Shown here one piece after another: positions 1-64,000 of a stretch of 64,000 bases of DNA; position 1 is the stretch's first letter, and each line of letters starts with the position of its first letter. Location of the stretch: the NCBI RefSeq assembly GCF_009258045.1, contig NZ_CP041166.1:620001-684000 (forward strand), in the 5' to 3' direction. The notes under the pieces were generated by a model. The model was given only the letters and a program-made list of their open reading frames with translations. It was not told where the DNA came from and did no database searches. The position numbers and the translations under genes were made by a program. The stretch is from Sulfurimonas xiamenensis. GTDB taxonomy: Bacteria; Campylobacterota; Campylobacteria; Campylobacterales; Sulfurimonadaceae.

Positions 1-236
1 AGGGTGCTTCCTTTTTTTACCATTATGCCTGATTGTGCTTTTGCTATAACTTTGCATCCGAGCAGTTCAGCAATCCGAGCCGCATCATCATTGCATGCTA
101 CAACTATCTCTTCTCTTGTTACGATACTTAGTATTACTTTTTGTTCTGCAGGAGCCAATAGATGTGTGGTTAAATCAAAGTATGAAATATCCTCTCTAAT
201 GTAATTCCAAAGTTCTTGGTCTGAAAAATTAATCAT
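1..236 (-). CDS. modD: ModD, molybdenum transport/NadC-like protein (5' part only)
   Basis: The first 78 codons are present; the gene runs off the left edge. The protein begins MINFSDQELWNYIREDIS followed by YFDLTTHLL, which resembles the N-terminal domain of ModD. ModD proteins are homologues of nicotinate-nucleotide pyrophosphorylase (NadC) found in molybdate transport operons; their exact role in molybdenum uptake is unsettled. The ATG at 236-234 overlaps the modA stop codon in an ATGA, so the two are very likely translationally coupled. The modA context supports modD over a true nadC. Domain calls beyond the N-terminal part cannot be checked here. Confidence 0.75.
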   Translation of the reverse strand, partial: MINFSDQELWNYIREDISYFDLTTHLLAPAEQKVILSIVTREEIVVACNDDAARIAELLGCKVIAKAQSGIMVKKGST

Positions 237-976
237 TTTGTATATCCATATTTTATAAAAATTTTTTTTGCTCTATCGCTCAAGATAAAGTCATAAAAGG
301 CTTTGTAGTCACTGTTGTTTTCTCCATATTTTAAAAGAACGATTCCCTGTTTAATAGGAGCATATAAAGATGTGTCAACAGAAGCCCAGTTTACATTTTC
401 TTTGTAATGAGCCATTTTAGGGCTGTATAGGGATGATTTTGCGATAAATCCTAAATCTGCCGCAGTAATTGTATATGAGACTGTCTGAGAGATAGATTCG
501 CCAAAGACAAATTTGGATTTAGCACTCTCATAAACATTGCTGTTTTTCATGGCTTCAATTGTTGCCGCACCGTATGGTGCTGTTTTTGGATTTGCTATCG
601 CTATTTTTGAGATAGAGTTATCATTAACAATTGCTATTCCTTTTGAAAAATCAATCGGTTTTATGCTTAAATATGCAAGCTCTCCCTGCGCATATACAAT
701 CGGTTTTGTAGTAGCTATTTTTTTATTATATAGAGCTTCAGGATAAAGCATGTCAGCTGCCATAAAAAGTCCATATGGTGCACCGTTTTGTATTTGGGCA
801 GTTAATTTTCCGCTGCTGCCAAGAGTTATTTCAATATCAATGTCTGGATGAATTTTTTTAAACTCAACTTTTAACTCCTCAATTGCATAACTTACATTGG
901 CTGCTACAGCTATGTTTATTTTATCTGCAAAAATAACGCTAGTCGTAAGTAAAATAGATAATAGAAATTTTTTCAT
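233..976 (-). CDS. modA: Molybdate ABC transporter substrate-binding protein ModA
   Basis: This 247-residue periplasmic protein captures molybdate (or tungstate) for an ABC importer. Residues 1-17 are a signal peptide ending VIFA. The mature part starts with the family pattern AANVSYAIEELKVEF, followed near residues 53-75 by GSSGKLTAQIQNGAPYGLF and AAD, the usual oxyanion-binding segment of ModA. Length is normal for the family. It starts 9 bases after the upstream porin gene with a clear AAAGGAG ribosome site, and its stop overlaps modD. No modB or modC lies in the window; they could follow modD to the left. Transcription probably comes from the promoter near 2801-2829. Confidence 0.95.
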   Translation of the reverse strand: MKKFLLSILLTTSVIFADKINIAVAANVSYAIEELKVEFKKIHPDIDIEITLGSSGKLTAQIQNGAPYGLFMAADMLYPEALYNKKIATTKPIVYAQGELAYLSIKPIDFSKGIAIVNDNSISKIAIANPKTAPYGAATIEAMKNSNVYESAKSKFVFGESISQTVSYTITAADLGFIAKSSLYSPKMAHYKENVNWASVDTSLYAPIKQGIVLLKYGENNSDYKAFYDFILSDRAKKIFIKYGYTK

Positions 977-985
977 TGCTCTCCT

Positions 986-2440
986 TTAAAATAGATAATT
1001 AAACTCTAAACGAGCATCTAAACTATCAGCATCTCTCTTTTTTGTATCAGTGTATCCCAATCTAAGGCGCCATTGCAGATCAGTCATGCAAGGAATATTT
1101 TGAATAAATCCGGCATAATAATAATTTTCATCATACTCACCTTTTTGCTCATCAGCATCGGTATGTAGAGCAGATAATTGGATAAATAAATCTTTATACA
1201 CTCCGTTTTGATTTGCATTGATTGATAATTCGGCACGATAGCTTTTTGTATTGGCTTTCCAGTTGTAACGAGCCATTGAACGAGTATATCCAGAAGTTGG
1301 AAAGCCTCTCCAAGGTGTTACAAGATCAGCCTCATCAAATATTTTAGAGTATGCCAAATTAAGTTTGTAAATATCATAAACTCCAACCAAACGAGCTGCT
1401 ATCATTTGCGAATCAAGCGAATCAGCATCTTTATACCCGCTGTATGACCCTTCTATACCGGCTAGACTTCCATCGTAGTTTGCACCACCAATTTTTCCGC
1501 CGCCATTGTCAAACTGTTTTATATATCGAAAACCAGGCGCAAGAGTAAAGCCATTCATGTCAATTTTGTAGTTTGCTTCAGCCATTATCTCTGAGAGAAG
1601 TTCAGGAACCCAATAAAATGATGCATCAAAGTTGAGGTTTTTAATATGTCTATTTTTAATATCCCCGGTAATAAGCGGTGCATCTGTACTTACTCCGGCT
1701 GCATTAAGATTTGTATATGAGAGTCCTTTGTGCATTGCTGAGTCATCATTCCCGTTCCAAGGATCTGAATCATCATACATCAAAACAGAGTGTGATGTTG
1801 TGTGATCTCTCAATTTTTGTTTTGTTAAATAGGCAAGTTTTATTTGCGTATGCGGTATAATTCTTGTTTCTGCCACAACACCATCAAATGTATTTGGAAT
1901 CATTTTTGTATCATTTGATTTTGTATAAAAGGTTTCTACAAGCTGGCGGCCGATATTAATTTGTGAGTTAGGAATATTTTTATAGCTTATATAGGCTTGA
2001 CCTAAAACCGTCATTGATTTACCTTCACCGTTTGTATAGTCATAACGACTCAGTACATCTTTACCTGATTTTAAAGATTCTACAGGATCACTGTTGCTGT
2101 CAAAGAATGCTTTTGAATAGTACAAACCTGTCGTAAAATCAACTCCGTAAAAAGTTGCACTTTTATATACAAGAGAACCGCCAAGACCGCTTATAACATG
2201 AGAGTTTTGCTTCTCATTCTCTTCTTCCCAATCGTAAAGAAAAGTGTTTGATCGAAGTCGTCCATAAAAAAGACCCTCTTTGAACATATCCGCAAAAGTA
2301 TCAATTGATTGAGATGGATTATTATTTACTAATTGATAGTTGCTTTTTAGCGTTTGTTTGGAGATAGGATCATTTGCATATGTGAAGGAAGCAAGAGACA
2401 GAATTGCAGCAGCTATATTTAATCTAGTTTTATTTTTCAC
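986..2440 (-). CDS. Outer-membrane porin, OprD-like
   Basis: A 484-residue outer-membrane beta-barrel protein. Residues 1-22 form a signal peptide ending FTYA. The rest is rich in alternating aromatic and polar residues and ends in FNYLF, with the C-terminal phenylalanine typical of proteins inserted by the BAM machinery. The overall pattern (FADMFKEGLFYGRLRSNTF near the start, GRQLVETFYT in the middle) resembles the OprD-type porins of Campylobacterota. It sits between the modE remnant and modA on one strand with short gaps, so it is probably co-transcribed with the molybdate genes and may admit the oxyanion. That substrate is inferred from position only. Confidence 0.8.
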   Translation of the reverse strand: MKNKTRLNIAAAILSLASFTYANDPISKQTLKSNYQLVNNNPSQSIDTFADMFKEGLFYGRLRSNTFLYDWEEENEKQNSHVISGLGGSLVYKSATFYGVDFTTGLYYSKAFFDSNSDPVESLKSGKDVLSRYDYTNGEGKSMTVLGQAYISYKNIPNSQINIGRQLVETFYTKSNDTKMIPNTFDGVVAETRIIPHTQIKLAYLTKQKLRDHTTSHSVLMYDDSDPWNGNDDSAMHKGLSYTNLNAAGVSTDAPLITGDIKNRHIKNLNFDASFYWVPELLSEIMAEANYKIDMNGFTLAPGFRYIKQFDNGGGKIGGANYDGSLAGIEGSYSGYKDADSLDSQMIAARLVGVYDIYKLNLAYSKIFDEADLVTPWRGFPTSGYTRSMARYNWKANTKSYRAELSINANQNGVYKDLFIQLSALHTDADEQKGEYDENYYYAGFIQNIPCMTDLQWRLRLGYTDTKKRDADSLDARLEFNYLF

Positions 2441-2499
2441 AAAATTTCCTTTTTTTAAAATTAATAATTTACCAAATACCTAAAATAATACTTTTTGGT

Positions 2500-2772
2500 T
2501 TACAAAAAGCAGTTATCAGCATCGCTTTTTAAAAAGTGTATATGCCCATTCTTCTCACTTATGCGTTTTGAGAGGTTGCTTAAAAAAGCATGATGCTCCT
2601 CTTCTAAAATTTTATATGTATTTATCAACTTTTTTGCATAATAAGCAAGATAAGTTCCACTACCGCCTTTTCCGCTTTCTTTAATTTTTATTAAAAGTTT
2701 CATTCAGCCTTGACCAAGAAAGCTGTGCTCAGATTTGTTTATCCATAAACGACCATTGACACTGTTTTGCAT
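2500..2772 (-). pseudogene. modE: Disrupted ModE-type molybdate regulator
   Basis: Reading from the ATG at 2772 gives MQNSVNGRLWINKSEHSF then LGQG and a TGA stop; the same frame continues directly with ATG and MKLLIKIKESGKGGSGTYL, then YYAKKLINTYKILEEEHHAFL. Intact ModE N-terminal domains begin GRLWI...SFLG(K/Q)G, have a winged helix (GSI..AA....MSYKAAW), and end with GGKGGGG..LT..G..LI..Y. The two ends are present and in frame, but the central helix-turn-helix of roughly 35-45 residues is missing and there is an in-frame stop. The 67-residue open frame 2500-2703 alone cannot bind DNA in the usual way. It lies directly before the porin and modA genes, where modE is expected. Confidence 0.8.
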
Positions 2773-2797
2773 TATCATCCATAATTAAGCTTCAAAC

Positions 2798-2821
2798 CGT
2801 AGTATATTAAAATATATAACG
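2798..2821. promoter_or_regulatory. ModE-type operator overlapping the mod promoter
   Basis: A 24-bp imperfect palindrome has half-sites CGTTATATA and CGTAGTATA facing each other across an A/T centre. This resembles the CG-TATATA-type inverted repeat bound by ModE-molybdate in other bacteria. It covers the promoter spacer and the -10 box, the position expected for a repressor. The likeness to ModE boxes is from memory of the consensus and not from an alignment. Confidence 0.6.
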
Positions 2822-2829
2822 CTTGTCAA
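2801..2829 (-). promoter_or_regulatory. Sigma-70 promoter of the molybdate locus
   Basis: On the minus strand a perfect TTGACA (2829-2824) is followed after exactly 17 bases by TATACT (2806-2801). This near-consensus promoter points into the modE remnant, porin, modA and modD. Most other promoters visible in this window have only a recognisable -10 box, so the full -35 stands out. Confidence 0.75.
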
Positions 2830-2878
2830 TCAACATAGATAAAAAGATGCAAGAAGAATATCTTGCATCTGTAATTGT

Positions 2879-5098
2879 TTAGAAAGGTAATAGATTTTTA
2901 ATTGAGTCGCTAGCAGAACCTGTGTCAATAGAACTTGATTCAGAGAGTAGTTTCTCAAGTGCGCCGCTTTGTGAGCCGATGAGAGAATTGATGTCAGGAA
3001 TAGCCGAAGCAGAACTATTTACTCCTTTTAGCTGCTCTTGCATCTTCTCATTAAGCATCGTCTGCAGCTGGGCTTCATACTTTTTCGCTTCTTTTGAAAA
3101 AACGCCGCTGAGCGCACCTGATATTTTTTTATCCAGATCCGTTGTAACATCCAGTGCAGGAGACTCTAACGAGCCTGTAGCATCTGTTTTTATGTAAAAG
3201 CTCTTTACCTCAGAGAGCGTAGAGTTGACGATATCTGCATACTTCTCATCAAGTCCGTCAATCGAGACAGCGGCATTTTTAAAATCCAGGCTGCTCTTTA
3301 GCTCCAGTTTTGACAAGCCGTATACATCAGCATTTCCTTGAAGTGCAATATCACTTTTTTTAAGAGTCAGCGAAGAGAGAGCAAGATTGTCAAGAGGCAC
3401 TCTTTTTGCGCCAAACACTGCACTTTCGTGAGCCACTTCACCAAGCCTGTCATCTTTGCCTTCAAGCACAAACTTCTCTACGATATCTCCATCGCTTGTT
3501 ACTTTAAAAGTGGTGGCTTTGCCAAGAAGTTTTTGGTTATCTGCTATGTCATTTATAGTTCCCGTGAAATCTTGGGTTTTAAGCTTTCCGCTCAGATCTA
3601 CTTTTGCAGCGTAGATGTCCGGAGAGGGAACCTCTTCTTTGAACTTTATCCATCTTCCTTCTCCGCGTGGAGGTTTTGGAGGCTCGACTTTTGCTTCGCT
3701 TTTCATATAAGGCTGGGCAAGTGTGTAATATTTTTTTGCCATTGCTATATACTCTTTTATCTTCTCGCCAAAGATAGTGCCCACGACATTTATCGCGCCG
3801 CTTCCATCAAGTGAATAGGCACTTTTGAGACTGTTGTAATCACTCTGCGGAGCATTTTTTATCTCGCTGATAAGTTTGGATATGCGTGCTTTGTCATCCG
3901 CAAAATCTTTTTTAATAGATGCGAGCTTTGCTTTATGCGCATCTATCTTCTTCTTAAATGCAGTAATGTCATCCTTTAGTTTTAGAAGCTGCGCTGGGTC
4001 TTTTGATTTTGAAGCAGACTTTATAGCTTCTAGATCTTTTTTATACTCATCCAGTTTATTTGAACTAAGCTCCTCTTTTGATACTCTCTCCCATTTTGCT
4101 TTTATCTCATCTATCTCTTTTTGAGCTTGGTTATAAACTTTTAGAGATTTTAGATCTGCGTTTGCAAGAAGCTCTTTTGGAGTCGGCAGTTTTATTTGCG
4201 GCATTGCAAACAAAGATGTGCTTGATGCAGCCGTGCCTCTCTGCTCTTTTGCAGAAGATGGTTTCGGGTTTGAGCTTGGCGTGTCAAAGCCGATGCCTGT
4301 AACCTGAACAAGCTCCATATGCGTCTTTCTTAAAAGAAGCGCGTTAAAATCAAGGTCTGCCAAGATATTTTGGATACTTACGCTGTTTGTCTTGCCGTTG
4401 TCGTCTTGTACCTCAAGATTGCTTATGCGTAAAGATGCATCGCCAAAGTTTGTCTCTACATCTCTAATGAGCACATCTTTGCCCGTTGCACTTGAGAGTC
4501 CTTTTTCAAGTGCAAATTTTATAACAGGGTCTATTACAAGTATTGCAACTGCAAGAGTCAAGGCAGTTACTGCGGCGAATACGCCTACACCCATGATACG
4601 AAAAGTGCTGTCTTTTTTATCGCTTTTTTTAAGAATGCCAAACTTTGCCAAAAGCGGGTATCTCTCAATAAAAAGAACAATTTTGCCTCGTGAGGTATTT
4701 ATGACTCTGTTTAAGATAAGGTAAAGAGGAAGGGAAAGGATCACAGCGACTACGAACGAGCCAAGGACTATGGTGTTGTTAAAGTATGTAAGGCGCATAA
4801 TGCCGCTGTTGTACATGGCACTCCATAATCCTTGGAGTCCCTCTGCGCTAAGGAGCATATATCCGAATGATTCAAAAAGCGGGTCGAAAACATAGCCTAC
4901 ACCTGCAAAAAATGCACCGGAGACCAGAAAAAGTCCGAAATGGATATTTATTAGAAGTGCCAAAAAGATGATGAGAGCCGTTTGAACCCCGCTTAGAGGG
5001 GTAAGCCCCATGACCATACCTAAAACAATAGCCAGTGTTACCTGCCACGGCGTCTGACCTGAGTTCAATGCTTTGAAGAGCTTAATTATAAAATTCAC
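2879..5098 (-). CDS. Fused TIGR03546/TIGR03545-like membrane protein
   Basis: A 739-residue protein of unknown function. Residues about 1-135 are a hydrophobic DUF2062-like unit (TPWQVTLAIVLGMVMGLTPL) with several membrane segments. A further membrane helix lies near 168-192, followed by a long soluble part with a lysine-rich coiled coil around 330-430 and a C-terminal region (about 490-690) of repeated beta-rich segments resembling AsmA-like periplasmic proteins. In other bacteria the families TIGR03546 (short, membrane) and TIGR03545 (long) are usually separate neighbouring genes; here both seem joined in one frame. It stands alone between the mod locus and pyrH. A role in the envelope is inferred from topology only. 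Confidence 0.65.
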   Translation of the reverse strand: MNFIIKLFKALNSGQTPWQVTLAIVLGMVMGLTPLSGVQTALIIFLALLINIHFGLFLVSGAFFAGVGYVFDPLFESFGYMLLSAEGLQGLWSAMYNSGIMRLTYFNNTIVLGSFVVAVILSLPLYLILNRVINTSRGKIVLFIERYPLLAKFGILKKSDKKDSTFRIMGVGVFAAVTALTLAVAILVIDPVIKFALEKGLSSATGKDVLIRDVETNFGDASLRISNLEVQDDNGKTNSVSIQNILADLDFNALLLRKTHMELVQVTGIGFDTPSSNPKPSSAKEQRGTAASSTSLFAMPQIKLPTPKELLANADLKSLKVYNQAQKEIDEIKAKWERVSKEELSSNKLDEYKKDLEAIKSASKSKDPAQLLKLKDDITAFKKKIDAHKAKLASIKKDFADDKARISKLISEIKNAPQSDYNSLKSAYSLDGSGAINVVGTIFGEKIKEYIAMAKKYYTLAQPYMKSEAKVEPPKPPRGEGRWIKFKEEVPSPDIYAAKVDLSGKLKTQDFTGTINDIADNQKLLGKATTFKVTSDGDIVEKFVLEGKDDRLGEVAHESAVFGAKRVPLDNLALSSLTLKKSDIALQGNADVYGLSKLELKSSLDFKNAAVSIDGLDEKYADIVNSTLSEVKSFYIKTDATGSLESPALDVTTDLDKKISGALSGVFSKEAKKYEAQLQTMLNEKMQEQLKGVNSSASAIPDINSLIGSQSGALEKLLSESSSIDTGSASDSIKNLLPF

Positions 5099-5224
5099 GC
5101 TTATGCCTTGTGCTTAGATAATTTATCTGTTAGTTTAGCATATTTAATTGTTTTCACTTAGTTTAGTAATAAAAATAATTTAGAGCAGCTTAAAAAACAA
5201 AGCAAAACAAAAGCCAAGTTTAAG

Positions 5225-5230
5225 TATAAT
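5225..5230 (+). promoter_or_regulatory. -10 box of the pyrH promoter
   Basis: TATAAT lies 71 bases before the pyrH ATG in an A-rich intergenic stretch. No good -35 is present, which is common for housekeeping promoters in Campylobacterota. Confidence 0.5.
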
Positions 5231-5292
5231 TCACAGAATATAAATATACAAAGTATTTCTAAAAACTACAAAAATTTTCAGAAATGTTTTAA

Positions 5293-6015
<723 letters not shown>

Positions 6016-6025
6016 CTTATCAAAT

Positions 6026-6061
6026 AAGCGGGAGGGACTTTGTTCCTTCCGCGGAATAATT
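6026..6061 (+). repeat. 36-bp hairpin repeat, copy 1
   Basis: First of two identical 36-base direct repeats in the pyrH-rpoZ spacer. Each contains GCGGGAGGGA, a CTTTG loop, and TTCCTTCCGC, which can fold as RNA into a 10-bp stem using two G-U pairs. The base composition (G/C-rich) contrasts with the surroundings. Confidence 0.85.
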
Positions 6062-6062
6062 T

Positions 6063-6079
6063 TTGACACAAAGTGTCAA
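6063..6079 (+). repeat. Small perfect hairpin between the two 36-bp repeats
   Basis: TTGACAC and GTGTCAA form a perfect 7-bp stem with an AAA loop. It lies just downstream of the first 36-bp copy and has no T-run after it, so it does not look like a simple terminator. Confidence 0.6.
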
Positions 6080-6106
6080 GCTTTAGTAGCCACAGCGGCT
6101 TTAGCG

Positions 6107-6142
6107 AAGCGGGAGGGACTTTGTTCCTTCCGCGGAATAATT
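6107..6142 (+). repeat. 36-bp hairpin repeat, copy 2
   Basis: Identical to the copy 81 bases upstream and in the same orientation. It ends 18 bases before the rpoZ ATG, so the hairpin would sit just ahead of the rpoZ ribosome site (AAAGGAA). Confidence 0.85.
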
Positions 6143-6160
6143 AAATAAAAAGGAAACAAA

Positions 6161-6379
6161 ATGAAAGTAGAAGAGTTAACAGCAAAAATATTAGACAATA
6201 ATCCAAAAATGGATAGTTATCAGTTAGCAATAGCTGTAGCAAAAAGAACAGATGAGCTTTTAAATGGTGCAACAAGCAAATTAAATGTTTCAAAAAATGT
6301 TAAAGTAGCTGATTTGGCTTTAATGGAATTAGCTGAGGGCCTTATAACAGTTAAAGGCTTTATTGATATTAAAAAGTAA
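6161..6379 (+). CDS. rpoZ: RNA polymerase omega subunit
   Basis: A 72-residue small subunit that helps assemble RNA polymerase and forms part of a ppGpp-binding site in many proteobacteria. The sequence YQLAIAVAKRTDELLNG matches the conserved omega core (LA..A.R...L..G). An AAAGGAA ribosome site precedes the ATG. It is followed 19 bases later by spoT, the common rpoZ-spoT pairing. Confidence 0.93.
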   Translation: MKVEELTAKILDNNPKMDSYQLAIAVAKRTDELLNGATSKLNVSKNVKVADLALMELAEGLITVKGFIDIKK

Positions 6380-6398
6380 CAAATTGGGGCTTAATCGA

Positions 6399-8537
6399 AT
6401 GGATATCGAAAAGGTTAAGTATATAGAAGATATTGACTCGGCAGTCGACTATCTTTTTACGCAGATACCTCCAAGCGATATTCTGAAAAAAGCATTAGAA
6501 TATTCTAAAACGGCACACAAAACACAATTTAGAAAAAGTGGTCAGCCTTATGTAATCCATCCGATTTTAGTAGCGGCTATTGTCTCTTCAATAACTAATG
6601 ATGAAGCGATGGCAATAGCGGCACTTCTACATGATGTTGTGGAAGATACACACATTAATATTGATGAGATTCAAGAACTTTTTGGAACGGATGTTTCTCA
6701 TTTGGTTGAAGGTTTGACAAAAATAGACAGTATTAGGGATGCTGAGTTGATTCCTTCTCACTCTAATGAGCGATTAGTTGTTTCAGCCCTCTCTTTTAGA
6801 AAAATGCTTTTAGCAAGTATTAAAGATGTGAGAGTATTGGTTGTAAAGTTATGTGACCGACTTCATAATATGCTAACTCTTGATGCACTGCCTGCTCAAA
6901 AACAAGAAAGAATAGCAGAAGAGACTCTTGTTGTTTATTCGCCAATTGCGCACCGTTTAGGTATCTCTTTTTTAAAAAATTTATTAGAAGATTTAAGCTT
7001 CTCATATCTTTTTAAAGAAGAGAAGCGCCATATAGACAATTATCTTGATGCAAATTTTCATGCTATTGAGATGAAACTTGATGAATTTAAACAGTCAATT
7101 AATAAAATATTGGTGCAAAACGGTTTTTGCGAAGACGATTTTGAGATACTTTCCCGCGTTAAACATAAATACTCTATTTATCTTAAAATGCAGAGAAAGG
7201 GTGTTGGAATAGAAGAGGTTTTAGATCTTTTAGCGGTTAGAGTATTGACTGACGATCCTGTAAAATGTTATAAAATTCTAGGGCTAATTCATTTGCATTT
7301 TCAACCACTTTCTTCAAGGTTTAAAGATTATATAGCAGTGCCTAAAGATAATGGATATAGAACTATTCATACAACAGTTTTTCACAATACTGCTATTTTT
7401 GAAGTTCAAATCAGAACATATGATATGCATAAAACAGCAGAACTTGGTGTTGCTGCTCACTGGAAATATAAAAGCGGAGGGAATAACAGTATCAAACTTG
7501 ATTGGCTGCATAATCTGGGCTATCAAAATGAATCTGTTGAGGATTTTTATGATCTTATAAAAAATGATCTTTATAGTGAAGATATATCCGTATTTTCTCC
7601 AGTTGGAGAAGTTTTTACTCTTCCTCGCGGTGCTGTTGTTCTTGATTTTGCTTATGCTGTGCATACGCATGTGGGTAATCATGCTAAATCAGCTTTAGTA
7701 AACAAAGTTAAAACATCTCTTATAAATGAGCTTCACAACGGTGATATTGTAAAAATAGAAGTTGATGAAAACAGTATTACAAGATGTAGCTGGATAGATG
7801 CTGTTAAAACATCAAAAGCCAAGACAAATATGCGATATAAATGTAATGCAAGAATTAAAGATATAAATATAAAATCAAGTATTAATATTGTTGCAACAGC
7901 AATGAATTTAAACAGTTCAAGAGTAGAGGAGTGGTTTGATAAAAATAATTGTGAAAAAAGAGCCACTATTGCTACCGATATAGAGCATTTTCGTGAAGTT
8001 ATTCATAAATATATTACTGAAATAAATCAAAATAATCGGTTTAAGAGATTTTTATCAAGACATAGATTTAAGTTAAAATCCTACTCTTTTAGAGATTTGG
8101 AAATATATAGTACTTCTCATGTAAGCGATGTAGTATTTGATTACTGTTGTCATCCTAAAAACGGGGATGAAATAATGGCTTTTTTAGAAAAAGGCAAAGT
8201 GCATGTACACCATAAAATGTGCAGCAGCGCTTCAAAAAAGCTCGAAAACAAGGAACCAATGGTATTTGTTAGATGGGAGCAACAAAAAGCTTATAACTAC
8301 AATATGATTGTATCACTTCATAGTGGGGTTGGTACTTTAGCAGAATTTTTAAATTTTTTAGCAAAATTAAAAATAGATATAAATCAGATAGAATTAGGCA
8401 AAAACAAAGGTGAAACTACTAAATACTGTGAAATAGGTTTTGAAACGAAAGAAGCTGATATTAACTTGCTTCGTGGTAAAATCGAGCAAAAAATAAAAGT
8501 CATACATCTTATTCGAACTGATGATGCATATAAATAG
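6399..8537 (+). CDS. spoT: Bifunctional (p)ppGpp synthetase/hydrolase
   Basis: SpoT/Rel makes and degrades the alarmone (p)ppGpp. I chose the ATG at 6399 (MDIEKVKYIED, 712 residues, GGGGC upstream) over an in-frame start at 6363 that would overlap rpoZ. The N-terminal HD hydrolase domain has HPILVAAI and ALLHDVVEDT, then DRLHNMLTL. The synthetase domain shows RVKHKYSIYLKMQRKG and YRTIHTTVF. A TGS domain follows (GEVFTLPRGAVVLDFAYAVH), and an ACT-like domain closes the protein (SLHSGVGTLAEFLNFLAK). Both catalytic halves look intact. Confidence 0.95.
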   Translation: MDIEKVKYIEDIDSAVDYLFTQIPPSDILKKALEYSKTAHKTQFRKSGQPYVIHPILVAAIVSSITNDEAMAIAALLHDVVEDTHINIDEIQELFGTDVSHLVEGLTKIDSIRDAELIPSHSNERLVVSALSFRKMLLASIKDVRVLVVKLCDRLHNMLTLDALPAQKQERIAEETLVVYSPIAHRLGISFLKNLLEDLSFSYLFKEEKRHIDNYLDANFHAIEMKLDEFKQSINKILVQNGFCEDDFEILSRVKHKYSIYLKMQRKGVGIEEVLDLLAVRVLTDDPVKCYKILGLIHLHFQPLSSRFKDYIAVPKDNGYRTIHTTVFHNTAIFEVQIRTYDMHKTAELGVAAHWKYKSGGNNSIKLDWLHNLGYQNESVEDFYDLIKNDLYSEDISVFSPVGEVFTLPRGAVVLDFAYAVHTHVGNHAKSALVNKVKTSLINELHNGDIVKIEVDENSITRCSWIDAVKTSKAKTNMRYKCNARIKDINIKSSINIVATAMNLNSSRVEEWFDKNNCEKRATIATDIEHFREVIHKYITEINQNNRFKRFLSRHRFKLKSYSFRDLEIYSTSHVSDVVFDYCCHPKNGDEIMAFLEKGKVHVHHKMCSSASKKLENKEPMVFVRWEQQKAYNYNMIVSLHSGVGTLAEFLNFLAKLKIDINQIELGKNKGETTKYCEIGFETKEADINLLRGKIEQKIKVIHLIRTDDAYK

Positions 8538-8560
8538 AATTTAAATAGGGAATATATATT

Positions 8561-9760
8561 ATGTTACAAGAGGCTCTAAGAGAGATAAAAAGAGGAACGG
8601 CTGAAATTATAGACAGTCAAAATATTGAAAAATTGTTGCAGGCATATTTTGATGAAGGCAAAACATATACTGTAAAGGCAGGTTTTGACCCGACTGCACC
8701 TGATTTGCATCTTGGGCATACGGTGCTTTTACAAAAACTTGCAATATTTCAAAAATATGGTGCAAAAATTCAGTTTTTAATAGGTGATTTTACTGCTCAG
8801 ATAGGTGATCCTTCAGGTAAAAATATTACAAGAAAAACATTAAGCAAAACAGAAGTTTTGGAAAATGCAAAAAGTTACAAAGAGCAAGTTTTTAAAATTT
8901 TAGACTCTAGCAAGACAGAAGTAGTTTTTAACTCAGAGTGGATAAATTTGCTTGGAGCATCGGGCATGTTAACATTGACAACAACTTTTAATGTCGCAAG
9001 AATGCTTGAACGCGATGATTTTGACAAAAGATATAAAAGCGGCACATCTATCTCAATAAGTGAGTTTATTTATCCTTTATTACAAGGATATGACAGTGTA
9101 CATCTTGAAAGTGACATAGAGATAGGCGGGACTGATCAAAAGTTTAACCTATTGATGGGTCGACATCTTCAGCGCGCATATGAGATAGGAAAAGAGCAGT
9201 CTGTTCTTATGATGCCTATTTTAGAGGGTCTTGACGGTGTGCAGAAGATGAGTAAATCTTTAAATAATTATATAGGTGTTACTGATGAACCAAATGATAT
9301 GTTTGGAAAAGTGTTAAGCATATCCGATGAGCTTATGTGGAGATATTACGAACTTTTGAGCACAAAAACTCTTGATGAAATTCAAAAACTTAAAGAGGGT
9401 GTAGAAAACGGCTCTCTTCACCCAAAAACGGTTAAAGAAAACTTGGCTTTGGAAATTACAGCAAGGTTTCATTCTGTAGATTTAGCTAAAGCGGCAAAAG
9501 ATGAGTTTGATAAAGTACACTCAAATAACCAAATTCCATCTGAGATTGATGAGTATACCAGTGATGAAGAGATATGGATAGCCAAAGCATTAGTTGATTG
9601 CAAACTTTCACCTTCTACTTCTCAAGCAAGAAGAGATATTAAGCAAGGGGCTGTTAAAATAAATCAAGAAAAAATCAATGATGAGCAGTTACAATTAGGA
9701 AGCGGGGAGTATATACTTCAAGTTGGAAAAAGAAAATTTGCAAAGTTAAAGGTGAATTAA
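8561..9760 (+). CDS. tyrS: Tyrosyl-tRNA synthetase
   Basis: TyrS charges tRNA-Tyr. The 399-residue protein is a class I enzyme of the longer bacterial type: HLGHT at 50-54 is the HIGH signature, KMSKS is at 229-233, and an S4 RNA-binding domain ends the protein (SQARRDIKQGAVKINQEKI). It follows spoT by 23 bases. Its TAA stop overlaps the next ATG by one base (TAATG), suggesting coupled translation. Confidence 0.97.
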   Translation: MLQEALREIKRGTAEIIDSQNIEKLLQAYFDEGKTYTVKAGFDPTAPDLHLGHTVLLQKLAIFQKYGAKIQFLIGDFTAQIGDPSGKNITRKTLSKTEVLENAKSYKEQVFKILDSSKTEVVFNSEWINLLGASGMLTLTTTFNVARMLERDDFDKRYKSGTSISISEFIYPLLQGYDSVHLESDIEIGGTDQKFNLLMGRHLQRAYEIGKEQSVLMMPILEGLDGVQKMSKSLNNYIGVTDEPNDMFGKVLSISDELMWRYYELLSTKTLDEIQKLKEGVENGSLHPKTVKENLALEITARFHSVDLAKAAKDEFDKVHSNNQIPSEIDEYTSDEEIWIAKALVDCKLSPSTSQARRDIKQGAVKINQEKINDEQLQLGSGEYILQVGKRKFAKLKVN

Positions 9761-10851
9761 TGAGTTTTAAATCATTTAAAATTGGTAAGCATACTATCGA
9801 AAAGCCTATAGTTCAAGGTGGAATGGGCGTAGGTATAAGTTGGGATCAGCTTGCCGGAACCGTATCAAAAGAGGGTGGGCTTGGTGTTATTAGTTCAGTT
9901 GGAACTGGTTATTATAAAAATAAAGAATATGCTTCAAAATTAATATCAGGCAGACCACTTGATACTTTTAGTTTTTATTCGAAAGAGGGTTTTGACGCAA
10001 TAATAAAAAATGCCAGAGAAATATGCGGCGATAAACCTCTTGCAGCAAATGTGCTATATGCTATAAATGATTATGGACGAGTGGTACGAGATGCTTGTGA
10101 GAGCGGTATTGATATTATTATTACCGGAGCGGGTTTGCCTACGAATATGCCGGAGTTTACAGAGGGGTATCCTGATGTTGCACTTGTTCCTATTGTTTCA
10201 TCTGCAAAAGCTTTAAAAATTATCTGTAAAAGATGGCAAAAAAGATACAACAGAATTCCCGATGCTGTAGTACTTGAAGGGCCAAAAAGCGGCGGACATC
10301 AAGGCTTTACATATGAGCAGTGTAAAATGCAAGAGAATCAACTTGAAAACTTGGTAAAACCGGTTGTAGAAGAGGCGGCTTTATGGGGTGATATTCCTGT
10401 GATTGCTGCAGGTGGTATTTGGGATAAGAGTGATATAGAAGAGATGCTCTCTTTGGGCGCTAGAGGTGTTCAAATGGGAACTCGTTTTATAGGTACTTTT
10501 GAGTGTGATGCACATGAAAATTTTAAAAAAGTTTTACTAGATGCTAAAAAAGAGGATATTCAACTCTTCTCATCGCCTGTTGGATATCCTGCTCAAGGAG
10601 TTAGAACAAATTTAACAAAACTTGTGGAAAAAAGAGAAGGGCCTGTGATTAAATGTATTTCTAACTGTGTTGCACCTTGTAATCGTGGGGAAGAAGCTAA
10701 GGAAGTTGGTTATTGTATAGCGGACAGATTAAGTGATGCATATCAAGGCAATCTTGAAACAGGGCTTTTCTTCTCTGGGACTAACGGATATAGATTAGAG
10801 AGTATAATTTCTGTAAAAGAGCTGATGGATAAATTAATCAACGGCGAATAG
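9760..10851 (+). CDS. Nitronate monooxygenase / FabK-type flavin oxidoreductase
   Basis: A 363-residue FMN-dependent TIM-barrel protein of the 2-nitropropane dioxygenase family. QGGMGVGIS (19-27), GPKSGGHQG near 173, AAGGIWD and GVQMGTRF form the FMN- and phosphate-binding loops. The family includes nitronate monooxygenases and the enoyl-ACP reductase FabK; the sequence alone does not separate them. A cysteine cluster near the C-terminus (CISNCVAPC) is unusual for simple nitronate enzymes and could bind metal. It is coupled to tyrS and followed 7 bases later by the amidase gene. Confidence 0.8.
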   Translation: MSFKSFKIGKHTIEKPIVQGGMGVGISWDQLAGTVSKEGGLGVISSVGTGYYKNKEYASKLISGRPLDTFSFYSKEGFDAIIKNAREICGDKPLAANVLYAINDYGRVVRDACESGIDIIITGAGLPTNMPEFTEGYPDVALVPIVSSAKALKIICKRWQKRYNRIPDAVVLEGPKSGGHQGFTYEQCKMQENQLENLVKPVVEEAALWGDIPVIAAGGIWDKSDIEEMLSLGARGVQMGTRFIGTFECDAHENFKKVLLDAKKEDIQLFSSPVGYPAQGVRTNLTKLVEKREGPVIKCISNCVAPCNRGEEAKEVGYCIADRLSDAYQGNLETGLFFSGTNGYRLESIISVKELMDKLINGE

Positions 10852-10858
10852 TAGGGTA

Positions 10859-12217
10859 ATGATCAAGTATTTATTTTTATTTTTATTTCTATTTATTTCG
10901 TTAGAAGCATCAAAAAATAGTGAAATTTTAAATAGAGCTCATAAATATATGCAGAGTAATACCCAAAGTGATACCTTTCGTGCATATAATGACTATAAAA
11001 ATTTATATCTCCAATCAGCTGTTGCCAATAATTTAGATTTAAAAATCAAATCATTAGAAGGCATTGTACAAAGCGGAAATAGATTGCATATAGATGTATC
11101 TAAATATTCAAATGAATTAAAAACTCTTCAATTAAAAAACAGCTATAACAAGCCTAAACCAAAGGCTATGAAAAAAACCAAGCATATTGAAGATGTACAT
11201 ATTGAGCCATTGCATAAATTAAAATCTATCGACTGGAAAGAGGATATACTTCTTTTAACATTTAACAAACCTCTTAGCAACAAACAGATTAAAGATTTTA
11301 CACTGCATGATAAAAGTAAAAACAAATACAGATATGTTTTTGATATAAAAACTTCAATGCTTACAAGTTCACAGAGTATTACAAAAAACGGCATTGATAG
11401 AATTAGACTAGCTCAGTTTGATCCAAAAACTTTAAGATTGGTTATTGAAAATAGTTCAAAATTAGATATAAAGCAGAGTATAGACGCAAAAACGCTTCAA
11501 ATAAGTTTTATTTTAAAAACAGCTCCTATCAAAATAGACAGAGACAAAGTGATTGTAATAGATGCAGGTCATGGAGGCAAAGATCCAGGTGCAGTAGGTT
11601 ATAAAAAATATAGAGAAAAAATTGTTGTTTTTAAAATCGCAAAAGAGTTACAAAAGATTTTAAAATCTCGCGGCTATAAGGTGCATATGACACGCGACAG
11701 TGATAAATTTGTAAAATTAAGTAGAAGAACAAAATTTGCAAATGAGAAAAATGCAGATATTTTTATAAGCATACATGCAAATGCTGTTGATGGAAAAAAT
11801 GCAAAAGATGTTCATGGTATAGAGTGCTATTTTTTATCTCCTACCCGCTCAGAAAGAGCTAAAAAAGTAGCTGCAAAAGAAAACTCTGCAGATATGAGTG
11901 ATATGAATATGTATGGAAAAAACAGTTATCTGAATCTTTTAAATCATCATAATATAGTAGCGTCAAACAAACTTGCAATAGATTTACAAAGAGGAATGTT
12001 AGGGGCACTCAATAAAAAATATAAAAATGTAAAAGACGGAGGAGTGCGTGAAGGTCCTTTTTGGGTTTTAGTTGGAGCTCAAATGCCATCAGTTTTAGTT
12101 GAAGTTGGCTTTATATCACATCCAATGGAAGCAAAGAGGCTTGTAAATGATAATTATAGAAAAACAATGGCTAGAGGTTTAGCAGATGGAGTTGAGAGAT
12201 ATTTTGCCAATAATTAG
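10859..12217 (+). CDS. N-acetylmuramoyl-L-alanine amidase (AmiA/B/C type)
   Basis: A 452-residue periplasmic zinc amidase that cleaves the stem peptide from peptidoglycan at division. Residues 1-17 are a signal peptide (MIKYLFLFLFLFISLEA). An AMIN-like domain lies at about 115-215 and the Amidase_3 domain at about 227-448. VIVIDAGHGGKDPGAVG carries the first zinc histidine, SIHANAVD the second, and VLVEVGFISHPME the catalytic glutamate. It is the last gene of the tyrS run and converges with the DHH gene. Confidence 0.92.
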   Translation: MIKYLFLFLFLFISLEASKNSEILNRAHKYMQSNTQSDTFRAYNDYKNLYLQSAVANNLDLKIKSLEGIVQSGNRLHIDVSKYSNELKTLQLKNSYNKPKPKAMKKTKHIEDVHIEPLHKLKSIDWKEDILLLTFNKPLSNKQIKDFTLHDKSKNKYRYVFDIKTSMLTSSQSITKNGIDRIRLAQFDPKTLRLVIENSSKLDIKQSIDAKTLQISFILKTAPIKIDRDKVIVIDAGHGGKDPGAVGYKKYREKIVVFKIAKELQKILKSRGYKVHMTRDSDKFVKLSRRTKFANEKNADIFISIHANAVDGKNAKDVHGIECYFLSPTRSERAKKVAAKENSADMSDMNMYGKNSYLNLLNHHNIVASNKLAIDLQRGMLGALNKKYKNVKDGGVREGPFWVLVGAQMPSVLVEVGFISHPMEAKRLVNDNYRKTMARGLADGVERYFANN

Positions 12218-12226
12218 GCAAAATTT

Positions 12227-13300
12227 TTAAGACTCTTTTTTATATGAAAGTTCACCTGCAACAGACTCTTTTTCATTAATTATTTTTTCTACTTGTTTTT
12301 TTACTTTGTCATATCTGTATTGTTCTTTAAATCCTATTATTCGACCGCCTGCTGCATTTGGATGCCCACCACCATTTGCCCACTCTTTTGAAATAAGTGC
12401 TACATTTACACCGTTATTTGCTCTTAAGCTCATGGTACCGCGATAGCTTATATCAACTATAAAATCGTACTCTGGATGTGCCAGTAAAAAAGCATTTCCT
12501 ACGATTGAAGTATTGCCTACTCCATAACTTAAAAAACCTCTGTATCCTTTATAATAAATAGTTTTCTCATCTTTAGCTTGACCTAATAGATCAACTACAT
12601 ATTTTGTTGCAAGATTATCGAGTGTATCATCTTTATCTTTCTTAAAAAAATTCTTTTTTAAGAAATGGATTTTCTCATCTAAAATAATTGGAGCTTTTTT
12701 GTTATCTATATATTTTGTTGCTTCAAGCAGCAATGAGAGTTTATAATTGTTATCTACTTCAGCAAACATGACTTTGTTTAATTCGCGCGCTTCAGATATA
12801 AGGCGCATACAAACTTTGCCATACTCAAAATTTTCATACTCATCTGTTTTCCATAAATCAACAGCGTTAACTATATCTACAAATTTTTTCATCCATATCG
12901 GTTCATCAAACTCAAAATGTTCTTTCGCATAATCATAGGTAATTTTTGTAGCACATCTGGAGGTATCTAAAAAATACCATGGATATTTATTAGCACTCTC
13001 TTCTCCTGTTCCATGATGGTCAAGAAGCAAAAGTGTAGTATCTTTTTTATTTTCATTTAATTTTGCAACCTCATTGTTTAGCCACTTAGACTCATCAGCG
13101 GTTAAGTTTAAGTCTGTTATTAAGATAGTAGAATTTTTATTTTCACTTTTTATATTTTGTAAAATTAGCTCTAGTGTTTGTTTTACTTCTGCGCCATAAT
13201 TTGCATTATAGTTAAATAGTGTATAGCCTGTATACTTCATTACCAATTGGCAGCTATACCCATCTAAATCTGTGTGTGATAGATGATGAATATTATTCAT
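12227..13300 (-). CDS. DHH/DHHA1-family phosphoesterase
   Basis: A 357-residue cytoplasmic phosphoesterase. HTDLDGYS (9-16), TDLNL, and DHHGTG (94-99) are the manganese-binding DHH motifs. GGGHPNAAGG at 310-319 is the DHHA1 substrate-binding signature. The family covers oligoribonucleases (NrnA), RecJ nucleases and cyclic-dinucleotide phosphodiesterases; the substrate here is not predictable. It ends 10 bases from the convergent amidase gene. Confidence 0.85.
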   Translation of the reverse strand: MNNIHHLSHTDLDGYSCQLVMKYTGYTLFNYNANYGAEVKQTLELILQNIKSENKNSTILITDLNLTADESKWLNNEVAKLNENKKDTTLLLLDHHGTGEESANKYPWYFLDTSRCATKITYDYAKEHFEFDEPIWMKKFVDIVNAVDLWKTDEYENFEYGKVCMRLISEARELNKVMFAEVDNNYKLSLLLEATKYIDNKKAPIILDEKIHFLKKNFFKKDKDDTLDNLATKYVVDLLGQAKDEKTIYYKGYRGFLSYGVGNTSIVGNAFLLAHPEYDFIVDISYRGTMSLRANNGVNVALISKEWANGGGHPNAAGGRIIGFKEQYRYDKVKKQVEKIINEKESVAGELSYKKES

Positions 13301-13408
13301 TTTTTTCCTTTGTATAATACATTATTTAAAAAACTAGAATTTTTATCTATATTTGGCAGTATTGTTTAGCAAAAAACACTATTTTGTAATAAGTTTTTTT
13401 GTCAAGTT

Positions 13409-13810
13409 TTATTCTAATATATCTGCTAAAGTCAAATCTGCTAAAAAAGTGTCTATTTCACCTTGGAGCTTATTTAAAAAAGGCCATAAAGAGCATAATG
13501 ATGCTTTATTTAACGGACAGCTTTCAATAGACGGGGAACAATCAAAAACAGTAGGTTCTCTTCCTTCGACCGATGACATAATATTAAGCATAGTTATCTC
13601 TTCAGGTTTTTGGATAAGAGCAAAACCGCCGTTTACACCTTTATATGATTTTAAAATACCATGTTTTGCTAATGATTGTAAAATTTTTGCTAAAAAACTT
13701 TTTGGAATTGAGAGTTGATTTGAAAGTGTTTCACTATCCATCGGAGAAGAAGCTTTTGATAAAACTATAAGAGAAAGTATTGCATATTCACTAGCACGAG
13801 TTATTAACAT
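13409..13810 (-). CDS. Rrf2-family transcriptional regulator
   Basis: A 133-residue regulator with a winged helix at about 1-65 (MLITRASEYAILSLIVLSKA, then a recognition helix in SIPKSFLAKILQSLAKHG). C91, C98 and C106 are spaced like the three cysteines that hold an Fe-S cluster in IscR/RsrR-type Rrf2 proteins, so it may sense iron-sulphur status, oxygen or nitrogen oxides. It is transcribed away from rpsO. An inverted repeat in the shared upstream region could be its operator. Confidence 0.88.
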   Translation of the reverse strand: MLITRASEYAILSLIVLSKASSPMDSETLSNQLSIPKSFLAKILQSLAKHGILKSYKGVNGGFALIQKPEEITMLNIMSSVEGREPTVFDCSPSIESCPLNKASLCSLWPFLNKLQGEIDTFLADLTLADILE

Positions 13811-13852
13811 TTTATTACTTTAATTTTAGATTTTTTTAAATTATATCAAAAG

Positions 13853-13897
13853 AAGTTGAAATAAAAGAATAAATTAGATATTATTTCACTTCAACTT
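13853..13897. promoter_or_regulatory. Inverted repeat between the Rrf2 gene and rpsO
   Basis: AAGTTGAA (13853-13860) and TTCAACTT (13890-13897) form an 8-bp perfect inverted repeat with a 29-base A/T-rich spacer. The right arm ends 2 bases before a TATACT -10 box (13900-13905) that could drive rpsO. Its position suggests control of one or both divergent genes. This is inference. Confidence 0.4.
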
Positions 13898-13948
13898 TAT
13901 ATACTGATATGTATAACTGTTAGATAAATATACCATTTGGAGGCTATT

Positions 13949-14224
13949 ATGGCTTTAGATTCGGCGAAAAAGCAAGAAATTGTTGCAAAATATGGACGCA
14001 AAGAGAATGACACAGGTTCAAGTGAAGTTCAAATCGCACTATTAACAGAGAGAATCAGTGAACTGACTGAGCACTTAAAAGTGTTCAAAAAAGATCACGC
14101 ATCAAGACTTGGTCTTTTAAAATTAGTAGGACAGCGTCGTCGTCTTATGAAATACTTTAAAAGAAAAGATAAAGATGCTTATCTTAAACTTGTAACAGAT
14201 TTAGGTATTCGCGACAATATCTAA
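13949..14224 (+). CDS. rpsO: Ribosomal protein S15
   Basis: A 91-residue 30S subunit protein that binds 16S rRNA. The start at 13949 ([11 protein letters not shown]) is set by the GGAGG six bases upstream; an in-frame TTG at 13937 is too early. [32 protein letters not shown] and the C-terminal helix match S15 throughout. It is a single-gene unit with its own -10 box (TATACT, 13900) and a hairpin after the stop. Confidence 0.97.
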
Positions 14225-14229
14225 ATAAA

Positions 14230-14258
14230 TTAAACGAAGCTTTTTTTGCTTCGTTTAA
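14230..14258 (+). terminator. Hairpin downstream of rpsO
   Basis: TTAAACGAAGC and GCTTCGTTTAA form a perfect 11-bp stem with a loop of seven Ts. There is no strong T-run after the stem on the plus strand, so termination may be partial. Confidence 0.6.
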
Positions 14259-14328
14259 TCTTCACATACTTTACATTACACCTCTTCACATACTTTCACT
14301 TGTTAGATTTAATAATTTATAGATTTTT

Positions 14329-14351
14329 TTACCGGTAATTTGGGTTATAAT
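14329..14351 (+). promoter_or_regulatory. Palindrome and -10 box upstream of oleate hydratase
   Basis: TTACCGGTAA (14329-14338) is a perfect 10-bp palindrome. Eight bases later comes TATAAT (14346-14351), with a second TATAAT at 14359-14364. The palindrome sits in the -35/spacer region and could be an operator for a repressor encoded elsewhere. Confidence 0.45.
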
Positions 14352-14400
14352 AGTTTACTATAATAAAATAATCGCAAAATATAAAAAGAGAGAAAAGATT

Positions 14401-16005
14401 ATGAAAAGAGAAAAAAACAGTAATCCAAAACACTCAAAAATATATTTAGTCGGCGGTGGTATCGCTTCTCTGGCAAGCGCATTTTACCTTATAAAAGATG
14501 CCGGAGTTCCCGGCAAAAACATTCATATATTGGAGCAAAGCAGAGTTCTCGGCGGCGCACTTGACGGCGGTGGCAATCCCCAAAACGGCTTTATAATCCG
14601 CGGCGGCAGGATGCATGAAGAGCACTTTGTCTGCTACTGGGATCTATTGTCCAACATCCCTTCCTACGATAATCCAGATATATCCGTTAAAGAGGAGTCT
14701 TTTGAATTCAATTCCAGATTTGTCTCACATGCGCAGGCTCGTTTAATTAAAGAGGGCAAAAGTATGGATGTCTCATCTTTTGGACTCTCTTTAAAGGATC
14801 AGGCAGATCTGTTGAAGCTTATCTTTGCTTCTGAAGGATCACTAGAAAATATCCGCATAGAGGAGTGGTTTGAAGAGAAATTTTTTGAAACGAACTACTG
14901 GTATCTCTGGACATCTATGTTTGCATTTCAAAAATGGAGTAGCGTAGCGATTATGAGGCGCTATATGAAGCGCTTTATTCATCTTTTGGATGGTATGCCT
15001 CAGCTTGGCGGAATAATGCGTACAAAGTATAATCAGTATCACTCCGTAATCATTCCTCTTCAACGATACCTAGAAGAAAAAGGGGTGCATTTTGAGATGC
15101 AGACGCAAGTAACAGATATTGATTTTGAGATTACTGATGATTACAAAAAAGCCACTGTTTTGCATGTAGTCGTTCAAAATGAAAAACAAGAGAAGATCAG
15201 CCTTAATGAATATGATTATGTCTTTATAACAAATGGTTCTATTGTTGAGGCAAGCGACAACGGTTCATTGGAAAAAGCCCCTGTTTTGAAGGATAAATCT
15301 GTTTCAGGCGCATGGATGCTTTGGGAGAAAATAGCCAAAAAAGACAACTCATTCGGTAATCCAGGGGTATTTAGCGACAATATTGATCTGCAAAAGTGGT
15401 ACTCATTTACGGCGACGCTCAAAGATGATACTTTTCACGATTATATGGAGAACTTTTCAGGCAATACGGATGGAACCGGTGGCTTGGTGACAATGACGGA
15501 TTCAAACTGGCTTATGTCGATTGTAATTGCACGCCAGCCCCATTTTGTAAACCAGCCAAAAGATGTAAAAGTATTTTGGGGATATGGTCTGTATCCGGAC
15601 AGGGAGGGAAATTTTGTCAAGAAGAAGATGTCTGAGTGCAGCGGCGAAGAGATACTTGAGGAGCTGTGGTATCATCTTAAAATCCAGAAGTTGATGAAGC
15701 CCGTTATTGCTTCTGGGAGAGTAAACTGCATTCCTGTTGCAATGCCATTTATTAACAGCCTTTTTATGCCGTGCGCAGTTAATGATCGTCCGGATGTATT
15801 GCCAAAAAAAGCAGTAAATTTTGCATTTATTGGTCAATTTGCCGAAGTTCCAAATGATTGTGTTTTTACGGTAGAGTATTCGGTTCGTTCTGCACAAATG
15901 GCGGTTTACGGACTTTTTGAAACTAAAAAAAAGATATTTCCGGTGTACGACTCGATTCATAATCCCGCAGTGCTAATGAGAGCGATAAGAGCGATTCACA
16001 GATGA
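14401..16005 (+). CDS. ohyA: Oleate hydratase (myosin-cross-reactive antigen family)
   Basis: A 534-residue FAD protein that adds water to cis-9 unsaturated fatty acids to form 10-hydroxy acids, often as detoxification or membrane-lipid salvage. The FAD dinucleotide fold is at 14-30 (IYLVGGGIASLASAFYL), GGALDGGGNP at 51-60, and RGGRMHEEHFVCYWDL at 67-82. In the best-studied enzymes this loop reads RGGREMENHF; here the first glutamate is replaced by methionine (M71), a change I recall from a monomeric branch of the family. G/C-rich codons such as GGCGGCGGC are more frequent than in its neighbours, hinting at acquisition. It has its own promoter region and no partner genes. Confidence 0.9.
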   Translation: MKREKNSNPKHSKIYLVGGGIASLASAFYLIKDAGVPGKNIHILEQSRVLGGALDGGGNPQNGFIIRGGRMHEEHFVCYWDLLSNIPSYDNPDISVKEESFEFNSRFVSHAQARLIKEGKSMDVSSFGLSLKDQADLLKLIFASEGSLENIRIEEWFEEKFFETNYWYLWTSMFAFQKWSSVAIMRRYMKRFIHLLDGMPQLGGIMRTKYNQYHSVIIPLQRYLEEKGVHFEMQTQVTDIDFEITDDYKKATVLHVVVQNEKQEKISLNEYDYVFITNGSIVEASDNGSLEKAPVLKDKSVSGAWMLWEKIAKKDNSFGNPGVFSDNIDLQKWYSFTATLKDDTFHDYMENFSGNTDGTGGLVTMTDSNWLMSIVIARQPHFVNQPKDVKVFWGYGLYPDREGNFVKKKMSECSGEEILEELWYHLKIQKLMKPVIASGRVNCIPVAMPFINSLFMPCAVNDRPDVLPKKAVNFAFIGQFAEVPNDCVFTVEYSVRSAQMAVYGLFETKKKIFPVYDSIHNPAVLMRAIRAIHR

Positions 16006-16722
16006 TTAGAGAAAAATCTCTATCGCTCTTTTTAAATCTTCCTCGGTGTCTATCCCAAAACCGGTACTTGCAACTTTGACCATGCTAATCTTTTTTTGAT
16101 GGTAAATTGCACGAAGTTGCTCTAGTTTTTCTATATCCTCTATCGGTGCATCATCAAGATCACAAAAATCATGCAGGCTTTTTTTGCTAAATCCGTAAAT
16201 TCCGATATGCCCAAAATATTGCGCTTCCCCGCTTCTGTTATACGGAATAGGGCTTCGTGAGAAATAGATTGCATTATCGTTATCGTCAAGCACTACTTTT
16301 ACAAGGTTTGGATCTTGTGCCGATTCACTGTTTATAGAGTTATAACAGCTTGCCATTATAAACTCTTCTTTGTTTTGCCGTAATCTTTCTAATCTTTGTA
16401 TAACTTTTTGAACAACTTCAGGCTCAATAAAAGGCTCATCAGCCTGAACATTTATTATAAGTTCATTTTCATCAAGATTTAGAATATTTGCACACTCGTT
16501 TATACGGTCAGTACCGCTTTTATGGGTAGTTGAAGTAAGCATAGCTTTGATGCCATATTTTTTACATGTTGAAATAATTAATTCATCATCGGCAGCTACG
16601 ACAACTTTGTCTAAATGAGAAACTCTTTTTGCTGTTCTAACAACCATAGGCAGACCACCGATCTCTGCCAATACTTTTTGTGGAAATCTGCTTGAAGCAA
16701 GTCTTGCCGGAATAATTATCAT
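16006..16722 (-). CDS. kdsB: CMP-KDO synthetase
   Basis: KdsB activates KDO with CTP for lipopolysaccharide inner-core synthesis. The 238-residue protein opens with IIIPARLASSRFPQKVL (nucleotide-binding loop) and has NVQADEPFIEPE near residue 90 and SRSPIPYNR near 150, all diagnostic. Its stop codon abuts the stop of the convergent oleate hydratase gene with no spacer. Confidence 0.95.
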   Translation of the reverse strand: MIIIPARLASSRFPQKVLAEIGGLPMVVRTAKRVSHLDKVVVAADDELIISTCKKYGIKAMLTSTTHKSGTDRINECANILNLDENELIINVQADEPFIEPEVVQKVIQRLERLRQNKEEFIMASCYNSINSESAQDPNLVKVVLDDNDNAIYFSRSPIPYNRSGEAQYFGHIGIYGFSKKSLHDFCDLDDAPIEDIEKLEQLRAIYHQKKISMVKVASTGFGIDTEEDLKRAIEIFL

Positions 16723-16783
16723 TTAATCCCTTTATTTAATAGCTTTAGATATAATTTTAAGATTATACTATAAAAGGTTTTTG

Positions 16784-17479
16784 ATGCTTCTTTATCAGCC
16801 AGATTCTGGCTATTGTTATAATAGCGATTCTATTTTTTTATATGATTTTATCAACTATTTTCATCCAAAAGGAAGAGTTTTGGATGTCGGAGCAGGTTGT
16901 GGTGTAGTCGGTTTATTGGTCGCAAGAGACAATATAAAAGTAAAATTAGAAGCAGTTGAAAAACAGGATAAATTTGTAGAGTATGCAACGATTAATGCAA
17001 GAGTAAATAAAATAGACTATACAATTCATAAAAAGGATTTTTTGGAACTTGACGAAGAGCAGAAGTATGACTACATTATATCAAATCCCCCTTTCTATCA
17101 CGAAGGTGTGACTAAGAGTGAAAATGAGATGTTGTTTCATGCGCGTTATAATGTCAATTTACCGTTAAATAAGTTTTTTAAAAAAGTTTCAAGAGTATTA
17201 AAACCGAGATCTCATTTTATTTTTTGTTATGATGCATCTCAGTTTGGACTTATTTGTTCAGAGTTAGAAAGAGTCAATATGAGAGTTGTAGATGCACGCT
17301 TTATTCATCCAAAAAAAGAGAGGCCGGCATCATTGGTAATGATACATGCAAGAAACGGTTCAAAAGCGTTTATGAAAATTTGGCCGCCGTTTATCAGTTT
17401 TGAGAAAGATGAGTTTTCTAAAGAGGCTCAAAATATATATAAAAGAGCACGGACACAAAGTATAAAATGTCAAATATAA
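16784..17479 (+). CDS. TrmN6-like SAM-dependent methyltransferase
   Basis: A 231-residue class I methyltransferase. VLDVGAGCGVVGLL (near 32-45) is the SAM-binding motif I and ISNPPFYHEG (near 99-108) is the NPP(F/Y) motif typical of adenine-N6 or guanine-N2 methylation of RNA. The closest known type is tRNA1(Val) A37 N6-methyltransferase (YfiC/TrmN6). The ATG at 16784 is preferred over the TTG just before it. The end overlaps the YkgJ gene by 13 bases. Confidence 0.75.
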   Translation: MLLYQPDSGYCYNSDSIFLYDFINYFHPKGRVLDVGAGCGVVGLLVARDNIKVKLEAVEKQDKFVEYATINARVNKIDYTIHKKDFLELDEEQKYDYIISNPPFYHEGVTKSENEMLFHARYNVNLPLNKFFKKVSRVLKPRSHFIFCYDASQFGLICSELERVNMRVVDARFIHPKKERPASLVMIHARNGSKAFMKIWPPFISFEKDEFSKEAQNIYKRARTQSIKCQI

Positions 17480-17847
17480 TAAAAAAAGATGGATATGACT
17501 ACTGTTTTGATGCTTCTGCATGCAGTATATGTCAGGCAAGATGTTGTACAGGTGAGAGTGGATATATACATGTAAGCACAGATGAGATAAAAAAAATTTC
17601 TAATTTCTTAAATTTAGAAATTGCAGATTTTATGCAAAAATTTCTTTTTAAACATGGATATAGATACTCTATAAAAGAGAGAAAATGTGGCGAGAGTTAT
17701 GAGTGCGCCTTTTATAATAGAGAAGCAAATGGATGTATGATTTATGAAGTGCGTCCAATGCAATGCATGACATTTCCTTTTTGGGATTATTATAAAAACA
17801 GGGTTGATGAATTAAAACTTGAGTGCCCCGGAGTTATTGATGTTTAA
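17467..17847 (+). CDS. YkgJ-family cysteine-cluster protein
   Basis: A 126-residue protein with the CxxCxxxCC-type cluster (SACSICQARCCTGESGYI at about 18-35) and later cysteines in KCGESYECAF, GCMIYEVRPMQC and ECPG. This family (UPF0153) is thought to hold zinc or an Fe-S cluster; its function is unknown. It overlaps both the methyltransferase gene upstream and the lipoprotein gene downstream, so all are likely one transcript. Confidence 0.82.
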   Translation: MSNIIKKDGYDYCFDASACSICQARCCTGESGYIHVSTDEIKKISNFLNLEIADFMQKFLFKHGYRYSIKERKCGESYECAFYNREANGCMIYEVRPMQCMTFPFWDYYKNRVDELKLECPGVIDV

Positions 17848-19129
17848 TTTAATAAAATTATTTGTCATTGCAGGATTTATAGTGTTTTTTAGCGGCTGCT
17901 TTGGTGCAAAACCGGCGGTTGAAGTTAAGGGGTATGAAAAAGTTTTTGAAAATGAAGATATATATATACTCCATGCTTTATATTTAGAAGAAGCACAAAA
18001 TCACAATGGTGCATCAAATCTTTTTTATACTCTTTATGAAGAAACAACTAAAAAAGAGTATCTTTACCGTTCTTTAAAAAATGATTTGGCGGCTAATGAA
18101 AATGAGAGAGTTATTCAAAGAGTTGATGAAATTTCTGAGAACAAAATAGATGATTTTGAGCTTACTAGGCTTAAAATAATTGCACTGATAAAAGAGGAAA
18201 AACTTCTTGAAGCAAAAGAACTCGCAGTTAAATTAGTAGAACTTTCTAATGATGTCGATGATTATCTTTTGACAAGTGAAATATTTATAAAACTTAAAAA
18301 GTACAATACAGCAATGAAGTATTTAGAGAGCGCATATGTTAAAGATTATAATGAAAATATTTTAGAAAAGATGTCTATTATTTTATATGTAAATCTTGAA
18401 AGAAAAAAAGACGCTATAGCACAGTTAGAAACACACTCAAGGATACATGGATGCTCAAAAGCGATATGTAGCAGACTTATCGGATTTTATAGTAATGATA
18501 ATAATATAGAGGGGCTTTTATCTACATATTTAAGACTCTATAAAATAGATTCAAATAAAAATATTGCTCAAAAAATAGTTCAAATATATGGATATAAAAA
18601 AGATTATCCAAAAATGATTGAGTTCTTACAAGAGAGCCAAATAGACAATGAGCTATTATTGCAACTGTATATTCAGACAAAAAATTATAAAAAAGCTGTG
18701 CTTGTAACAAAACAACTTTATGAAGACAGCGGTGATTTGATATTTCTTGGACAAAATGCTATCTTTGAATATGAGAGCAGCAGGAATAAGAATGATAAAG
18801 CTATGCACAAAAGTGTGATTGCAAAGCTAGAAAAAGTTGTTAAGGCAAAAAAAGACGGTATGTTCTTAAATTATCTCGGGTATCTTTTGATTGATCATGA
18901 TATAGATGTTATAAAAGGGATAAAGTATGTAAAAGAGGCACTTAAGATTGAGCCTAAAGCTGCATATTATCTTGATTCGCTCGCATGGGGTTATTTTAAA
19001 CTTAATGAGTGTGAAAAAGCAGCAAAAATTATGAAAGAAATAGAAAATATGGGAGAGAGCAGCAATGAGGAAATTGCTGAACATATTAAAGCAATAAACG
19101 AGTGTATAAAAAAACAAAAGGGCAAATAA
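17840..19129 (+). CDS. TPR-repeat lipoprotein
   Basis: A 429-residue protein starting at the ATG at 17840, which gives a proper lipoprotein signal ([20 protein letters not shown], with C20 as the lipid anchor). The mature part is almost all helical, with tetratricopeptide-like pairs such as [20 protein letters not shown] and [20 protein letters not shown]. Such proteins act as envelope scaffolds; the partner is unknown. It overlaps the YkgJ gene by 8 bases and trpC starts 5 bases after it. Confidence 0.75.
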
Positions 19130-19134
19130 AGAAA

Positions 19135-19926
19135 ATGATTTTAGATGAAATAATTAAAAAAACCAAAGAAGATGTTATAAAGAGAGAGAAGGTTTTTTCA
19201 CTTGACTGGTTAGGACGCTCGCTCGCTTTTAATGCAAGAGCTCCAAGAGATGTCTTTCCTTATTTAAAAGCAACAGAGGAAGATCCGTATAGAATTATTG
19301 CTGAGGTAAAAAAAGCGTCTCCTTCAAAAGGGGTTATTCGTGAAAATTTTGATCCCGTGGCAATTGCTCAAAGCTATGAAAGAGGAGGGGCAAGCGCTAT
19401 CTCTGTGTTAACGGAGCCTCATTTTTTTCAGGGAAGTTTGGAATACTTAGGTCAAATTAGAAGATATGTCGGTATACCGCTTCTTAGAAAAGATTTTATT
19501 GTTACAAAGTATCAAATTTTAGAGGCTACTGTGTATGGCGCTGATTTTATTTTACTTATTGCAGCTGCACTTAGTAAAAAAGAGCTAAAAGAGCTTTTGG
19601 GTTATACTCGCCATTTAGGCATGGAAGCTTTAGTTGAGGTTCATGATAAAAATGATTTGGTAAAAGCTATTTATGCAGGCAGTGATATTATAGGGATAAA
19701 TCATAGAAATCTACAAACTTTTGAGATGAATATGCAGCTATCATACGAGCTGATTCCAATGATACCAAATGGCAAAGTAATTGTTGCAGAGAGCGGTATA
19801 TATGAGCATGGACAACTGCAAGATTTATCCAAAGCCGGAGTTGACGCATTTTTGGTTGGTGAATCTTTGATGCGTCAAGATGATGAAGAAGAAGCACTTA
19901 AAAAACTTAAATTTGGTTCAATTTAA
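19135..19926 (+). CDS. trpC: Indole-3-glycerol-phosphate synthase
   Basis: TrpC closes the indole ring in tryptophan synthesis. The start at 19135 ([14 protein letters not shown], 263 residues) is chosen over an earlier in-frame ATG inside the TPR gene. [13 protein letters not shown] carries the substrate lysine, [14 protein letters not shown] and [13 protein letters not shown] the catalytic lysine region, and VIVAESGI the phosphate loop. It is not linked to other trp genes; trpB is 17 kb away, so the pathway is dispersed. Confidence 0.95.
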
Positions 19927-19971
19927 TTTTAATGATATTAGAGAGGAGAAAACTTTTTCTTTCTCTATAAA

Positions 19972-20415
19972 CTAAGATAAGAGTATTTTTGCACACTCGT
20001 TAATTCTTTTTCCGTCTGCTTTTCCTGAGAGCTCTTTACTAGCAGCGCCCATAACTTTTCCTATATCTTTTACAGTTGCTGCTCCAACTTTGGTTATTAT
20101 CTCCTGCAGTGCTAAAGAGAGTTCTTCATCGCTGAGTTGTGCCGGCAGATACTCTTTATAGTAAGCAATCTCATCAAGCTCTTTTTGCATCAAATCTTCT
20201 CGCCCTGCTTCTTTATACTGAGATGCAGCATCATCTCTTCTTTTTACTTGAGATTGGATGATTTTTATAATATCATCATCACTAAGTTCTTTTCTTTCAT
20301 CTACTTCTATCTGTTTAAAAGCACTTGTTAAAAGTCTAAGCGCATCTCTTCTCTTATTATCTTTTGCTTTCATAGCATCTTTTACATCTTGGTTGATTCT
20401 ATCTCTTAAATTCAT
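19972..20415 (-). CDS. GatB/YqeY-domain protein
   Basis: A 147-residue YqeY-like protein made only of the helical tail domain that GatB uses to contact tRNA. The opening LRDRINQDVKDAMKAKDNKRRDALRLL and the ending VMGAASKELSGKADGKRINE are typical. Function is unproven; a link with tRNA-dependent amidation is suggested by the family. It converges with trpC across a short A/T-rich gap. Confidence 0.85.
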   Translation of the reverse strand: MNLRDRINQDVKDAMKAKDNKRRDALRLLTSAFKQIEVDERKELSDDDIIKIIQSQVKRRDDAASQYKEAGREDLMQKELDEIAYYKEYLPAQLSDEELSLALQEIITKVGAATVKDIGKVMGAASKELSGKADGKRINECAKILLS

Positions 20416-20489
20416 CTTCTTTCCTTTTATAATGGGATTGTTTTGCTCTAATTATAGCTAATTAATAAGAATCAAAAGAGAGTTGTTTA

Positions 20490-22124
20490 TTATAAAGATA
20501 TTGTTTTTGCATGTTCAACAGCTTTATCAAAAGAGTCGAGGATATTTGACTCTTCAATTAAAGAGGTTAATTTATGTTTTTGTAAATCTTTTAATACGGT
20601 ACTGTTTACTCCTGATAATATCAATTTAACTCCGGAACTTTGCAGTGTTTTTATCATCTCTTCAAAGTTATGAAGTCCTGTTGAATCTACAAAAGGGACA
20701 TGGCGCATACGAATAATCAAAATCTTATTTTCAAGACCTATCTTTTTTATTACCTCTGTATATTGTTTTGCAGAGGCAAAAAAGAGTGGACCGCTTATCT
20801 CATAGATTGATATATTTTCAGGTAAATCTGAATAATCTTCAAGAATATCACTATCAACTTGAGATGAACTTTTTATGCCAATATCGGCCATTCGTTTCAT
20901 AAACAGAAGAGAAGATAAGACAATTCCTACCTCTATTGCTACGGTCAAATCAACAAATACAGTAAGCAAAAAAGTGCTTAGCAGCACTATAATGTCAAAA
21001 TGTGAACCTCTGAGGATTGAAACAAACGAACGCCATTCACTCATATTGTATGCAACAACAATTAAAATTCCAGCCAAACATGACATAGGAATAAGCTTGG
21101 CATATTTTGCAAAAATAAGCATAATAAGCAATAGTGTAATAGAGTGCACTATGCCGGCTATAGGCGTTCTTCCGCCGTTTTTTACATTGGTTGCGGTTCT
21201 TGCTATTGCTCCTGTTGCCGGAATACCTCCGAAAAAAGGAGTAATCACATTTGCTACACCTTGTGCTATAAGTTCTGTGTTTGAGCGGTGTTTTGAGCTT
21301 ATCATACCGTCTGATACAACTGCCGAAAGGAGCGATTCTATTCCTCCAAGCAGTGCTATGGTCAGCGCAGGAGCAATATAGATATAGAGGTTGCTTAAAT
21401 CTAAAGTCGGCAGCGTGAAATTGATATCATTTGGTATTTCGCCAAAAAATGATTCAATAGTAGTAACAGGTAAATTTGCTGCTTGAACAATAACGGTAAT
21501 AAAGAGTATTGCGATAAAAGAGCCTGGAATTTTAGTTGTTAGCTTTCTTGAGTATATAGTTATCAGAATTGTTACAATCGTTAAAGCAAGTGCATAAAAG
21601 TTGGTAGTGCTGATGTTGGAAAAATATGTTACCCATTTTTCAAAAAATTCAGACGGCAGTTTTTCAATATCTAAGCCAAGAGCGTCTTTTACTTGTGTTG
21701 AGAAGATAACCACGGCGATTCCGCTTGTAAATCCGACAATAAGAGGGTGGGGAAAATATTTTAGAAGTGCTCCAAGCCTTAGCAGTCCAAATGTTATTAA
21801 CATAAGCCCCGACATAACAGTTGAAATAATCAATCCGTCAATACCGTACTCTTGAACTATAGCATATATTATAATTATAAAAGCTCCGGTAGGACCGCCA
21901 ATTTGAACTCTGCTTCCACTAAGCAAAGAGATGATAAAACCGGCAACTATTGCCGTTATAAGTCCTTTTTCAGGAGAAACACCTGAAGCTACGGCAAAAG
22001 CGATAGATAGTGGAAGAGCAACTATACCGACAACAATTCCGGCAAAAATATCAGAAACAAGCTGTTCTCTGCTTATCCCTGATTTTAGTAAACTGAAAAA
22101 TTTAGGTTCAAATAATTTGCTCAT
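20490..22124 (-). CDS. SulP-family anion transporter with STAS domain
   Basis: A 544-residue inner-membrane carrier. About the first 410 residues hold 10-12 membrane helices with the SulP signature region FAGIVVGIVALPLSIAFAVA (22-41). A cytoplasmic STAS domain fills about 435-540 (MRHVPFVDSTGLHNFEEMIK). SulP members carry sulphate, bicarbonate or other anions; the substrate cannot be read from sequence. It starts 1 base after the valS stop and is probably transcribed with it. Confidence 0.9.
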   Translation of the reverse strand: MSKLFEPKFFSLLKSGISREQLVSDIFAGIVVGIVALPLSIAFAVASGVSPEKGLITAIVAGFIISLLSGSRVQIGGPTGAFIIIIYAIVQEYGIDGLIISTVMSGLMLITFGLLRLGALLKYFPHPLIVGFTSGIAVVIFSTQVKDALGLDIEKLPSEFFEKWVTYFSNISTTNFYALALTIVTILITIYSRKLTTKIPGSFIAILFITVIVQAANLPVTTIESFFGEIPNDINFTLPTLDLSNLYIYIAPALTIALLGGIESLLSAVVSDGMISSKHRSNTELIAQGVANVITPFFGGIPATGAIARTATNVKNGGRTPIAGIVHSITLLLIMLIFAKYAKLIPMSCLAGILIVVAYNMSEWRSFVSILRGSHFDIIVLLSTFLLTVFVDLTVAIEVGIVLSSLLFMKRMADIGIKSSSQVDSDILEDYSDLPENISIYEISGPLFFASAKQYTEVIKKIGLENKILIIRMRHVPFVDSTGLHNFEEMIKTLQSSGVKLILSGVNSTVLKDLQKHKLTSLIEESNILDSFDKAVEHAKTISL

Positions 22125-22125
22125 T

Positions 22126-24753
22126 TTAGTTTTTTAGCGAGTTGAGTTGTTCGATAACTTTTTCTTGTTTATTTATAGCATCTGCTAATGCTTCACGATT
22201 TTTTTCTAAAACATCTTGAGGTGCATTTGCAACAAAGCGTTCGTTGTTTAACATGTTGTTTAATTTATCTATCTCTTTTTGCAACTTTTCATCCTGTTTT
22301 GTTAAACGAGTAATGATAGGGGCAAGGTCTATACTCTCTGTCGGTATAAATGTCTCACATTTTTGGGAGATGTCGCTTACCGAGTTTTGGATTTTGTTTT
22401 GTGTAAACTCAACAATTTCAACTTTAGCAAGCTTAGAAATAAAAGGTTTCATCATCTCCTCTTCTTTATCTGAGAGGCCATCTATCTTAACATAAGCTTT
22501 TTGAATTTTTTGATTTGCCAAATCTACTAAAATCTTAGCTCTTCTTATAGAGATAATTGCGTCCATAATAAGTTCAAATCTTGCTTCATCTTTTAGGCGT
22601 TTTTTAGTTTTGTACGGATATTTTTTAACCATAATCGATTCGCTCTCTTCTAGGCTTGTACCAGAGAGTTCATGATAGAGATACTCTGTAATAAAAGGCA
22701 TAAAGGGGTGGAGAAGTTTCATGGACTCTTTAAAGATTGCTCCTAGATCTATAATTGAGCCTTTGTCAGCTTTGCTAAGCTCGATTCCCCAGTCACAAAA
22801 TTCATTCCAAATAAATCTGTAGATAACGGTTGCAGCATCATTAAATCTATATTCGTCCAAACATGCACGAGCCTCTGCTGTAGCTACATTTAAGCGAGAC
22901 AACATATATCTGCCCAGACTGCTCTCTATACAAAAACCTTTTAAATCAGGAAATGCATCTGCATTCATCTGTAAAAATTTTGCAGCATTGTAGAGTTTGT
23001 TTGTAAAGTTGCGGTTTTGCTCTAGTTTGTCTTGACTCATTCTGATATCACGACCTTGAGCAGCACTGATTGCCAAAGTAAATCGAAGTATATCAGCACT
23101 ATATTTTTCTACCATATCTAGAGGATCAATTACATTTCCTTTTGATTTGCTCATTTTTTGTCCGTGCTCATCACGAACAAGTGCATGCAGATAGATGTGT
23201 TTAAATGGGAGCTCTCCCATAAAAGTCTCACCCATCATCATCATTCTTGCTACCCAAAAGAAGAGAATATCAAAGCCTGTAATAAGCAGAGAGTTGGGAT
23301 AAAAATTTTGAAGGTCCTCTGATTTAAAAAGTTTGTCCATTGAAACATCGCCGTGTCCCCAGCCCAAAGTTGAAAATGGCCAAAGAGCTGATGAAAACCA
23401 TGTATCAAGCACATCCAGATCTTGATAAATATCACTGCTTTTACATTTTGGACACTCTTGCTCGTTTTCTTTGAGAGAGGCCCATTCATGATTACATTTG
23501 TTACAGTAAAATACAGGTATTTGATGTCCCCACCAAAGCTGTCTTGAAATGCACCAGTCTCGTAAATCTCCCATCCAGGAGTTATAGGAGTTTATCCAGT
23601 GCGGAGGGAAAAATTTTGCTTCGCCGTTGTTTGTCTTTTCAATTGATTTGCGTGCAACCTCTTTTCTTACAAACCACTGCTTAGAGATATAAGGCTCAAC
23701 AATATTTTTACATCTATAGCAGTGTCCGACTTGATGTTTATGCTCTTCTATTTTTACAATAAAGCCCTCATCTTGAAGTTTTTTAACAATCACATCACGC
23801 GCTTCAAGTCTCTCTAGCCCTTGAAACTCTCCCGCATACTCATTTAAAATACCCTTTTCGTCAAAGACTGTAATAAACTCTAAATCATGTCTTTTTCCAA
23901 CTTCATAATCGTTTTGGTCATGCGCTGGAGTTACTTTAACCACACCGGTTCCAAACTCCATATCTACATGTTCATCAGCTATAATAGACACTTCCCTGTT
24001 TATTAAAGGAAGTCTTATTTTTTTGCCTATGATATCTTTGTATCTTGCATCATCAGGATGAACCATAACTGCCGTATCGCCAAAATAGGTTTCAGGTCTT
24101 GTAGTCGCAACTTCGACATATCCGCTTCCATCAGCGAAAGGGTATTTTATATGATAAAACTTGCCTTCATGATCTTCATGCTCAACTTCTATATCGCTGA
24201 GTGCTCCATCATGCGTACACCAGTTTACCATGTAGTTTCCGCGAACAATTAATCCTTCATTGTAAAGATGCACAAAAGCTTCTTTTACCGATTTTTGAAG
24301 CCCCTCATCCATTGTAAAGCGCTCACGCTTCCAGGCAGGAGATACTCCCATTTTGCGAAGTTGAGAGGTCATTATCCCGGCAGACTCCTCTTTCCATGCC
24401 CAAGCACGCTTTAAAAACTCTTCTCTGCCAATCTCCTCTTTTGTAGTTCCTTCAGCCAAGAGCTGTTTTTCAACAACATTTTGAGTAGCAATTCCAGCAT
24501 GATCCGTTCCCGGCTGCCAAAGAGTTTTGTATCCGTCCATGCGCTTGTAGCGAGTGATAATATCTTGAAGTGTAAATGTAAGTGCATGACCGATATGAAG
24601 TCGTCCTGTAACATTTGGCGGAGGCATCATAATGGAAAAATTTTTATCATTTTCTTGAATTGACTTGTTTGAGTCTATCTCAAAATAGCCTCTCTCCTCC
24701 CAAATTTTGTAAAATTTTTCTTCTGTTATACTTGGTTCGTAGCTGTTTGACAT
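22126..24753 (-). CDS. valS: Valyl-tRNA synthetase
   Basis: ValS charges tRNA-Val and edits threonine mischarging. The 875-residue protein has HIGH at 53-56 in PPPNVTGRLHIGHAL, the editing domain around 190-330 (ATTRPETYFGDTAV), KMSKS near 530 (GQKMSKSKGNV), an anticodon-binding domain and the ValS-type C-terminal coiled coil (about 810-875). All parts are intact. Confidence 0.97.
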   Translation of the reverse strand: MSNSYEPSITEEKFYKIWEERGYFEIDSNKSIQENDKNFSIMMPPPNVTGRLHIGHALTFTLQDIITRYKRMDGYKTLWQPGTDHAGIATQNVVEKQLLAEGTTKEEIGREEFLKRAWAWKEESAGIMTSQLRKMGVSPAWKRERFTMDEGLQKSVKEAFVHLYNEGLIVRGNYMVNWCTHDGALSDIEVEHEDHEGKFYHIKYPFADGSGYVEVATTRPETYFGDTAVMVHPDDARYKDIIGKKIRLPLINREVSIIADEHVDMEFGTGVVKVTPAHDQNDYEVGKRHDLEFITVFDEKGILNEYAGEFQGLERLEARDVIVKKLQDEGFIVKIEEHKHQVGHCYRCKNIVEPYISKQWFVRKEVARKSIEKTNNGEAKFFPPHWINSYNSWMGDLRDWCISRQLWWGHQIPVFYCNKCNHEWASLKENEQECPKCKSSDIYQDLDVLDTWFSSALWPFSTLGWGHGDVSMDKLFKSEDLQNFYPNSLLITGFDILFFWVARMMMMGETFMGELPFKHIYLHALVRDEHGQKMSKSKGNVIDPLDMVEKYSADILRFTLAISAAQGRDIRMSQDKLEQNRNFTNKLYNAAKFLQMNADAFPDLKGFCIESSLGRYMLSRLNVATAEARACLDEYRFNDAATVIYRFIWNEFCDWGIELSKADKGSIIDLGAIFKESMKLLHPFMPFITEYLYHELSGTSLEESESIMVKKYPYKTKKRLKDEARFELIMDAIISIRRAKILVDLANQKIQKAYVKIDGLSDKEEEMMKPFISKLAKVEIVEFTQNKIQNSVSDISQKCETFIPTESIDLAPIITRLTKQDEKLQKEIDKLNNMLNNERFVANAPQDVLEKNREALADAINKQEKVIEQLNSLKN

Positions 24754-24949
24754 ATTTTTTTACCTTGATATTTGCTGTTTAAAATTACGCGATTATATCT
24801 AAAAAGATGTGATGATATGCTTAGATAAACAATGCTTGCTTTTTATAAATTTTAATAAATATTTTATAATTTCCTGATAAAATGAATTTGTTCTATTTTT
24901 TTTAAATTTAAATAATAATTCATTATGAAATGAATTGATGGAGGTTTCA

Positions 24950-25381
24950 ATGTCACCAAAACTTATAATAGTAGCTGATTCGCAACACTTCAAACTTTTT
25001 GAAGTTAAAAAAGATCCGCTTGAAAGAGAGTCTACTCAGCTTCTTGAGATTGTTGATAGTTTAGATATGCATGAAAGATTGAGCGAAAAAGTTTCTGATC
25101 AACACGGAAATTTTAAAGGAGTAGGAGTAAGCGGGGCAGGTGAAGACCATAACCTCGAGACAGAATGGGAGAACAGAAGAATCAAAGAGATTGCAAAACA
25201 AATTTCTGAAGCTCTGCAAAAACACACTCACGATCTTTGGTATTTTGCAGCGCCAAAAGCCATAAACAACCAAATTGTAGAGTTGCTTGATGAGAAAAAT
25301 AAAAAAAACATGAAAATAAATCTTCATTCTGATTTAACAAATATCCCAAATGACAAACTGCTGGAACATTTTACAAAATAA
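24950..25381 (+). CDS. Host-attachment (PF10116-type) family protein
   Basis: A 143-residue protein. GGAGG five bases before the ATG at 24950 fixes the start (MSPKLIIVADSQHFKLF). The pattern IIVADSQHFKLFEV, a central GVSGAGEDHNLE and DLWYFAAPKAINNQIVELL match the family named for a plant-attachment mutant; the name is misleading for a free-living bacterium. The fold resembles release-factor/archaeal eRF1 middle domains (baeRF families). It leads a small cluster with a DksA-like protein and rubrerythrin, suggesting a stress-related role. Confidence 0.75.
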   Translation: MSPKLIIVADSQHFKLFEVKKDPLERESTQLLEIVDSLDMHERLSEKVSDQHGNFKGVGVSGAGEDHNLETEWENRRIKEIAKQISEALQKHTHDLWYFAAPKAINNQIVELLDEKNKKNMKINLHSDLTNIPNDKLLEHFTK

Positions 25382-25392
25382 AAGGATGCATA

Positions 25393-25731
25393 ATGAGTGC
25401 AAAAAATAGTTTGAATTATAGTGAATTTGAAAAAATTCTTAAAAACGAAAAAAATAGAGTAGAGAAAAATATTGAAGTAATTAAGGCAGAGGTGGAAGCT
25501 TTGGCGCTTGAAGATGAGATTGATGATACAGTTGATATGGCTGAGATGCAGATTGACAATATGACAGATCAAACGCTTCTTGACGGGCTTCAGGCAGAGC
25601 TGGCTGAGATTGATGCTGCATTAGCGCGGATTAAAGCCGGTACTTACGGAATTTGTGAAAAAACTGGTAAAGCAATTCCCGTGGAAAGGCTTAAAATCAA
25701 TCCATGGACAAGAACAGTCGCAAAAAATTAA
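25393..25731 (+). CDS. DksA/TraR-like protein with a degenerate zinc finger
   Basis: A 112-residue protein. A helical coiled-coil N-terminus (about 5-80) is followed by the DksA/TraR finger region (ALARIKAGTYGICEKTGKAI), but only one cysteine of the usual CxxCG...C..C set remains (C in GICEKTG). DksA proteins bind the RNA polymerase secondary channel; zinc-less variants exist in some bacteria. Located 11 bases after the host-attachment gene and 29 before rubrerythrin. Confidence 0.8.
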   Translation: MSAKNSLNYSEFEKILKNEKNRVEKNIEVIKAEVEALALEDEIDDTVDMAEMQIDNMTDQTLLDGLQAELAEIDAALARIKAGTYGICEKTGKAIPVERLKINPWTRTVAKN

Positions 25732-25760
25732 AATCAAAAATATTAACAAAAGGAGCATAG

Positions 25761-26258
25761 ATGTCGACAACAAAAGAAAATTTAGAGGTAGCTTTTGGCG
25801 GTGAAAGCGAAGCATATCAAAAATACAGTGCATTTGCAAAACAGGCTGAGAAAGATGGATTTGCAAATATCGCAAAACTTTTTCGTACAACGGCAGAAGC
25901 TGAAAAGATACATGCTGAAGGACATTTAAAGGCGATGGATAAAATCGGTTCAACACTAGAAAATCTAGAAGCTGCAATCGGCGGAGAGACATATGAATAT
26001 CAAGATATGTATCCGCCAATGTATGAACAGGCTGTTGCTGAAGGACATAAAGCTAAAAAGATGTTTGGTTATGCATTAGAGGCTGAAAAAGTTCATGCCG
26101 AGCTTTATAAAAAAGCACTTCAAGCAGTAAAAGATGGAAAAGATATAGAAGAGATAGGAATATACCTTTGTCCGATATGCGGATATATAGAACTTGGAGA
26201 GCCTAAAGAAAACTGTCCGGTTTGTGGAGTTAAACCGTCTGCATTTATCCAGATTTAG
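25761..26258 (+). CDS. Rubrerythrin
   Basis: A 165-residue peroxide-scavenging di-iron protein for microaerobic or anaerobic life. The ferritin-like domain (about 1-130) has the two glutamate motifs EAYQKYSAFAKQAEKDG and AEAEKIHAEGH, and EAEKVHAEL. A C-terminal rubredoxin-type iron site has LCPICGY (about 135-141) and NCPVCG (about 151-156). Length is slightly short but complete. Confidence 0.95.
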   Translation: MSTTKENLEVAFGGESEAYQKYSAFAKQAEKDGFANIAKLFRTTAEAEKIHAEGHLKAMDKIGSTLENLEAAIGGETYEYQDMYPPMYEQAVAEGHKAKKMFGYALEAEKVHAELYKKALQAVKDGKDIEEIGIYLCPICGYIELGEPKENCPVCGVKPSAFIQI

Positions 26259-26275
26259 TTTTTTAAAGCTTGTTT

Positions 26276-27223
26276 TTAATTTAACTTCCAAAACATCAAA
26301 CGATTACCCTCATCTGCAGTGATGAGTTCGTTTGGTGCATAAAAATCTATCTCTATTATAGTAGTTTGATGTCCTTTTAAGAGGTATAGCTCCTTTAAGG
26401 TTTTAGAATCAATAACAGAGATTTCATCATTCTCATTTTTTGTAAAAGCTGCTTTGGTTGCATCAGGATTGAGACCGACACTGTAAATAAAAAATTCCCC
26501 CATAGTTATCTTATACTCACTCGGTGTTTTATATAAAACAACACGGCTGTCTTTTCCTCCGCTGAGAAGCAAGCCATTTTTGTAATCAACAGAGAAGATA
26601 TCTCTTTTATTGGCCTGTTGGTATTGTTCTACTATATTGCCGCTATTAATCTCTATTTTATTAATCAATGGAGTTTCATCGGCTGTATAGAGATACTTTT
26701 TGTCTTCACTAAGAACAAAATCTGAAAAACTTGCTAAATTAAGCTGTTTTCTGTAGAGAAATTTTTTCTTTTTTATATCAAAAAGTATAAGTTCATTTCC
26801 CATAGTATTTATAATAATTCTATTGGCATCTACAAACTTTATTTTTTCAAATGTTATTTTCTCAGAAGTATCTAGAATTTTTATCAATTTTTTCTCTTCA
26901 TAAACATAGAGTTCTCCATAGGTATTGAGTTTTCTAGATACAAAAACCAGTTTACCATTTAGATAATCAACGCTTGGGATTAAAACACCTATCTCATCGC
27001 CTAAAATATTTGTTTGTTTTTTCAGTACGATTTTATCGATAATAGTATTGCTCTTTAAATCGTAAATATCAATAATACCCTCTTTTGTGCCTATAACAAG
27101 GATCTCACCAGCTTTTACAAAATCAGAAACTGCTTCACTTGCAGTTATATATCTGTATGGAACTATCTCTTTTGCAAATAAAATATAAAAAGAGAAAAAA
27201 AATAAAAGTGTAAAAACTCTCAT
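26276..27223 (-). CDS. napL: Periplasmic WD40-like protein, NapL type
   Basis: A 315-residue protein with a signal peptide (MRVFTLLFFFSFYILFA) and a beta-propeller made of short repeats such as DIYDLKSNTIIDKI, VLSEDKKYLYTADETP and LLSGGKDSRVVLY. Campylobacterota nap operons often carry napL, a periplasmic propeller of unknown role, near napG and napH. Here it overlaps the napH stop in an ATGA, which supports the NapL reading. The assignment rests on context and size more than on a specific motif. Confidence 0.55.
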   Translation of the reverse strand: MRVFTLLFFFSFYILFAKEIVPYRYITASEAVSDFVKAGEILVIGTKEGIIDIYDLKSNTIIDKIVLKKQTNILGDEIGVLIPSVDYLNGKLVFVSRKLNTYGELYVYEEKKLIKILDTSEKITFEKIKFVDANRIIINTMGNELILFDIKKKKFLYRKQLNLASFSDFVLSEDKKYLYTADETPLINKIEINSGNIVEQYQQANKRDIFSVDYKNGLLLSGGKDSRVVLYKTPSEYKITMGEFFIYSVGLNPDATKAAFTKNENDEISVIDSKTLKELYLLKGHQTTIIEIDFYAPNELITADEGNRLMFWKLN

Positions 27224-28047
27224 AAACTCCCCTTTAGTTGTTTAGCTATGCCTACTATTGAAACTTGAAATGCACCACTCTCGCATACCTCTATGCATCT
27301 TGCACATTTTATACATGCTGCACCAGTAATGACATGGCTTTTTTTGCTCACCATCTCCAATACTTCTACTTCGGGGCAAACTAAGAAGCACTCTAATGAG
27401 CGTACACACTTATTGGCATCATGTACCACTTTGATAAGGCTATATTTTCCTATAGCTGCGTTAAATCCGCCAAGTGGACAGATGTGCCCGCACCAGCCAT
27501 ACTTTTGTGAAAAAAGATCAAAAATAAAAATAGCCATAAGAAAGAACCAGCCAAAACCAAAACCAAAAATGATGCCCCTGTGCGCTATACCAATGGGACT
27601 TATCATCTCAAATGCTCCAAGAGAAAAGATAAAAGAGAGAATTAAAGTTACGGCTATAAACCAGTAGCGGATATTACGGCTAAAAGAGAGTGTATTCTCT
27701 TTGTTTTTAAACCAAAGCTTTCTTCTGATTGCCGCTGCTGACTCAGTTACTATATTTACTGGGCACACCCATGAGCAGAAGAATCGACCCCCGACTGCTC
27801 CGTAAAAAAACAGAACAACTAAAACACCCATTAAAACATCAGCGGAGACAACTGCTCCCGCAAAAAACATCTGAAGTGTTGCAAATGGGTCGCTTAGAGG
27901 AATAAAACCAAAAATAACCGAACTGCTTAGATTGCCAGATACTACACTCCAACCATATAAATTTGCTAAAAAGTAGGTACCGAGTACCAAAACCTGAACA
28001 GCTCTTCTTGCAATATAGTAACGGTAGCGAAAGAGAAAGTTACTCAT
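27220..28047 (-). CDS. napH: NapH-type membrane quinol dehydrogenase subunit
   Basis: A 275-residue inner-membrane protein with four membrane helices and two cytoplasmic CP motifs (FFCSWVCPVN and CGHICPLGG), the NapH/CcoG-like quinol-oxidising unit. The C-terminus carries a two-cluster ferredoxin domain: one canonical site (CIKCARCIEVCESG) and one with wider spacing (CVRSLECFLVCPE). NapH passes electrons from menaquinol to NapG. It overlaps napG by 8 bases and the WD40 gene by 4, so the three are one unit. NosH-type proteins are similar, so the partner reductase is uncertain. Confidence 0.82.
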   Translation of the reverse strand: MSNFLFRYRYYIARRAVQVLVLGTYFLANLYGWSVVSGNLSSSVIFGFIPLSDPFATLQMFFAGAVVSADVLMGVLVVLFFYGAVGGRFFCSWVCPVNIVTESAAAIRRKLWFKNKENTLSFSRNIRYWFIAVTLILSFIFSLGAFEMISPIGIAHRGIIFGFGFGWFFLMAIFIFDLFSQKYGWCGHICPLGGFNAAIGKYSLIKVVHDANKCVRSLECFLVCPEVEVLEMVSKKSHVITGAACIKCARCIEVCESGAFQVSIVGIAKQLKGSL

Positions 28048-28852
28048 TATAAAGTCCTTTTAAGATGCCATCGACATCATTTATATTATCTAAAGCACTT
28101 TTTTCATTTCTTTTTGTTTTTTTCATTGTAACATCTAAAGAACTTTTTTTAAGTCTCTCTTCATCCTCTTTTCTCCAGCCAATGATGTAGTGAGATCCTA
28201 TATCTGTTTGAGAGAGAAAAAGCGGCAGCACTTTTATAGAAGTTGTATTGGTAGGACATGCCTGCTCACATAATCCGCAACCTGTGCAGTGATTAGGGTC
28301 TACAACAGGTGTTAAAAAAGCGTGCATTCCAGTACGCGGGTTACGCTTGTTGCGCAAAACGATTGCAGTATCAGCTAAAGGACATGCGCGTATGCACATA
28401 GTGCACTGAAGTCCTAAGTAAGCCAAGCATGATTGAGTATTAATTATTGCAAGTCCCATTTTTGCATTGTAGATAGAGAGTGAACTATTTTTTGTGAGTG
28501 ATCTTAGATCAAGTGCTTTTGTAGGGCAGGCTGAAGCACACGGAATATCCGGACAGAGTCTGCAAGCATTTTTTCTTGGTGTAAAGTAGGGTGTTCCAAT
28601 GGGCAAATCTTGTGAAATAGTGGCAAGTTGCAGTACATTAAAAGGACAAGCATTTACACATATGCCGCAGCGCATACATGTAGCAAGAAAATTTTTTTCT
28701 AAAATAGCGCCTGGAGGGCGAAGCAGTAAAGTTTGTGCTTGAGATTTTGATAAATAGGCACTCCAAAAAATAGTACCTAATGAAGCATACCCAACTCCAT
28801 GGAGTATTTTTTGTAAAAACAATCTTCTATCAGGACTATTGATTTTATTCAT
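28040..28852 (-). CDS. napG: NapG-type periplasmic ferredoxin
   Basis: I take the ATG at 28852 (MNKINSPDRRLFLQKI), which puts a twin-arginine motif (RRLFLQK) near the N-terminus for Tat export of the folded protein. Four 4Fe-4S sites follow: CMRCGICVNACP, CRLCPDIPCASACP, CTMCIRACP (with an upstream cysteine) and CTGCGLCEQACP. NapG relays electrons from NapH to the periplasmic reductase. An upstream in-frame ATG at 28885 is possible but would bury the Tat signal. No napA, napB, napF or napD is nearby. Confidence 0.82.
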   Translation of the reverse strand: MNKINSPDRRLFLQKILHGVGYASLGTIFWSAYLSKSQAQTLLLRPPGAILEKNFLATCMRCGICVNACPFNVLQLATISQDLPIGTPYFTPRKNACRLCPDIPCASACPTKALDLRSLTKNSSLSIYNAKMGLAIINTQSCLAYLGLQCTMCIRACPLADTAIVLRNKRNPRTGMHAFLTPVVDPNHCTGCGLCEQACPTNTTSIKVLPLFLSQTDIGSHYIIGWRKEDEERLKKSSLDVTMKKTKRNEKSALDNINDVDGILKGLYNE

Positions 28853-29044
28853 CTTTGTACCTTTGATATAGTTACCATTACACACTATTATAGTGATAAT
28901 TTTTTAAAGTTAAACTGAAAAATATTATTAGTTTTATTTATGATTTATATAAATAAATATTATTTTATAAAGAAGAGAGAATTATAAATATAATCTATAA
29001 AGCAGCAAAACCTTCTCTTATATAGAGAAAGTTTGTGAAATTTT

Positions 29045-30241
29045 TTAAAAGTAGTAACCGAAGTTCACATTGAATCGATACTCCATATCATCGCCGCTAT
29101 TTGCTCCAAAATTGTTTGTGCCGCCGTCACTGCTTGTATAAGGACCTACAAAATAGTTTCCGTTGGCAAGTGCCAAATCACTGTAGATATACCAGTTACC
29201 TCTTGCCCAAGCTGAACCGATCATTATCATCTCGCTATCATTAAAAGAGCTCTCATCTTTTATAATATTGCTGTACTCTATATATGGAAGAGCATAATCA
29301 AGCCAGCTGATTGATGGAGTTTCTATCTTGTAGCTCAGTGACGCTGAAGGGAGCCATGCCTTGGATGCTACACCTTCGCCGTAGTTAAAACCTCCCATTG
29401 TCACAAGTGCATCATCTGAGCCATCATTGTTTTTATCCACAGACATCTCATAGCGTGTAAGTTGTGTTTTGAGCGTAAAATTTTTGTATCTGTTGACCAT
29501 ATGTGCCGAAGCTGCAAAACGCTCTCCATCGTCTACGCTGGCTATTTTGGACTCAAGCTCTGAATAAAGAAGTGAAAAACCAAAATCGTTTGAGCTCTCA
29601 CCAATGCTTTGAGTGTATACAACACGAAGGTTGAGTTGGTCTCTCTCATTAAAATCATCTACCACATCATACCCATATCGTGTGCTTTCACCACCTTTTC
29701 CAATACCATCATCCTCTGCACCATAAAAATATGCCAAATCAATTGTTAGATTTTTTATGCTTTGAGAGGTAAATTTCATGCCCAAGTCCATATCGTCTGT
29801 TAGACCTACATAGTAGTGTTGGTCAAAAAACCAGCTGTTAGAGACTCCATAAGCACCAGGTCCAAAAGGCACACGGGTTATTCCGGCTTCTATGTGATTT
29901 TTTTCATTCAGCTTGTAGCCAAGCCATGCAGTGTGGATAAAACTGTAGTTTGTTCCATTTTCTACACTGTCAAATCCCGGATACCATCTGTACTCGAATT
30001 TTCCTATGAAACTGTCATAATTAAAATCGATATTGATTCTTGCTGTATCTAAATCAAAAATGCCCTGACTTCCTTTTGAAGCATTTTGTGTATCTATATC
30101 TTGAGAGTCTTGAACATAGTTTACACGGACGGCACCGCCGATAGAAAATGGTCCGGCTTTGATAGAGCCATACTCAGAAGCTAAAAGCAAAGAGGAGGAG
30201 AGAAGTCCAAAAAAAAAGGGAATTGTTGCTGCTTTTTTCAT
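29045..30241 (-). CDS. Outer-membrane porin
   Basis: A 398-residue beta-barrel protein with a signal peptide (about 1-22, ending LLLAS) and a C-terminus ending FNVNFGYYF. Segments such as FNYDSFIGKFEYRWYPGF and IEAGITRVPFGPGAYG resemble phosphate-selective O/P-type porins common in Campylobacterota. It sits 192 bases upstream of napG on the same strand; the gap shows no gene or clear terminator. Substrate unknown. Confidence 0.75.
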   Translation of the reverse strand: MKKAATIPFFFGLLSSSLLLASEYGSIKAGPFSIGGAVRVNYVQDSQDIDTQNASKGSQGIFDLDTARINIDFNYDSFIGKFEYRWYPGFDSVENGTNYSFIHTAWLGYKLNEKNHIEAGITRVPFGPGAYGVSNSWFFDQHYYVGLTDDMDLGMKFTSQSIKNLTIDLAYFYGAEDDGIGKGGESTRYGYDVVDDFNERDQLNLRVVYTQSIGESSNDFGFSLLYSELESKIASVDDGERFAASAHMVNRYKNFTLKTQLTRYEMSVDKNNDGSDDALVTMGGFNYGEGVASKAWLPSASLSYKIETPSISWLDYALPYIEYSNIIKDESSFNDSEMIMIGSAWARGNWYIYSDLALANGNYFVGPYTSSDGGTNNFGANSGDDMEYRFNVNFGYYF

Positions 30242-30382
30242 AAAAAAATCCTTTTTGTAAAGATGAATAGTAACAAGTTAAAACTAAAAGGTAAATAATA
30301 AAGGTCTAATTCAATTTTTTATTTTAATGAAAAATTTATAATGTTTTATGGCATAATAGGAGGATATTTAAAAGGATGGAAT

Positions 30383-32380
30383 ATGGATTCTAAAGGTAAA
30401 ACTACAATTTTAAAACCGGTTTTTTATCCCTCAGTAGTGGTTATATTTATGCTTGTGGCGTTTGCAATGTTTGCGCCTGATAGTGCAGGTGAAATGTTTA
30501 GCAGTGTAAAAAACTTTATTGCACAAAAATTTGGATGGCTCTATATGCTTAGTGTCGGTATTTTTACATTTTTTATTCTGTTTTTAGCAGTGTCGCCCTA
30601 CGGAAGATTTAAATTAGGACCGGATCACTCTAAACCTGCATATACAAATGCATCTTGGTTTGCAATGTTATTTAGTGCAGGAATGGGAATTGGACTAATG
30701 TTTTGGGGTGTAGCAGAACCGGTTATGCATTACGCTGCTCCTCCTGTTGGAGATAAAGAGAGTATAGAATCTGCAAAATTGGCTATGCAAATCACCTTTT
30801 TTCACTGGGGACTTCATGCTTGGTCGATCTATGCAATAGTAGGTATCGTTCTTGCATACTTCTCTTTTAGACACGGATTGCCTCTGTCTGTAAGATCAGC
30901 TCTTTATCCATTGATTGGAGACCAAATTCACGGAAAAATAGGTCATACTATAGATACTGTTGCTGTTTTGGGTACAATATTTGGAGTGGCAACTTCTCTT
31001 GGTTTTGGAGTGCTTCAAATAAATTCTGGAATTAACTATCTTTTTGATATTCCCGTCGGAATAGGTGTCCAGGTTACTCTTATAGCAGTTATTACAGCAA
31101 TAGCAACAGTATCAGTTGTTTTAGGACTTGATGGTGGCATTAAAAAAATCTCTGAACTTAACCTCTATTTAGCAGGCGCGCTTCTGTTTTTCGTACTTCT
31201 CGCCGGACCTACATTTTTGCTTCTTAGCACTTTTGTTGAAAATATAGGAGCTTATCTCTCAAATGTTGTTTTTATGACATTTAATCAATACGCTTATGAA
31301 GATACTCCGTGGATGGGTTGGTGGACGCTTTTTTACTGGGCTTGGTGGATAGCTTGGGCTCCTTTTGTGGGGATGTTTATCGCTCGTATTTCAAGAGGAA
31401 GAACAATTAGAGAATTTGTTTTTGGCGTGCTCTTTGTTCCGGTAGGATTTACATTTTTGTGGATGACCGTTTTTGGGAACAGTGCTTTAGATTCTATTAT
31501 GAATGATGGATTTACAGCTCTCTCATCTGCAGTCTCAGCAGATGTCTCTACAGCTCTATTTAAATTTTTGGAACACTTTCCATTCTCTGGAATAACTTCC
31601 GTGTTGGCGGTAATACTTGTTGTTACATTTTTTGTTACATCTTCGGATTCCGGTTCTTTAGTGGTAGATACAATAGCTTCAGGTGGAAAAGAGAATAATG
31701 CAGTATGGCAGAGAGTTTTTTGGGCGGTTTTAGAAGGAGTGGTTGCTGCTGCACTTTTGATAGCCGGAGGGCTTGGTGCACTTCAATCAGCTTCCATTAC
31801 CATAGCGCTTCCTTTTGCCGTCATTATGCTTATAGCCACCTGGGGTCTTTATAGGGCACTGCATCTTGAAGCAGAGAGATACGAGAGTCTGCAGCATCAT
31901 ATGAACGCTGGAAGACATGGAAAAATAAGTGGTACATGGCAGGCACGCCTTAGCAGACTTGTGGAATTTCCAACATTTGATCAAGCGAAAAAATTTGTTG
32001 ATGAAGATGTTATTAAAGCTATGCAGATAGTAAAAGATGAATTAAATACGCACTACTGGAATGTTGATATTATTCATAATAAAGAGGGTTCGTTTGCAAC
32101 ATTTAGAGCAGAACACTCAGGCGATATGGATTTTATCTATGAAGTAAGAATACGAAGATATGATACGCCTACATTTGCTTTTCCAGAATCTATAAATCCA
32201 CTCAAGCAACAAAAAAAATATGCAAGAGCTGAGGTTTATTTGCATGACGGAAGTAAAGCATATGATATTTACGGGTATGAAGTGGATGTGATAGCTACCG
32301 ATATTATTGATCAATTTGAAAAACATAGACACTTTTTACATACGACTGCAGGGTTAAATCCGGTAATTCCAATTGATTAA
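30383..32380 (+). CDS. BCCT-family betaine/choline transporter
   Basis: A 665-residue inner-membrane symporter with 12 helices. The start at 30383 (MDSKGKTTILKPVF) has AAAAGGA upstream and avoids a 14-residue extension. FSAGMGIGLMFWGVAEPVMH (near 94-113) and the tryptophan-rich WWTLFYWAWWIAWAPF (near 311-327) are diagnostic of BCCT carriers of glycine betaine, choline or carnitine. The roughly 150-residue soluble C-terminus is like that of E. coli BetT. Likely used for osmoprotection. Confidence 0.93.
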   Translation: MDSKGKTTILKPVFYPSVVVIFMLVAFAMFAPDSAGEMFSSVKNFIAQKFGWLYMLSVGIFTFFILFLAVSPYGRFKLGPDHSKPAYTNASWFAMLFSAGMGIGLMFWGVAEPVMHYAAPPVGDKESIESAKLAMQITFFHWGLHAWSIYAIVGIVLAYFSFRHGLPLSVRSALYPLIGDQIHGKIGHTIDTVAVLGTIFGVATSLGFGVLQINSGINYLFDIPVGIGVQVTLIAVITAIATVSVVLGLDGGIKKISELNLYLAGALLFFVLLAGPTFLLLSTFVENIGAYLSNVVFMTFNQYAYEDTPWMGWWTLFYWAWWIAWAPFVGMFIARISRGRTIREFVFGVLFVPVGFTFLWMTVFGNSALDSIMNDGFTALSSAVSADVSTALFKFLEHFPFSGITSVLAVILVVTFFVTSSDSGSLVVDTIASGGKENNAVWQRVFWAVLEGVVAAALLIAGGLGALQSASITIALPFAVIMLIATWGLYRALHLEAERYESLQHHMNAGRHGKISGTWQARLSRLVEFPTFDQAKKFVDEDVIKAMQIVKDELNTHYWNVDIIHNKEGSFATFRAEHSGDMDFIYEVRIRRYDTPTFAFPESINPLKQQKKYARAEVYLHDGSKAYDIYGYEVDVIATDIIDQFEKHRHFLHTTAGLNPVIPID

Positions 32381-32395
32381 TTTTAGAAGCTTGAG

Positions 32396-32423
32396 TTTGG
32401 AATGTTATATTCTACATTCCAAA
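32396..32423 (+). terminator. Hairpin downstream of the BCCT gene
   Basis: TTTGGAATGT and ACATTCCAAA form a perfect 10-bp stem with an 8-base loop, 16 bases after the stop codon. Only a short T-run follows. Confidence 0.55.
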
Positions 32424-32484
32424 TTTGTAGCTTTTCTAAGTATATACTTGTATAATCACACCTCTAAAATAAAGGAGTGATTTT

Positions 32485-34560
32485 TTGCCACTTTCGCGTT
32501 TAAATGAGGAACAATACCTCGCTGCAACATCAAAAAACAGACAAAATCTCATCATAGCTTCTGCGGGAACGGGCAAGACCTCTACGATTGTGGGCAGAAT
32601 CGCCTATCTTTTGGATTCAGGCGTAAAACCCCAAGAGATTTTGCTTCTTACTTTTACAAATAAAGCTGCTGCCGAGATGGTTCAGCGCGTTGCAGATTTT
32701 TTCGGCAGCGATGTAGCTTCAAAGATAGATGCGGGGACATTTCATGCAGTAAGCTACAGATGGCTGAAAAAGGAAGATAAAAAAGTCGTTTTAAAGCAGC
32801 AGAGAGAGTTAAAGACGCTCTTTAGAAGTGTTTATGAAAAGCGCTCTTTCGGTCATATTGGAGCTGAGATAATGCCTTATGGCGGAAATTATCTCTATGA
32901 TGTCTACTCTTTTTACCAAAATACGGAACTTGTAGATAATTTTGAGGAGTGGGTTAAAAACAGATACCCTGAACATGAACTCTTTGCGATGATCTACGCG
33001 GACATTGTCGATGAGTTTGAAGCTCTAAAAAAAGAGTATGGCTTTGTAAACTTTAATGATCTGCTTTTAAATTTTAGAGATATGTGCAAGAGTAAAGATT
33101 TGGGTTATAAAGAGGTGCTAGTCGATGAGTATCAGGACACAAACGCGCTTCAAGGCACGCTTATAGATGCAATGAATCCGCCATCACTATTTTGTGTCGG
33201 GGATTACGACCAGAGTATTTATGCTTTTAACGGTGCGGATATCTCCATCATTGGTTCATTTTCCAAAAAATTTCAAAATGCGCAGGTGCACACTCTGACA
33301 AAAAATTATCGCTCTACCGTGCCGATACTCTCACTTGCTTCAAAAGTCATAGAGCACAATGAGCGCATTTACCCAAAAAAACTTGAAGTCACACGCGGAC
33401 ACACTTCCCAGTCTCCGACGCTGCTCGCATATGATGAGCTTTTTGATCAGTACCATGATATTGCCAGAAAAATAGGTGCAACGCAGACGCCGCAGGAGGA
33501 GATAGCCGTTATATTTAGAAACAACTCCTCGGCTGATGGCATAGAGGTCGGACTTCGCGAACTCGGCATCTCGTGCAAACGAAAAGGGGGAACAAGCTTT
33601 TTTGATTCACGCGAAGTAAAAGCGGTTTTAGATTTTTATACTTTGCTTGTAAACGAGTCTGATATGATGGCATTTATACATCTGTTTGAGTTTGCAAGAG
33701 GCATTGGAAGTGCGATGGCAAAAGAGCTCTATATTGCTCTAAAGACCTTAGGGCATGGGAGCATATTTTACGGTCTTTATGCACCTGATGAGTCAAACAA
33801 AAATCCGTTTGAGAAGAGAAAACTAAACCATCAGCTCGGTCTTTTTGATGATTTTTTAGAACTTGGCAGTGTAGGAAAGTTTGCAAAGCTTGGATTTGAA
33901 GATAAATTTATGCGCAATCCGATTTTAAAACATCCAAAACTTACAAAAGAAAATACAACTTTCTTGCATGATTTTTATCTTTTGTTTAGAGATTTAAAAG
34001 GAGTGAAACAGCCGCGTATCATCGTAAAAAAGATTGCAGAGTCTGCAATCTACAGATATATAGCAGAGTCTCTAGCGAACAGAAGAGCACAGCTTAAAGA
34101 CGGCACTATCGATGAGAAGCAAAAGGCGGACGCACTCTCTAAGATAGCCAGAAAAATGATTTTGTTGGAAGAGCTCTCAAAGCCCTACGGCGAACATGAG
34201 AGATTTTTAAATGCCATGATACTTGGTTCATCGGATTTGACGCAAGGCGAGGGAGTGAATCTGCTTAGCGTGCACGCTTCAAAAGGGCTAGAGTACAAAG
34301 AGGTCTATATAGTAGATTTGATGGATGGACGCTTTCCAAATCGCAAACTTATGCAGAGAGGCGGTTCTTTAGATGAGGAGAGAAGGCTTTTTTATGTAGC
34401 GGTAACGCGTGCAAAAGATATTCTTTATCTCAGTTATGCAAAGTATGACAAGATTAAAAAACTCAATTTTTTGCCTTCACAATTTTTATATGAGGCAGGT
34501 TTGGTACCAAAAGATGAGGCCTATAGAGCTATGGTTTTAAAAGATGAGGATAAACAATAG
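32485..34560 (+). CDS. UvrD/Rep-family ATP-dependent helicase
   Basis: A 691-residue superfamily 1A DNA helicase. It starts with TTG, supported by AAAGGAG eight bases upstream; no closer ATG keeps the N-terminal motif Q region. IIASAGTGKTST (23-34) is the Walker A, LVDEYQDTNALQ (near 211) motif II, LTKNYRST motif IV, and VAVTRAKDILYLSYA (near 635) motif VI. It is shaped like PcrA/Rep rather than UvrD proper. Downstream neighbours are convergent and unrelated. Confidence 0.9.
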   Translation: MPLSRLNEEQYLAATSKNRQNLIIASAGTGKTSTIVGRIAYLLDSGVKPQEILLLTFTNKAAAEMVQRVADFFGSDVASKIDAGTFHAVSYRWLKKEDKKVVLKQQRELKTLFRSVYEKRSFGHIGAEIMPYGGNYLYDVYSFYQNTELVDNFEEWVKNRYPEHELFAMIYADIVDEFEALKKEYGFVNFNDLLLNFRDMCKSKDLGYKEVLVDEYQDTNALQGTLIDAMNPPSLFCVGDYDQSIYAFNGADISIIGSFSKKFQNAQVHTLTKNYRSTVPILSLASKVIEHNERIYPKKLEVTRGHTSQSPTLLAYDELFDQYHDIARKIGATQTPQEEIAVIFRNNSSADGIEVGLRELGISCKRKGGTSFFDSREVKAVLDFYTLLVNESDMMAFIHLFEFARGIGSAMAKELYIALKTLGHGSIFYGLYAPDESNKNPFEKRKLNHQLGLFDDFLELGSVGKFAKLGFEDKFMRNPILKHPKLTKENTTFLHDFYLLFRDLKGVKQPRIIVKKIAESAIYRYIAESLANRRAQLKDGTIDEKQKADALSKIARKMILLEELSKPYGEHERFLNAMILGSSDLTQGEGVNLLSVHASKGLEYKEVYIVDLMDGRFPNRKLMQRGGSLDEERRLFYVAVTRAKDILYLSYAKYDKIKKLNFLPSQFLYEAGLVPKDEAYRAMVLKDEDKQ

Positions 34561-34565
34561 CAGTT

Positions 34566-36116
34566 TTAGATTCTGCAGAATGATTTCGTATCGTAAATAA
34601 CTACTTGATTTCGCCCGTTTTCTTTCGCTCTATAGAGTGCTTCATCAGCGCATTTATATACTTCATTGGCGTCATTTATGCTACTTGGTTCTATTATAAT
34701 AAGCCCCATAGAAATAGTTAGATAGTCACTTACAATACTCTTTTTATGTTCAATTTTTGCATTTTCTATCTTTTTTCTAATATTGTCTGCAAATAAGAGC
34801 GCTTCAGAAGTATTCATGCCTATAGATAAAATACCAAACTCTTCGCCTCCTAGTCTAAAAGCCATATCACCTGCTCTTTTTAGAGACTCTTTTAAGCTTT
34901 TTGCGACTTTTTTTAAAATTAAATCACCAGCTTGATGCCCATATGTATCATTGTATTGTTTAAAAAAGTCTATATCTAAGATAATAAATATAAGTGTTTG
35001 ATTTGTCCTTTTTTGAATCCTTAAGTTATTTTCAAATACTTCATCAAAGTACCTTCTGTTGTAAAGAGAGGTCATTGAATCAGTTATTGTTAGTTCCTGT
35101 ATTTTATTGATAAATCTTCTGTTTCTGGAGTAAAAAAATCTATTTATGTATACAATAAATAAAATGGACGCCAATCCTGCTATAACTACATAAGTAGAGA
35201 GCTGTTTTATCTCTTTTAATCTATTTTCTAGATCTCTATTTAAAATATTTAAGTTAGTATTATATAAACCTATAATTAAATCCATATTTTTTGTTATAAG
35301 CGTAAAATTTTTATCATGTTCAAGAGATAATTTTTCTCTATTTAGCAAATCTTCTTTAGTGAATGATATAGCGCTATTTTGCGCTTCTTTCATTTTTTTA
35401 TAATATATTTTTAGTTCATTATATTGTGTTTTTTTATATAACAGAGACATATTAAAATCCAATTTATTTAATTTTTCTTTGATTTTATTTAGTTGTACAG
35501 CTATGTATTCTTTTTGATTATATGTCAGATTCTTATCTTTCGCATTTGACGCGGCTGCCTTAATTTGCTCGTTATATTCTATGAGTTGTGGAAGAGTATA
35601 GATAATATTGTCTATCAAAATAAAAGAGCTCAATTTTGAATCTAGAATAAGTTCGCAATGATAAGACATACGATTTGAAAATATCATAAATTCACTAATA
35701 ATATTAGATAAATATTCAAAATTTGAGTGTTGTAAAGAGCTGTTTTCTACTGAATTTATAAAATTCAGTAAGTCACTTTTTAAAGATGCGCCATTTTTTA
35801 TGGGCTGGAGACTCTTTTTTAGAGATACTAAATTTTTTGAGATCTTTTCTTCTATTATCTCAATATTTTTAATAGAGTTTTTATTAGGATTTTTTATGTA
35901 TACCATACCTCTGATTTTTTGAATATTAAAGATGGTTTTTTGTATCTCTGTTATTACTTTTAGACCTCTTTTTTTATGTGATATAAAATCTAAATCTTGC
36001 TGAAAATGAAAAAAGGCATAAGAGAACATAACTATGACACCAAGAATCGGTATTATAGTTATTAAAACAAAGTATTTAAAGCTTTCACTTTTTTTTTCTA
36101 TATTTAATATTTTCAT
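34566..36116 (-). CDS. Membrane diguanylate cyclase (GGDEF)
   Basis: A 516-residue signalling protein. A membrane helix at about 15-38, a helical sensor region at 40-300 and a second helix at about 305-327 give a periplasmic ligand-binding unit of the all-helical type (like nitrate/nitrite- or four-helix-bundle sensors). The C-terminal GGDEF domain has FRLGGEEFG near 418-426 and an RxxD inhibitory site five residues before it (RAGD), so it should make c-di-GMP with product inhibition. The input signal is unknown. Confidence 0.9.
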   Translation of the reverse strand: MKILNIEKKSESFKYFVLITIIPILGVIVMFSYAFFHFQQDLDFISHKKRGLKVITEIQKTIFNIQKIRGMVYIKNPNKNSIKNIEIIEEKISKNLVSLKKSLQPIKNGASLKSDLLNFINSVENSSLQHSNFEYLSNIISEFMIFSNRMSYHCELILDSKLSSFILIDNIIYTLPQLIEYNEQIKAAASNAKDKNLTYNQKEYIAVQLNKIKEKLNKLDFNMSLLYKKTQYNELKIYYKKMKEAQNSAISFTKEDLLNREKLSLEHDKNFTLITKNMDLIIGLYNTNLNILNRDLENRLKEIKQLSTYVVIAGLASILFIVYINRFFYSRNRRFINKIQELTITDSMTSLYNRRYFDEVFENNLRIQKRTNQTLIFIILDIDFFKQYNDTYGHQAGDLILKKVAKSLKESLKRAGDMAFRLGGEEFGILSIGMNTSEALLFADNIRKKIENAKIEHKKSIVSDYLTISMGLIIIEPSSINDANEVYKCADEALYRAKENGRNQVVIYDTKSFCRI

Positions 36117-36211
36117 AAAATAACTTTTGTTAAATTTACTACAGCTTTAAACAATTCTATACTAAATTTTTAAAAAAAACTATTAACTTCTAAATAAAGT
36201 AAAAAATATAG

Positions 36212-36217
36212 TATACT
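36212..36217 (+). promoter_or_regulatory. -10 box of the cytochrome lipoprotein gene
   Basis: TATACT lies 21 bases before the start codon, with AAGGAG at 36227-36232. The untranslated leader would be very short. Confidence 0.4.
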
Positions 36218-36238
36218 TATAAGTATAAGGAGTTAGTT

Positions 36239-36904
36239 ATGAAAATTTTATTATCAACGATAACGGCACTATTTTTAATAGGGTGTAGTAGTGAAAACAA
36301 ACAAGAAGCAAAAGAGGTTGTAGAAGAAACAAAAACAGAAGTTGTTCAAAACATTAAAGAAACTCAGAATAAAACTTCTGAAAAAGCTGAAGATATAACA
36401 TCAAAAGTTGCAGAAAAAACAGATGAAGTTGTATCTGATGTTGCAGAAAAAACTCAAGAGTTACAAGAGGAAGTTTCTCAAACAGTTGAAGATATAACGA
36501 CAAAAGTTGTAGAAAAAACAGATGAGGTTGTATCTGATGTTGCTTCTTCAACTCAAGAATTGAAAGAAGAAGTTTCAGAAAAAACAGATGAGGTTACATC
36601 AGAAATTGCTGCTACAATAGAAACAGCAGAGGAAGATACAAAAGAGACTGTTGCAACACCGCAAATAGATGCAGCAGCGATATACAAGGTTTGTGCAGGA
36701 TGTCACGGTGCAGATGGATCTAAAGTAGCTCTTGGCAAGTCTCAGGTTATAAAAGGCTGGGATGCTAAAAAAACAGAAGATGCACTTTTAGGGTATAAAA
36801 ATAAGACTTATGGCGGTGTTATGAAAGGATTAATGACAAGCCAAGTTGCTAATTTAAGTGAAGAAGAGATAAAAGCTGTTTCGGAATATATTGCAACTTT
36901 TTAA
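36239..36904 (+). CDS. Cytochrome c lipoprotein with a repetitive helical stalk
   Basis: A 221-residue protein in three parts. Residues 1-16 are a lipoprotein signal ending LIGC (C16 lipidated). Residues about 20-140 are a Lys/Glu/Thr/Val-rich helix with a 33-residue repeat (EDITSKVAEKTDEVVSDVAE and EDITTKVVEKTDEVVSDVAS). Residues about 145-221 are a mono-haem cytochrome c with CAGCH at 152-156 and a likely methionine ligand in GVMKGLM. It would hang a haem domain from a membrane on a long rod. I do not recognise a named family for the whole protein. Confidence 0.85.
   Translation: MKILLSTITALFLIGCSSENKQEAKEVVEETKTEVVQNIKETQNKTSEKAEDITSKVAEKTDEVVSDVAEKTQELQEEVSQTVEDITTKVVEKTDEVVSDVASSTQELKEEVSEKTDEVTSEIAATIETAEEDTKETVATPQIDAAAIYKVCAGCHGADGSKVALGKSQVIKGWDAKKTEDALLGYKNKTYGGVMKGLMTSQVANLSEEEIKAVSEYIATF
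36389..36577 (+). repeat. 99-base imperfect internal repeat in the cytochrome stalk
   Basis: Residues 51-80 and 84-113 are near-copies, a period of 33 residues (99 bases). The duplication is in frame and lengthens the helical stalk by one unit. Confidence 0.75.
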
Positions 36905-36915
36905 TAAAAATTTAA

Positions 36916-36954
36916 AAGATGAAGAGAGGTGAGAGTCTCTTTCATCTTGTTTTT
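36916..36954. terminator. Convergent terminator between the cytochrome gene and trpB
   Basis: AAGATGAAGAGA pairs with TCTCTTTCATCTT (one bulged base) and is followed by GTTTTT; an A-run precedes it, so it could also work on the minus strand for trpB. Confidence 0.65.
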
Positions 36955-36959
36955 AAAAG

Positions 36960-38168
36960 TCACATTTTTATAGGAATGGGGTAGTTTTCTACAATGTAGT
37001 CAATATCCTTATCTCCTCTTCCGCTGAGGTTTACTAAAATAGCCTCTTTTGGATTCTCTTTTGCGTACTTCATAGCAAATGCCACTGCATGTGCCGACTC
37101 AAGAGCGGGAATAATCCCCTCGTGCTGCGAGAGTTTGTAAAACGCATCAACCGCTTCATCATCACTGCATAAACCTATATTTGTTCTTCCTATACTGTTG
37201 AGGTATGCATGTTCAGGTCCAACAGATGGATAATCTATACCGCTTCCTATGGAGTGAACCGGAGCGGGATTGCCTTGGCTATCTTTGAGCATAATGGAGT
37301 TGAACCCATGCATTATCCCCTCGCTTCCATAAGTTAGACTTGCACTGTGTTCACCTATGTTTGCTCCTTTTCCGGCAGGTTCAACGGCGTAGAGCTTCAC
37401 AGCTTCTTCTATAAAAGCGCTAAAAATGCCCATTGCATTGCTTCCTCCTCCAATACACGCGGTTACCATGTCTGGAAGTTTGCCCGTCATCTCTAAAAAC
37501 TGCTCTCTTGCCTCAAGTCCGACAACGCTTTGAAAATCTCTGACCATCTTCGGAAAAGGGTGCGGTCCCACAACTGAGCCTATGGCAAAGAGCTGATTGT
37601 CCGTATCTTTTAGGTAGGCTTCAAATGCGCTGTCAACTGCTTCTTTAAGGGTTTTAAGCCCGTGTTTTGCAGGAACAACTTTGGCTCCTAGTATTTGCAT
37701 ACGAATGACATTTGGATGCTCTTTTGCAATATCTACTTCACCCATATGTATCTCACACTCCAGCCCGAAGTATGCCGCTGCAGTTGCAAGAGCTACACCG
37801 TGTTGCCCGGCTCCCGTCTCAGCTATAAGTTTCTTTTTGCCAAGATGTTTTGCCAAGAGTGCTTCTGCCATACAGTGGTTGAGTTTATGCGCACCCGTAT
37901 GGTTGAGATCTTCGCGCTTAAGGTAAATTTGCCCTCCGCCAACGAAATCTGAGAGGTTTCTACAGTAGGTGATTGGAGTAGGGCGACCTTGGTAATGTTT
38001 TCTGATCTTTTTGAGTTCATCAAGAAAAACAAAAGATTTTGAGAGTTTGTCATACGCTTCATTGATCTCTTGAAACGGTTTTTCAAGTTGCGGTGGAATA
38101 AAAGCACCTCCGAACTTTCCAAAAAATCCATTGGCATCAGGCATAGATTCTAAATATGGTTTTTTCAT
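36960..38168 (-). CDS. trpB: Tryptophan synthase beta chain
   Basis: TrpB condenses indole and serine using PLP. The ATG at 38168 ([17 protein letters not shown], 402 residues) is preferred over an upstream [18 protein letters not shown] near residues 89-103 holds the PLP lysine and [10 protein letters not shown] binds its phosphate; [14 protein letters not shown]-type sequence ([14 protein letters not shown]) closes the active site. It is the TrpB1 type, normally partnered with TrpA, but trpA is not adjacent. Confidence 0.96.
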
Positions 38169-38268
38169 AAATTTTCTCTTTTTTATCAAATTGTAGCAAT
38201 TAAGAAATAAATTTTCTTATAAAAAGAATATTTTTTTGTTACAATCATAAAAAAAGTAAAAATTTTTC

Positions 38269-38685
38269 ATGAAAAATATTTTTTTAGCACTATTAATTTT
38301 TTTATTTGCAGGCTGTGATGGAAAAATTATTAAAAATGTTTATAACAAAAGTCAAATAGGCGCAAAGATAGAAAGCATAGATATTGTAGCAACAGATGAA
38401 TTTTCTAAAGAAATTTCTCAGCAATTTTTAAAAGAGCAGGGTTTTTTTATTAAAGAGTCTCCTTATAGCCTTAGAGTAGAGTATAGAAACTATGCACAAA
38501 CATGCAATAATCCCCTTTCAAAGACATCTTCTGATTATGCATATGACGGTTTTGTAAAAATAACACTTTTTTATAAAAACTCTCGAGTTTATGCGAGTCA
38601 AAGAGATTTTAAAGGAGAGATAAGTGAAAGATTGATTATCTCTTTGATTGAAAGTATGATTGATGATCTTGAATTAGAAAAATAA
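38269..38685 (+). CDS. Small lipoprotein of unknown function
   Basis: A 138-residue protein with a lipoprotein signal (MKNIFLALLIFLFAGC, C16). The mature part has an alternating beta pattern (SLRVEYRNYAQ, GFVKITLFYKNSRVYASQRDF) and ends in a short helix. I do not recognise a named family. It stands alone between trpB (divergent) and a convergent cytochrome gene. Confidence 0.6.
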   Translation: MKNIFLALLIFLFAGCDGKIIKNVYNKSQIGAKIESIDIVATDEFSKEISQQFLKEQGFFIKESPYSLRVEYRNYAQTCNNPLSKTSSDYAYDGFVKITLFYKNSRVYASQRDFKGEISERLIISLIESMIDDLELEK

Positions 38686-38709
38686 AAGATAGAAAAATTT
38701 ATATCTCTT

Positions 38710-39408
38710 TTATGAAAGATTTATAATCCACTCTGAAAGCGTTTCTAATTCTTCATCTGTTAGTTGCTTATATGACGGCATCATTGCTCTAAAGTTTTCC
38801 CACTTTCCTTTGCTTCCGTTTTTTATACTCTCTTTCATTGCACTTTTAGAGGAGATAAACTTCTCTTGTATACTTTTAAATGATGGTCCCACTAGATCTT
38901 TATCAACTTTATGACATCCCAGGCAGTTGTTTTTTAATGCGATTTTTTCTCCTTGAGGAAGTGCATCATATTTTGCTTTTGCTTTCATAGCTTCTGAGAG
39001 ATTTTGTTGAGTATAGTGTGTAAACATATATTTTGCTATTGCTCTGGTTTCATCATCTGTTACCTTCTCTTTTTGCGATGGCATAAGTCCATACTGTTTT
39101 AAGCTCTCTTTGTCACAGATAGATTTTTCAAAGCTTGGCTCTTTTACATAATCAACAACAAACTCTACCGCTGTATTAAATCTTTGAGATTCATCATTTG
39201 GTTTTACAAAATCATAAACATGAAAAGAGACTGACATAATAGGCGGTGCCGGCTCATTAGGAGACAAAAGAGGAGGCATAGTTAAATCGTGGCATGATGC
39301 ACATTTTTGTTCTAAAAGTTTTTTACCGTCTAAATTTTTTTCAGGTTTATTGTCTATACATGCGGTAAAAAAAAGAGCTGCAAATAAAATAGTATATTTC
39401 AAAATCAT
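38710..39408 (-). CDS. Di-haem cytochrome c lipoprotein
   Basis: A 232-residue protein with a lipoprotein-type signal (FFTAC, C17) and two haem sites, CASCH at 36-40 and CLGCH at 162-166. The C-terminal domain (about 145-232) is a typical small cytochrome c with a likely methionine ligand in RAMMPSYKQL. The first site is followed by a proline-rich loop (MPPLLSPNEPAPPIM). A role in periplasmic electron transfer is likely; the partner is unknown. Confidence 0.85.
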   Translation of the reverse strand: MILKYTILFAALFFTACIDNKPEKNLDGKKLLEQKCASCHDLTMPPLLSPNEPAPPIMSVSFHVYDFVKPNDESQRFNTAVEFVVDYVKEPSFEKSICDKESLKQYGLMPSQKEKVTDDETRAIAKYMFTHYTQQNLSEAMKAKAKYDALPQGEKIALKNNCLGCHKVDKDLVGPSFKSIQEKFISSKSAMKESIKNGSKGKWENFRAMMPSYKQLTDEELETLSEWIINLS

Positions 39409-39478
39409 AAGCTATCCTTTTTATAATAATAATATTATTGTATATTAGAAGGTGTTAAAACTAGATGAAAATAAAATT

Positions 39479-40258
39479 TTAACTCGCTCTTATCTTTCTA
39501 ACTTCTAAAAAGTATGTATGTCCCAGATAGATTACAAAGAAGATAGCTCCGAAAAATATAGCAAATGGAACAAGTGAGATAAGGTAAAGAAGAAGTGTTT
39601 TAATTCTTAAGTTATTTTTGTTGAAAAAGGCTATCTGTTTGGCCTCCTCTTTAGTACAAATATTTGAAGAGATATCAAATGTTAGCATTTTATGAAAAAA
39701 GTAGTAGAGCGGCATATTGAGTGCAATTATGTTTAAGAGTGGAATAAAATAGAGCGGTATAAATAAAAAAAAGAGAAAAATCATTATTGCTCCCCACTTA
39801 AGCGCTAAAAAAATAGAAGAGAAAATATTTGAGTAGCCTATCATTTCAATATCCATATAGTCTCTTTTTTGAAGTTCTTTTAAAACAAAAGGGGTTAAAA
39901 AACCAATGATGATTATTGCTACAAAGATAGAGAGATATATTGTCAAAAAACCGCCTACGGCATAGATAAGAAAAGTTGCCAACCATGATGTAAGCGTATA
40001 ACTCATCAAAAATTTTATAATACTGGAACCTTCAAGTTCTGCCTGCAGAGTTTCTGTATGTGGTATGCCGTTTTGTATCGTAGTTTGAGAACTTTCAATA
40101 TTGAGTGTGCCAAGCTGTTCTACTCCGATTCCTGCTATGACAAAGAAGATTATGTACATGATTATTAAACTCATAATAAAGGGTAAAAGAGCGTATTTGA
40201 GCATTTTGAGTGTTAAAAAATCTTTTACGCTTTGTAAGAGTATCTCTTTTTCGTTCAT
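39479..40258 (-). CDS. EI24/CysZ-like membrane protein
   Basis: A 259-residue inner-membrane protein with several long hydrophobic segments. The start at 40258 (MNEKEILLQSV) forms an ATGA overlap with the upstream DUF3137 stop. FLTLKMLKYALLPFIMSLIIM and the pattern LNIIALNMPLYYFFHKMLTFD fit the EI24 family, whose member CysZ moves sulphate. Transport function here is not shown. Confidence 0.7.
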   Translation of the reverse strand: MNEKEILLQSVKDFLTLKMLKYALLPFIMSLIIMYIIFFVIAGIGVEQLGTLNIESSQTTIQNGIPHTETLQAELEGSSIIKFLMSYTLTSWLATFLIYAVGGFLTIYLSIFVAIIIIGFLTPFVLKELQKRDYMDIEMIGYSNIFSSIFLALKWGAIMIFLFFLFIPLYFIPLLNIIALNMPLYYFFHKMLTFDISSNICTKEEAKQIAFFNKNNLRIKTLLLYLISLVPFAIFFGAIFFVIYLGHTYFLEVRKIRAS

Positions 40259-41196
40259 CTTTTGCTCCATAGTTTTTGATTTAATTTTAGTTCTTCGACA
40301 ACACTGATTGCCAAATGGAGAGTTTTTACATACTCCATAGCAATTTTATAGTCTAAAAGTGAATGAAAGATAGACGGCTCAAAAAGATCTTTCTTGTAGC
40401 TAATAGCCATATAGATGTGGCTGCCTATAAATGAGATATGGATTTTATGATTGGATTTTTGTTTAAAAGCAAGGAGTTTTTTCATTAATGAGTTAGAGAG
40501 GATATATCTAGCCTCTATTTGATTTGTAGAGTAGACAACAAACTCTTTTTCAAATTCAGGGTCGTCCATCTTAACAAGCTCATTTCTAGCTAAGTTGTTT
40601 GACTGCATCCAGTGACCGATAATAGTACCAAAACTGCTTTGAGCGGTATCTGGTAAAACTACTGTTTGACCGTAAAAATTTTTATTAAAATCAGCAACGA
40701 TAAATAGACCTTGAAATATTGTACTCCAGTGTTCTTTTCCTTTTGAGCTTCTCTCTCTTTTTTGCGCATGAATATCTGAAAACTGGATGTTTATGCCATC
40801 AATTTGTCCTTTGACATAGTCATTGCCGCTAAGTTTATCAGGCTTAGAAAATAGTTCGGAGTGCTCAAAAAAATAGTCTGAAACATGAGTTTTAGAAGAG
40901 TAGAGCAGAGTGTCGTCTATCGCATGAACAAGAGGTTTAATAATCTTGATTTTAAACTCATGTGTATAATCATGAATTAAAAATTTGTATATTACCGCGC
41001 CAAAAGCAATATATGCAAAGATTATAAATTCATAAAAATTTTCTAAAATGTAAGCGATAAGAGCAAATATAGCCATTAAAGCAAATGCTGAAAAAATGAT
41101 TTTTTGTTTAAGATTTTTTCTATCATTTTCAAGTTCTTGCAGAGTAGGAAAAAGATTTTTATAGTAAAAATCGGTGAGTTCACTTACACTTTTCAT
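40255..41196 (-). CDS. DUF3137-family protein
   Basis: A 313-residue protein with two membrane helices at about 30-70 and a large soluble C-terminal part containing FSDIHAQKRERSS, TIFQGLFIVADFNKNF and IHISFIGSHIYMAISYKKDLFEP, typical of DUF3137. These proteins are nearly always next to lemA, as here. Function unknown, suggested to be in the envelope. Confidence 0.78.
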   Translation of the reverse strand: MKSVSELTDFYYKNLFPTLQELENDRKNLKQKIIFSAFALMAIFALIAYILENFYEFIIFAYIAFGAVIYKFLIHDYTHEFKIKIIKPLVHAIDDTLLYSSKTHVSDYFFEHSELFSKPDKLSGNDYVKGQIDGINIQFSDIHAQKRERSSKGKEHWSTIFQGLFIVADFNKNFYGQTVVLPDTAQSSFGTIIGHWMQSNNLARNELVKMDDPEFEKEFVVYSTNQIEARYILSNSLMKKLLAFKQKSNHKIHISFIGSHIYMAISYKKDLFEPSIFHSLLDYKIAMEYVKTLHLAISVVEELKLNQKLWSKR

Positions 41197-41206
41197 TTAT
41201 ATAGCT

Positions 41207-41761
41207 TTAATTAAAAAGTTTTTTGATATCTACATTTTTTCTTTCGTTTTCAGGAATTTCAAAAACCTCTTTTCTTTTATAATTCATCAAAGAAGCCATA
41301 AAGTTTGTCGGAACCATTTCGATAGCGTTGTTGTAGTCTGTTACAGCTTGATTGTAAGCGCGTCTTGAAGCAGATATCTGCTCTTCTACTTCATGGAGAG
41401 TGTGCTGAAGATGCATAACATTTTCATTTGCCTTAAGTTCAGGGTAGTTTTCAACTGCCACCATAATAGAACCAAGTGCAGAAGTCACCTTTGCATCAAG
41501 AGCAATTTTATCTTTATCACTTAGATTTGGTTTGTTGGCTTCTGCGCGAAGTTTTGTAACTTTTTCTAAAAGTGACTTTTCATGCTCCATATATTTGCTT
41601 ACGGATGCAACAAGATTTGGAATAAGGTCATATCGTTTTTTTAAAACTGTATCTACACTTGCAAAAATATTTTCAACTTGATTTTTCTTTGCGATAAGTG
41701 AGTTGTACATTAAAGCTAAAATTAAAACTATAACAATTAAAACAATAAGTGATGTTAGCAT
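41207..41761 (-). CDS. LemA-family protein
   Basis: A 184-residue protein with one N-terminal membrane helix (about 1-20) and a helical body carrying the LemA signature VDTVLKKRYDLIPNLVASV and YNQAVTDYNNAIEMVPTNFMA. LemA proteins are of unknown role, present in many bacteria together with DUF3137. First gene of the LemA-DUF3137-EI24 unit. Confidence 0.93.
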   Translation of the reverse strand: MLTSLIVLIVIVLILALMYNSLIAKKNQVENIFASVDTVLKKRYDLIPNLVASVSKYMEHEKSLLEKVTKLRAEANKPNLSDKDKIALDAKVTSALGSIMVAVENYPELKANENVMHLQHTLHEVEEQISASRRAYNQAVTDYNNAIEMVPTNFMASLMNYKRKEVFEIPENERKNVDIKKLFN

Positions 41762-41913
41762 GTAAGAATCCTTTAAGAGTAGTGTTTAGGATAGTTTATC
41801 CAAAAAAAGTTGAGTTTTTCATTTTTAAATTTTTTTATCTATGCAATAATATAACTTTGTTAACAAAAAAATATGGTATAACAATATAAAATTTAATTTT
41901 ATGGAAATACAAA

Positions 41914-43251
41914 ATGTGGGAAAAGTTACTCTCAAAAAAAAGATATTATAACGCCGATGAGATAGTTGAAGATAAAAATGAAGAGTATTATAGAAGCAGT
42001 TTTCATAAAGATTATGACAGAATAATATTTTCTAATGCATTTAGAAGACTCTCAAAAAAGACGCAGGTTCATCCGCTTTCAAAAAATGACCATGTTCACA
42101 ACCGGCTTACGCATAGTTTGGAAGTTGCAAGTGTTGGCAGAAGCTTGGGATTAAAAGCAGGAGAATTTTTAAACAAAAAATATCCTCAAATCAAGATAGA
42201 CCCTTATGATGTTGCTTACATTATTCAAACAGCATGTTTAGCCCATGATATCGGCAATCCTCCTTTTGGACATGCCGGAGAAGAGGTGATAAAAGAGTGG
42301 TTTGAGACGCATAAAGAAGAGGAGTTTTTAAATGGATTGTCGCAAAATGAGCTGGAAGATTTTATGCATATTGACGGAAATGCACAAAGTTTTCGAGTAG
42401 TGACGCAGATAGAAAATAATCTCTTTAGAGGCGGAATGAATCTCACTTTTGCAACGCTTGGAGCTTTGGTAAAGTATCCGCATGCATCAAGTCATTGTAA
42501 AAACATAGGCAAATCAAAATTTAACTATTTTCAAAGTGAAGAGAGTTTTTTTCAACTTCTTTTTAATGAAATTGGATTGTTAAAAGCAGACGGAACATAC
42601 AAAAGACATCCTCTCTCTTACCTTATGGAAGCTTCTGATGACATATGTTATGGTTTGCTTGATTTGCAAGACGCATTAGAGTTAAATATCATAGCTTTAA
42701 GAGATATGCAAAATATTTTTACGCTTATTTGCACTAAAGAAGAAGTGGAAAAAATATACAGCAATACAGAGTATTCAGATACGAAAAAAGTTTCAAAACT
42801 TGTTGCTATATCTATACACAATCTAGCTATGCATACAATGGAAGTATTTGAAGAGAATTTTGATGCTATTATGAGCGATGATCAGCCAAGAGATTTGATA
42901 GAACTCTTTACAAAAGAGGAGTATAAAAATGCAATAAAAGAAGCAAAGAGACTTGCTAGTGCAAAAATATTTAATGAAAAAAGAAAAATAGAGTTAGAAC
43001 TTGGAGCTTATAATATTATAGAGACACTGCTTGACAATTTGATGCATGCAGCGTATGAGTTTTACAAAAAAGGAGATGATTTAAAACTCTCTTTCAGATA
43101 TAAAAGAGCTTTAGAACTTATGGGTGAAAATAGACCTAAAAAAACAAAAAGTCTATACAATATGTACCAGAGAGTAATCGACTATATCGTCGGTATGACA
43201 GATAATCATGCTAAATATGTAGCTCATCAGCTCAACGGAATGGGCTACTAG
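41914..43251 (+). CDS. dgt: Deoxyguanosinetriphosphate triphosphohydrolase-like protein
   Basis: A 445-residue HD-domain dNTPase. [17 protein letters not shown] (about 66-82) and [16 protein letters not shown] (about 107-122) hold the metal-binding histidines and aspartate. The opening [20 protein letters not shown] is the family start. It hydrolyses dGTP or other dNTPs to the nucleoside and triphosphate, affecting dNTP pools and in some bacteria phage replication. Confidence 0.92.
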
Positions 43252-43282
43252 TAAACCGCTTTGCTCAACTTTTAGGCATAAT

Positions 43283-44482
43283 TTAAGCCTTAGCTATATT
43301 TTTAGCAGCCAGATAGCCGCTTGCCCAGGCAAAAGCAAAATTATAGCCGCCGCGGCGGCCGACTACATCAAGCACTTCCCCGCAGAAGTAGAGATTTTTT
43401 TGTTTGAGTGATTCAAATGTTTTTGGGTTTATCTCTGTTGTGTCAACTCCGCCACCGCTTACTTCTGCATGGCGGAAACCGTGAGTATCGCTTACTTCAA
43501 AACGCCAGTTTAGTATCTGATTTGCAATTTTTTTACTAAGTTTTATGTCGATAGCATCAGCGTTTAAAGATGGTGAAATTTGCAGTTCTTCCAAAATTCC
43601 TGATGCAATTTTAAGGGGAATAACTCCTGCTAAAATATCCGCTGCTGTAAAATCGGGTTGCAAAGAAGCTGTTTTGTTTATGTGGTTGGAGAGTTTATGT
43701 GCATTAAAATGCGGAAGCAGGTTGATGGAGATGTTTACATGTGCAAACTCCATCAGAGCAATGCTTGCTTCCTGTGAGAGATCTAAGACAGCAAAACCTG
43801 AAATTCCATAATCTGTAAATAGTATATCGCCGCTGCATGTACGCTCATTTTTGTTGTTTATCAGCAGAGTAACTTCGCCCTCTGTCTTTGCTCCGCTCAT
43901 CTTTTTTGGAGTGTTTGATTTTAGATGCAGCTGCACTAAAGAGGGATAAGTAGGAAGTATAGTATGTCCAAAGGTTTCGGCAAACTCTAAACCGTCTCTA
44001 TTGCCGCCAAGATGTGTTGCTGCTTCAGAGCCTGTTGCAACAACTGTAGCATCATATTTACAAAAGAGTTCTTTTATATCTGTGATTTTTTCGTTGGTAT
44101 GAATATTTACACCGAGATTTTTTGCATGATTTAAAAGAAGTGAAGCAACACTTTTTGCTTCATTACTAAGAGGATACACACGCCCATCCTCTTTGATGTC
44201 AAGCAAAAGTCCAATGTTTTCGCAGAATTTTTCAAATTTGTCAAAGCCAAACTCTTTAAGAGCATATTCTACAAAAGATGGATTTTGTGAGTAGTAGTCA
44301 TTTGGGTTTAAATTTTTATTTGTGATATTGCAACGCCCGTTTCCCGAAACTAAAATCTTTTTTGCACATTTTGTGTTTTGCTCAAACAAATCTACACGCA
44401 CACCTTCTTTTGCACAAAATATCGCGCATAAAAGCCCAGAAGCACCGCCGCCTATAATTGCTACTTTTTTTGTTTTATTCAT
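43283..44482 (-). CDS. HI0933/YhiN-like flavoprotein
   Basis: A 399-residue FAD/NAD(P)-binding oxidoreductase. The ATG at 44482 (MNKTKKVAIIGGGASGLLCA) is chosen over an earlier in-frame start. KKILVSGNGRCNITN is the family-specific motif and CGEVLDVVGRRGGYNFAFAWASG closes the FAD site. The family is related to BaiN; physiological reaction unknown. It is followed downstream by dgt, convergent. Confidence 0.88.
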   Translation of the reverse strand: MNKTKKVAIIGGGASGLLCAIFCAKEGVRVDLFEQNTKCAKKILVSGNGRCNITNKNLNPNDYYSQNPSFVEYALKEFGFDKFEKFCENIGLLLDIKEDGRVYPLSNEAKSVASLLLNHAKNLGVNIHTNEKITDIKELFCKYDATVVATGSEAATHLGGNRDGLEFAETFGHTILPTYPSLVQLHLKSNTPKKMSGAKTEGEVTLLINNKNERTCSGDILFTDYGISGFAVLDLSQEASIALMEFAHVNISINLLPHFNAHKLSNHINKTASLQPDFTAADILAGVIPLKIASGILEELQISPSLNADAIDIKLSKKIANQILNWRFEVSDTHGFRHAEVSGGGVDTTEINPKTFESLKQKNLYFCGEVLDVVGRRGGYNFAFAWASGYLAAKNIAKA

Positions 44483-44505
44483 AAAGGGATTGTAACACAA
44501 ATAGA

Positions 44506-44763
44506 TTATTTTTTTATACTGATATCTTTAAAAAATTCGCATATATCGATATTTAATGCATTTGCAATTTTGTAAAGGTGTTCAATATTGAAGTGTTTTT
44601 TATTATGGCAGATCTCTGCAACAGAGATAAGTCCGACAGATTTTAAACCGATAGAAAGAGCAAGATCTAGTTGCGTCATTACTTTCTCTTTTCGCACTCT
44701 CATAACATTAGCGCCTATTTTGCGATGAAGTTCATCAATGTCTTGCGATGTTATATGCTGCAA
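44506..44763 (-). CDS. XRE-family helix-turn-helix protein
   Basis: An 85-residue regulator made only of a lambda-repressor-like HTH domain (IGANVMRVRKEKVMTQLDLA ... IANALNIDICEFF). The start is uncertain: the frame opens with TTG at 44763 and has no strong ribosome site; the next in-frame ATGs would cut into helix 1. It is transcribed away from the small outer-membrane protein gene, across a perfect 22-bp palindrome. Confidence 0.72.
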   Translation of the reverse strand: MQHITSQDIDELHRKIGANVMRVRKEKVMTQLDLALSIGLKSVGLISVAEICHNKKHFNIEHLYKIANALNIDICEFFKDISIKK

Positions 44764-44804
44764 AAAGCTATTTTATCTATAGTTAATATTTTTGTAAGTT
44801 TTTT

Positions 44805-44826
44805 ATTAATAAAATATTTTATTAAT
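44805..44826. promoter_or_regulatory. Perfect 22-bp palindrome in a divergent promoter region
   Basis: Half-site ATTAATAAAAT followed by its exact reverse complement. It lies 42 bases upstream of the XRE start and 38 upstream of the outer-membrane protein start, where a repressor could govern both. It is made only of A and T, so chance symmetry in this AT-rich gap must be kept in mind. Confidence 0.45.
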
Positions 44827-44863
44827 TCACTATGGTTAATAAATTTAATATGAGGGTGAAAAT

Positions 44864-45403
44864 ATGAAAAAAATAGTATTAGCTGTTTTATTGGCAACTG
44901 GATTGATGGCTGCAGATAGTGGTATGTATGTTGGTTTAGATGTTGGTAATACGGATTACAACATTAAAGCTTCTGCTCTTGGCATAAGTGTAGAGGAGAG
45001 CTATGATGATGCTTCTTATACTTTTAAAGCCGGTTACTATATAGATGCAAACAGTCGTGTTTACGCATCTTATCAGTATATAGATGTAGAGGATGGTGAT
45101 AGTGCATTTTATGGTGTTGGTTATGATTATTTAATTGGCAATGGTGCATTAAAACCATTTGTTGGAGCTTTTGTAGGTTATGGTTCCGCAGAAGATGATG
45201 AAGGTTATGTTGATATGTCAGGTACAGTTTATGGCGGGCAAATTGGCTTGAATTATGCGATTAATGAAAATTTCTCTGCTGAAGCCGGATACCGCTATAT
45301 GAAATCAAATATGGATGACAATATTGTTGAAAGTGATATAAATGTAAATATAGAAATCGATGAAATTAAAAATTGGTTTGTTGGTGTAAATTATAAATTT
45401 TAA
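44864..45403 (+). CDS. Small outer-membrane beta-barrel protein
   Basis: A 179-residue protein with a signal peptide (MKKIVLAVLLATGLMAA) and an eight-strand barrel pattern: SGMYVGLDVGNTDYN, YTFKAGYYIDANSRVYASYQY, FSAEAGYRYMKSN and the C-terminal WFVGVNYKF. It resembles the OmpW/OmpA-type single-domain porins used as surface proteins. A GAGGGTG ribosome site and a strong terminator frame it as a single-gene unit. Confidence 0.85.
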   Translation: MKKIVLAVLLATGLMAADSGMYVGLDVGNTDYNIKASALGISVEESYDDASYTFKAGYYIDANSRVYASYQYIDVEDGDSAFYGVGYDYLIGNGALKPFVGAFVGYGSAEDDEGYVDMSGTVYGGQIGLNYAINENFSAEAGYRYMKSNMDDNIVESDINVNIEIDEIKNWFVGVNYKF

Positions 45404-45422
45404 CCTTCTTTTCTCTACTGTT

Positions 45423-45447
45423 AACTCCCCTTCGAGGGAGTTTTTTT
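45423..45447 (+). terminator. Rho-independent terminator of the outer-membrane protein gene
   Basis: AACTCCC and GGGAGTT form a 7-bp stem around a CTTCGA loop, followed by seven Ts. It overlaps the last bases of the convergent mutS2 gene. Confidence 0.85.
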
Positions 45448-47665
45448 ATAGACTAACTATTTTTGCTCCAAATCCGCCCATATGTTGTGGTGCATCTTCA
45501 AACTTTTTGACTTTTGGATGGGTTTTTAAAAACTCTTTAACCGCATAAGAGAGTTTTCCTGTGCCTATGCCGTGATAGATTATGACTTCATCCCAGCCGT
45601 TTATTAGTGCATCGGAGATAAACTTATCTAACACCTCTATAGCCTCATCTGCTCTCATTCCGTGAAGATCGCATTTAAGTCCGGCTCTTCTTTTGACATT
45701 TACGCTTACATCTGTTTTATGTTTTTGTTGTAAAATTTGTGTATGTTTAAGCTGTGAGGTTTTTGCTCGAACGCGCATTCCGTCTATCTCAACAATCGCC
45801 TCTTTCTTATCTTTCATGGAGACGATAGTCCCTTTTTTGCTATGGTATTTTACATTATCGCCTACTTTAAACTCTGCATCTGTTTGCAGCGGCTCTGTTT
45901 TTTCCTGAGGCAGCTTTTTTCTGGCTCTGTTCATGGCTCTGTGGATAGCCTGTGTATCACCGGCACGCGCAGCTTGTTTTGCTTCGTTTATGGCATTTTC
46001 ATAGCTGCTTTTTAAAGCGCTCTTCTCTTTTTGAAGCTCTTGAAAAAATTTCTCTTTTTCCTCTTTTAAATCACGCTTTTTTGCTTCTAGTTCTTCGAGT
46101 TTTTCATCTACTTTTTTATGTTTTTGTTTTAGCTCTCGCTCTAGCTGTGAACCTCTTTCTATAAGCAAATTTAGTTTTTCGCTGTTGTCGCCGTAAACTT
46201 CTTTTGCTTCATTTACGATTTTATTTGAGATTCCGTATCTGCTGGCTGTCTCAAATGCGTAGCTTTTGCCGATGATACCGTGCATAAATTCATAGGTTGG
46301 AACTCTATTTGCCTCATCATAAATTGCTGCCATAAGCTCCACATCTTCGCGGTCTGCCATAAGTGCTGCAAGGCGTTTGTGGTGTGTAGTTACGACTATC
46401 TTTTGTCCGCGCAGTATCAGCTCATCGAGTATAACTTTAAAGAGTGCTGCAGCCTCATCACTGTCTGTTCCAAGCTCTATCTCATCAACGCCTACAAGCG
46501 CATCTTTATACTCAAATATTTTGGAGAACTCCTGCATACGCCCTGCAAAGGTAGAGATATCGTTTTTTACATTTTGCGGATCGTCTATAATGGCAAGAAT
46601 ATTTTTAAAACTTCCAATATGTGACTTATGTTCATTCAGCTTCATTGGAATGATATATTTTGCCATAAAAGCCGCACTTAAAATAGACTTTAAAAGCATT
46701 GTTTTACCGCCGGCATTTACACCGGTTATCATTAAAATATTTTTAGAGAAATCTACATGTATCGGTTTTGCATGATGCAGAGCAGGGTGGATAAAACTGT
46801 TTAGAACTATCTTAGAGTCTTTTTTTGATTTTACAAGCTGAAGATCTTTTGCTTTTGCAAAAAGAACTCTTGCCTGATAGTTGTCAAACTTTGTAAACTC
46901 TTTGTCTATAAAATTTATAAATGGCAGAAGATCGGTAAGTTTGGAAGAAAACTCTTTTGCATAGTTATAAAATATAGCCTCTCTCTCTTCATTTATATAT
47001 CGGATTTGCTCTTTTGATTTAAGTATATTGTCGGGTGAAACATAAAAGCCTCCGCTGCTGCTTCTTCCTACAACCGCACCTTTTAGAACATGGTTGAATC
47101 CGCCGCGGACTAAAAGACACTCTTCATCGTTTAGAAGATGTATCTGGGTATCGATAAGATAAGGTGAGAGTTTTTGGCTTGATGTAAGCCTTTTTAGTGA
47201 TTCATTTATATTGGCTTTATGCTCTTTTATTCTTCTGCTTAATCCAAAGAGAGTTTCATCAAGATTTTCATCAAACTTCCCCTCATGAGTAAAGTATTTT
47301 TCAATATCTAAAAATTTCGGCTCAATTTCAAATTTATCCATCCATTCACCGATGATACCTTTAACTTCTTTGTTTTTAAAATAGCGAAAATATCTTACGA
47401 CTTTTACTATTTCAAAAATTTGCTCAAAAAGTAAAACACCATGTTTTTTTAAATGTACTTTTATGGTAAAAAAATCAGCAACTTTTGGAGGAGCTTTAAA
47501 CTCAATAGAATCAAGTGCTTTTATGTAGCGGTAGTGAAGTTCCTGATCTCCTTCCATATAGAGAGAGCTTTGGCGTGAAAAAAATTGTTTAAATAGATTG
47601 ATATGCTCATTTAAATCAAGTTGATTGATAAGCAGATCAACTTTTGTATTATTGTTTACTCGCAT
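45446..47665 (-). CDS. mutS2: MutS2, DNA-structure/ribosome-rescue ATPase
   Basis: A 739-residue MutS-like protein without the mismatch-recognition domain. MITGVNAGGKTMLLKS (about 309-324) is the Walker A and VGVDEIELGTDSDEAAAL the Walker B/signature region. A coiled coil lies at about 500-580 and a C-terminal Smr nuclease domain at about 665-739 (KCDLHGMRADEAIEVL, VIIYHGIGTGKLSYAV). MutS2 suppresses recombination and in some bacteria splits collided ribosomes. Its start overlaps the upstream gene's stop by 10 bases. Confidence 0.94.
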   Translation of the reverse strand: MRVNNNTKVDLLINQLDLNEHINLFKQFFSRQSSLYMEGDQELHYRYIKALDSIEFKAPPKVADFFTIKVHLKKHGVLLFEQIFEIVKVVRYFRYFKNKEVKGIIGEWMDKFEIEPKFLDIEKYFTHEGKFDENLDETLFGLSRRIKEHKANINESLKRLTSSQKLSPYLIDTQIHLLNDEECLLVRGGFNHVLKGAVVGRSSSGGFYVSPDNILKSKEQIRYINEEREAIFYNYAKEFSSKLTDLLPFINFIDKEFTKFDNYQARVLFAKAKDLQLVKSKKDSKIVLNSFIHPALHHAKPIHVDFSKNILMITGVNAGGKTMLLKSILSAAFMAKYIIPMKLNEHKSHIGSFKNILAIIDDPQNVKNDISTFAGRMQEFSKIFEYKDALVGVDEIELGTDSDEAAALFKVILDELILRGQKIVVTTHHKRLAALMADREDVELMAAIYDEANRVPTYEFMHGIIGKSYAFETASRYGISNKIVNEAKEVYGDNSEKLNLLIERGSQLERELKQKHKKVDEKLEELEAKKRDLKEEKEKFFQELQKEKSALKSSYENAINEAKQAARAGDTQAIHRAMNRARKKLPQEKTEPLQTDAEFKVGDNVKYHSKKGTIVSMKDKKEAIVEIDGMRVRAKTSQLKHTQILQQKHKTDVSVNVKRRAGLKCDLHGMRADEAIEVLDKFISDALINGWDEVIIYHGIGTGKLSYAVKEFLKTHPKVKKFEDAPQHMGGFGAKIVSL

Positions 47666-47985
47666 GTAGATGCACTAATCATCTGATTATAGTATGGAGT
47701 GTTTTCTTTGCCTATAAAAGTGTATGTTCCGATGCTAAGCGTAAAATTTTTGTCATTTACTTTAACCCCGCTGCACTCAATAGTTTTACCCTGTTTAAAT
47801 CGTGTAACTGCATCTAACATTTTTTCTGTTTTAGCATTATTGTAAGAATTAAATGCAATGGCAAATAAAACAATAAACAAAACTACAGCTGTCACTGCTG
47901 TTTTTTGAGAACGGGTCAATTCCGTAAAGTAGTGCAGAGTCAAAAAAAAGAGTCCTACAACTATAAGTCCAATTATATATGTCAT
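47656..47985 (-). CDS. Small membrane protein of unknown function
   Basis: A 109-residue protein with two membrane helices (about 3-20 and 30-48) and a short soluble tail (IECSGVKVNDKNFTLSIGTY). No family is recognised. It overlaps murC at one base and mutS2 at ten, so it is translated from the same message. Confidence 0.6.
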   Translation of the reverse strand: MTYIIGLIVVGLFFLTLHYFTELTRSQKTAVTAVVLFIVLFAIAFNSYNNAKTEKMLDAVTRFKQGKTIECSGVKVNDKNFTLSIGTYTFIGKENTPYYNQMISASTCE

Positions 47986-49298
47986 TAAGCAGTTCCTCTT
48001 ATTTGATAAGTTAAATCACCGGCACCAAAGCCGATAATAAGACCTTTGTTTAATATTTTAAGTGTTTCTTTATTTTTTATAACAGAGATAGTATTGTTTG
48101 CTCTTGTTATATTATCTGCAATTATTAAGTTGTATTTTTTAAATTTTTCTTTAAAATCAATATCCCTGCTAGACTCTCCTGCAGACCACACAGGAAGGAT
48201 AACAAGTTCTCCAACGCCCTCAAAACACTTTATAAACTCTTCAAGATTGTCTATAGTACGAGAGTATTTGTGCGGCTGCCAAATTGCAGTAATTTGATCA
48301 AAACCTTTTAAAAGAGCATACTCTTTTACCGACTCAAATGTTGCTTTTATCTCTGTTGGGTGGTGTCCATAATCATCAATGATTACGCTGTCCTTTTCAG
48401 ATCCGACAATATCAAATCGTTTTTTAATTCCCTTAAAGTTAAGTATTTTTTTTCTTATCTCTTCAATGTTCATAGATTCATGTGCGGCTAAAATTGCCAA
48501 GGCTGCATCAAGAGCTATATGTTTTCCAAATCCCCAAACATCAAAACTACCTAAATTTTTCAGAGTAAATCTTGTATGAGGTTCATCATCTATAAGTACA
48601 AACTCTATATTTGTAATATCTTTGCTGGGATAAAGCCATGTAGCATCAATTTCATTGATTAATGTACTGAGAAATGGATCTTCAGCATTTAAAACACGGC
48701 ATGGAGCAGATTTTATAAAGGTTTTATATGAGTCGTAAAAAAGCTCATAGTTGTAGTCATAATACTCCATATGTTCAGGCTCTGCATTTATAACGATAGC
48801 GCAATGCGGATTTGAGTTTATAAAGCTTCCGTCACTCTCATCAGCCTCAAAAAGCATAACATCTGTTTTTTCGTTGTAGCGCACATTTGAACCAAATGCT
48901 TTGGATTCTGCACCAATAATGGCCGAACCATTCATAATGGCAGTTAAGATAGCTGTAGTTGTACTCTTTCCATGAGCACCTGCAACAGCATAAACTTTTG
49001 AAGTGTTTAAAATCTGCAGCAGTGCTTCGCGGCGTGCTAAAACCTTTATACCCTTTGCTTTGGCTTCAACGATTTCAGGATTATCTGGGCGTATAATTGC
49101 GGAGTGGATAACTAAATCCTGATCTGTTATTGAAGACGCATTATGGGGGATTGTAACAGAGATGCCTATCTCTCTAAGTTTTTTAGTAATAATAGTTTCA
49201 GCAATGTCCGATCCGCTGATTTCATGACCTTGAAAGTGCATATATTGCGCTAAACCCGATATTCCGATTCCGCCAATTCCGATAAAGTGAATCTTCAT
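47985..49298 (-). CDS. murC: UDP-N-acetylmuramate-L-alanine ligase
   Basis: MurC adds the first amino acid to the peptidoglycan stem peptide. The 437-residue protein opens with HFIGIGGIGISGLAQYMH, has the ATP loop GAHGKSTTT near 104-112, and DYGHHPTEIKATFESV near 312 in the ligase domain. It is separate from the usual dcw cluster, as in other Campylobacterota. Confidence 0.96.
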   Translation of the reverse strand: MKIHFIGIGGIGISGLAQYMHFQGHEISGSDIAETIITKKLREIGISVTIPHNASSITDQDLVIHSAIIRPDNPEIVEAKAKGIKVLARREALLQILNTSKVYAVAGAHGKSTTTAILTAIMNGSAIIGAESKAFGSNVRYNEKTDVMLFEADESDGSFINSNPHCAIVINAEPEHMEYYDYNYELFYDSYKTFIKSAPCRVLNAEDPFLSTLINEIDATWLYPSKDITNIEFVLIDDEPHTRFTLKNLGSFDVWGFGKHIALDAALAILAAHESMNIEEIRKKILNFKGIKKRFDIVGSEKDSVIIDDYGHHPTEIKATFESVKEYALLKGFDQITAIWQPHKYSRTIDNLEEFIKCFEGVGELVILPVWSAGESSRDIDFKEKFKKYNLIIADNITRANNTISVIKNKETLKILNKGLIIGFGAGDLTYQIRGTA

Positions 49299-49302
49299 TT
49301 AA

Positions 49303-49806
49303 TTACCCCGCATCTATTATAGAGGCATTTAACAATTTTTGTGCCTCTTCTTTAAAACAGCTTATATAAAATGTTCCTGCATTTTGAGTTGCGTCAATAT
49401 CGGCAATTTTTGAGAGAAAATCATCTAATGAGAGGTTTTCTTTGGATGCAATCCAGTGAAATTTTAAAGCCAAAGAAAACTTTTTGTCATTGCTCAGACC
49501 GCTTAGAACTTCAAACAGAGCGCTTGCATCGGAAAGTTTACTGGCACTGTAATGTTCTATGGCATATTCATAGAGTGCTCTAAGCGTCGCAAAATCTTGA
49601 ATCTCGTTCATATCCATAACTCTATGAGATTCAAGTGTGTCAGTTAATCTCTCTAGTGCTAAGTCAAGGATATTTGCATAAAACCCATGAATGGTCTCTT
49701 CATCAAGAGTGTCATGAGCTTGCTGTTCAAGCACATAAAGTGAAGCGATATCTCCGTCTTGCTGTGCTTTTAAAATCTCTGCTTTTAAATTTTCTACTTT
49801 ACTCAT
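49303..49806 (-). CDS. Hypothetical helical protein
   Basis: A 167-residue, almost wholly helical, acidic protein (MSKVENLKAEILKAQQDGD). The ATG at 49806 overlaps the aminotransferase stop as ATGA, which decides the start. The helical hairpins (YANILDLALERLTD, LFEVLSGLSNDKKFSLALKFH) suggest a TPR-like scaffold, but no family is recognised. Confidence 0.6.
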   Translation of the reverse strand: MSKVENLKAEILKAQQDGDIASLYVLEQQAHDTLDEETIHGFYANILDLALERLTDTLESHRVMDMNEIQDFATLRALYEYAIEHYSASKLSDASALFEVLSGLSNDKKFSLALKFHWIASKENLSLDDFLSKIADIDATQNAGTFYISCFKEEAQKLLNASIIDAG

Positions 49807-50939
49807 ACCAAACACTCCTTTATTCTAAGAAGCGCACTTCTTGTTTTCTCTTCATCTTCGACCAGTGCAATTCTTATAAAATTTTTACCGGGATTGGTGC
49901 CGTTTGCATCTTCTCTTGCTAAGTATTCTCCAGGCAAAACTTTTACATTATACTGATGATAAAGTTTTTTTGTAAACTCCAAAGAGTTTGGAACTCTTAG
50001 CCATATATAAAAAGTTGCTTTTGGGATTTCAATATCTAAAATCTCTTTTGCTATTTTAAAATTTTTTTTATAAATCTCTCTTGCAGCTTCTACATGCTTT
50101 TCATCACTCCAAGCAGCTGCAGCCGCACTTTGAAGTGGAAGAGGAGAAGCACAGCCAATATATGTTCTATAACTTAGATACTCTTTTAAGATATTTTCGT
50201 CTCCGGCAATAAATCCAGAACGAAGACCTGGAGCTGAAGAGCGCTTTGAGATAGAGTTGATAACTAAAATATTTTTAAATATCTTGTTTCCTACATGCAA
50301 AGATGCCTCTAGAAGAGAAGGTATCGGCTTATCGGTATATATTTCACTGTAACACTCATCGTTTAAAAGCACAAAATTATGTTTTAGAGCCAGTTTTACC
50401 CATTCTCCGAGTTCTTCTAAAGTCAGAGTAGATGTCGTTGGGTTGTTTGGAAAATTTAAGATTACCATATTGCAGGTAGATAATAGTGATTCATCTATCT
50501 CAGGTTTAAAATTGTTTTGCGGAGTAAGATTTAGATATATAGTTTTAGCTCTTGAAGCAATTGCAGCACCTTCATAAATTTGATAAAAAGGGTTTGTAAA
50601 AGCAATTACGGGATCTTTTTTATCAAAAAGGAAAAACTGAGGAAAGTTAAAAAGAACTTCTCTAGTTCCAAAAGTAGGGATAATCTGTTCATTGGTAAGC
50701 TCGACGCCGAATCTTTTTGTTACAAATTCTCTTTGAGCTGCTCTTAAATCATCTTCGCCTGTAGTTTTAGGATATTTTCTAAGTTGAGAAGAGCTTTTGC
50801 AAAGTGCTTCTTGTATAAATTTAGGAGTTTCAAATTGCGGTTCGCCTATAGTTAGAGTTGATGCTTCATACTCTTTGTTTGGAGCAATGTCTTTTAGTAA
50901 ATTATTAAGTTTTTCAAATGGATATGGTTCAAAATTCAT
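49803..50939 (-). CDS. Class I PLP aminotransferase, likely DapC type
   Basis: A 378-residue aminotransferase. ILNFPNNPTTSTLT binds substrate, NDECYSEIYTDKPIPSLLE holds the PLP aspartate/tyrosine, and NSISKRSSAPGLRSGF has the PLP lysine. Campylobacterota genes of this type are usually called succinyldiaminopimelate aminotransferase (lysine and cell-wall synthesis). The neighbouring murC fits that, but the substrate is not proven by sequence. Confidence 0.8.
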   Translation of the reverse strand: MNFEPYPFEKLNNLLKDIAPNKEYEASTLTIGEPQFETPKFIQEALCKSSSQLRKYPKTTGEDDLRAAQREFVTKRFGVELTNEQIIPTFGTREVLFNFPQFFLFDKKDPVIAFTNPFYQIYEGAAIASRAKTIYLNLTPQNNFKPEIDESLLSTCNMVILNFPNNPTTSTLTLEELGEWVKLALKHNFVLLNDECYSEIYTDKPIPSLLEASLHVGNKIFKNILVINSISKRSSAPGLRSGFIAGDENILKEYLSYRTYIGCASPLPLQSAAAAAWSDEKHVEAAREIYKKNFKIAKEILDIEIPKATFYIWLRVPNSLEFTKKLYHQYNVKVLPGEYLAREDANGTNPGKNFIRIALVEDEEKTRSALLRIKECLV

Positions 50940-51030
50940 AGTTTATATAGCCTTTTATAATAGATAAAATTATATCTAAAATCCGTAAAAGATAAATTAA
51001 TAATTATTTAAAAGATATTGTTTAATGATG

Positions 51031-51702
51031 CTAATTCTTTGGAAGTCCAAATTTTTGAGTAACTAACTCTCCCTCGTTATTAAAAAAAAGATAATACAGC
51101 TGATCTTTTTTCACACTAAGATCTGCTAAATATCTCAGTGCTAAATTTGCTTGAAGTGAAGCAATATGCATTACTATAGGAGCCGTTATTCCTGCAGGGG
51201 TTTGAGAAGTTATTTTAAATGCATCTTTAAATGATGCTTTTTCAAAAAAACATACCTGTCCGTGAAAAGCTTCGACACTTCCGTAAATCCATGGTAAATT
51301 TTCAGTTTTGCAATAAGTGTCAATCTCTGCGCGGGTAGGCAAGTTGTCAGTCGCATCTATGATAAGATCTACTTTTATATTTTTTTTTGTAAATTCTTTA
51401 AAAGTGCATTCATGAGCAGCTGCTTTGACAAAAGGACATCTCTTCTCAATCAACAAAGCATTGAGTGTAGCTTTGTTTTGACCCTCATCACCGACTTTAA
51501 AAGCTATTTGACGATGAATGTTGTGAGTTGAAACTTCATCAAAATCAACCATATGAATTTCACCAATACCACTGGCACCAAGGGCAAAAGCAAGTGAACT
51601 GCCTAAACCGCCGGCTCCGATGATGGCTATCTTTTTATTTTGAAGAGACATTTGTGTCTTTTCTCCCCAAAGTTGGACTTGACGGTGAAAATAGTTCATC
51701 AT
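51031..51702 (-). CDS. ThiF/MoeB-family adenylyltransferase
   Basis: A 223-residue E1-like protein. IIGAGGLGSSLAFALGASGI (about 28-47) is the ATP-binding loop, HNIHRQIAF the adenylation motif, and IDATDNLPTRAEID the family aspartate. The zinc-binding CxxC pairs and the C-terminal rhodanese domain of some MoeB proteins are absent. It activates a sulphur-carrier protein C-terminus, for molybdopterin or thiamine, but which one is unknown. Its ATG overlaps the upstream stop by ATGA. Confidence 0.82.
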   Translation of the reverse strand: MMNYFHRQVQLWGEKTQMSLQNKKIAIIGAGGLGSSLAFALGASGIGEIHMVDFDEVSTHNIHRQIAFKVGDEGQNKATLNALLIEKRCPFVKAAAHECTFKEFTKKNIKVDLIIDATDNLPTRAEIDTYCKTENLPWIYGSVEAFHGQVCFFEKASFKDAFKITSQTPAGITAPIVMHIASLQANLALRYLADLSVKKDQLYYLFFNNEGELVTQKFGLPKN

Positions 51703-52496
51703 AATAAACTCCTTTTATCTATAATCTCTTTAAATCCCCAAGATTCTCTGGCTTTTGCTACATCATAATGGCTCATGTCTACAATCATAAGTTCTTCTTT
51801 GTTACCTAAATGCTCCAGTAATTCGCCGTTTGGTGAAGCTAAAAGTGAATCACCGTAAAAACTCCATGTAAATTCATTATCACAATACTCACCAATTCTA
51901 TTTGCTCTTAAAATATAGCAGTTTTGAGTAAAAGCGCGTGAAAGTATTAGATTTTTCCATCTCTCATATGAACCAAAAGTTGAAACACTTGGAACTAAAA
52001 CGCAATCAATATTTTTAGAAGATATTTGTTCCCATATCTTATCGAAATGGAGTTCAAATCCGCTTATTACTGCAAATTTAAAGTTGTCAATTTTAAATAT
52101 TAAAGGTGCTTGAACAGCTTTTGGCTTGTTTGCGAAAAAATTCTCTTCATTCCAGTGAGCATAATTTATAAGAATCTGTTGTTGATAATAGTAGGAAGAA
52201 GAAGGGGTGAATTTTGCAATAGTTTTATAGATTTTATCTTTTTTTACAATAATAAGAGGCGTAATAATTGTTAAACTGTAGGTAGAAGCCAACTCTTTTA
52301 ATATTTTAATTTGATGTTGAGCCTGCTCTTTTATCATACTTATAGATAGAGTTTGAAGTTCTTTAAAAAATGGATTTAATATATATTCGCCTAAAAGTAA
52401 AACTTTTACACCCTGCTTATTTGCGATTCGTATGTAGTTATATAATTTTGTAGAACTCATTCCCTGAGAACTTAGTTGAAGCACCGCAGCACGCAC
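51699..52496 (-). CDS. Nitrilase-superfamily protein with altered active site
   Basis: A 265-residue protein of the carbon-nitrogen hydrolase fold. The general-base glutamate is present (LLLGEYILNPFF, E37), but the usual lysine segment reads ILINYAHWNEE, and the nucleophile region reads VISGFELHF with serine at 145 instead of cysteine. Neither Lys nor Cys of the E-K-C triad is obvious, so it may be non-catalytic or have changed chemistry. Followed by the ThiF-like gene. Confidence 0.72.
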   Translation of the reverse strand: MRAAVLQLSSQGMSSTKLYNYIRIANKQGVKVLLLGEYILNPFFKELQTLSISMIKEQAQHQIKILKELASTYSLTIITPLIIVKKDKIYKTIAKFTPSSSYYYQQQILINYAHWNEENFFANKPKAVQAPLIFKIDNFKFAVISGFELHFDKIWEQISSKNIDCVLVPSVSTFGSYERWKNLILSRAFTQNCYILRANRIGEYCDNEFTWSFYGDSLLASPNGELLEHLGNKEELMIVDMSHYDVAKARESWGFKEIIDKRSLL

Positions 52497-52545
52497 TAGA
52501 TACTATCTTTGCTGATGTTATTATCACTACAAAATGCGGACATTA

Positions 52546-52773
52546 CTATTTTCCTTTTATCTGCGTTATTTTAATCTCTGCTTCTTCCAGTATTTTTTGA
52601 GCCTTTGCTAACTCACCCATTCCCTCTTCATATGCTTTAACGCTGTCTGCGAGTGTAATATCAGGATTCATCAGAGTTTCTAAAATTTTTTTAGCACTTT
52701 GCAGTTTTGATTCAAAACCTTCGGTTTCTTTAGTAAAACCTTCGGTTTCTTTAGTAACATCTTTCTTAGTCAT
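52546..52773 (-). CDS. xseB: Exodeoxyribonuclease VII small subunit
   Basis: A 75-residue small subunit that binds XseA. The core FESKLQSAKKILETLMNPDITLADSVKAYEEGM is typical XseB. The N-terminus carries a tandem TKETEGF duplication before the conserved core, so this copy is slightly extended. It overlaps the metX stop by 8 bases. Confidence 0.9.
   Translation of the reverse strand: MTKKDVTKETEGFTKETEGFESKLQSAKKILETLMNPDITLADSVKAYEEGMGELAKAQKILEEAEIKITQIKGK
52714..52755 (-). repeat. Two tandem copies of a 21-bp unit in xseB
   Basis: The unit (plus strand aaaaccttcggtttctttagt, 21 bases minus one shown) is repeated perfectly at 52714-52734 and 52735-52755, duplicating seven residues TKETEGF without changing the frame. 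It is a simple expandable repeat. Confidence 0.85.
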
Positions 52774-53872
52774 TTAAAACATCCTTTATATACTCTTTAA
52801 ATTTCTCTATTTCAACTAAAAATGCATCATGTCCATAATCGCTGTCTATATCTAAATAGTGATGATTTTTATGCCCAATTTTAGTGAGTGTATCGCTTAT
52901 TTCTTTCATTTCATAGTTTCTAAAGAGTAGGTCGTTTTTAAAACTAATAAGATGTAATTCAGCTTTTACTTTTTCTAAAGCTTCGTTTAATGAATCAAAT
53001 CCTCGAGATAAGTCATAAATATTTATCGCTTTTGTTATATAGAGATATGATAGCGGATCAAACCATTTTGTGAAGTTATAGCCGTTATACTCCAGATAGA
53101 GTTCAACTTGAAACTTTCCAAATAACTCATAAAGACCGTCGGTATTTCTATATTCTCTGCCAAATTTATCTTGCATTGACTCATGCGATAAAAAGCTTAT
53201 ATGCCCAGCCATTCTTCCCACAGCCATTCCGGATAAGCCATTCTTTGCGATATCTTCTTTTTCATAGTAACCTTGTTTAAAATCAGGGTCTTTTAGTATC
53301 GCCTCTTGAGATACTTTGTTAAAAGCTATAGCCCATGGTTGTGTCGCGTGTGTTGTTGCCAAAGAGATGATTTTAGATGCGAAATTTGGGTATGTTATTG
53401 CAAACTGAAGAGCTTGCATTCCACCCATTGAACCGCCGATAATTGCATGAACATTGTGAATACCTAGTTTATCAAAAAGGATTCTTTGTGCTTTAATCAT
53501 ATCTTTAATAGTAACAACAGGGAATTTATATCGATATGGGTTATGATGAGGATACTGCGGACTCATAGGTCCAGTTGAACCAAAACAACTGCCGATAACA
53601 TTTGTACAAATTACAAAATATTTATCAGTATCAACAGCTTTGCCCGGACCGATAAGAGAATCCCACCAGCCGGTTTTTTTATCGCCTTCGTAGATTCCGG
53701 CACAATGGTGAGAACCTGTGAGCGCATGACAGACAACAACAACATTGCTTTTGGTGTCGTTGAGTTTTCCATAAGTCTCATATGTTATATCATAAGGTTC
53801 TAAAATACGACCGCTTTCTAAATAAAGAGGATTTGTAAAATGTTCGGTATATGTTTTTAGGTTTAGTGACAA
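52766..53872 (-). CDS. metX: Homoserine O-acetyltransferase
   Basis: MetX acetylates homoserine for methionine synthesis. A 368-residue alpha/beta hydrolase with the nucleophile elbow GGSMGGMQAL near residue 144-153 and the catalytic histidine in SDYGHDAFLVE near the end. NVIGSCFGSTGP is the family signature. It starts 2 bases after the metY stop, forming a direct metY-metX pair. Confidence 0.95.
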   Translation of the reverse strand: MSLNLKTYTEHFTNPLYLESGRILEPYDITYETYGKLNDTKSNVVVVCHALTGSHHCAGIYEGDKKTGWWDSLIGPGKAVDTDKYFVICTNVIGSCFGSTGPMSPQYPHHNPYRYKFPVVTIKDMIKAQRILFDKLGIHNVHAIIGGSMGGMQALQFAITYPNFASKIISLATTHATQPWAIAFNKVSQEAILKDPDFKQGYYEKEDIAKNGLSGMAVGRMAGHISFLSHESMQDKFGREYRNTDGLYELFGKFQVELYLEYNGYNFTKWFDPLSYLYITKAINIYDLSRGFDSLNEALEKVKAELHLISFKNDLLFRNYEMKEISDTLTKIGHKNHHYLDIDSDYGHDAFLVEIEKFKEYIKDVLND

Positions 53873-53874
53873 TT

Positions 53875-55140
53875 TTAGGCCTCTAACGCCTGTTTCATAT
53901 CAGCAATCAAATCCATAATGCTTTCTAATCCACAAGATATTCTAATTAGTCCGGCAGGAACACCGCATGCATTAAGTTCATCTTTGCTTAATTGCTGGTG
54001 TGTTGTAGAAGCCGGATGCGTAATTATAGATTTTGAATCACCTATATTTACAACAAGTGAATAGAGTTTTGTTGCATTTACTATTTTAGCAGCTTCTTCA
54101 AATGTTTCAACCTCAAAACTTAAAAGTCCGCTGCATGCACCGTTGTCGAAATATTTTTGAGCATTTTTATAGTTAGAATTACTTTGTAAACCAGGATAAT
54201 TTACTTTTTTAACCTTAGGATGGGATTCTAAAAAATGTGCTAATTCCAGAGCATTTTTCGAGTGTTCACGCATGCGAAGTGAAAGCGTTTCCATCCCTTG
54301 AATAAAGAGCCATGAGTTAAAAGGAGATGAAACAGCACCCAAATCTCTTAAAAGAGAGAGCCTTGCTCTTAGAGTGTAAGGCGGCAAATTTGTATCTACA
54401 TAGATTAAGCCATGATAAGATGCATCCGGTTTATTGAATTGTTCATAACGAGGATTTGCTTTGAGCTTTTCAATAAGATTTTTTCTCTCCACTAAAATTC
54501 CACCGATTGCCAAGCCTTGGCCTGTTGTATATTTGCTGGCACTATGAACGATAATATCTGCTCCATGCTCAAATGGACGGCATAAAACAGGCGTTGCAAC
54601 AGTGTTGTCAACTACCGAGAGAATGCCATGTTTGTTTGCAATTTTAGTAATTACTTCAATATCTGCTACATCTATACTTGGATTTGTTAAAGATTCAAAA
54701 AAGATAACTTTTGTTTTGTCATCTATAAGAGATTCTAATGAAGAGGTGTCGTGTACATTAAAAAATCTAGCTTCAATGCCAAATCTTTTTAAAGTGTGGG
54801 TGCTTAGTGTTAAGCTTCCGCCGTAGAGTTGCCTTGCACAAATAATGTTATCTCCGGCTTCTGCTGCATTTGCTATAGCAAAAAATATAGCACTCATTCC
54901 GCTTGATGTCGCAAGTGCAGCCTCTCCACCCTCAAGTTCTGCAAATCTTTTTTCAAAAACATCTGTAGTGGGGTTGTTTAAACGAGTGTAAATATTTCCC
55001 AGCTCTTTTAAGGAGAAGAGATCCGCCGCATGCTGAACATCACGAAACTCATATGCAGTTGTTTGATAAATCGGTACAGCCATAGTTCCTTGAGAATCTT
55101 TTGTATATCCAGCATGCAATGCTTTGGTTTGCAAATCCAT
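53875..55140 (-). CDS. metY: O-acetylhomoserine sulphhydrylase
   Basis: MetY makes homocysteine from O-acetylhomoserine and sulphide using PLP. The 421-residue protein has ATSSGMSAIFFAIAN (PLP phosphate), VDNTVATPVLCRPFEHGAD and the PLP lysine in VHSASKYTTGQG near 197-208. With metX it allows direct use of sulphide, which suits a sulphur-metabolising host. Confidence 0.95.
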   Translation of the reverse strand: MDLQTKALHAGYTKDSQGTMAVPIYQTTAYEFRDVQHAADLFSLKELGNIYTRLNNPTTDVFEKRFAELEGGEAALATSSGMSAIFFAIANAAEAGDNIICARQLYGGSLTLSTHTLKRFGIEARFFNVHDTSSLESLIDDKTKVIFFESLTNPSIDVADIEVITKIANKHGILSVVDNTVATPVLCRPFEHGADIIVHSASKYTTGQGLAIGGILVERKNLIEKLKANPRYEQFNKPDASYHGLIYVDTNLPPYTLRARLSLLRDLGAVSSPFNSWLFIQGMETLSLRMREHSKNALELAHFLESHPKVKKVNYPGLQSNSNYKNAQKYFDNGACSGLLSFEVETFEEAAKIVNATKLYSLVVNIGDSKSIITHPASTTHQQLSKDELNACGVPAGLIRISCGLESIMDLIADMKQALEA

Positions 55141-55215
55141 TTAATTTACCTCGTTTTAAATATTTAAAGGTATTTTATCTAAAATGGTTTAATGTTAGTT
55201 TTAAGTGTGCTGTAT

Positions 55216-55602
55216 TTATTTTTTTAAATCTCTTGCCCAATCTTCCATCAATTTATGCATCTCCTCTTTTGGAGCTTCTAAAAATTCTATAATAACTCTG
55301 TCTTCAAATTCGCAAATGCCTATGCTTCTCGGTCTAACTGCTAACATTTTAGTGTTAGGTATTGCCTGTCCAAAACAAAAAATAACATTTTGAGCATCAA
55401 TTAAGCCATCCATAATTGCTCCGTTTAAGCTTTTTGTATGTGAGTAGTGATCAAAAATAGATATAAATTGCGCTATTGGATGATTTTGTATTTTTTCTTT
55501 AAAATACTCAGCTATTTCTTTTGTGTTTGAAACTTTTATTTCATTTTTTGTCAACTCTAAGCTAAATATTGGGTATTTGTCCATAAAAACTGTTTTTTTC
55601 AT
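55216..55602 (-). CDS. Hypothetical protein
   Basis: A 128-residue protein from the ATG at 55602 (MKKTVFMDKYPIFSLEL). NGAIMDGLIDAQNVIFCFGQAI and PRSIGICEFEDRVIIEFLEAP look like a compact alpha/beta fold. I recognise it as a recurring Campylobacterota hypothetical but cannot name a family. Between metY and the SLAC1 gene on the same strand. Confidence 0.6.
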   Translation of the reverse strand: MKKTVFMDKYPIFSLELTKNEIKVSNTKEIAEYFKEKIQNHPIAQFISIFDHYSHTKSLNGAIMDGLIDAQNVIFCFGQAIPNTKMLAVRPRSIGICEFEDRVIIEFLEAPKEEMHKLMEDWARDLKK

Positions 55603-55661
55603 TTTTTTTCCTATTATTAAATTTGAGTGGGATTTTAACAAAATTTATATTATATTAAATT

Positions 55662-56624
55662 TTATTCTTGAACACAGATCTCTTTTTTAATTATATGTAT
55701 AACTGTTTGATAAGTTACAATAGATACAATAATTGTTATTGCTGCGATCATTGCATAAGAGAGAAGCAGTAAAAAGATACAACTGTTCTGATTATACATA
55801 AGCATGGCACTAATCGCCATTGCTGCAATAGGAAATACAAATGCCCACCATGAGATAAAAAACTTTATTTTTATAAAATTTTTATACATAAAAATAACTA
55901 AAATAGTAAAAAACAGAGCCAGATTAAAGAGCATAACAGCAAAAAAATCTATTATTCCAAACATTTTAAAATAAGCTATAAAACCGATAGCCGGAGGTGC
56001 AATCAATATAAAAAGAGTCGGCATAAATTTTACTGCTATTTGATTGTGAAAAATAATTCTGTTGAGTATTACCGCAAATAAAATAACCCAAAAAAACATT
56101 CCAACACTAAAAAAATACAATAATAAACCAAGATCTGCAAAACCAATGCCTGCAACCGGTACCAAAACATTTCCTACTATAGGTATAAACCATGCAGGAT
56201 TTGAGTGATTTATCTCTTGGTTATGATTTACCCAAAAAGAGATTGTATGCATTGTCAAATAGAAGTGCAGTAATGTTCCAGGATACCAAAAAACGGCACT
56301 TATAGTAGGAAAATTTTCTTTATATATAATTGCCAGCATAAGCATAGAAATAGATATAGCAGCAAAAAAGTTTATTCTAACAGGATGTGAAAATTCACTT
56401 TTAACGGCTATTTTATATTTAAAAAACTTTTTTATGTAAATATATGAAATAATTATGAAAACAGTTGTGGTGGCATACATAAGTATTTCCCCTATAATAT
56501 GAGGGAAATTAAGCAAAATTGCGGCTTTTTGATATGTAATTGTTAATCCGCTTAAACCCATAACAATTGCATACATCATAATAGGAAAAAATTTTAACCT
56601 ATTATAATCCGAAACAGTTTCCAT
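55662..56624 (-). CDS. SLAC1/TehA-like anion channel family protein
   Basis: A 320-residue membrane protein with ten hydrophobic helices. FFPIMMYAIVMGLSGLTI at the start and NPAWFIPIVGNVLVPVAG near 142-159 are the pattern of the TehA/SLAC1/Mae1 group, which moves nitrate, malate, chloride or sulphite. Substrate not predictable. Confidence 0.8.
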   Translation of the reverse strand: METVSDYNRLKFFPIMMYAIVMGLSGLTITYQKAAILLNFPHIIGEILMYATTTVFIIISYIYIKKFFKYKIAVKSEFSHPVRINFFAAISISMLMLAIIYKENFPTISAVFWYPGTLLHFYLTMHTISFWVNHNQEINHSNPAWFIPIVGNVLVPVAGIGFADLGLLLYFFSVGMFFWVILFAVILNRIIFHNQIAVKFMPTLFILIAPPAIGFIAYFKMFGIIDFFAVMLFNLALFFTILVIFMYKNFIKIKFFISWWAFVFPIAAMAISAMLMYNQNSCIFLLLLSYAMIAAITIIVSIVTYQTVIHIIKKEICVQE

Positions 56625-56759
56625 TTAAAGCCTTTATTACTATTATTAATATTTATAATTTTAATAAATCTTACTATTTTCTATAGTAAAAGTCAATAAA
56701 TGTTGAGTGCGCATAATAATTTGCCTCAAAAAAAGAGGCGTATCAAATGTCGATTTATA

Positions 56760-58229
<1,470 letters not shown>

Positions 58230-58321
58230 TTATTTATGTTTCTATAAAATTCGTTGGATTATAGCTTTTTTGTGGTTAAAAAAAGGTAAAGCAACCTGTA
58301 AATATAAAATTGTTTTTTAAT

Positions 58322-58729
58322 TTATTTTTTTGTAAAAGATTGAAGAACCTCTTTTGCTATGCCTTCATGTTCGTAAAATTGAATATTATTTGCTTTTAAT
58401 TGCTTTTGCATTTTAGTTCCGAATTTTCCGGCAATTACTGTTTTGCATGACTCTTGCACAAGAAAATCAACTACTAATGAACTTGAATTTCGTCTGCTGT
58501 TTTGTGCCGGATTTTTAATGCTTTGCAGTAAAATGCCTTTTTCATCAAATATAAGATAATATGGAGCTTTTCCGGCTATTTCGCTGATTTGTGAATTTGC
58601 AGTTTCTTCAACTGCGGCAACAGCAATAGTGCATGATGATTTTGTTAAATTAACATCTTTTTTTTGCTCAGCAAAGAGCAGAGATGTAAAAAATAGCATT
58701 ATATAAAAAACTTTAAAATATTTTTTCAT
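58322..58729 (-). CDS. Secreted NifX/NifB-like (dinitrogenase Fe-Mo cofactor family) protein
   Basis: A 135-residue protein with a signal peptide (MKKYFKVFYIMLFFTSLLFA). The mature domain (IAVAAVEETANSQISEIAGK, YYLIFDEKGILLQSI, VIAGKFGTKMQKQLKANNI) is the small Rossmann-like domain of NifX, NafY and the NifB C-terminus, which hold iron-molybdenum cofactor precursors or metal clusters. Export to the periplasm is unusual for this domain. It is two bases after an HMA metal-binding protein. Confidence 0.78.
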   Translation of the reverse strand: MKKYFKVFYIMLFFTSLLFAEQKKDVNLTKSSCTIAVAAVEETANSQISEIAGKAPYYLIFDEKGILLQSIKNPAQNSRRNSSSLVVDFLVQESCKTVIAGKFGTKMQKQLKANNIQFYEHEGIAKEVLQSFTKK

Positions 58730-58731
58730 CT

Positions 58732-59016
58732 TTAACCTTTATTTATTTTTCCAATTGCGCATGATATAAAACTTTTAGCTTTAAGTCCGCTTTTTCTAAG
58801 AGTTCCTAAATCCTCATCTTCTAGAGGATAACCGAGAGATCTCATTTTTTTGCGAAAACTGAGTTCTGCTTCTTCATCTTTTATCTCTAGCGTAACGACT
58901 CTGGGCTCTTGTGTCAAATCTACTTTCACTTCCCCAAACTCATCTTTTAACGACTCTTTTATCGTGTTTGCACATCCGCTGCATTTAATATTTAGCGCTT
59001 TAAAATTTTTTTTCAC
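58732..59016 (-). CDS. HMA-domain metal-binding protein
   Basis: A 94-residue protein with a heavy-metal-associated fold at about 1-68; IKCSGCANTIKESL has the CxxC metal site (C12, C15). A short tail (AKSFISCAIGKINKG) adds another cysteine. No signal peptide, so likely cytoplasmic. It sits directly upstream of the secreted NifX-like gene and probably shares its message. Confidence 0.85.
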   Translation of the reverse strand: MKKNFKALNIKCSGCANTIKESLKDEFGEVKVDLTQEPRVVTLEIKDEEAELSFRKKMRSLGYPLEDEDLGTLRKSGLKAKSFISCAIGKINKG

Positions 59017-59077
59017 AACTGCTCCCCTCTCTTTAGCATTTTTAATGTAAGAGATAATATTATTATATTGTTTTATA

Positions 59078-60424
59078 CTATAAACTATTATACCCTATCT
59101 CTTTTTCTAAACTAAGTGCGCCGTCAAATAGTGTCTGCTCCTCATAAGCGTTTGCAATCAGCTGAAGACCTATAGGCATTCCATCGCTGCTTTTTGCAAC
59201 GGGAACTGAGATGGCAGGAAGTCCCGCAAGGTTTACGCTTATAGTGTAGAGGTCGCTTAAGTACATCTCCATCGGAGTTGATAACTCTCCAAATTTGTTT
59301 GCCGTTGTCGGTGCAACGGGCGATAAAATAAGGTCCACATCTTCAAATATTTTAGAGTATTGATCTTTTATAAGGTGTCTTGTTTTTTGCGCTTTTACAT
59401 AGTACGCTTCATAGTAGCCGCTTGAAAGTACAAAGTTTCCAAGCAATATACGGCGTTTAACTTCATCGCCGAAACCTTGGCTTCTAGTCTGAATAAAAGT
59501 ATCTTCAAGATTTTTGCCAGTTACTCTGTTTCCGTAGCGGATGCCGTCGTAACGAGCGAGGTTTGTAGTAGCTTCCGCAGTTGCCGTAATATAGTAAGCG
59601 GAAATGTCGAATTTCGCGTCCATAAGTTCGCGCTCAACTATCTCATGCCCTGCATTTTTAAGAGCGCTTATCGCTAACTCATAAGCTTTTTTTACATCTT
59701 GGCTTGCATTTTCTATATGTTTTGGCAAAACTGCAATTTTGAGTTTTCTTGATGCGTTGAGTTTATCACTTACTTTGTCGTTTTTGTTCGCACTTGTAGA
59801 GTCTTTTTCGTCGTGTCCGCTTATGATGTCATAGAGTATTGCAGCATCTTCAACATTTTGAGTCATCGGTCCTATCTGATCAAGACTTGAGGCGTAAGCT
59901 CCCAGGCCGTAACGGCTAACACGACCGTAAGTTGGTTTCATGCCGACAATTCCGCAAAATGAAGCAGGCTGACGGATGCTTCCGCCCGTATCGCTTCCAA
60001 GAGCCGCAATAGCAATACCTGCCGCAACTGCCGCCGCACTTCCGCCAGAGCTTCCACCCGGAACGCAATCTTTGTTGTGAGGATTTAGAGTTTTGCCGTA
60101 AAAGCTTGACTCTGTTGTACTTCCCATAGCAAACTCATCCATATTTGTTCGCCCAAACGGACTAAGTCCAGCACCAAGCATCTTCTCAATTACCGTTGCA
60201 TTGTATGGAGCGATATATCCTTGAAGTATGTTTGAGCCTGATGTCACAGACCAATCTTTTACCTGAATGTTGTCCTTTATAGCTATCGGCACCCCTTCGC
60301 CGACATTGTTTACATCTATGTATGCATTAATATCCGCATTTGCTTCTATATTTGTTTTAAGCTCTTCTTTAAATTTTGTTAGTTCATCTTTGTTTAGTTT
60401 CAGTGCTTCTTTTAATGTAATCAC
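59078..60424 (-). CDS. gatA: Aspartyl/glutamyl-tRNA amidotransferase subunit A
   Basis: GatA supplies ammonia from glutamine for Gln-tRNA(Gln)/Asn-tRNA(Asn). The 448-residue amidase has [15 protein letters not shown] (catalytic lysine), [14 protein letters not shown] and [17 protein letters not shown] (cis-serine and nucleophile serine). Complete. gatB and gatC are not in the window. Confidence 0.96.
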
Positions 60425-60742
60425 TACTTTTCCTATATTTATAAATTATTGAATGTATTATAGCAAAATGTGTCTGTTTTTTCTTTAGCGAGGTTTTATT
60501 AGAGAGACCTAACTGGATATATGCGTTTGTTTGCATTTTTTAGCATCTGAAGTCCTGCCGCATTCGCAAGCATATTAAGTTTCTATTTTAAATATTATCT
60601 TAGTCAAAAATCAGAAGAAAACTAGTCTTGTTCCTTGTTTCTTAAGCTTTATTAAGAATAGGAGGTATTACACATGTTATAATGGGCATTATAGAATAGA
60701 TATGATAAATAAAAAAAGTATACCCGATTAAAGGAATTTTAT
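60425..60742. other. 318-base gap between gatA and proB
   Basis: No convincing gene. It holds the proB promoter at its right end, a small inverted repeat (TCTTAA/TTAAGA near 60640-60658), and on the minus strand a 24-codon open frame (60573-60499, MLANAAGLQMLKNANKRI and five more) that reads like the end of a lost gene but matches nothing I know. Confidence 0.5.
60678..60683 (+). promoter_or_regulatory. -10 box of the proB promoter
   Basis: TATAAT lies 60 bases before the proB ATG; no clear -35 precedes it. AAAGGAA provides the ribosome site. Confidence 0.5.
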
Positions 60743-61507
60743 ATGAAGCGTATTGTTATTAAAGTTGGTAGTAGTGTTTTAATTGAGGATGGTCATATTG
60801 CAAATGAGAGGATGTTAAATCTTGTCTCTCTTATTGTAGACTTGCGAAAAAAGCATGAAGTTATTTTAGTCACATCTGGAGCTGTTGCAGCCGGATACAC
60901 TGCAGTGCAGCTTAATAAACTTGTTCCGACAAGTAAAAAAGTTTTGGCTTCATTGGGGCAACCTATTCTTATGAGTTCATATAAGAATCTCTTTGATATT
61001 TTTGACATTACAATCTCTCAGATCCTTATGACAGAAGATGATTTCAACTCAAGACCCCATACAAAAATTTTTCAAGATATCATAGACAGAACATTTAAAA
61101 ATGACATATTAGCAATTATCAACGAAAATGACATCTCGACGACGCCAGAGCAGCTTTTTGGGGATAATGACCAACTTTCAGCTCATGTAACTTACTTTGC
61201 AGGAGCAGATTTGCTTGTGATATTAAGTGACATCGATGGTTATTATGATTCAAATCCAAAAGATAATCCAAAAGCGAAATTACGAAAGCAAGTAAACGAG
61301 TTGACCGAAGAGGAGTTAGACCAAGAGTTCACACCAAATTCTAAATTTGCATCAGGCGGTATAGTAACAAAGCTAAAGGCAGCCCAATATATAATAGAAA
61401 ACGATTTAGAAATGTTTTTATGTAACGGCTTTGATCTAACTTCAGTGAGAAGTTACCTGCTCGATGATGTTCATGAAAAAGGTACGCTATTTACAAGTAA
61501 AAAGTAA
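60743..61507 (+). CDS. proB: Glutamate 5-kinase without PUA domain
   Basis: ProB phosphorylates glutamate in proline synthesis. The 254-residue protein has only the amino-acid-kinase domain: VIKVGSSVLIEDGH, LVTSGAVAAGY, NENDISTTPEQLFGDNDQLSAH and KFASGGIVTKLKAAQ. The C-terminal PUA domain of E. coli ProB (367 residues) is missing, as in other Campylobacterota. It is the last core gene before the cassette region. Confidence 0.95.
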   Translation: MKRIVIKVGSSVLIEDGHIANERMLNLVSLIVDLRKKHEVILVTSGAVAAGYTAVQLNKLVPTSKKVLASLGQPILMSSYKNLFDIFDITISQILMTEDDFNSRPHTKIFQDIIDRTFKNDILAIINENDISTTPEQLFGDNDQLSAHVTYFAGADLLVILSDIDGYYDSNPKDNPKAKLRKQVNELTEEELDQEFTPNSKFASGGIVTKLKAAQYIIENDLEMFLCNGFDLTSVRSYLLDDVHEKGTLFTSKK

Positions 61508-61517
61508 AAAGTAAAAA

Positions 61518-61670
61518 TTACACCCCTGTGAATGAATCTCCACTTTTTACAACTTTGCTTATCAATGATTTTGATACATTCAAATAAGTTGCAATGCTTG
61601 CTTGAGAGTAACCGTCTTGGTGCGCGTTAAGTATCGCTAAGTTTCTGTTTACTTTTGTACAGAGATTCAT
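61518..61670 (-). pseudogene. Transposase C-terminal remnant (REP-associated type)
   Basis: A 50-residue open frame containing NRNLAILNAHQDGYSQASI and ATYLNVSKSLISKVVKSGDS. This is the helix-turn-helix tail that closes REP-associated Y1 tyrosine transposases (IS200-like) in many bacteria; the catalytic domain is absent. Both ends fall in the arms of an inverted repeat, so only this scrap survives. Confidence 0.6.
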
Positions 61671-61682
61671 TCAGTGGGGTGT
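61520..61682. repeat. 21-bp inverted repeats bounding the transposase remnant
   Basis: ACACCCCTGTGAATGAATCT (61520-61539, plus one C) is matched by an inverted copy at 61662-61682 with 19 of 21 positions equal; 121 bases lie between. The right arm ends 3 bases from the stop of the DUF2726 gene, so the element abuts and probably truncates it. Confidence 0.75.
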
Positions 61683-61685
61683 ATT

Positions 61686-62309
61686 TCATTTCTGAATATG
61701 CCGACATTTTGGGCAAGCTTCCTCCGCTTTCGGAGGCTCCACACTCACATCTGGCACATCTTCCGTTTCATCGATCTTAGCCGTTACCGCCTCGGCATCG
61801 TTATTTACTGACTCTAGCGATAGAAAAGTCCCCAGGACCGTAGTTCTCACTTCTTCAATAACATACGCTTTTCTTGCGGGAAACCTAACAAGACGCAGAC
61901 CAGCAGCATCGCACGCGGATTCAATAAATTCATCTCGTTTCCGACGAGACTTGTTTCCGTGCGATTTATCATCTAGTTCAATTGCACATAAAATGGATAA
62001 ATCTTCTTTATTACATACAACAAAATCAATGTGCTTGGCGGATATTCGATTAAATGCCTTTTGCCAGTTACTACGAGACATGCCTTTTCTTGGGGCAATT
62101 ACATCCGCTAACCGAACCTTCCCGAATATTTCCCATTCTCCGCCCACCGCTTGTTTCAAAACCCCATAGAATGATCGTTCTGCGGGCGTAAATAGTGCAT
62201 CAATTTTTTCGTATGGAAGTTTGCCTTTTCCTGCATGTTCTTTGCCTTTCAGGAATAGTGCAATTACAACGATGATGAAAAGTACAACTACAATATAAAC
62301 AAGGTCCAT
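61686..62309 (-). CDS. Cassette gene: DUF2726 membrane-anchored nuclease-like protein
   Basis: A 207-residue protein. Residues 3-20 are a membrane helix. A DUF2726 domain follows at about 33-160 (LFTPAERSFYGVL; HIDFVVCN; LCAIELDDKSH), a fold related to PD-(D/E)xK endonucleases. It ends after CPKC (199-202) with RHIQK; related proteins often finish with a whole topoisomerase-type zinc ribbon, so the tail looks cut off at the inverted-repeat junction. Its ATG is 23 bases from the attC exchange point with AAGGAT as ribosome site. Clearly richer in G and C than the surrounding genes. Confidence 0.75.
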   Translation of the reverse strand: MDLVYIVVVLFIIVVIALFLKGKEHAGKGKLPYEKIDALFTPAERSFYGVLKQAVGGEWEIFGKVRLADVIAPRKGMSRSNWQKAFNRISAKHIDFVVCNKEDLSILCAIELDDKSHGNKSRRKRDEFIESACDAAGLRLVRFPARKAYVIEEVRTTVLGTFLSLESVNNDAEAVTAKIDETEDVPDVSVEPPKAEEACPKCRHIQK

Positions 62310-62325
62310 GTGATATCCTTATTGA

Positions 62326-62394
62326 GCATAACGTTTAAAATGAGCCAATAAATTGCCCGCAGGGTAATTTATTGGCTCCACTGATTTGTTAGGT
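62326..62394 (-). other. attC-like recombination site 1 (69 bp)
   Basis: On the minus strand it begins ACCTAAC (RYYYAAC) at 62394-62388 and ends GTTATGC at 62332-62326. Inside are 13-bp perfect arms GAGCCAATAAATT and AATTTATTGGCTC around an 11-base loop containing CCCTGCGGG (minus strand). The outer segments AACAAATCA and TTAAACGTTA match site 2. Confidence 0.8.
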
Positions 62395-63465
62395 TTAAAC
62401 ATAATAGTCTGGTTCTTCTTCAATATCAACTTCAATTCCAGACAATATACTTACTATAGTTAACGAATCTATTTCAATATCTTTTAAAGTTAAACCTTCA
62501 ATCTCATAGGTAAATACTATCTCAACAGTAAAAGTCTTATCTATATATTCAATTCTATCAGTTGTATCAAAAACATATAACTTTCCGTCTTCCTTGTCAT
62601 AGATACTACTATTGATGTAATCTGGTCCTGAAGCATGAATTTCAAATTCAATATCTATGTCAAATATCGTAATACATTTATCATCTTCTATATTTATAAT
62701 ATTTGGATTAATTACCCCAATATTAGTTATATGAAAATCATTGATTTCTGAATCTTCCCAAGATGAATTATTATACATTTCTGCATCTTTTAAAATAGAT
62801 TCGATTTTTTCTTTAATCTCTGAATCATGCTCAGATATATACTTTTTTATCTTAATAGTGATATTTTCATCATGTTGATTATATAAATCTAGTACCTTTT
62901 CTAGTGATTCAATTGAAATCATTTGAGTATCTGTTTTACAAAAATTATTCATATCAGGATCATCAGAAACAATATAAATTTTTTCATCATTAGTGAGATT
63001 GGTTTTTAACGATAATAAAGATATTGCATCTGGAAATTCTTTTTGTTTTTTTTCACTAAAAGGGGGCGATTGATTAAAATACAATTCTAATATATCTTCT
63101 GTATTAACATTACTTGAATCAACTATTGTAGTATTGCATTCTTCTAAAAAATTATCAAATAGAGTATTTGCTTGTTCATAAATATCATCATTATTAATTT
63201 GATCAAAGATTGAACAATTAAAATCTTGATTTATTGCCGTTAGTAGATGTCTTTTTCTTTTAAAATCTTTTATAATACTTAAAGCTTCTGTAGTAGAATC
63301 TTTGATTTTTTTATAAACTTCTTGTTGAACAACACTTGTAGTAAAGTTTGTTAATTTATCTTGTTTACATAAGTCCTTAAAACTTGATAAGGTCTGATAA
63401 TCAAAATTTAATCCTTTTTTGACATAGTATTGGGTGTCAATAAATATTTTTTTTGATTCTAACAT
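62395..63465 (-). CDS. Cassette gene: PIN-domain (DUF4935-type) nuclease
   Basis: A 356-residue protein. The N-terminal ~190 residues match a PIN ribonuclease with DUF4935 features: D10 (IFIDTQYY), E49 (VVQQEV), D146 (FPDAISLLSL) and D168/D169 (IVSDDPD) would bind Mg2+. The remaining ~165 residues are acidic with beta strands and are not recognised. Such proteins appear as toxins or phage-defence nucleases. Its stop codon directly touches the R'' end of attC site 1. Very A/T-rich. ATG at 63465 with AAGGATAT upstream, close to the leader of the DUF2726 gene. Confidence 0.8.
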   Translation of the reverse strand: MLESKKIFIDTQYYVKKGLNFDYQTLSSFKDLCKQDKLTNFTTSVVQQEVYKKIKDSTTEALSIIKDFKRKRHLLTAINQDFNCSIFDQINNDDIYEQANTLFDNFLEECNTTIVDSSNVNTEDILELYFNQSPPFSEKKQKEFPDAISLLSLKTNLTNDEKIYIVSDDPDMNNFCKTDTQMISIESLEKVLDLYNQHDENITIKIKKYISEHDSEIKEKIESILKDAEMYNNSSWEDSEINDFHITNIGVINPNIINIEDDKCITIFDIDIEFEIHASGPDYINSSIYDKEDGKLYVFDTTDRIEYIDKTFTVEIVFTYEIEGLTLKDIEIDSLTIVSILSGIEVDIEEEPDYYV

Positions 63466-63503
63466 GATATATCCTTACTCTTTATATATATTACTTACTG
63501 TAA

Positions 63504-63572
63504 ACCTAACGTTTAAGTTGAGAAATATTTGAGCCGCAGGGTCAAATATTTCTCTCCAATGATTTGTTAGAT
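63504..63572 (-). other. attC-like recombination site 2 (69 bp)
   Basis: On the minus strand it begins ATCTAAC (RYYYAAC, 63572-63566) and ends GTTAGGT (GTTRRRY, 63510-63504). Perfect 13-bp arms GAGAAATATTTGA and TCAAATATTTCTC (63520-63532 and 63542-63554) flank the loop with CCCTGCGG. Same length and ends as site 1, unrelated stem sequence. Confidence 0.85.
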
Positions 63573-64000
63573 GATGTAAAACTTAGAGTAAAGAAATACA
63601 TATCAACCAATTTCATTATAGGATATTTTACTCCAACTTTTTCTTCAATACTTTTTTGAACTTTTAAAAAGTCATTTTTATTTTCTTGATAAAATTTAAC
63701 TACTTCTAAAAAGCTTTTTCCTGATAGTTTTGTATATGGTTGTATATTTTTTGTTTTTAATCCATCTTTAAAAAATCTATCATATGCAGGAATACAACCA
63801 AGTGTTCCAAGTAAAATTTTAGTTAATAAAGTGTCTGTAACATTAATACCCTTTTTAGGTTTTTCTGGAATATCTTTAATATTGTCTGGATACCAATTTT
63901 CTATAAATTCTGATAATTTAAAAATATCTTCAAAATTCTTATCTTCTGCATTAAAATAATTAAAATCAATATTTTGCAGATGTTTATACTTTAATATCTC
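63542..64000 (-). CDS. Cassette gene: C-terminal part of an unknown protein
   Basis: The last 152 codons of a gene that enters from the right edge. The readable part has a conserved-looking core TKILLGTLGCIPAYDRFFKD, then SFLEVVKFYQENKNDFLKV and YPIMKLVDMYFFTLSF. I have seen similar hypothetical proteins in cassettes and mobile regions but cannot give a function. The frame continues into attC site 2, so its final residues (about SSNKSLERNI) are encoded by the recombination site itself. Confidence 0.7.
   Translation of the reverse strand, partial: EILKYKHLQNIDFNYFNAEDKNFEDIFKLSEFIENWYPDNIKDIPEKPKKGINVTDTLLTKILLGTLGCIPAYDRFFKDGLKTKNIQPYTKLSGKSFLEVVKFYQENKNDFLKVQKSIEEKVGVKYPIMKLVDMYFFTLSFTSSNKSLERNI

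Follow-up and report, generated by a model that had tools for sequence, protein, structure and literature searches.

Does the breakage of a repressor gene at the head of a molybdate operon leave that operon permanently switched on, or can a second repressor encoded elsewhere keep control of it? The question is raised by a window of 64,000 nucleotides of Sulfurimonas xiamenensis DNA (i.e. NZ_CP041166.1, positions 620,001 to 684,000 of the forward strand; window coordinates are counted from its first base). The original prediction for this window was a modE gene broken twice, with loss of the repressor rendering molybdate uptake and the adjacent porin constitutive. Molybdoenzymes, nitrate reductase among them, are important to this genus. 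The window genome is a single contig of 1.92 Mb with an estimated completeness of 100%, and comparisons were drawn from 135 genomes of the genus, one per species.

The region 2469-2772 on the minus strand was identified as what is left of a full-length ModE gene (hereafter ModE1); in relatives the gene is intact at the corresponding position. Descent from this intact gene was evident from synteny and from DNA alignment with two orthologous loci, L010 and L011; for L011, the intact ModE1 locus of genome G005, 376 of 470 aligned bases were identical over window positions 2431-2900, flanks included. A ModE profile search located the same remnant (G000:C1:622524-622694, E 3.1e-17 for one genome). 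ModE1 immediately precedes the same porin and modA in G004, G005, G101, G112, G042 (where the first residues are cut off by a contig end), G097 and G091, and a more diverged ModE occupies this position in G007, G033 and G079. A porin-based scan of contigs returned 10 loci, seven of them from Sulfurimonas, the closest porin being 69% identical.

Lesions were counted against five orthologues (i.e. G004, G005, G101, G112 and G091). Read on the minus strand, the ATG at 2772 opens MQNSVNGRLWINKSEHSFLGQG, which is interrupted after GQG by a TGA codon at 2704-2706 where all five orthologues encode Arg; the same frame then continues as MKLLIKIK followed by ESGKGGSGTYLAYYAKKLINTYKILEEEHHAFLSNLSKRISEKNGHIHFLKS. 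The N-terminal segment (segment A, 2680-2772) comprises 31 codons including the nonsense codon. At the junction 2680/2679, 38 codons (114 nt, in frame) that encode the helix-turn-helix (HTH) core are absent, and segment A is joined in frame to the last part of the winged HTH plus linker (segment B, 2524-2679). A further 374 nt are absent at about 2523, a frameshifting deletion that removes the molybdate-binding TOBE domains, and the C-terminus, ITAFCKPKSIILGIW plus its stop codon, persists at 2469-2516 (segment C) in another frame than segments A and B. Alignment with intact relatives thus bore out the in-frame domain ends, the stop after GQG and the missing HTH core that had been predicted; the gene is indeed broken, but a count of two overlooked the 374-nt deletion, there being at least three lesions in addition to a shortened modE-porin spacer. 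None of the repeats listed for window positions 2420-2900 was placed at either deletion joint so as to explain the deletion.

The lesions leave open a frame of 67 codons (2500-2703, minus strand) without the HTH core and both TOBE domains. The NCBIfam ModE_repress model matched this frame only partially (positions 48-92 of 100; E 1.2e-4), and its 22 bits, against a cut-off of 98.5, together with the 38 missing codons place the remnant outside the N-terminal winged-HTH ModE domain. Pfam searches with the 67-aa frame or the window copy gave no match up to E 1. Domain searches of the window copy detected no TOBE match, and the 374-nt deletion and lost frame place the remnant outside the C-terminal tandem molybdate-binding Mop/TOBE domains. 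These lesions show that the remnant, as sequenced, could make neither a DNA-binding nor a molybdate-binding protein.

The age of the break was examined through codon substitution. Over the 95 retained codons, dN/dS of the remnant was 0.095 to G005, 0.081 to G004, 0.071 to G112, 0.052 to G101 and 0.107 to G091, synonymous sites being nearly saturated. Among the intact ModE1 genes of G004, G005, G101 and G112 the values were 0.055-0.079, the near-identical G101-G112 pair having no nonsynonymous change, and between the window genome and G005 both modA (0.159) and the porin (0.121) exceeded the remnant. Segment B (50 codons) exhibited 18.5-21.3 nonsynonymous changes in the five comparisons with the window genome vs 0-8 in ten comparisons among intact genes; for the one pair tested the counts were 20:20 vs 6:23 (Fisher P = 0.023). 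The whole remnant therefore does not appear clearly relaxed, and relaxed selection is visible only in segment B. From this pattern, ModE1 looks to have been under selection for most of its history and to have broken fairly recently; the remnant is a decayed copy of the operon-linked repressor, and its breakage is probably recent. Given a recent break, the fact that this one genome has kept an operator says little about selection. An independently broken ModE1 was observed in the draft genome G023 (97% complete; L140 4051-4775), with a frameshifting deletion after GGKGGGG and a kept operator; a ModE profile search found no ModE2 (the second ModE described below) in G023, indicating that loss of ModE1 need not be compensated.

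Upstream of the remnant, a sigma-70-like promoter (TTGACA-N17-TATACT, 2801-2829, minus strand) matches the consensus at 11 of 12 positions and is identical in L011. The strength ascribed to this promoter in the original prediction holds as far as the consensus match is concerned, but another 11/12 site was present on the plus strand and the four sites found in total were not above shuffled sequence (mean 2.9, sd 1.9); conservation in L011 appears to be better evidence for the promoter than the consensus scan. The hairpin/promoter scan also placed a terminator-like hairpin of the upstream gene (2879-5098) at 2845-2870 on the minus strand. Farther along the window, an exact 36-nt direct repeat (6026-6061 and 6107-6142, 81 nt start to start) lies between a pyrH-like gene and the next gene.

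Overlapping the promoter spacer and the -10 element is a candidate ModE operator, CGTTATATATTTTAATATACTACG (2798-2821, minus strand), which departs from the palindrome CGTTATAT-N8-ATATAACG at two positions. This 24-bp block is identical to that of G005, an intact relative, and it scored 31.7 bits with a matrix built from 17 sites of relatives, the same 24 bases from G005 being among the training sites. Across the scanned loci (818 kb), 73 sites reached at least 16 bits, the 17 training sites included, as compared to one site with the reversed control. In the whole genome only three sites had two or fewer mismatches: one beside ModE2, one at the remnant promoter and one (C1:716671) that was taken as a chance match as it lies inside a coding frame. 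Matches with three mismatches were left unused; at three or fewer mismatches there were 17 sites per strand, below the backward-pattern control (25; not split by mismatch). Promoter and predicted ModE operator are both retained at the remnant.

The genes downstream encode, on the minus strand, an OprD-like porin (986-2440; 24.5 bits with Pfam OprD, whose cut-off of 25 is narrowly missed), the molybdate-binding protein ModA (233-976; TIGR01256 above cut-off) and ModD (1-236; TIGR01334 above cut-off), of which the 5' part lies in the window and the rest continues to its left (L003 11392-12237). The kept promoter and operator would now drive porin-modA-modD directly, with the remnant serving as an untranslated or poorly translated leader. 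The description of this locus as a molybdate operon is apt for these three genes but does not extend to mop-modB-modC (L008 8352-10295, with modB-modC at 8746-10295), which is located approximately 1.06 Mb away along the contig. The matrix scan detected no ModE operator of at least 13 bits at the mop-modB-modC operon of this genome, and porin-modA-modD would accordingly control only part of the uptake system. In many relatives mop-modB-modC is contiguous with modA.

The suggested search for a second modE was productive. An intact gene for a 260-aa protein, ModE2, is situated at C1:1417618-1418400 (L004 7619-8401), approximately 0.8 Mb from the remnant along the contig. A single open frame contains the ModE domain (ModE_repress 102.5 bits, cut-off 98.5; HTH_1) and two TOBE domains, with Mop above cut-off. 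Both ModE2 (166.5 bits) and the intact ModE1 of G005 (163.9 bits) fall below the cut-off of 369 bits for the E. coli-type equivalog NF007957. The dN/dS of ModE2 to its relative in G005 was 0.073, with synonymous sites saturated. Judged on its frame and domains, ModE2 is intact. In a tree, ModE1 and ModE2 formed separate clades, with a program warning of long branches near the split; the ModE2 clade had 22 rows, of which 13 were linked to znu or fec genes, two to mod genes and seven to neither within the stretch examined. The HTH recognition-helix stretch MKMSYKAAW and the operator consensus are common to both clades.

In the window genome, ModE2 is preceded by a zinc-type ABC operon and followed by a FecB-TonB-FecCD operon, and an operator with a single mismatch to the consensus is found 43-66 nt beyond the ModE2 stop codon. 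Among 18 of the 22 clade rows (L122, L128, L129 and L130 being left out), an operator with two or fewer mismatches was present 45-121 nt downstream of ModE2 in 11 loci; the best matches in the other seven had 5-6 mismatches, and reversed controls had 4-6. The downstream operon (L004 8856-13903) encodes a FecB-type binding protein, a TonB-dependent receptor and a FecCD permease with its ATPase, the ModE operator lying between it and ModE2, and modD is near a FecB/TonB-type operon in some relatives. This operon may provide a route by which molybdenum or tungsten crosses the outer membrane.

Control of an unlinked mod operon by ModE2 was assessed by genome co-occurrence. Searches of the 135 genomes with ModE and ModB yielded 16 genomes in which ModE2 and an unlinked mod operon were present and ModE1 was not found; the contrast group consisted of 20 genomes without a full-length ModE, three of which carry an HTH-only ModE. 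At a threshold of 13 bits, an operator was present at the unlinked mod operon in 11/16 ModE2-only genomes vs 0/20 (Fisher P = 7e-6), both groups being the genomes fetched rather than all existing ones, and related genomes being non-independent samples. At 16 bits the counts were 10/16 vs 0/20 (P = 3e-5); many of the sampled genomes are drafts, in which ModE1 may be missed although present. Reversed-control operators numbered 0 and 0 in the scripted count of the two groups, made before DNA of genome G164 was added; the mod operon of G164, counted among the 11, has a 24.7-bit operator upstream of the porin. Five of the 16 ModE2-only genomes had no operator at the mod operon in the 13-bit matrix scan. 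Genome G113 was kept in the ModE2-only group, as the additional partial ModE that it carries at the end of a contig is 74% identical to ModE2 and 48% to ModE1, and one of the 20 contrast genomes, G085, offered only 172 nt of contig upstream of the porin match. Two genomes were left out, G036 (no modB found) and G120 (ModE2 linked to modBC). The HTH-only ModE-like proteins, encoded by frames of 139-151 aa, match the N-terminal part of the profile only (G080:C1:1635836-1636150, G031:C1:1424874-1425191 and G153:C1:183292-183594), and no E. coli-type operator was found at the mod operons of these three genomes. The co-occurrence supports an action of ModE2 on unlinked mod operons.

Taken with the shared recognition helix, this co-occurrence suggests that ModE2 binds the 2798-2821 operator when molybdate is plentiful and so represses porin-modA-modD in trans. 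We consider it probable that the operon is still controlled by ModE2 and molybdate rather than permanently on; loss of ModE1 would be tolerable because ModE2 covers for it. The principal competing explanation is that the death of ModE1 has made porin-modA-modD constitutive and that ModE2 serves only its own TonB/FecB-type operon. ModE1 is clearly dead and ModE2 sits beside an operator of its own; a division of labour is allowed by G005 and G039, which hold both paralogues, each with nearby operators, and in Geobacter metallireducens a ModE without a DNA-binding domain is reported to be accompanied by fading sites (PMC2700814). Such specialisation is, however, difficult to reconcile with the same operator recurring at unlinked mod operons of ModE2-only genomes, and with a recognition-helix stretch and operator consensus that the two paralogues have in common, and we regard it as rather unlikely, though a serious contender. 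Of the original prediction, loss of the local repressor thus stands, but its constitutive consequence is not well supported, given an intact ModE2, a kept operator and the 11/16 vs 0/20 distribution.

The region between the remnant and the porin has also changed. The modE-porin spacer is 28 nt (2441-2468, minus strand) as compared to 155-159 nt in L010 and L011. In other members of the genus, the leader of the mod porin contains an element of approximately 85 nt with two hairpins and six-base loops (L088 6427-6511, minus strand, and L087, L089, L090, L091, L094, L097 and L134). A model built from these eight sequences recovered the same eight loci and no more in the 135 genomes, one copy each, in a search whose filters can lose weak matches; the element was absent from the window genome by this search. 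Rfam gave no match at E 1 or below for window 1-6000, and for five related loci gave four weak sub-gathering matches, none in the modE-porin spacer; the spacers of L010, L011 and L012 were without a match. ANTAR targets have a layout with A1/G4 loop positions. An identity of the element as an ANTAR target was rejected: two loops of six are alike, but the A1/G4 positions do not fit. A broader and quite speculative scenario is that part of Sulfurimonas had two layers of mod control, a ModE1 operator and this undescribed RNA leader upstream of the mod porin, and that the present lineage lost local regulator and leader together, its operon moving under a trans-acting ModE2 that also controls the TonB-dependent FecB/FecCD-type operon, through which molybdenum or tungsten might be taken up by a new route.

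Far less probable is a functional short form, in which a restart of translation at the TGA-ATG overlap would yield the 67-aa product, acting, for example, as a decoy dimerisation partner of ModE2. Segments A and B are in frame with each other and dN/dS over the retained codons remains low (0.052-0.107 in the five comparisons), but such a product would have neither the HTH core nor either TOBE domain, nonsynonymous change is in excess in segment B, the C-terminal remnant is out of frame, and the pair of deletions was found in none of the other ModE loci fetched and classified. Least probable of all is that modE1 is intact and was misassembled or misread, as two large deletions, a point nonsense mutation, a shortened spacer and a segment B nonsynonymous excess form an untypical error pattern, and the single-contig assembly is estimated to be 100% complete.

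Control of porin-modA-modD by ModE2 would make this locus a natural case in which a local repressor dies, its operator is kept and a paralogue is able to cover. It would also illustrate how a broken regulator next door can mislead one into calling an operon constitutive, and the locus offers an easy way to test trans-regulation in a genus of environmental importance. A literature search for ModE in Sulfurimonas or Epsilonproteobacteria, or as a pseudogene, returned no title on this locus among the matches listed; the term also matches 'mode', and unpublished status is not implied.

Intact orthologues and ModE2 resemble known ModE in carrying the full domain set (TIGR00637 plus two Mop/TOBE domains), whereas the window copy is a pseudogene without the HTH core and the TOBE domains. 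In its arrangement the 24-bp operator corresponds to the E. coli-type consensus, ATCGNTATATA-N6-TATATANCGAT, given in a report that describes such operators and HTH-only ModE proteins (PMC545781). Redundant ModE paralogues are described in two reports on Rhodobacter capsulatus (PMC6925177, PMC7294313), where MopA or MopB alone represses mopA-modABC, anfA and morAB via Mo-boxes (PMC6925177). Sulfurimonas likewise can have two ModE-type paralogues in one genome; unlike MopA/MopB as presented there, one paralogue here is dead, the survivor is encoded outside the mod operon, and redundancy is suggested by genome co-occurrence. Decay of ModE with operators remaining is reported for G. metallireducens, whose ModE is described as having lost the DNA-binding domain, with operators that are vestigial and no full-length modE left (PMC2700814). 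In that organism the TOBE part is still present as a protein, whereas the window copy has been destroyed in both parts, beside an intact operator and in a genome with a second ModE. Paralogue redundancy and ModE decay being already known, the window case is a new instance of these phenomena rather than a new kind.
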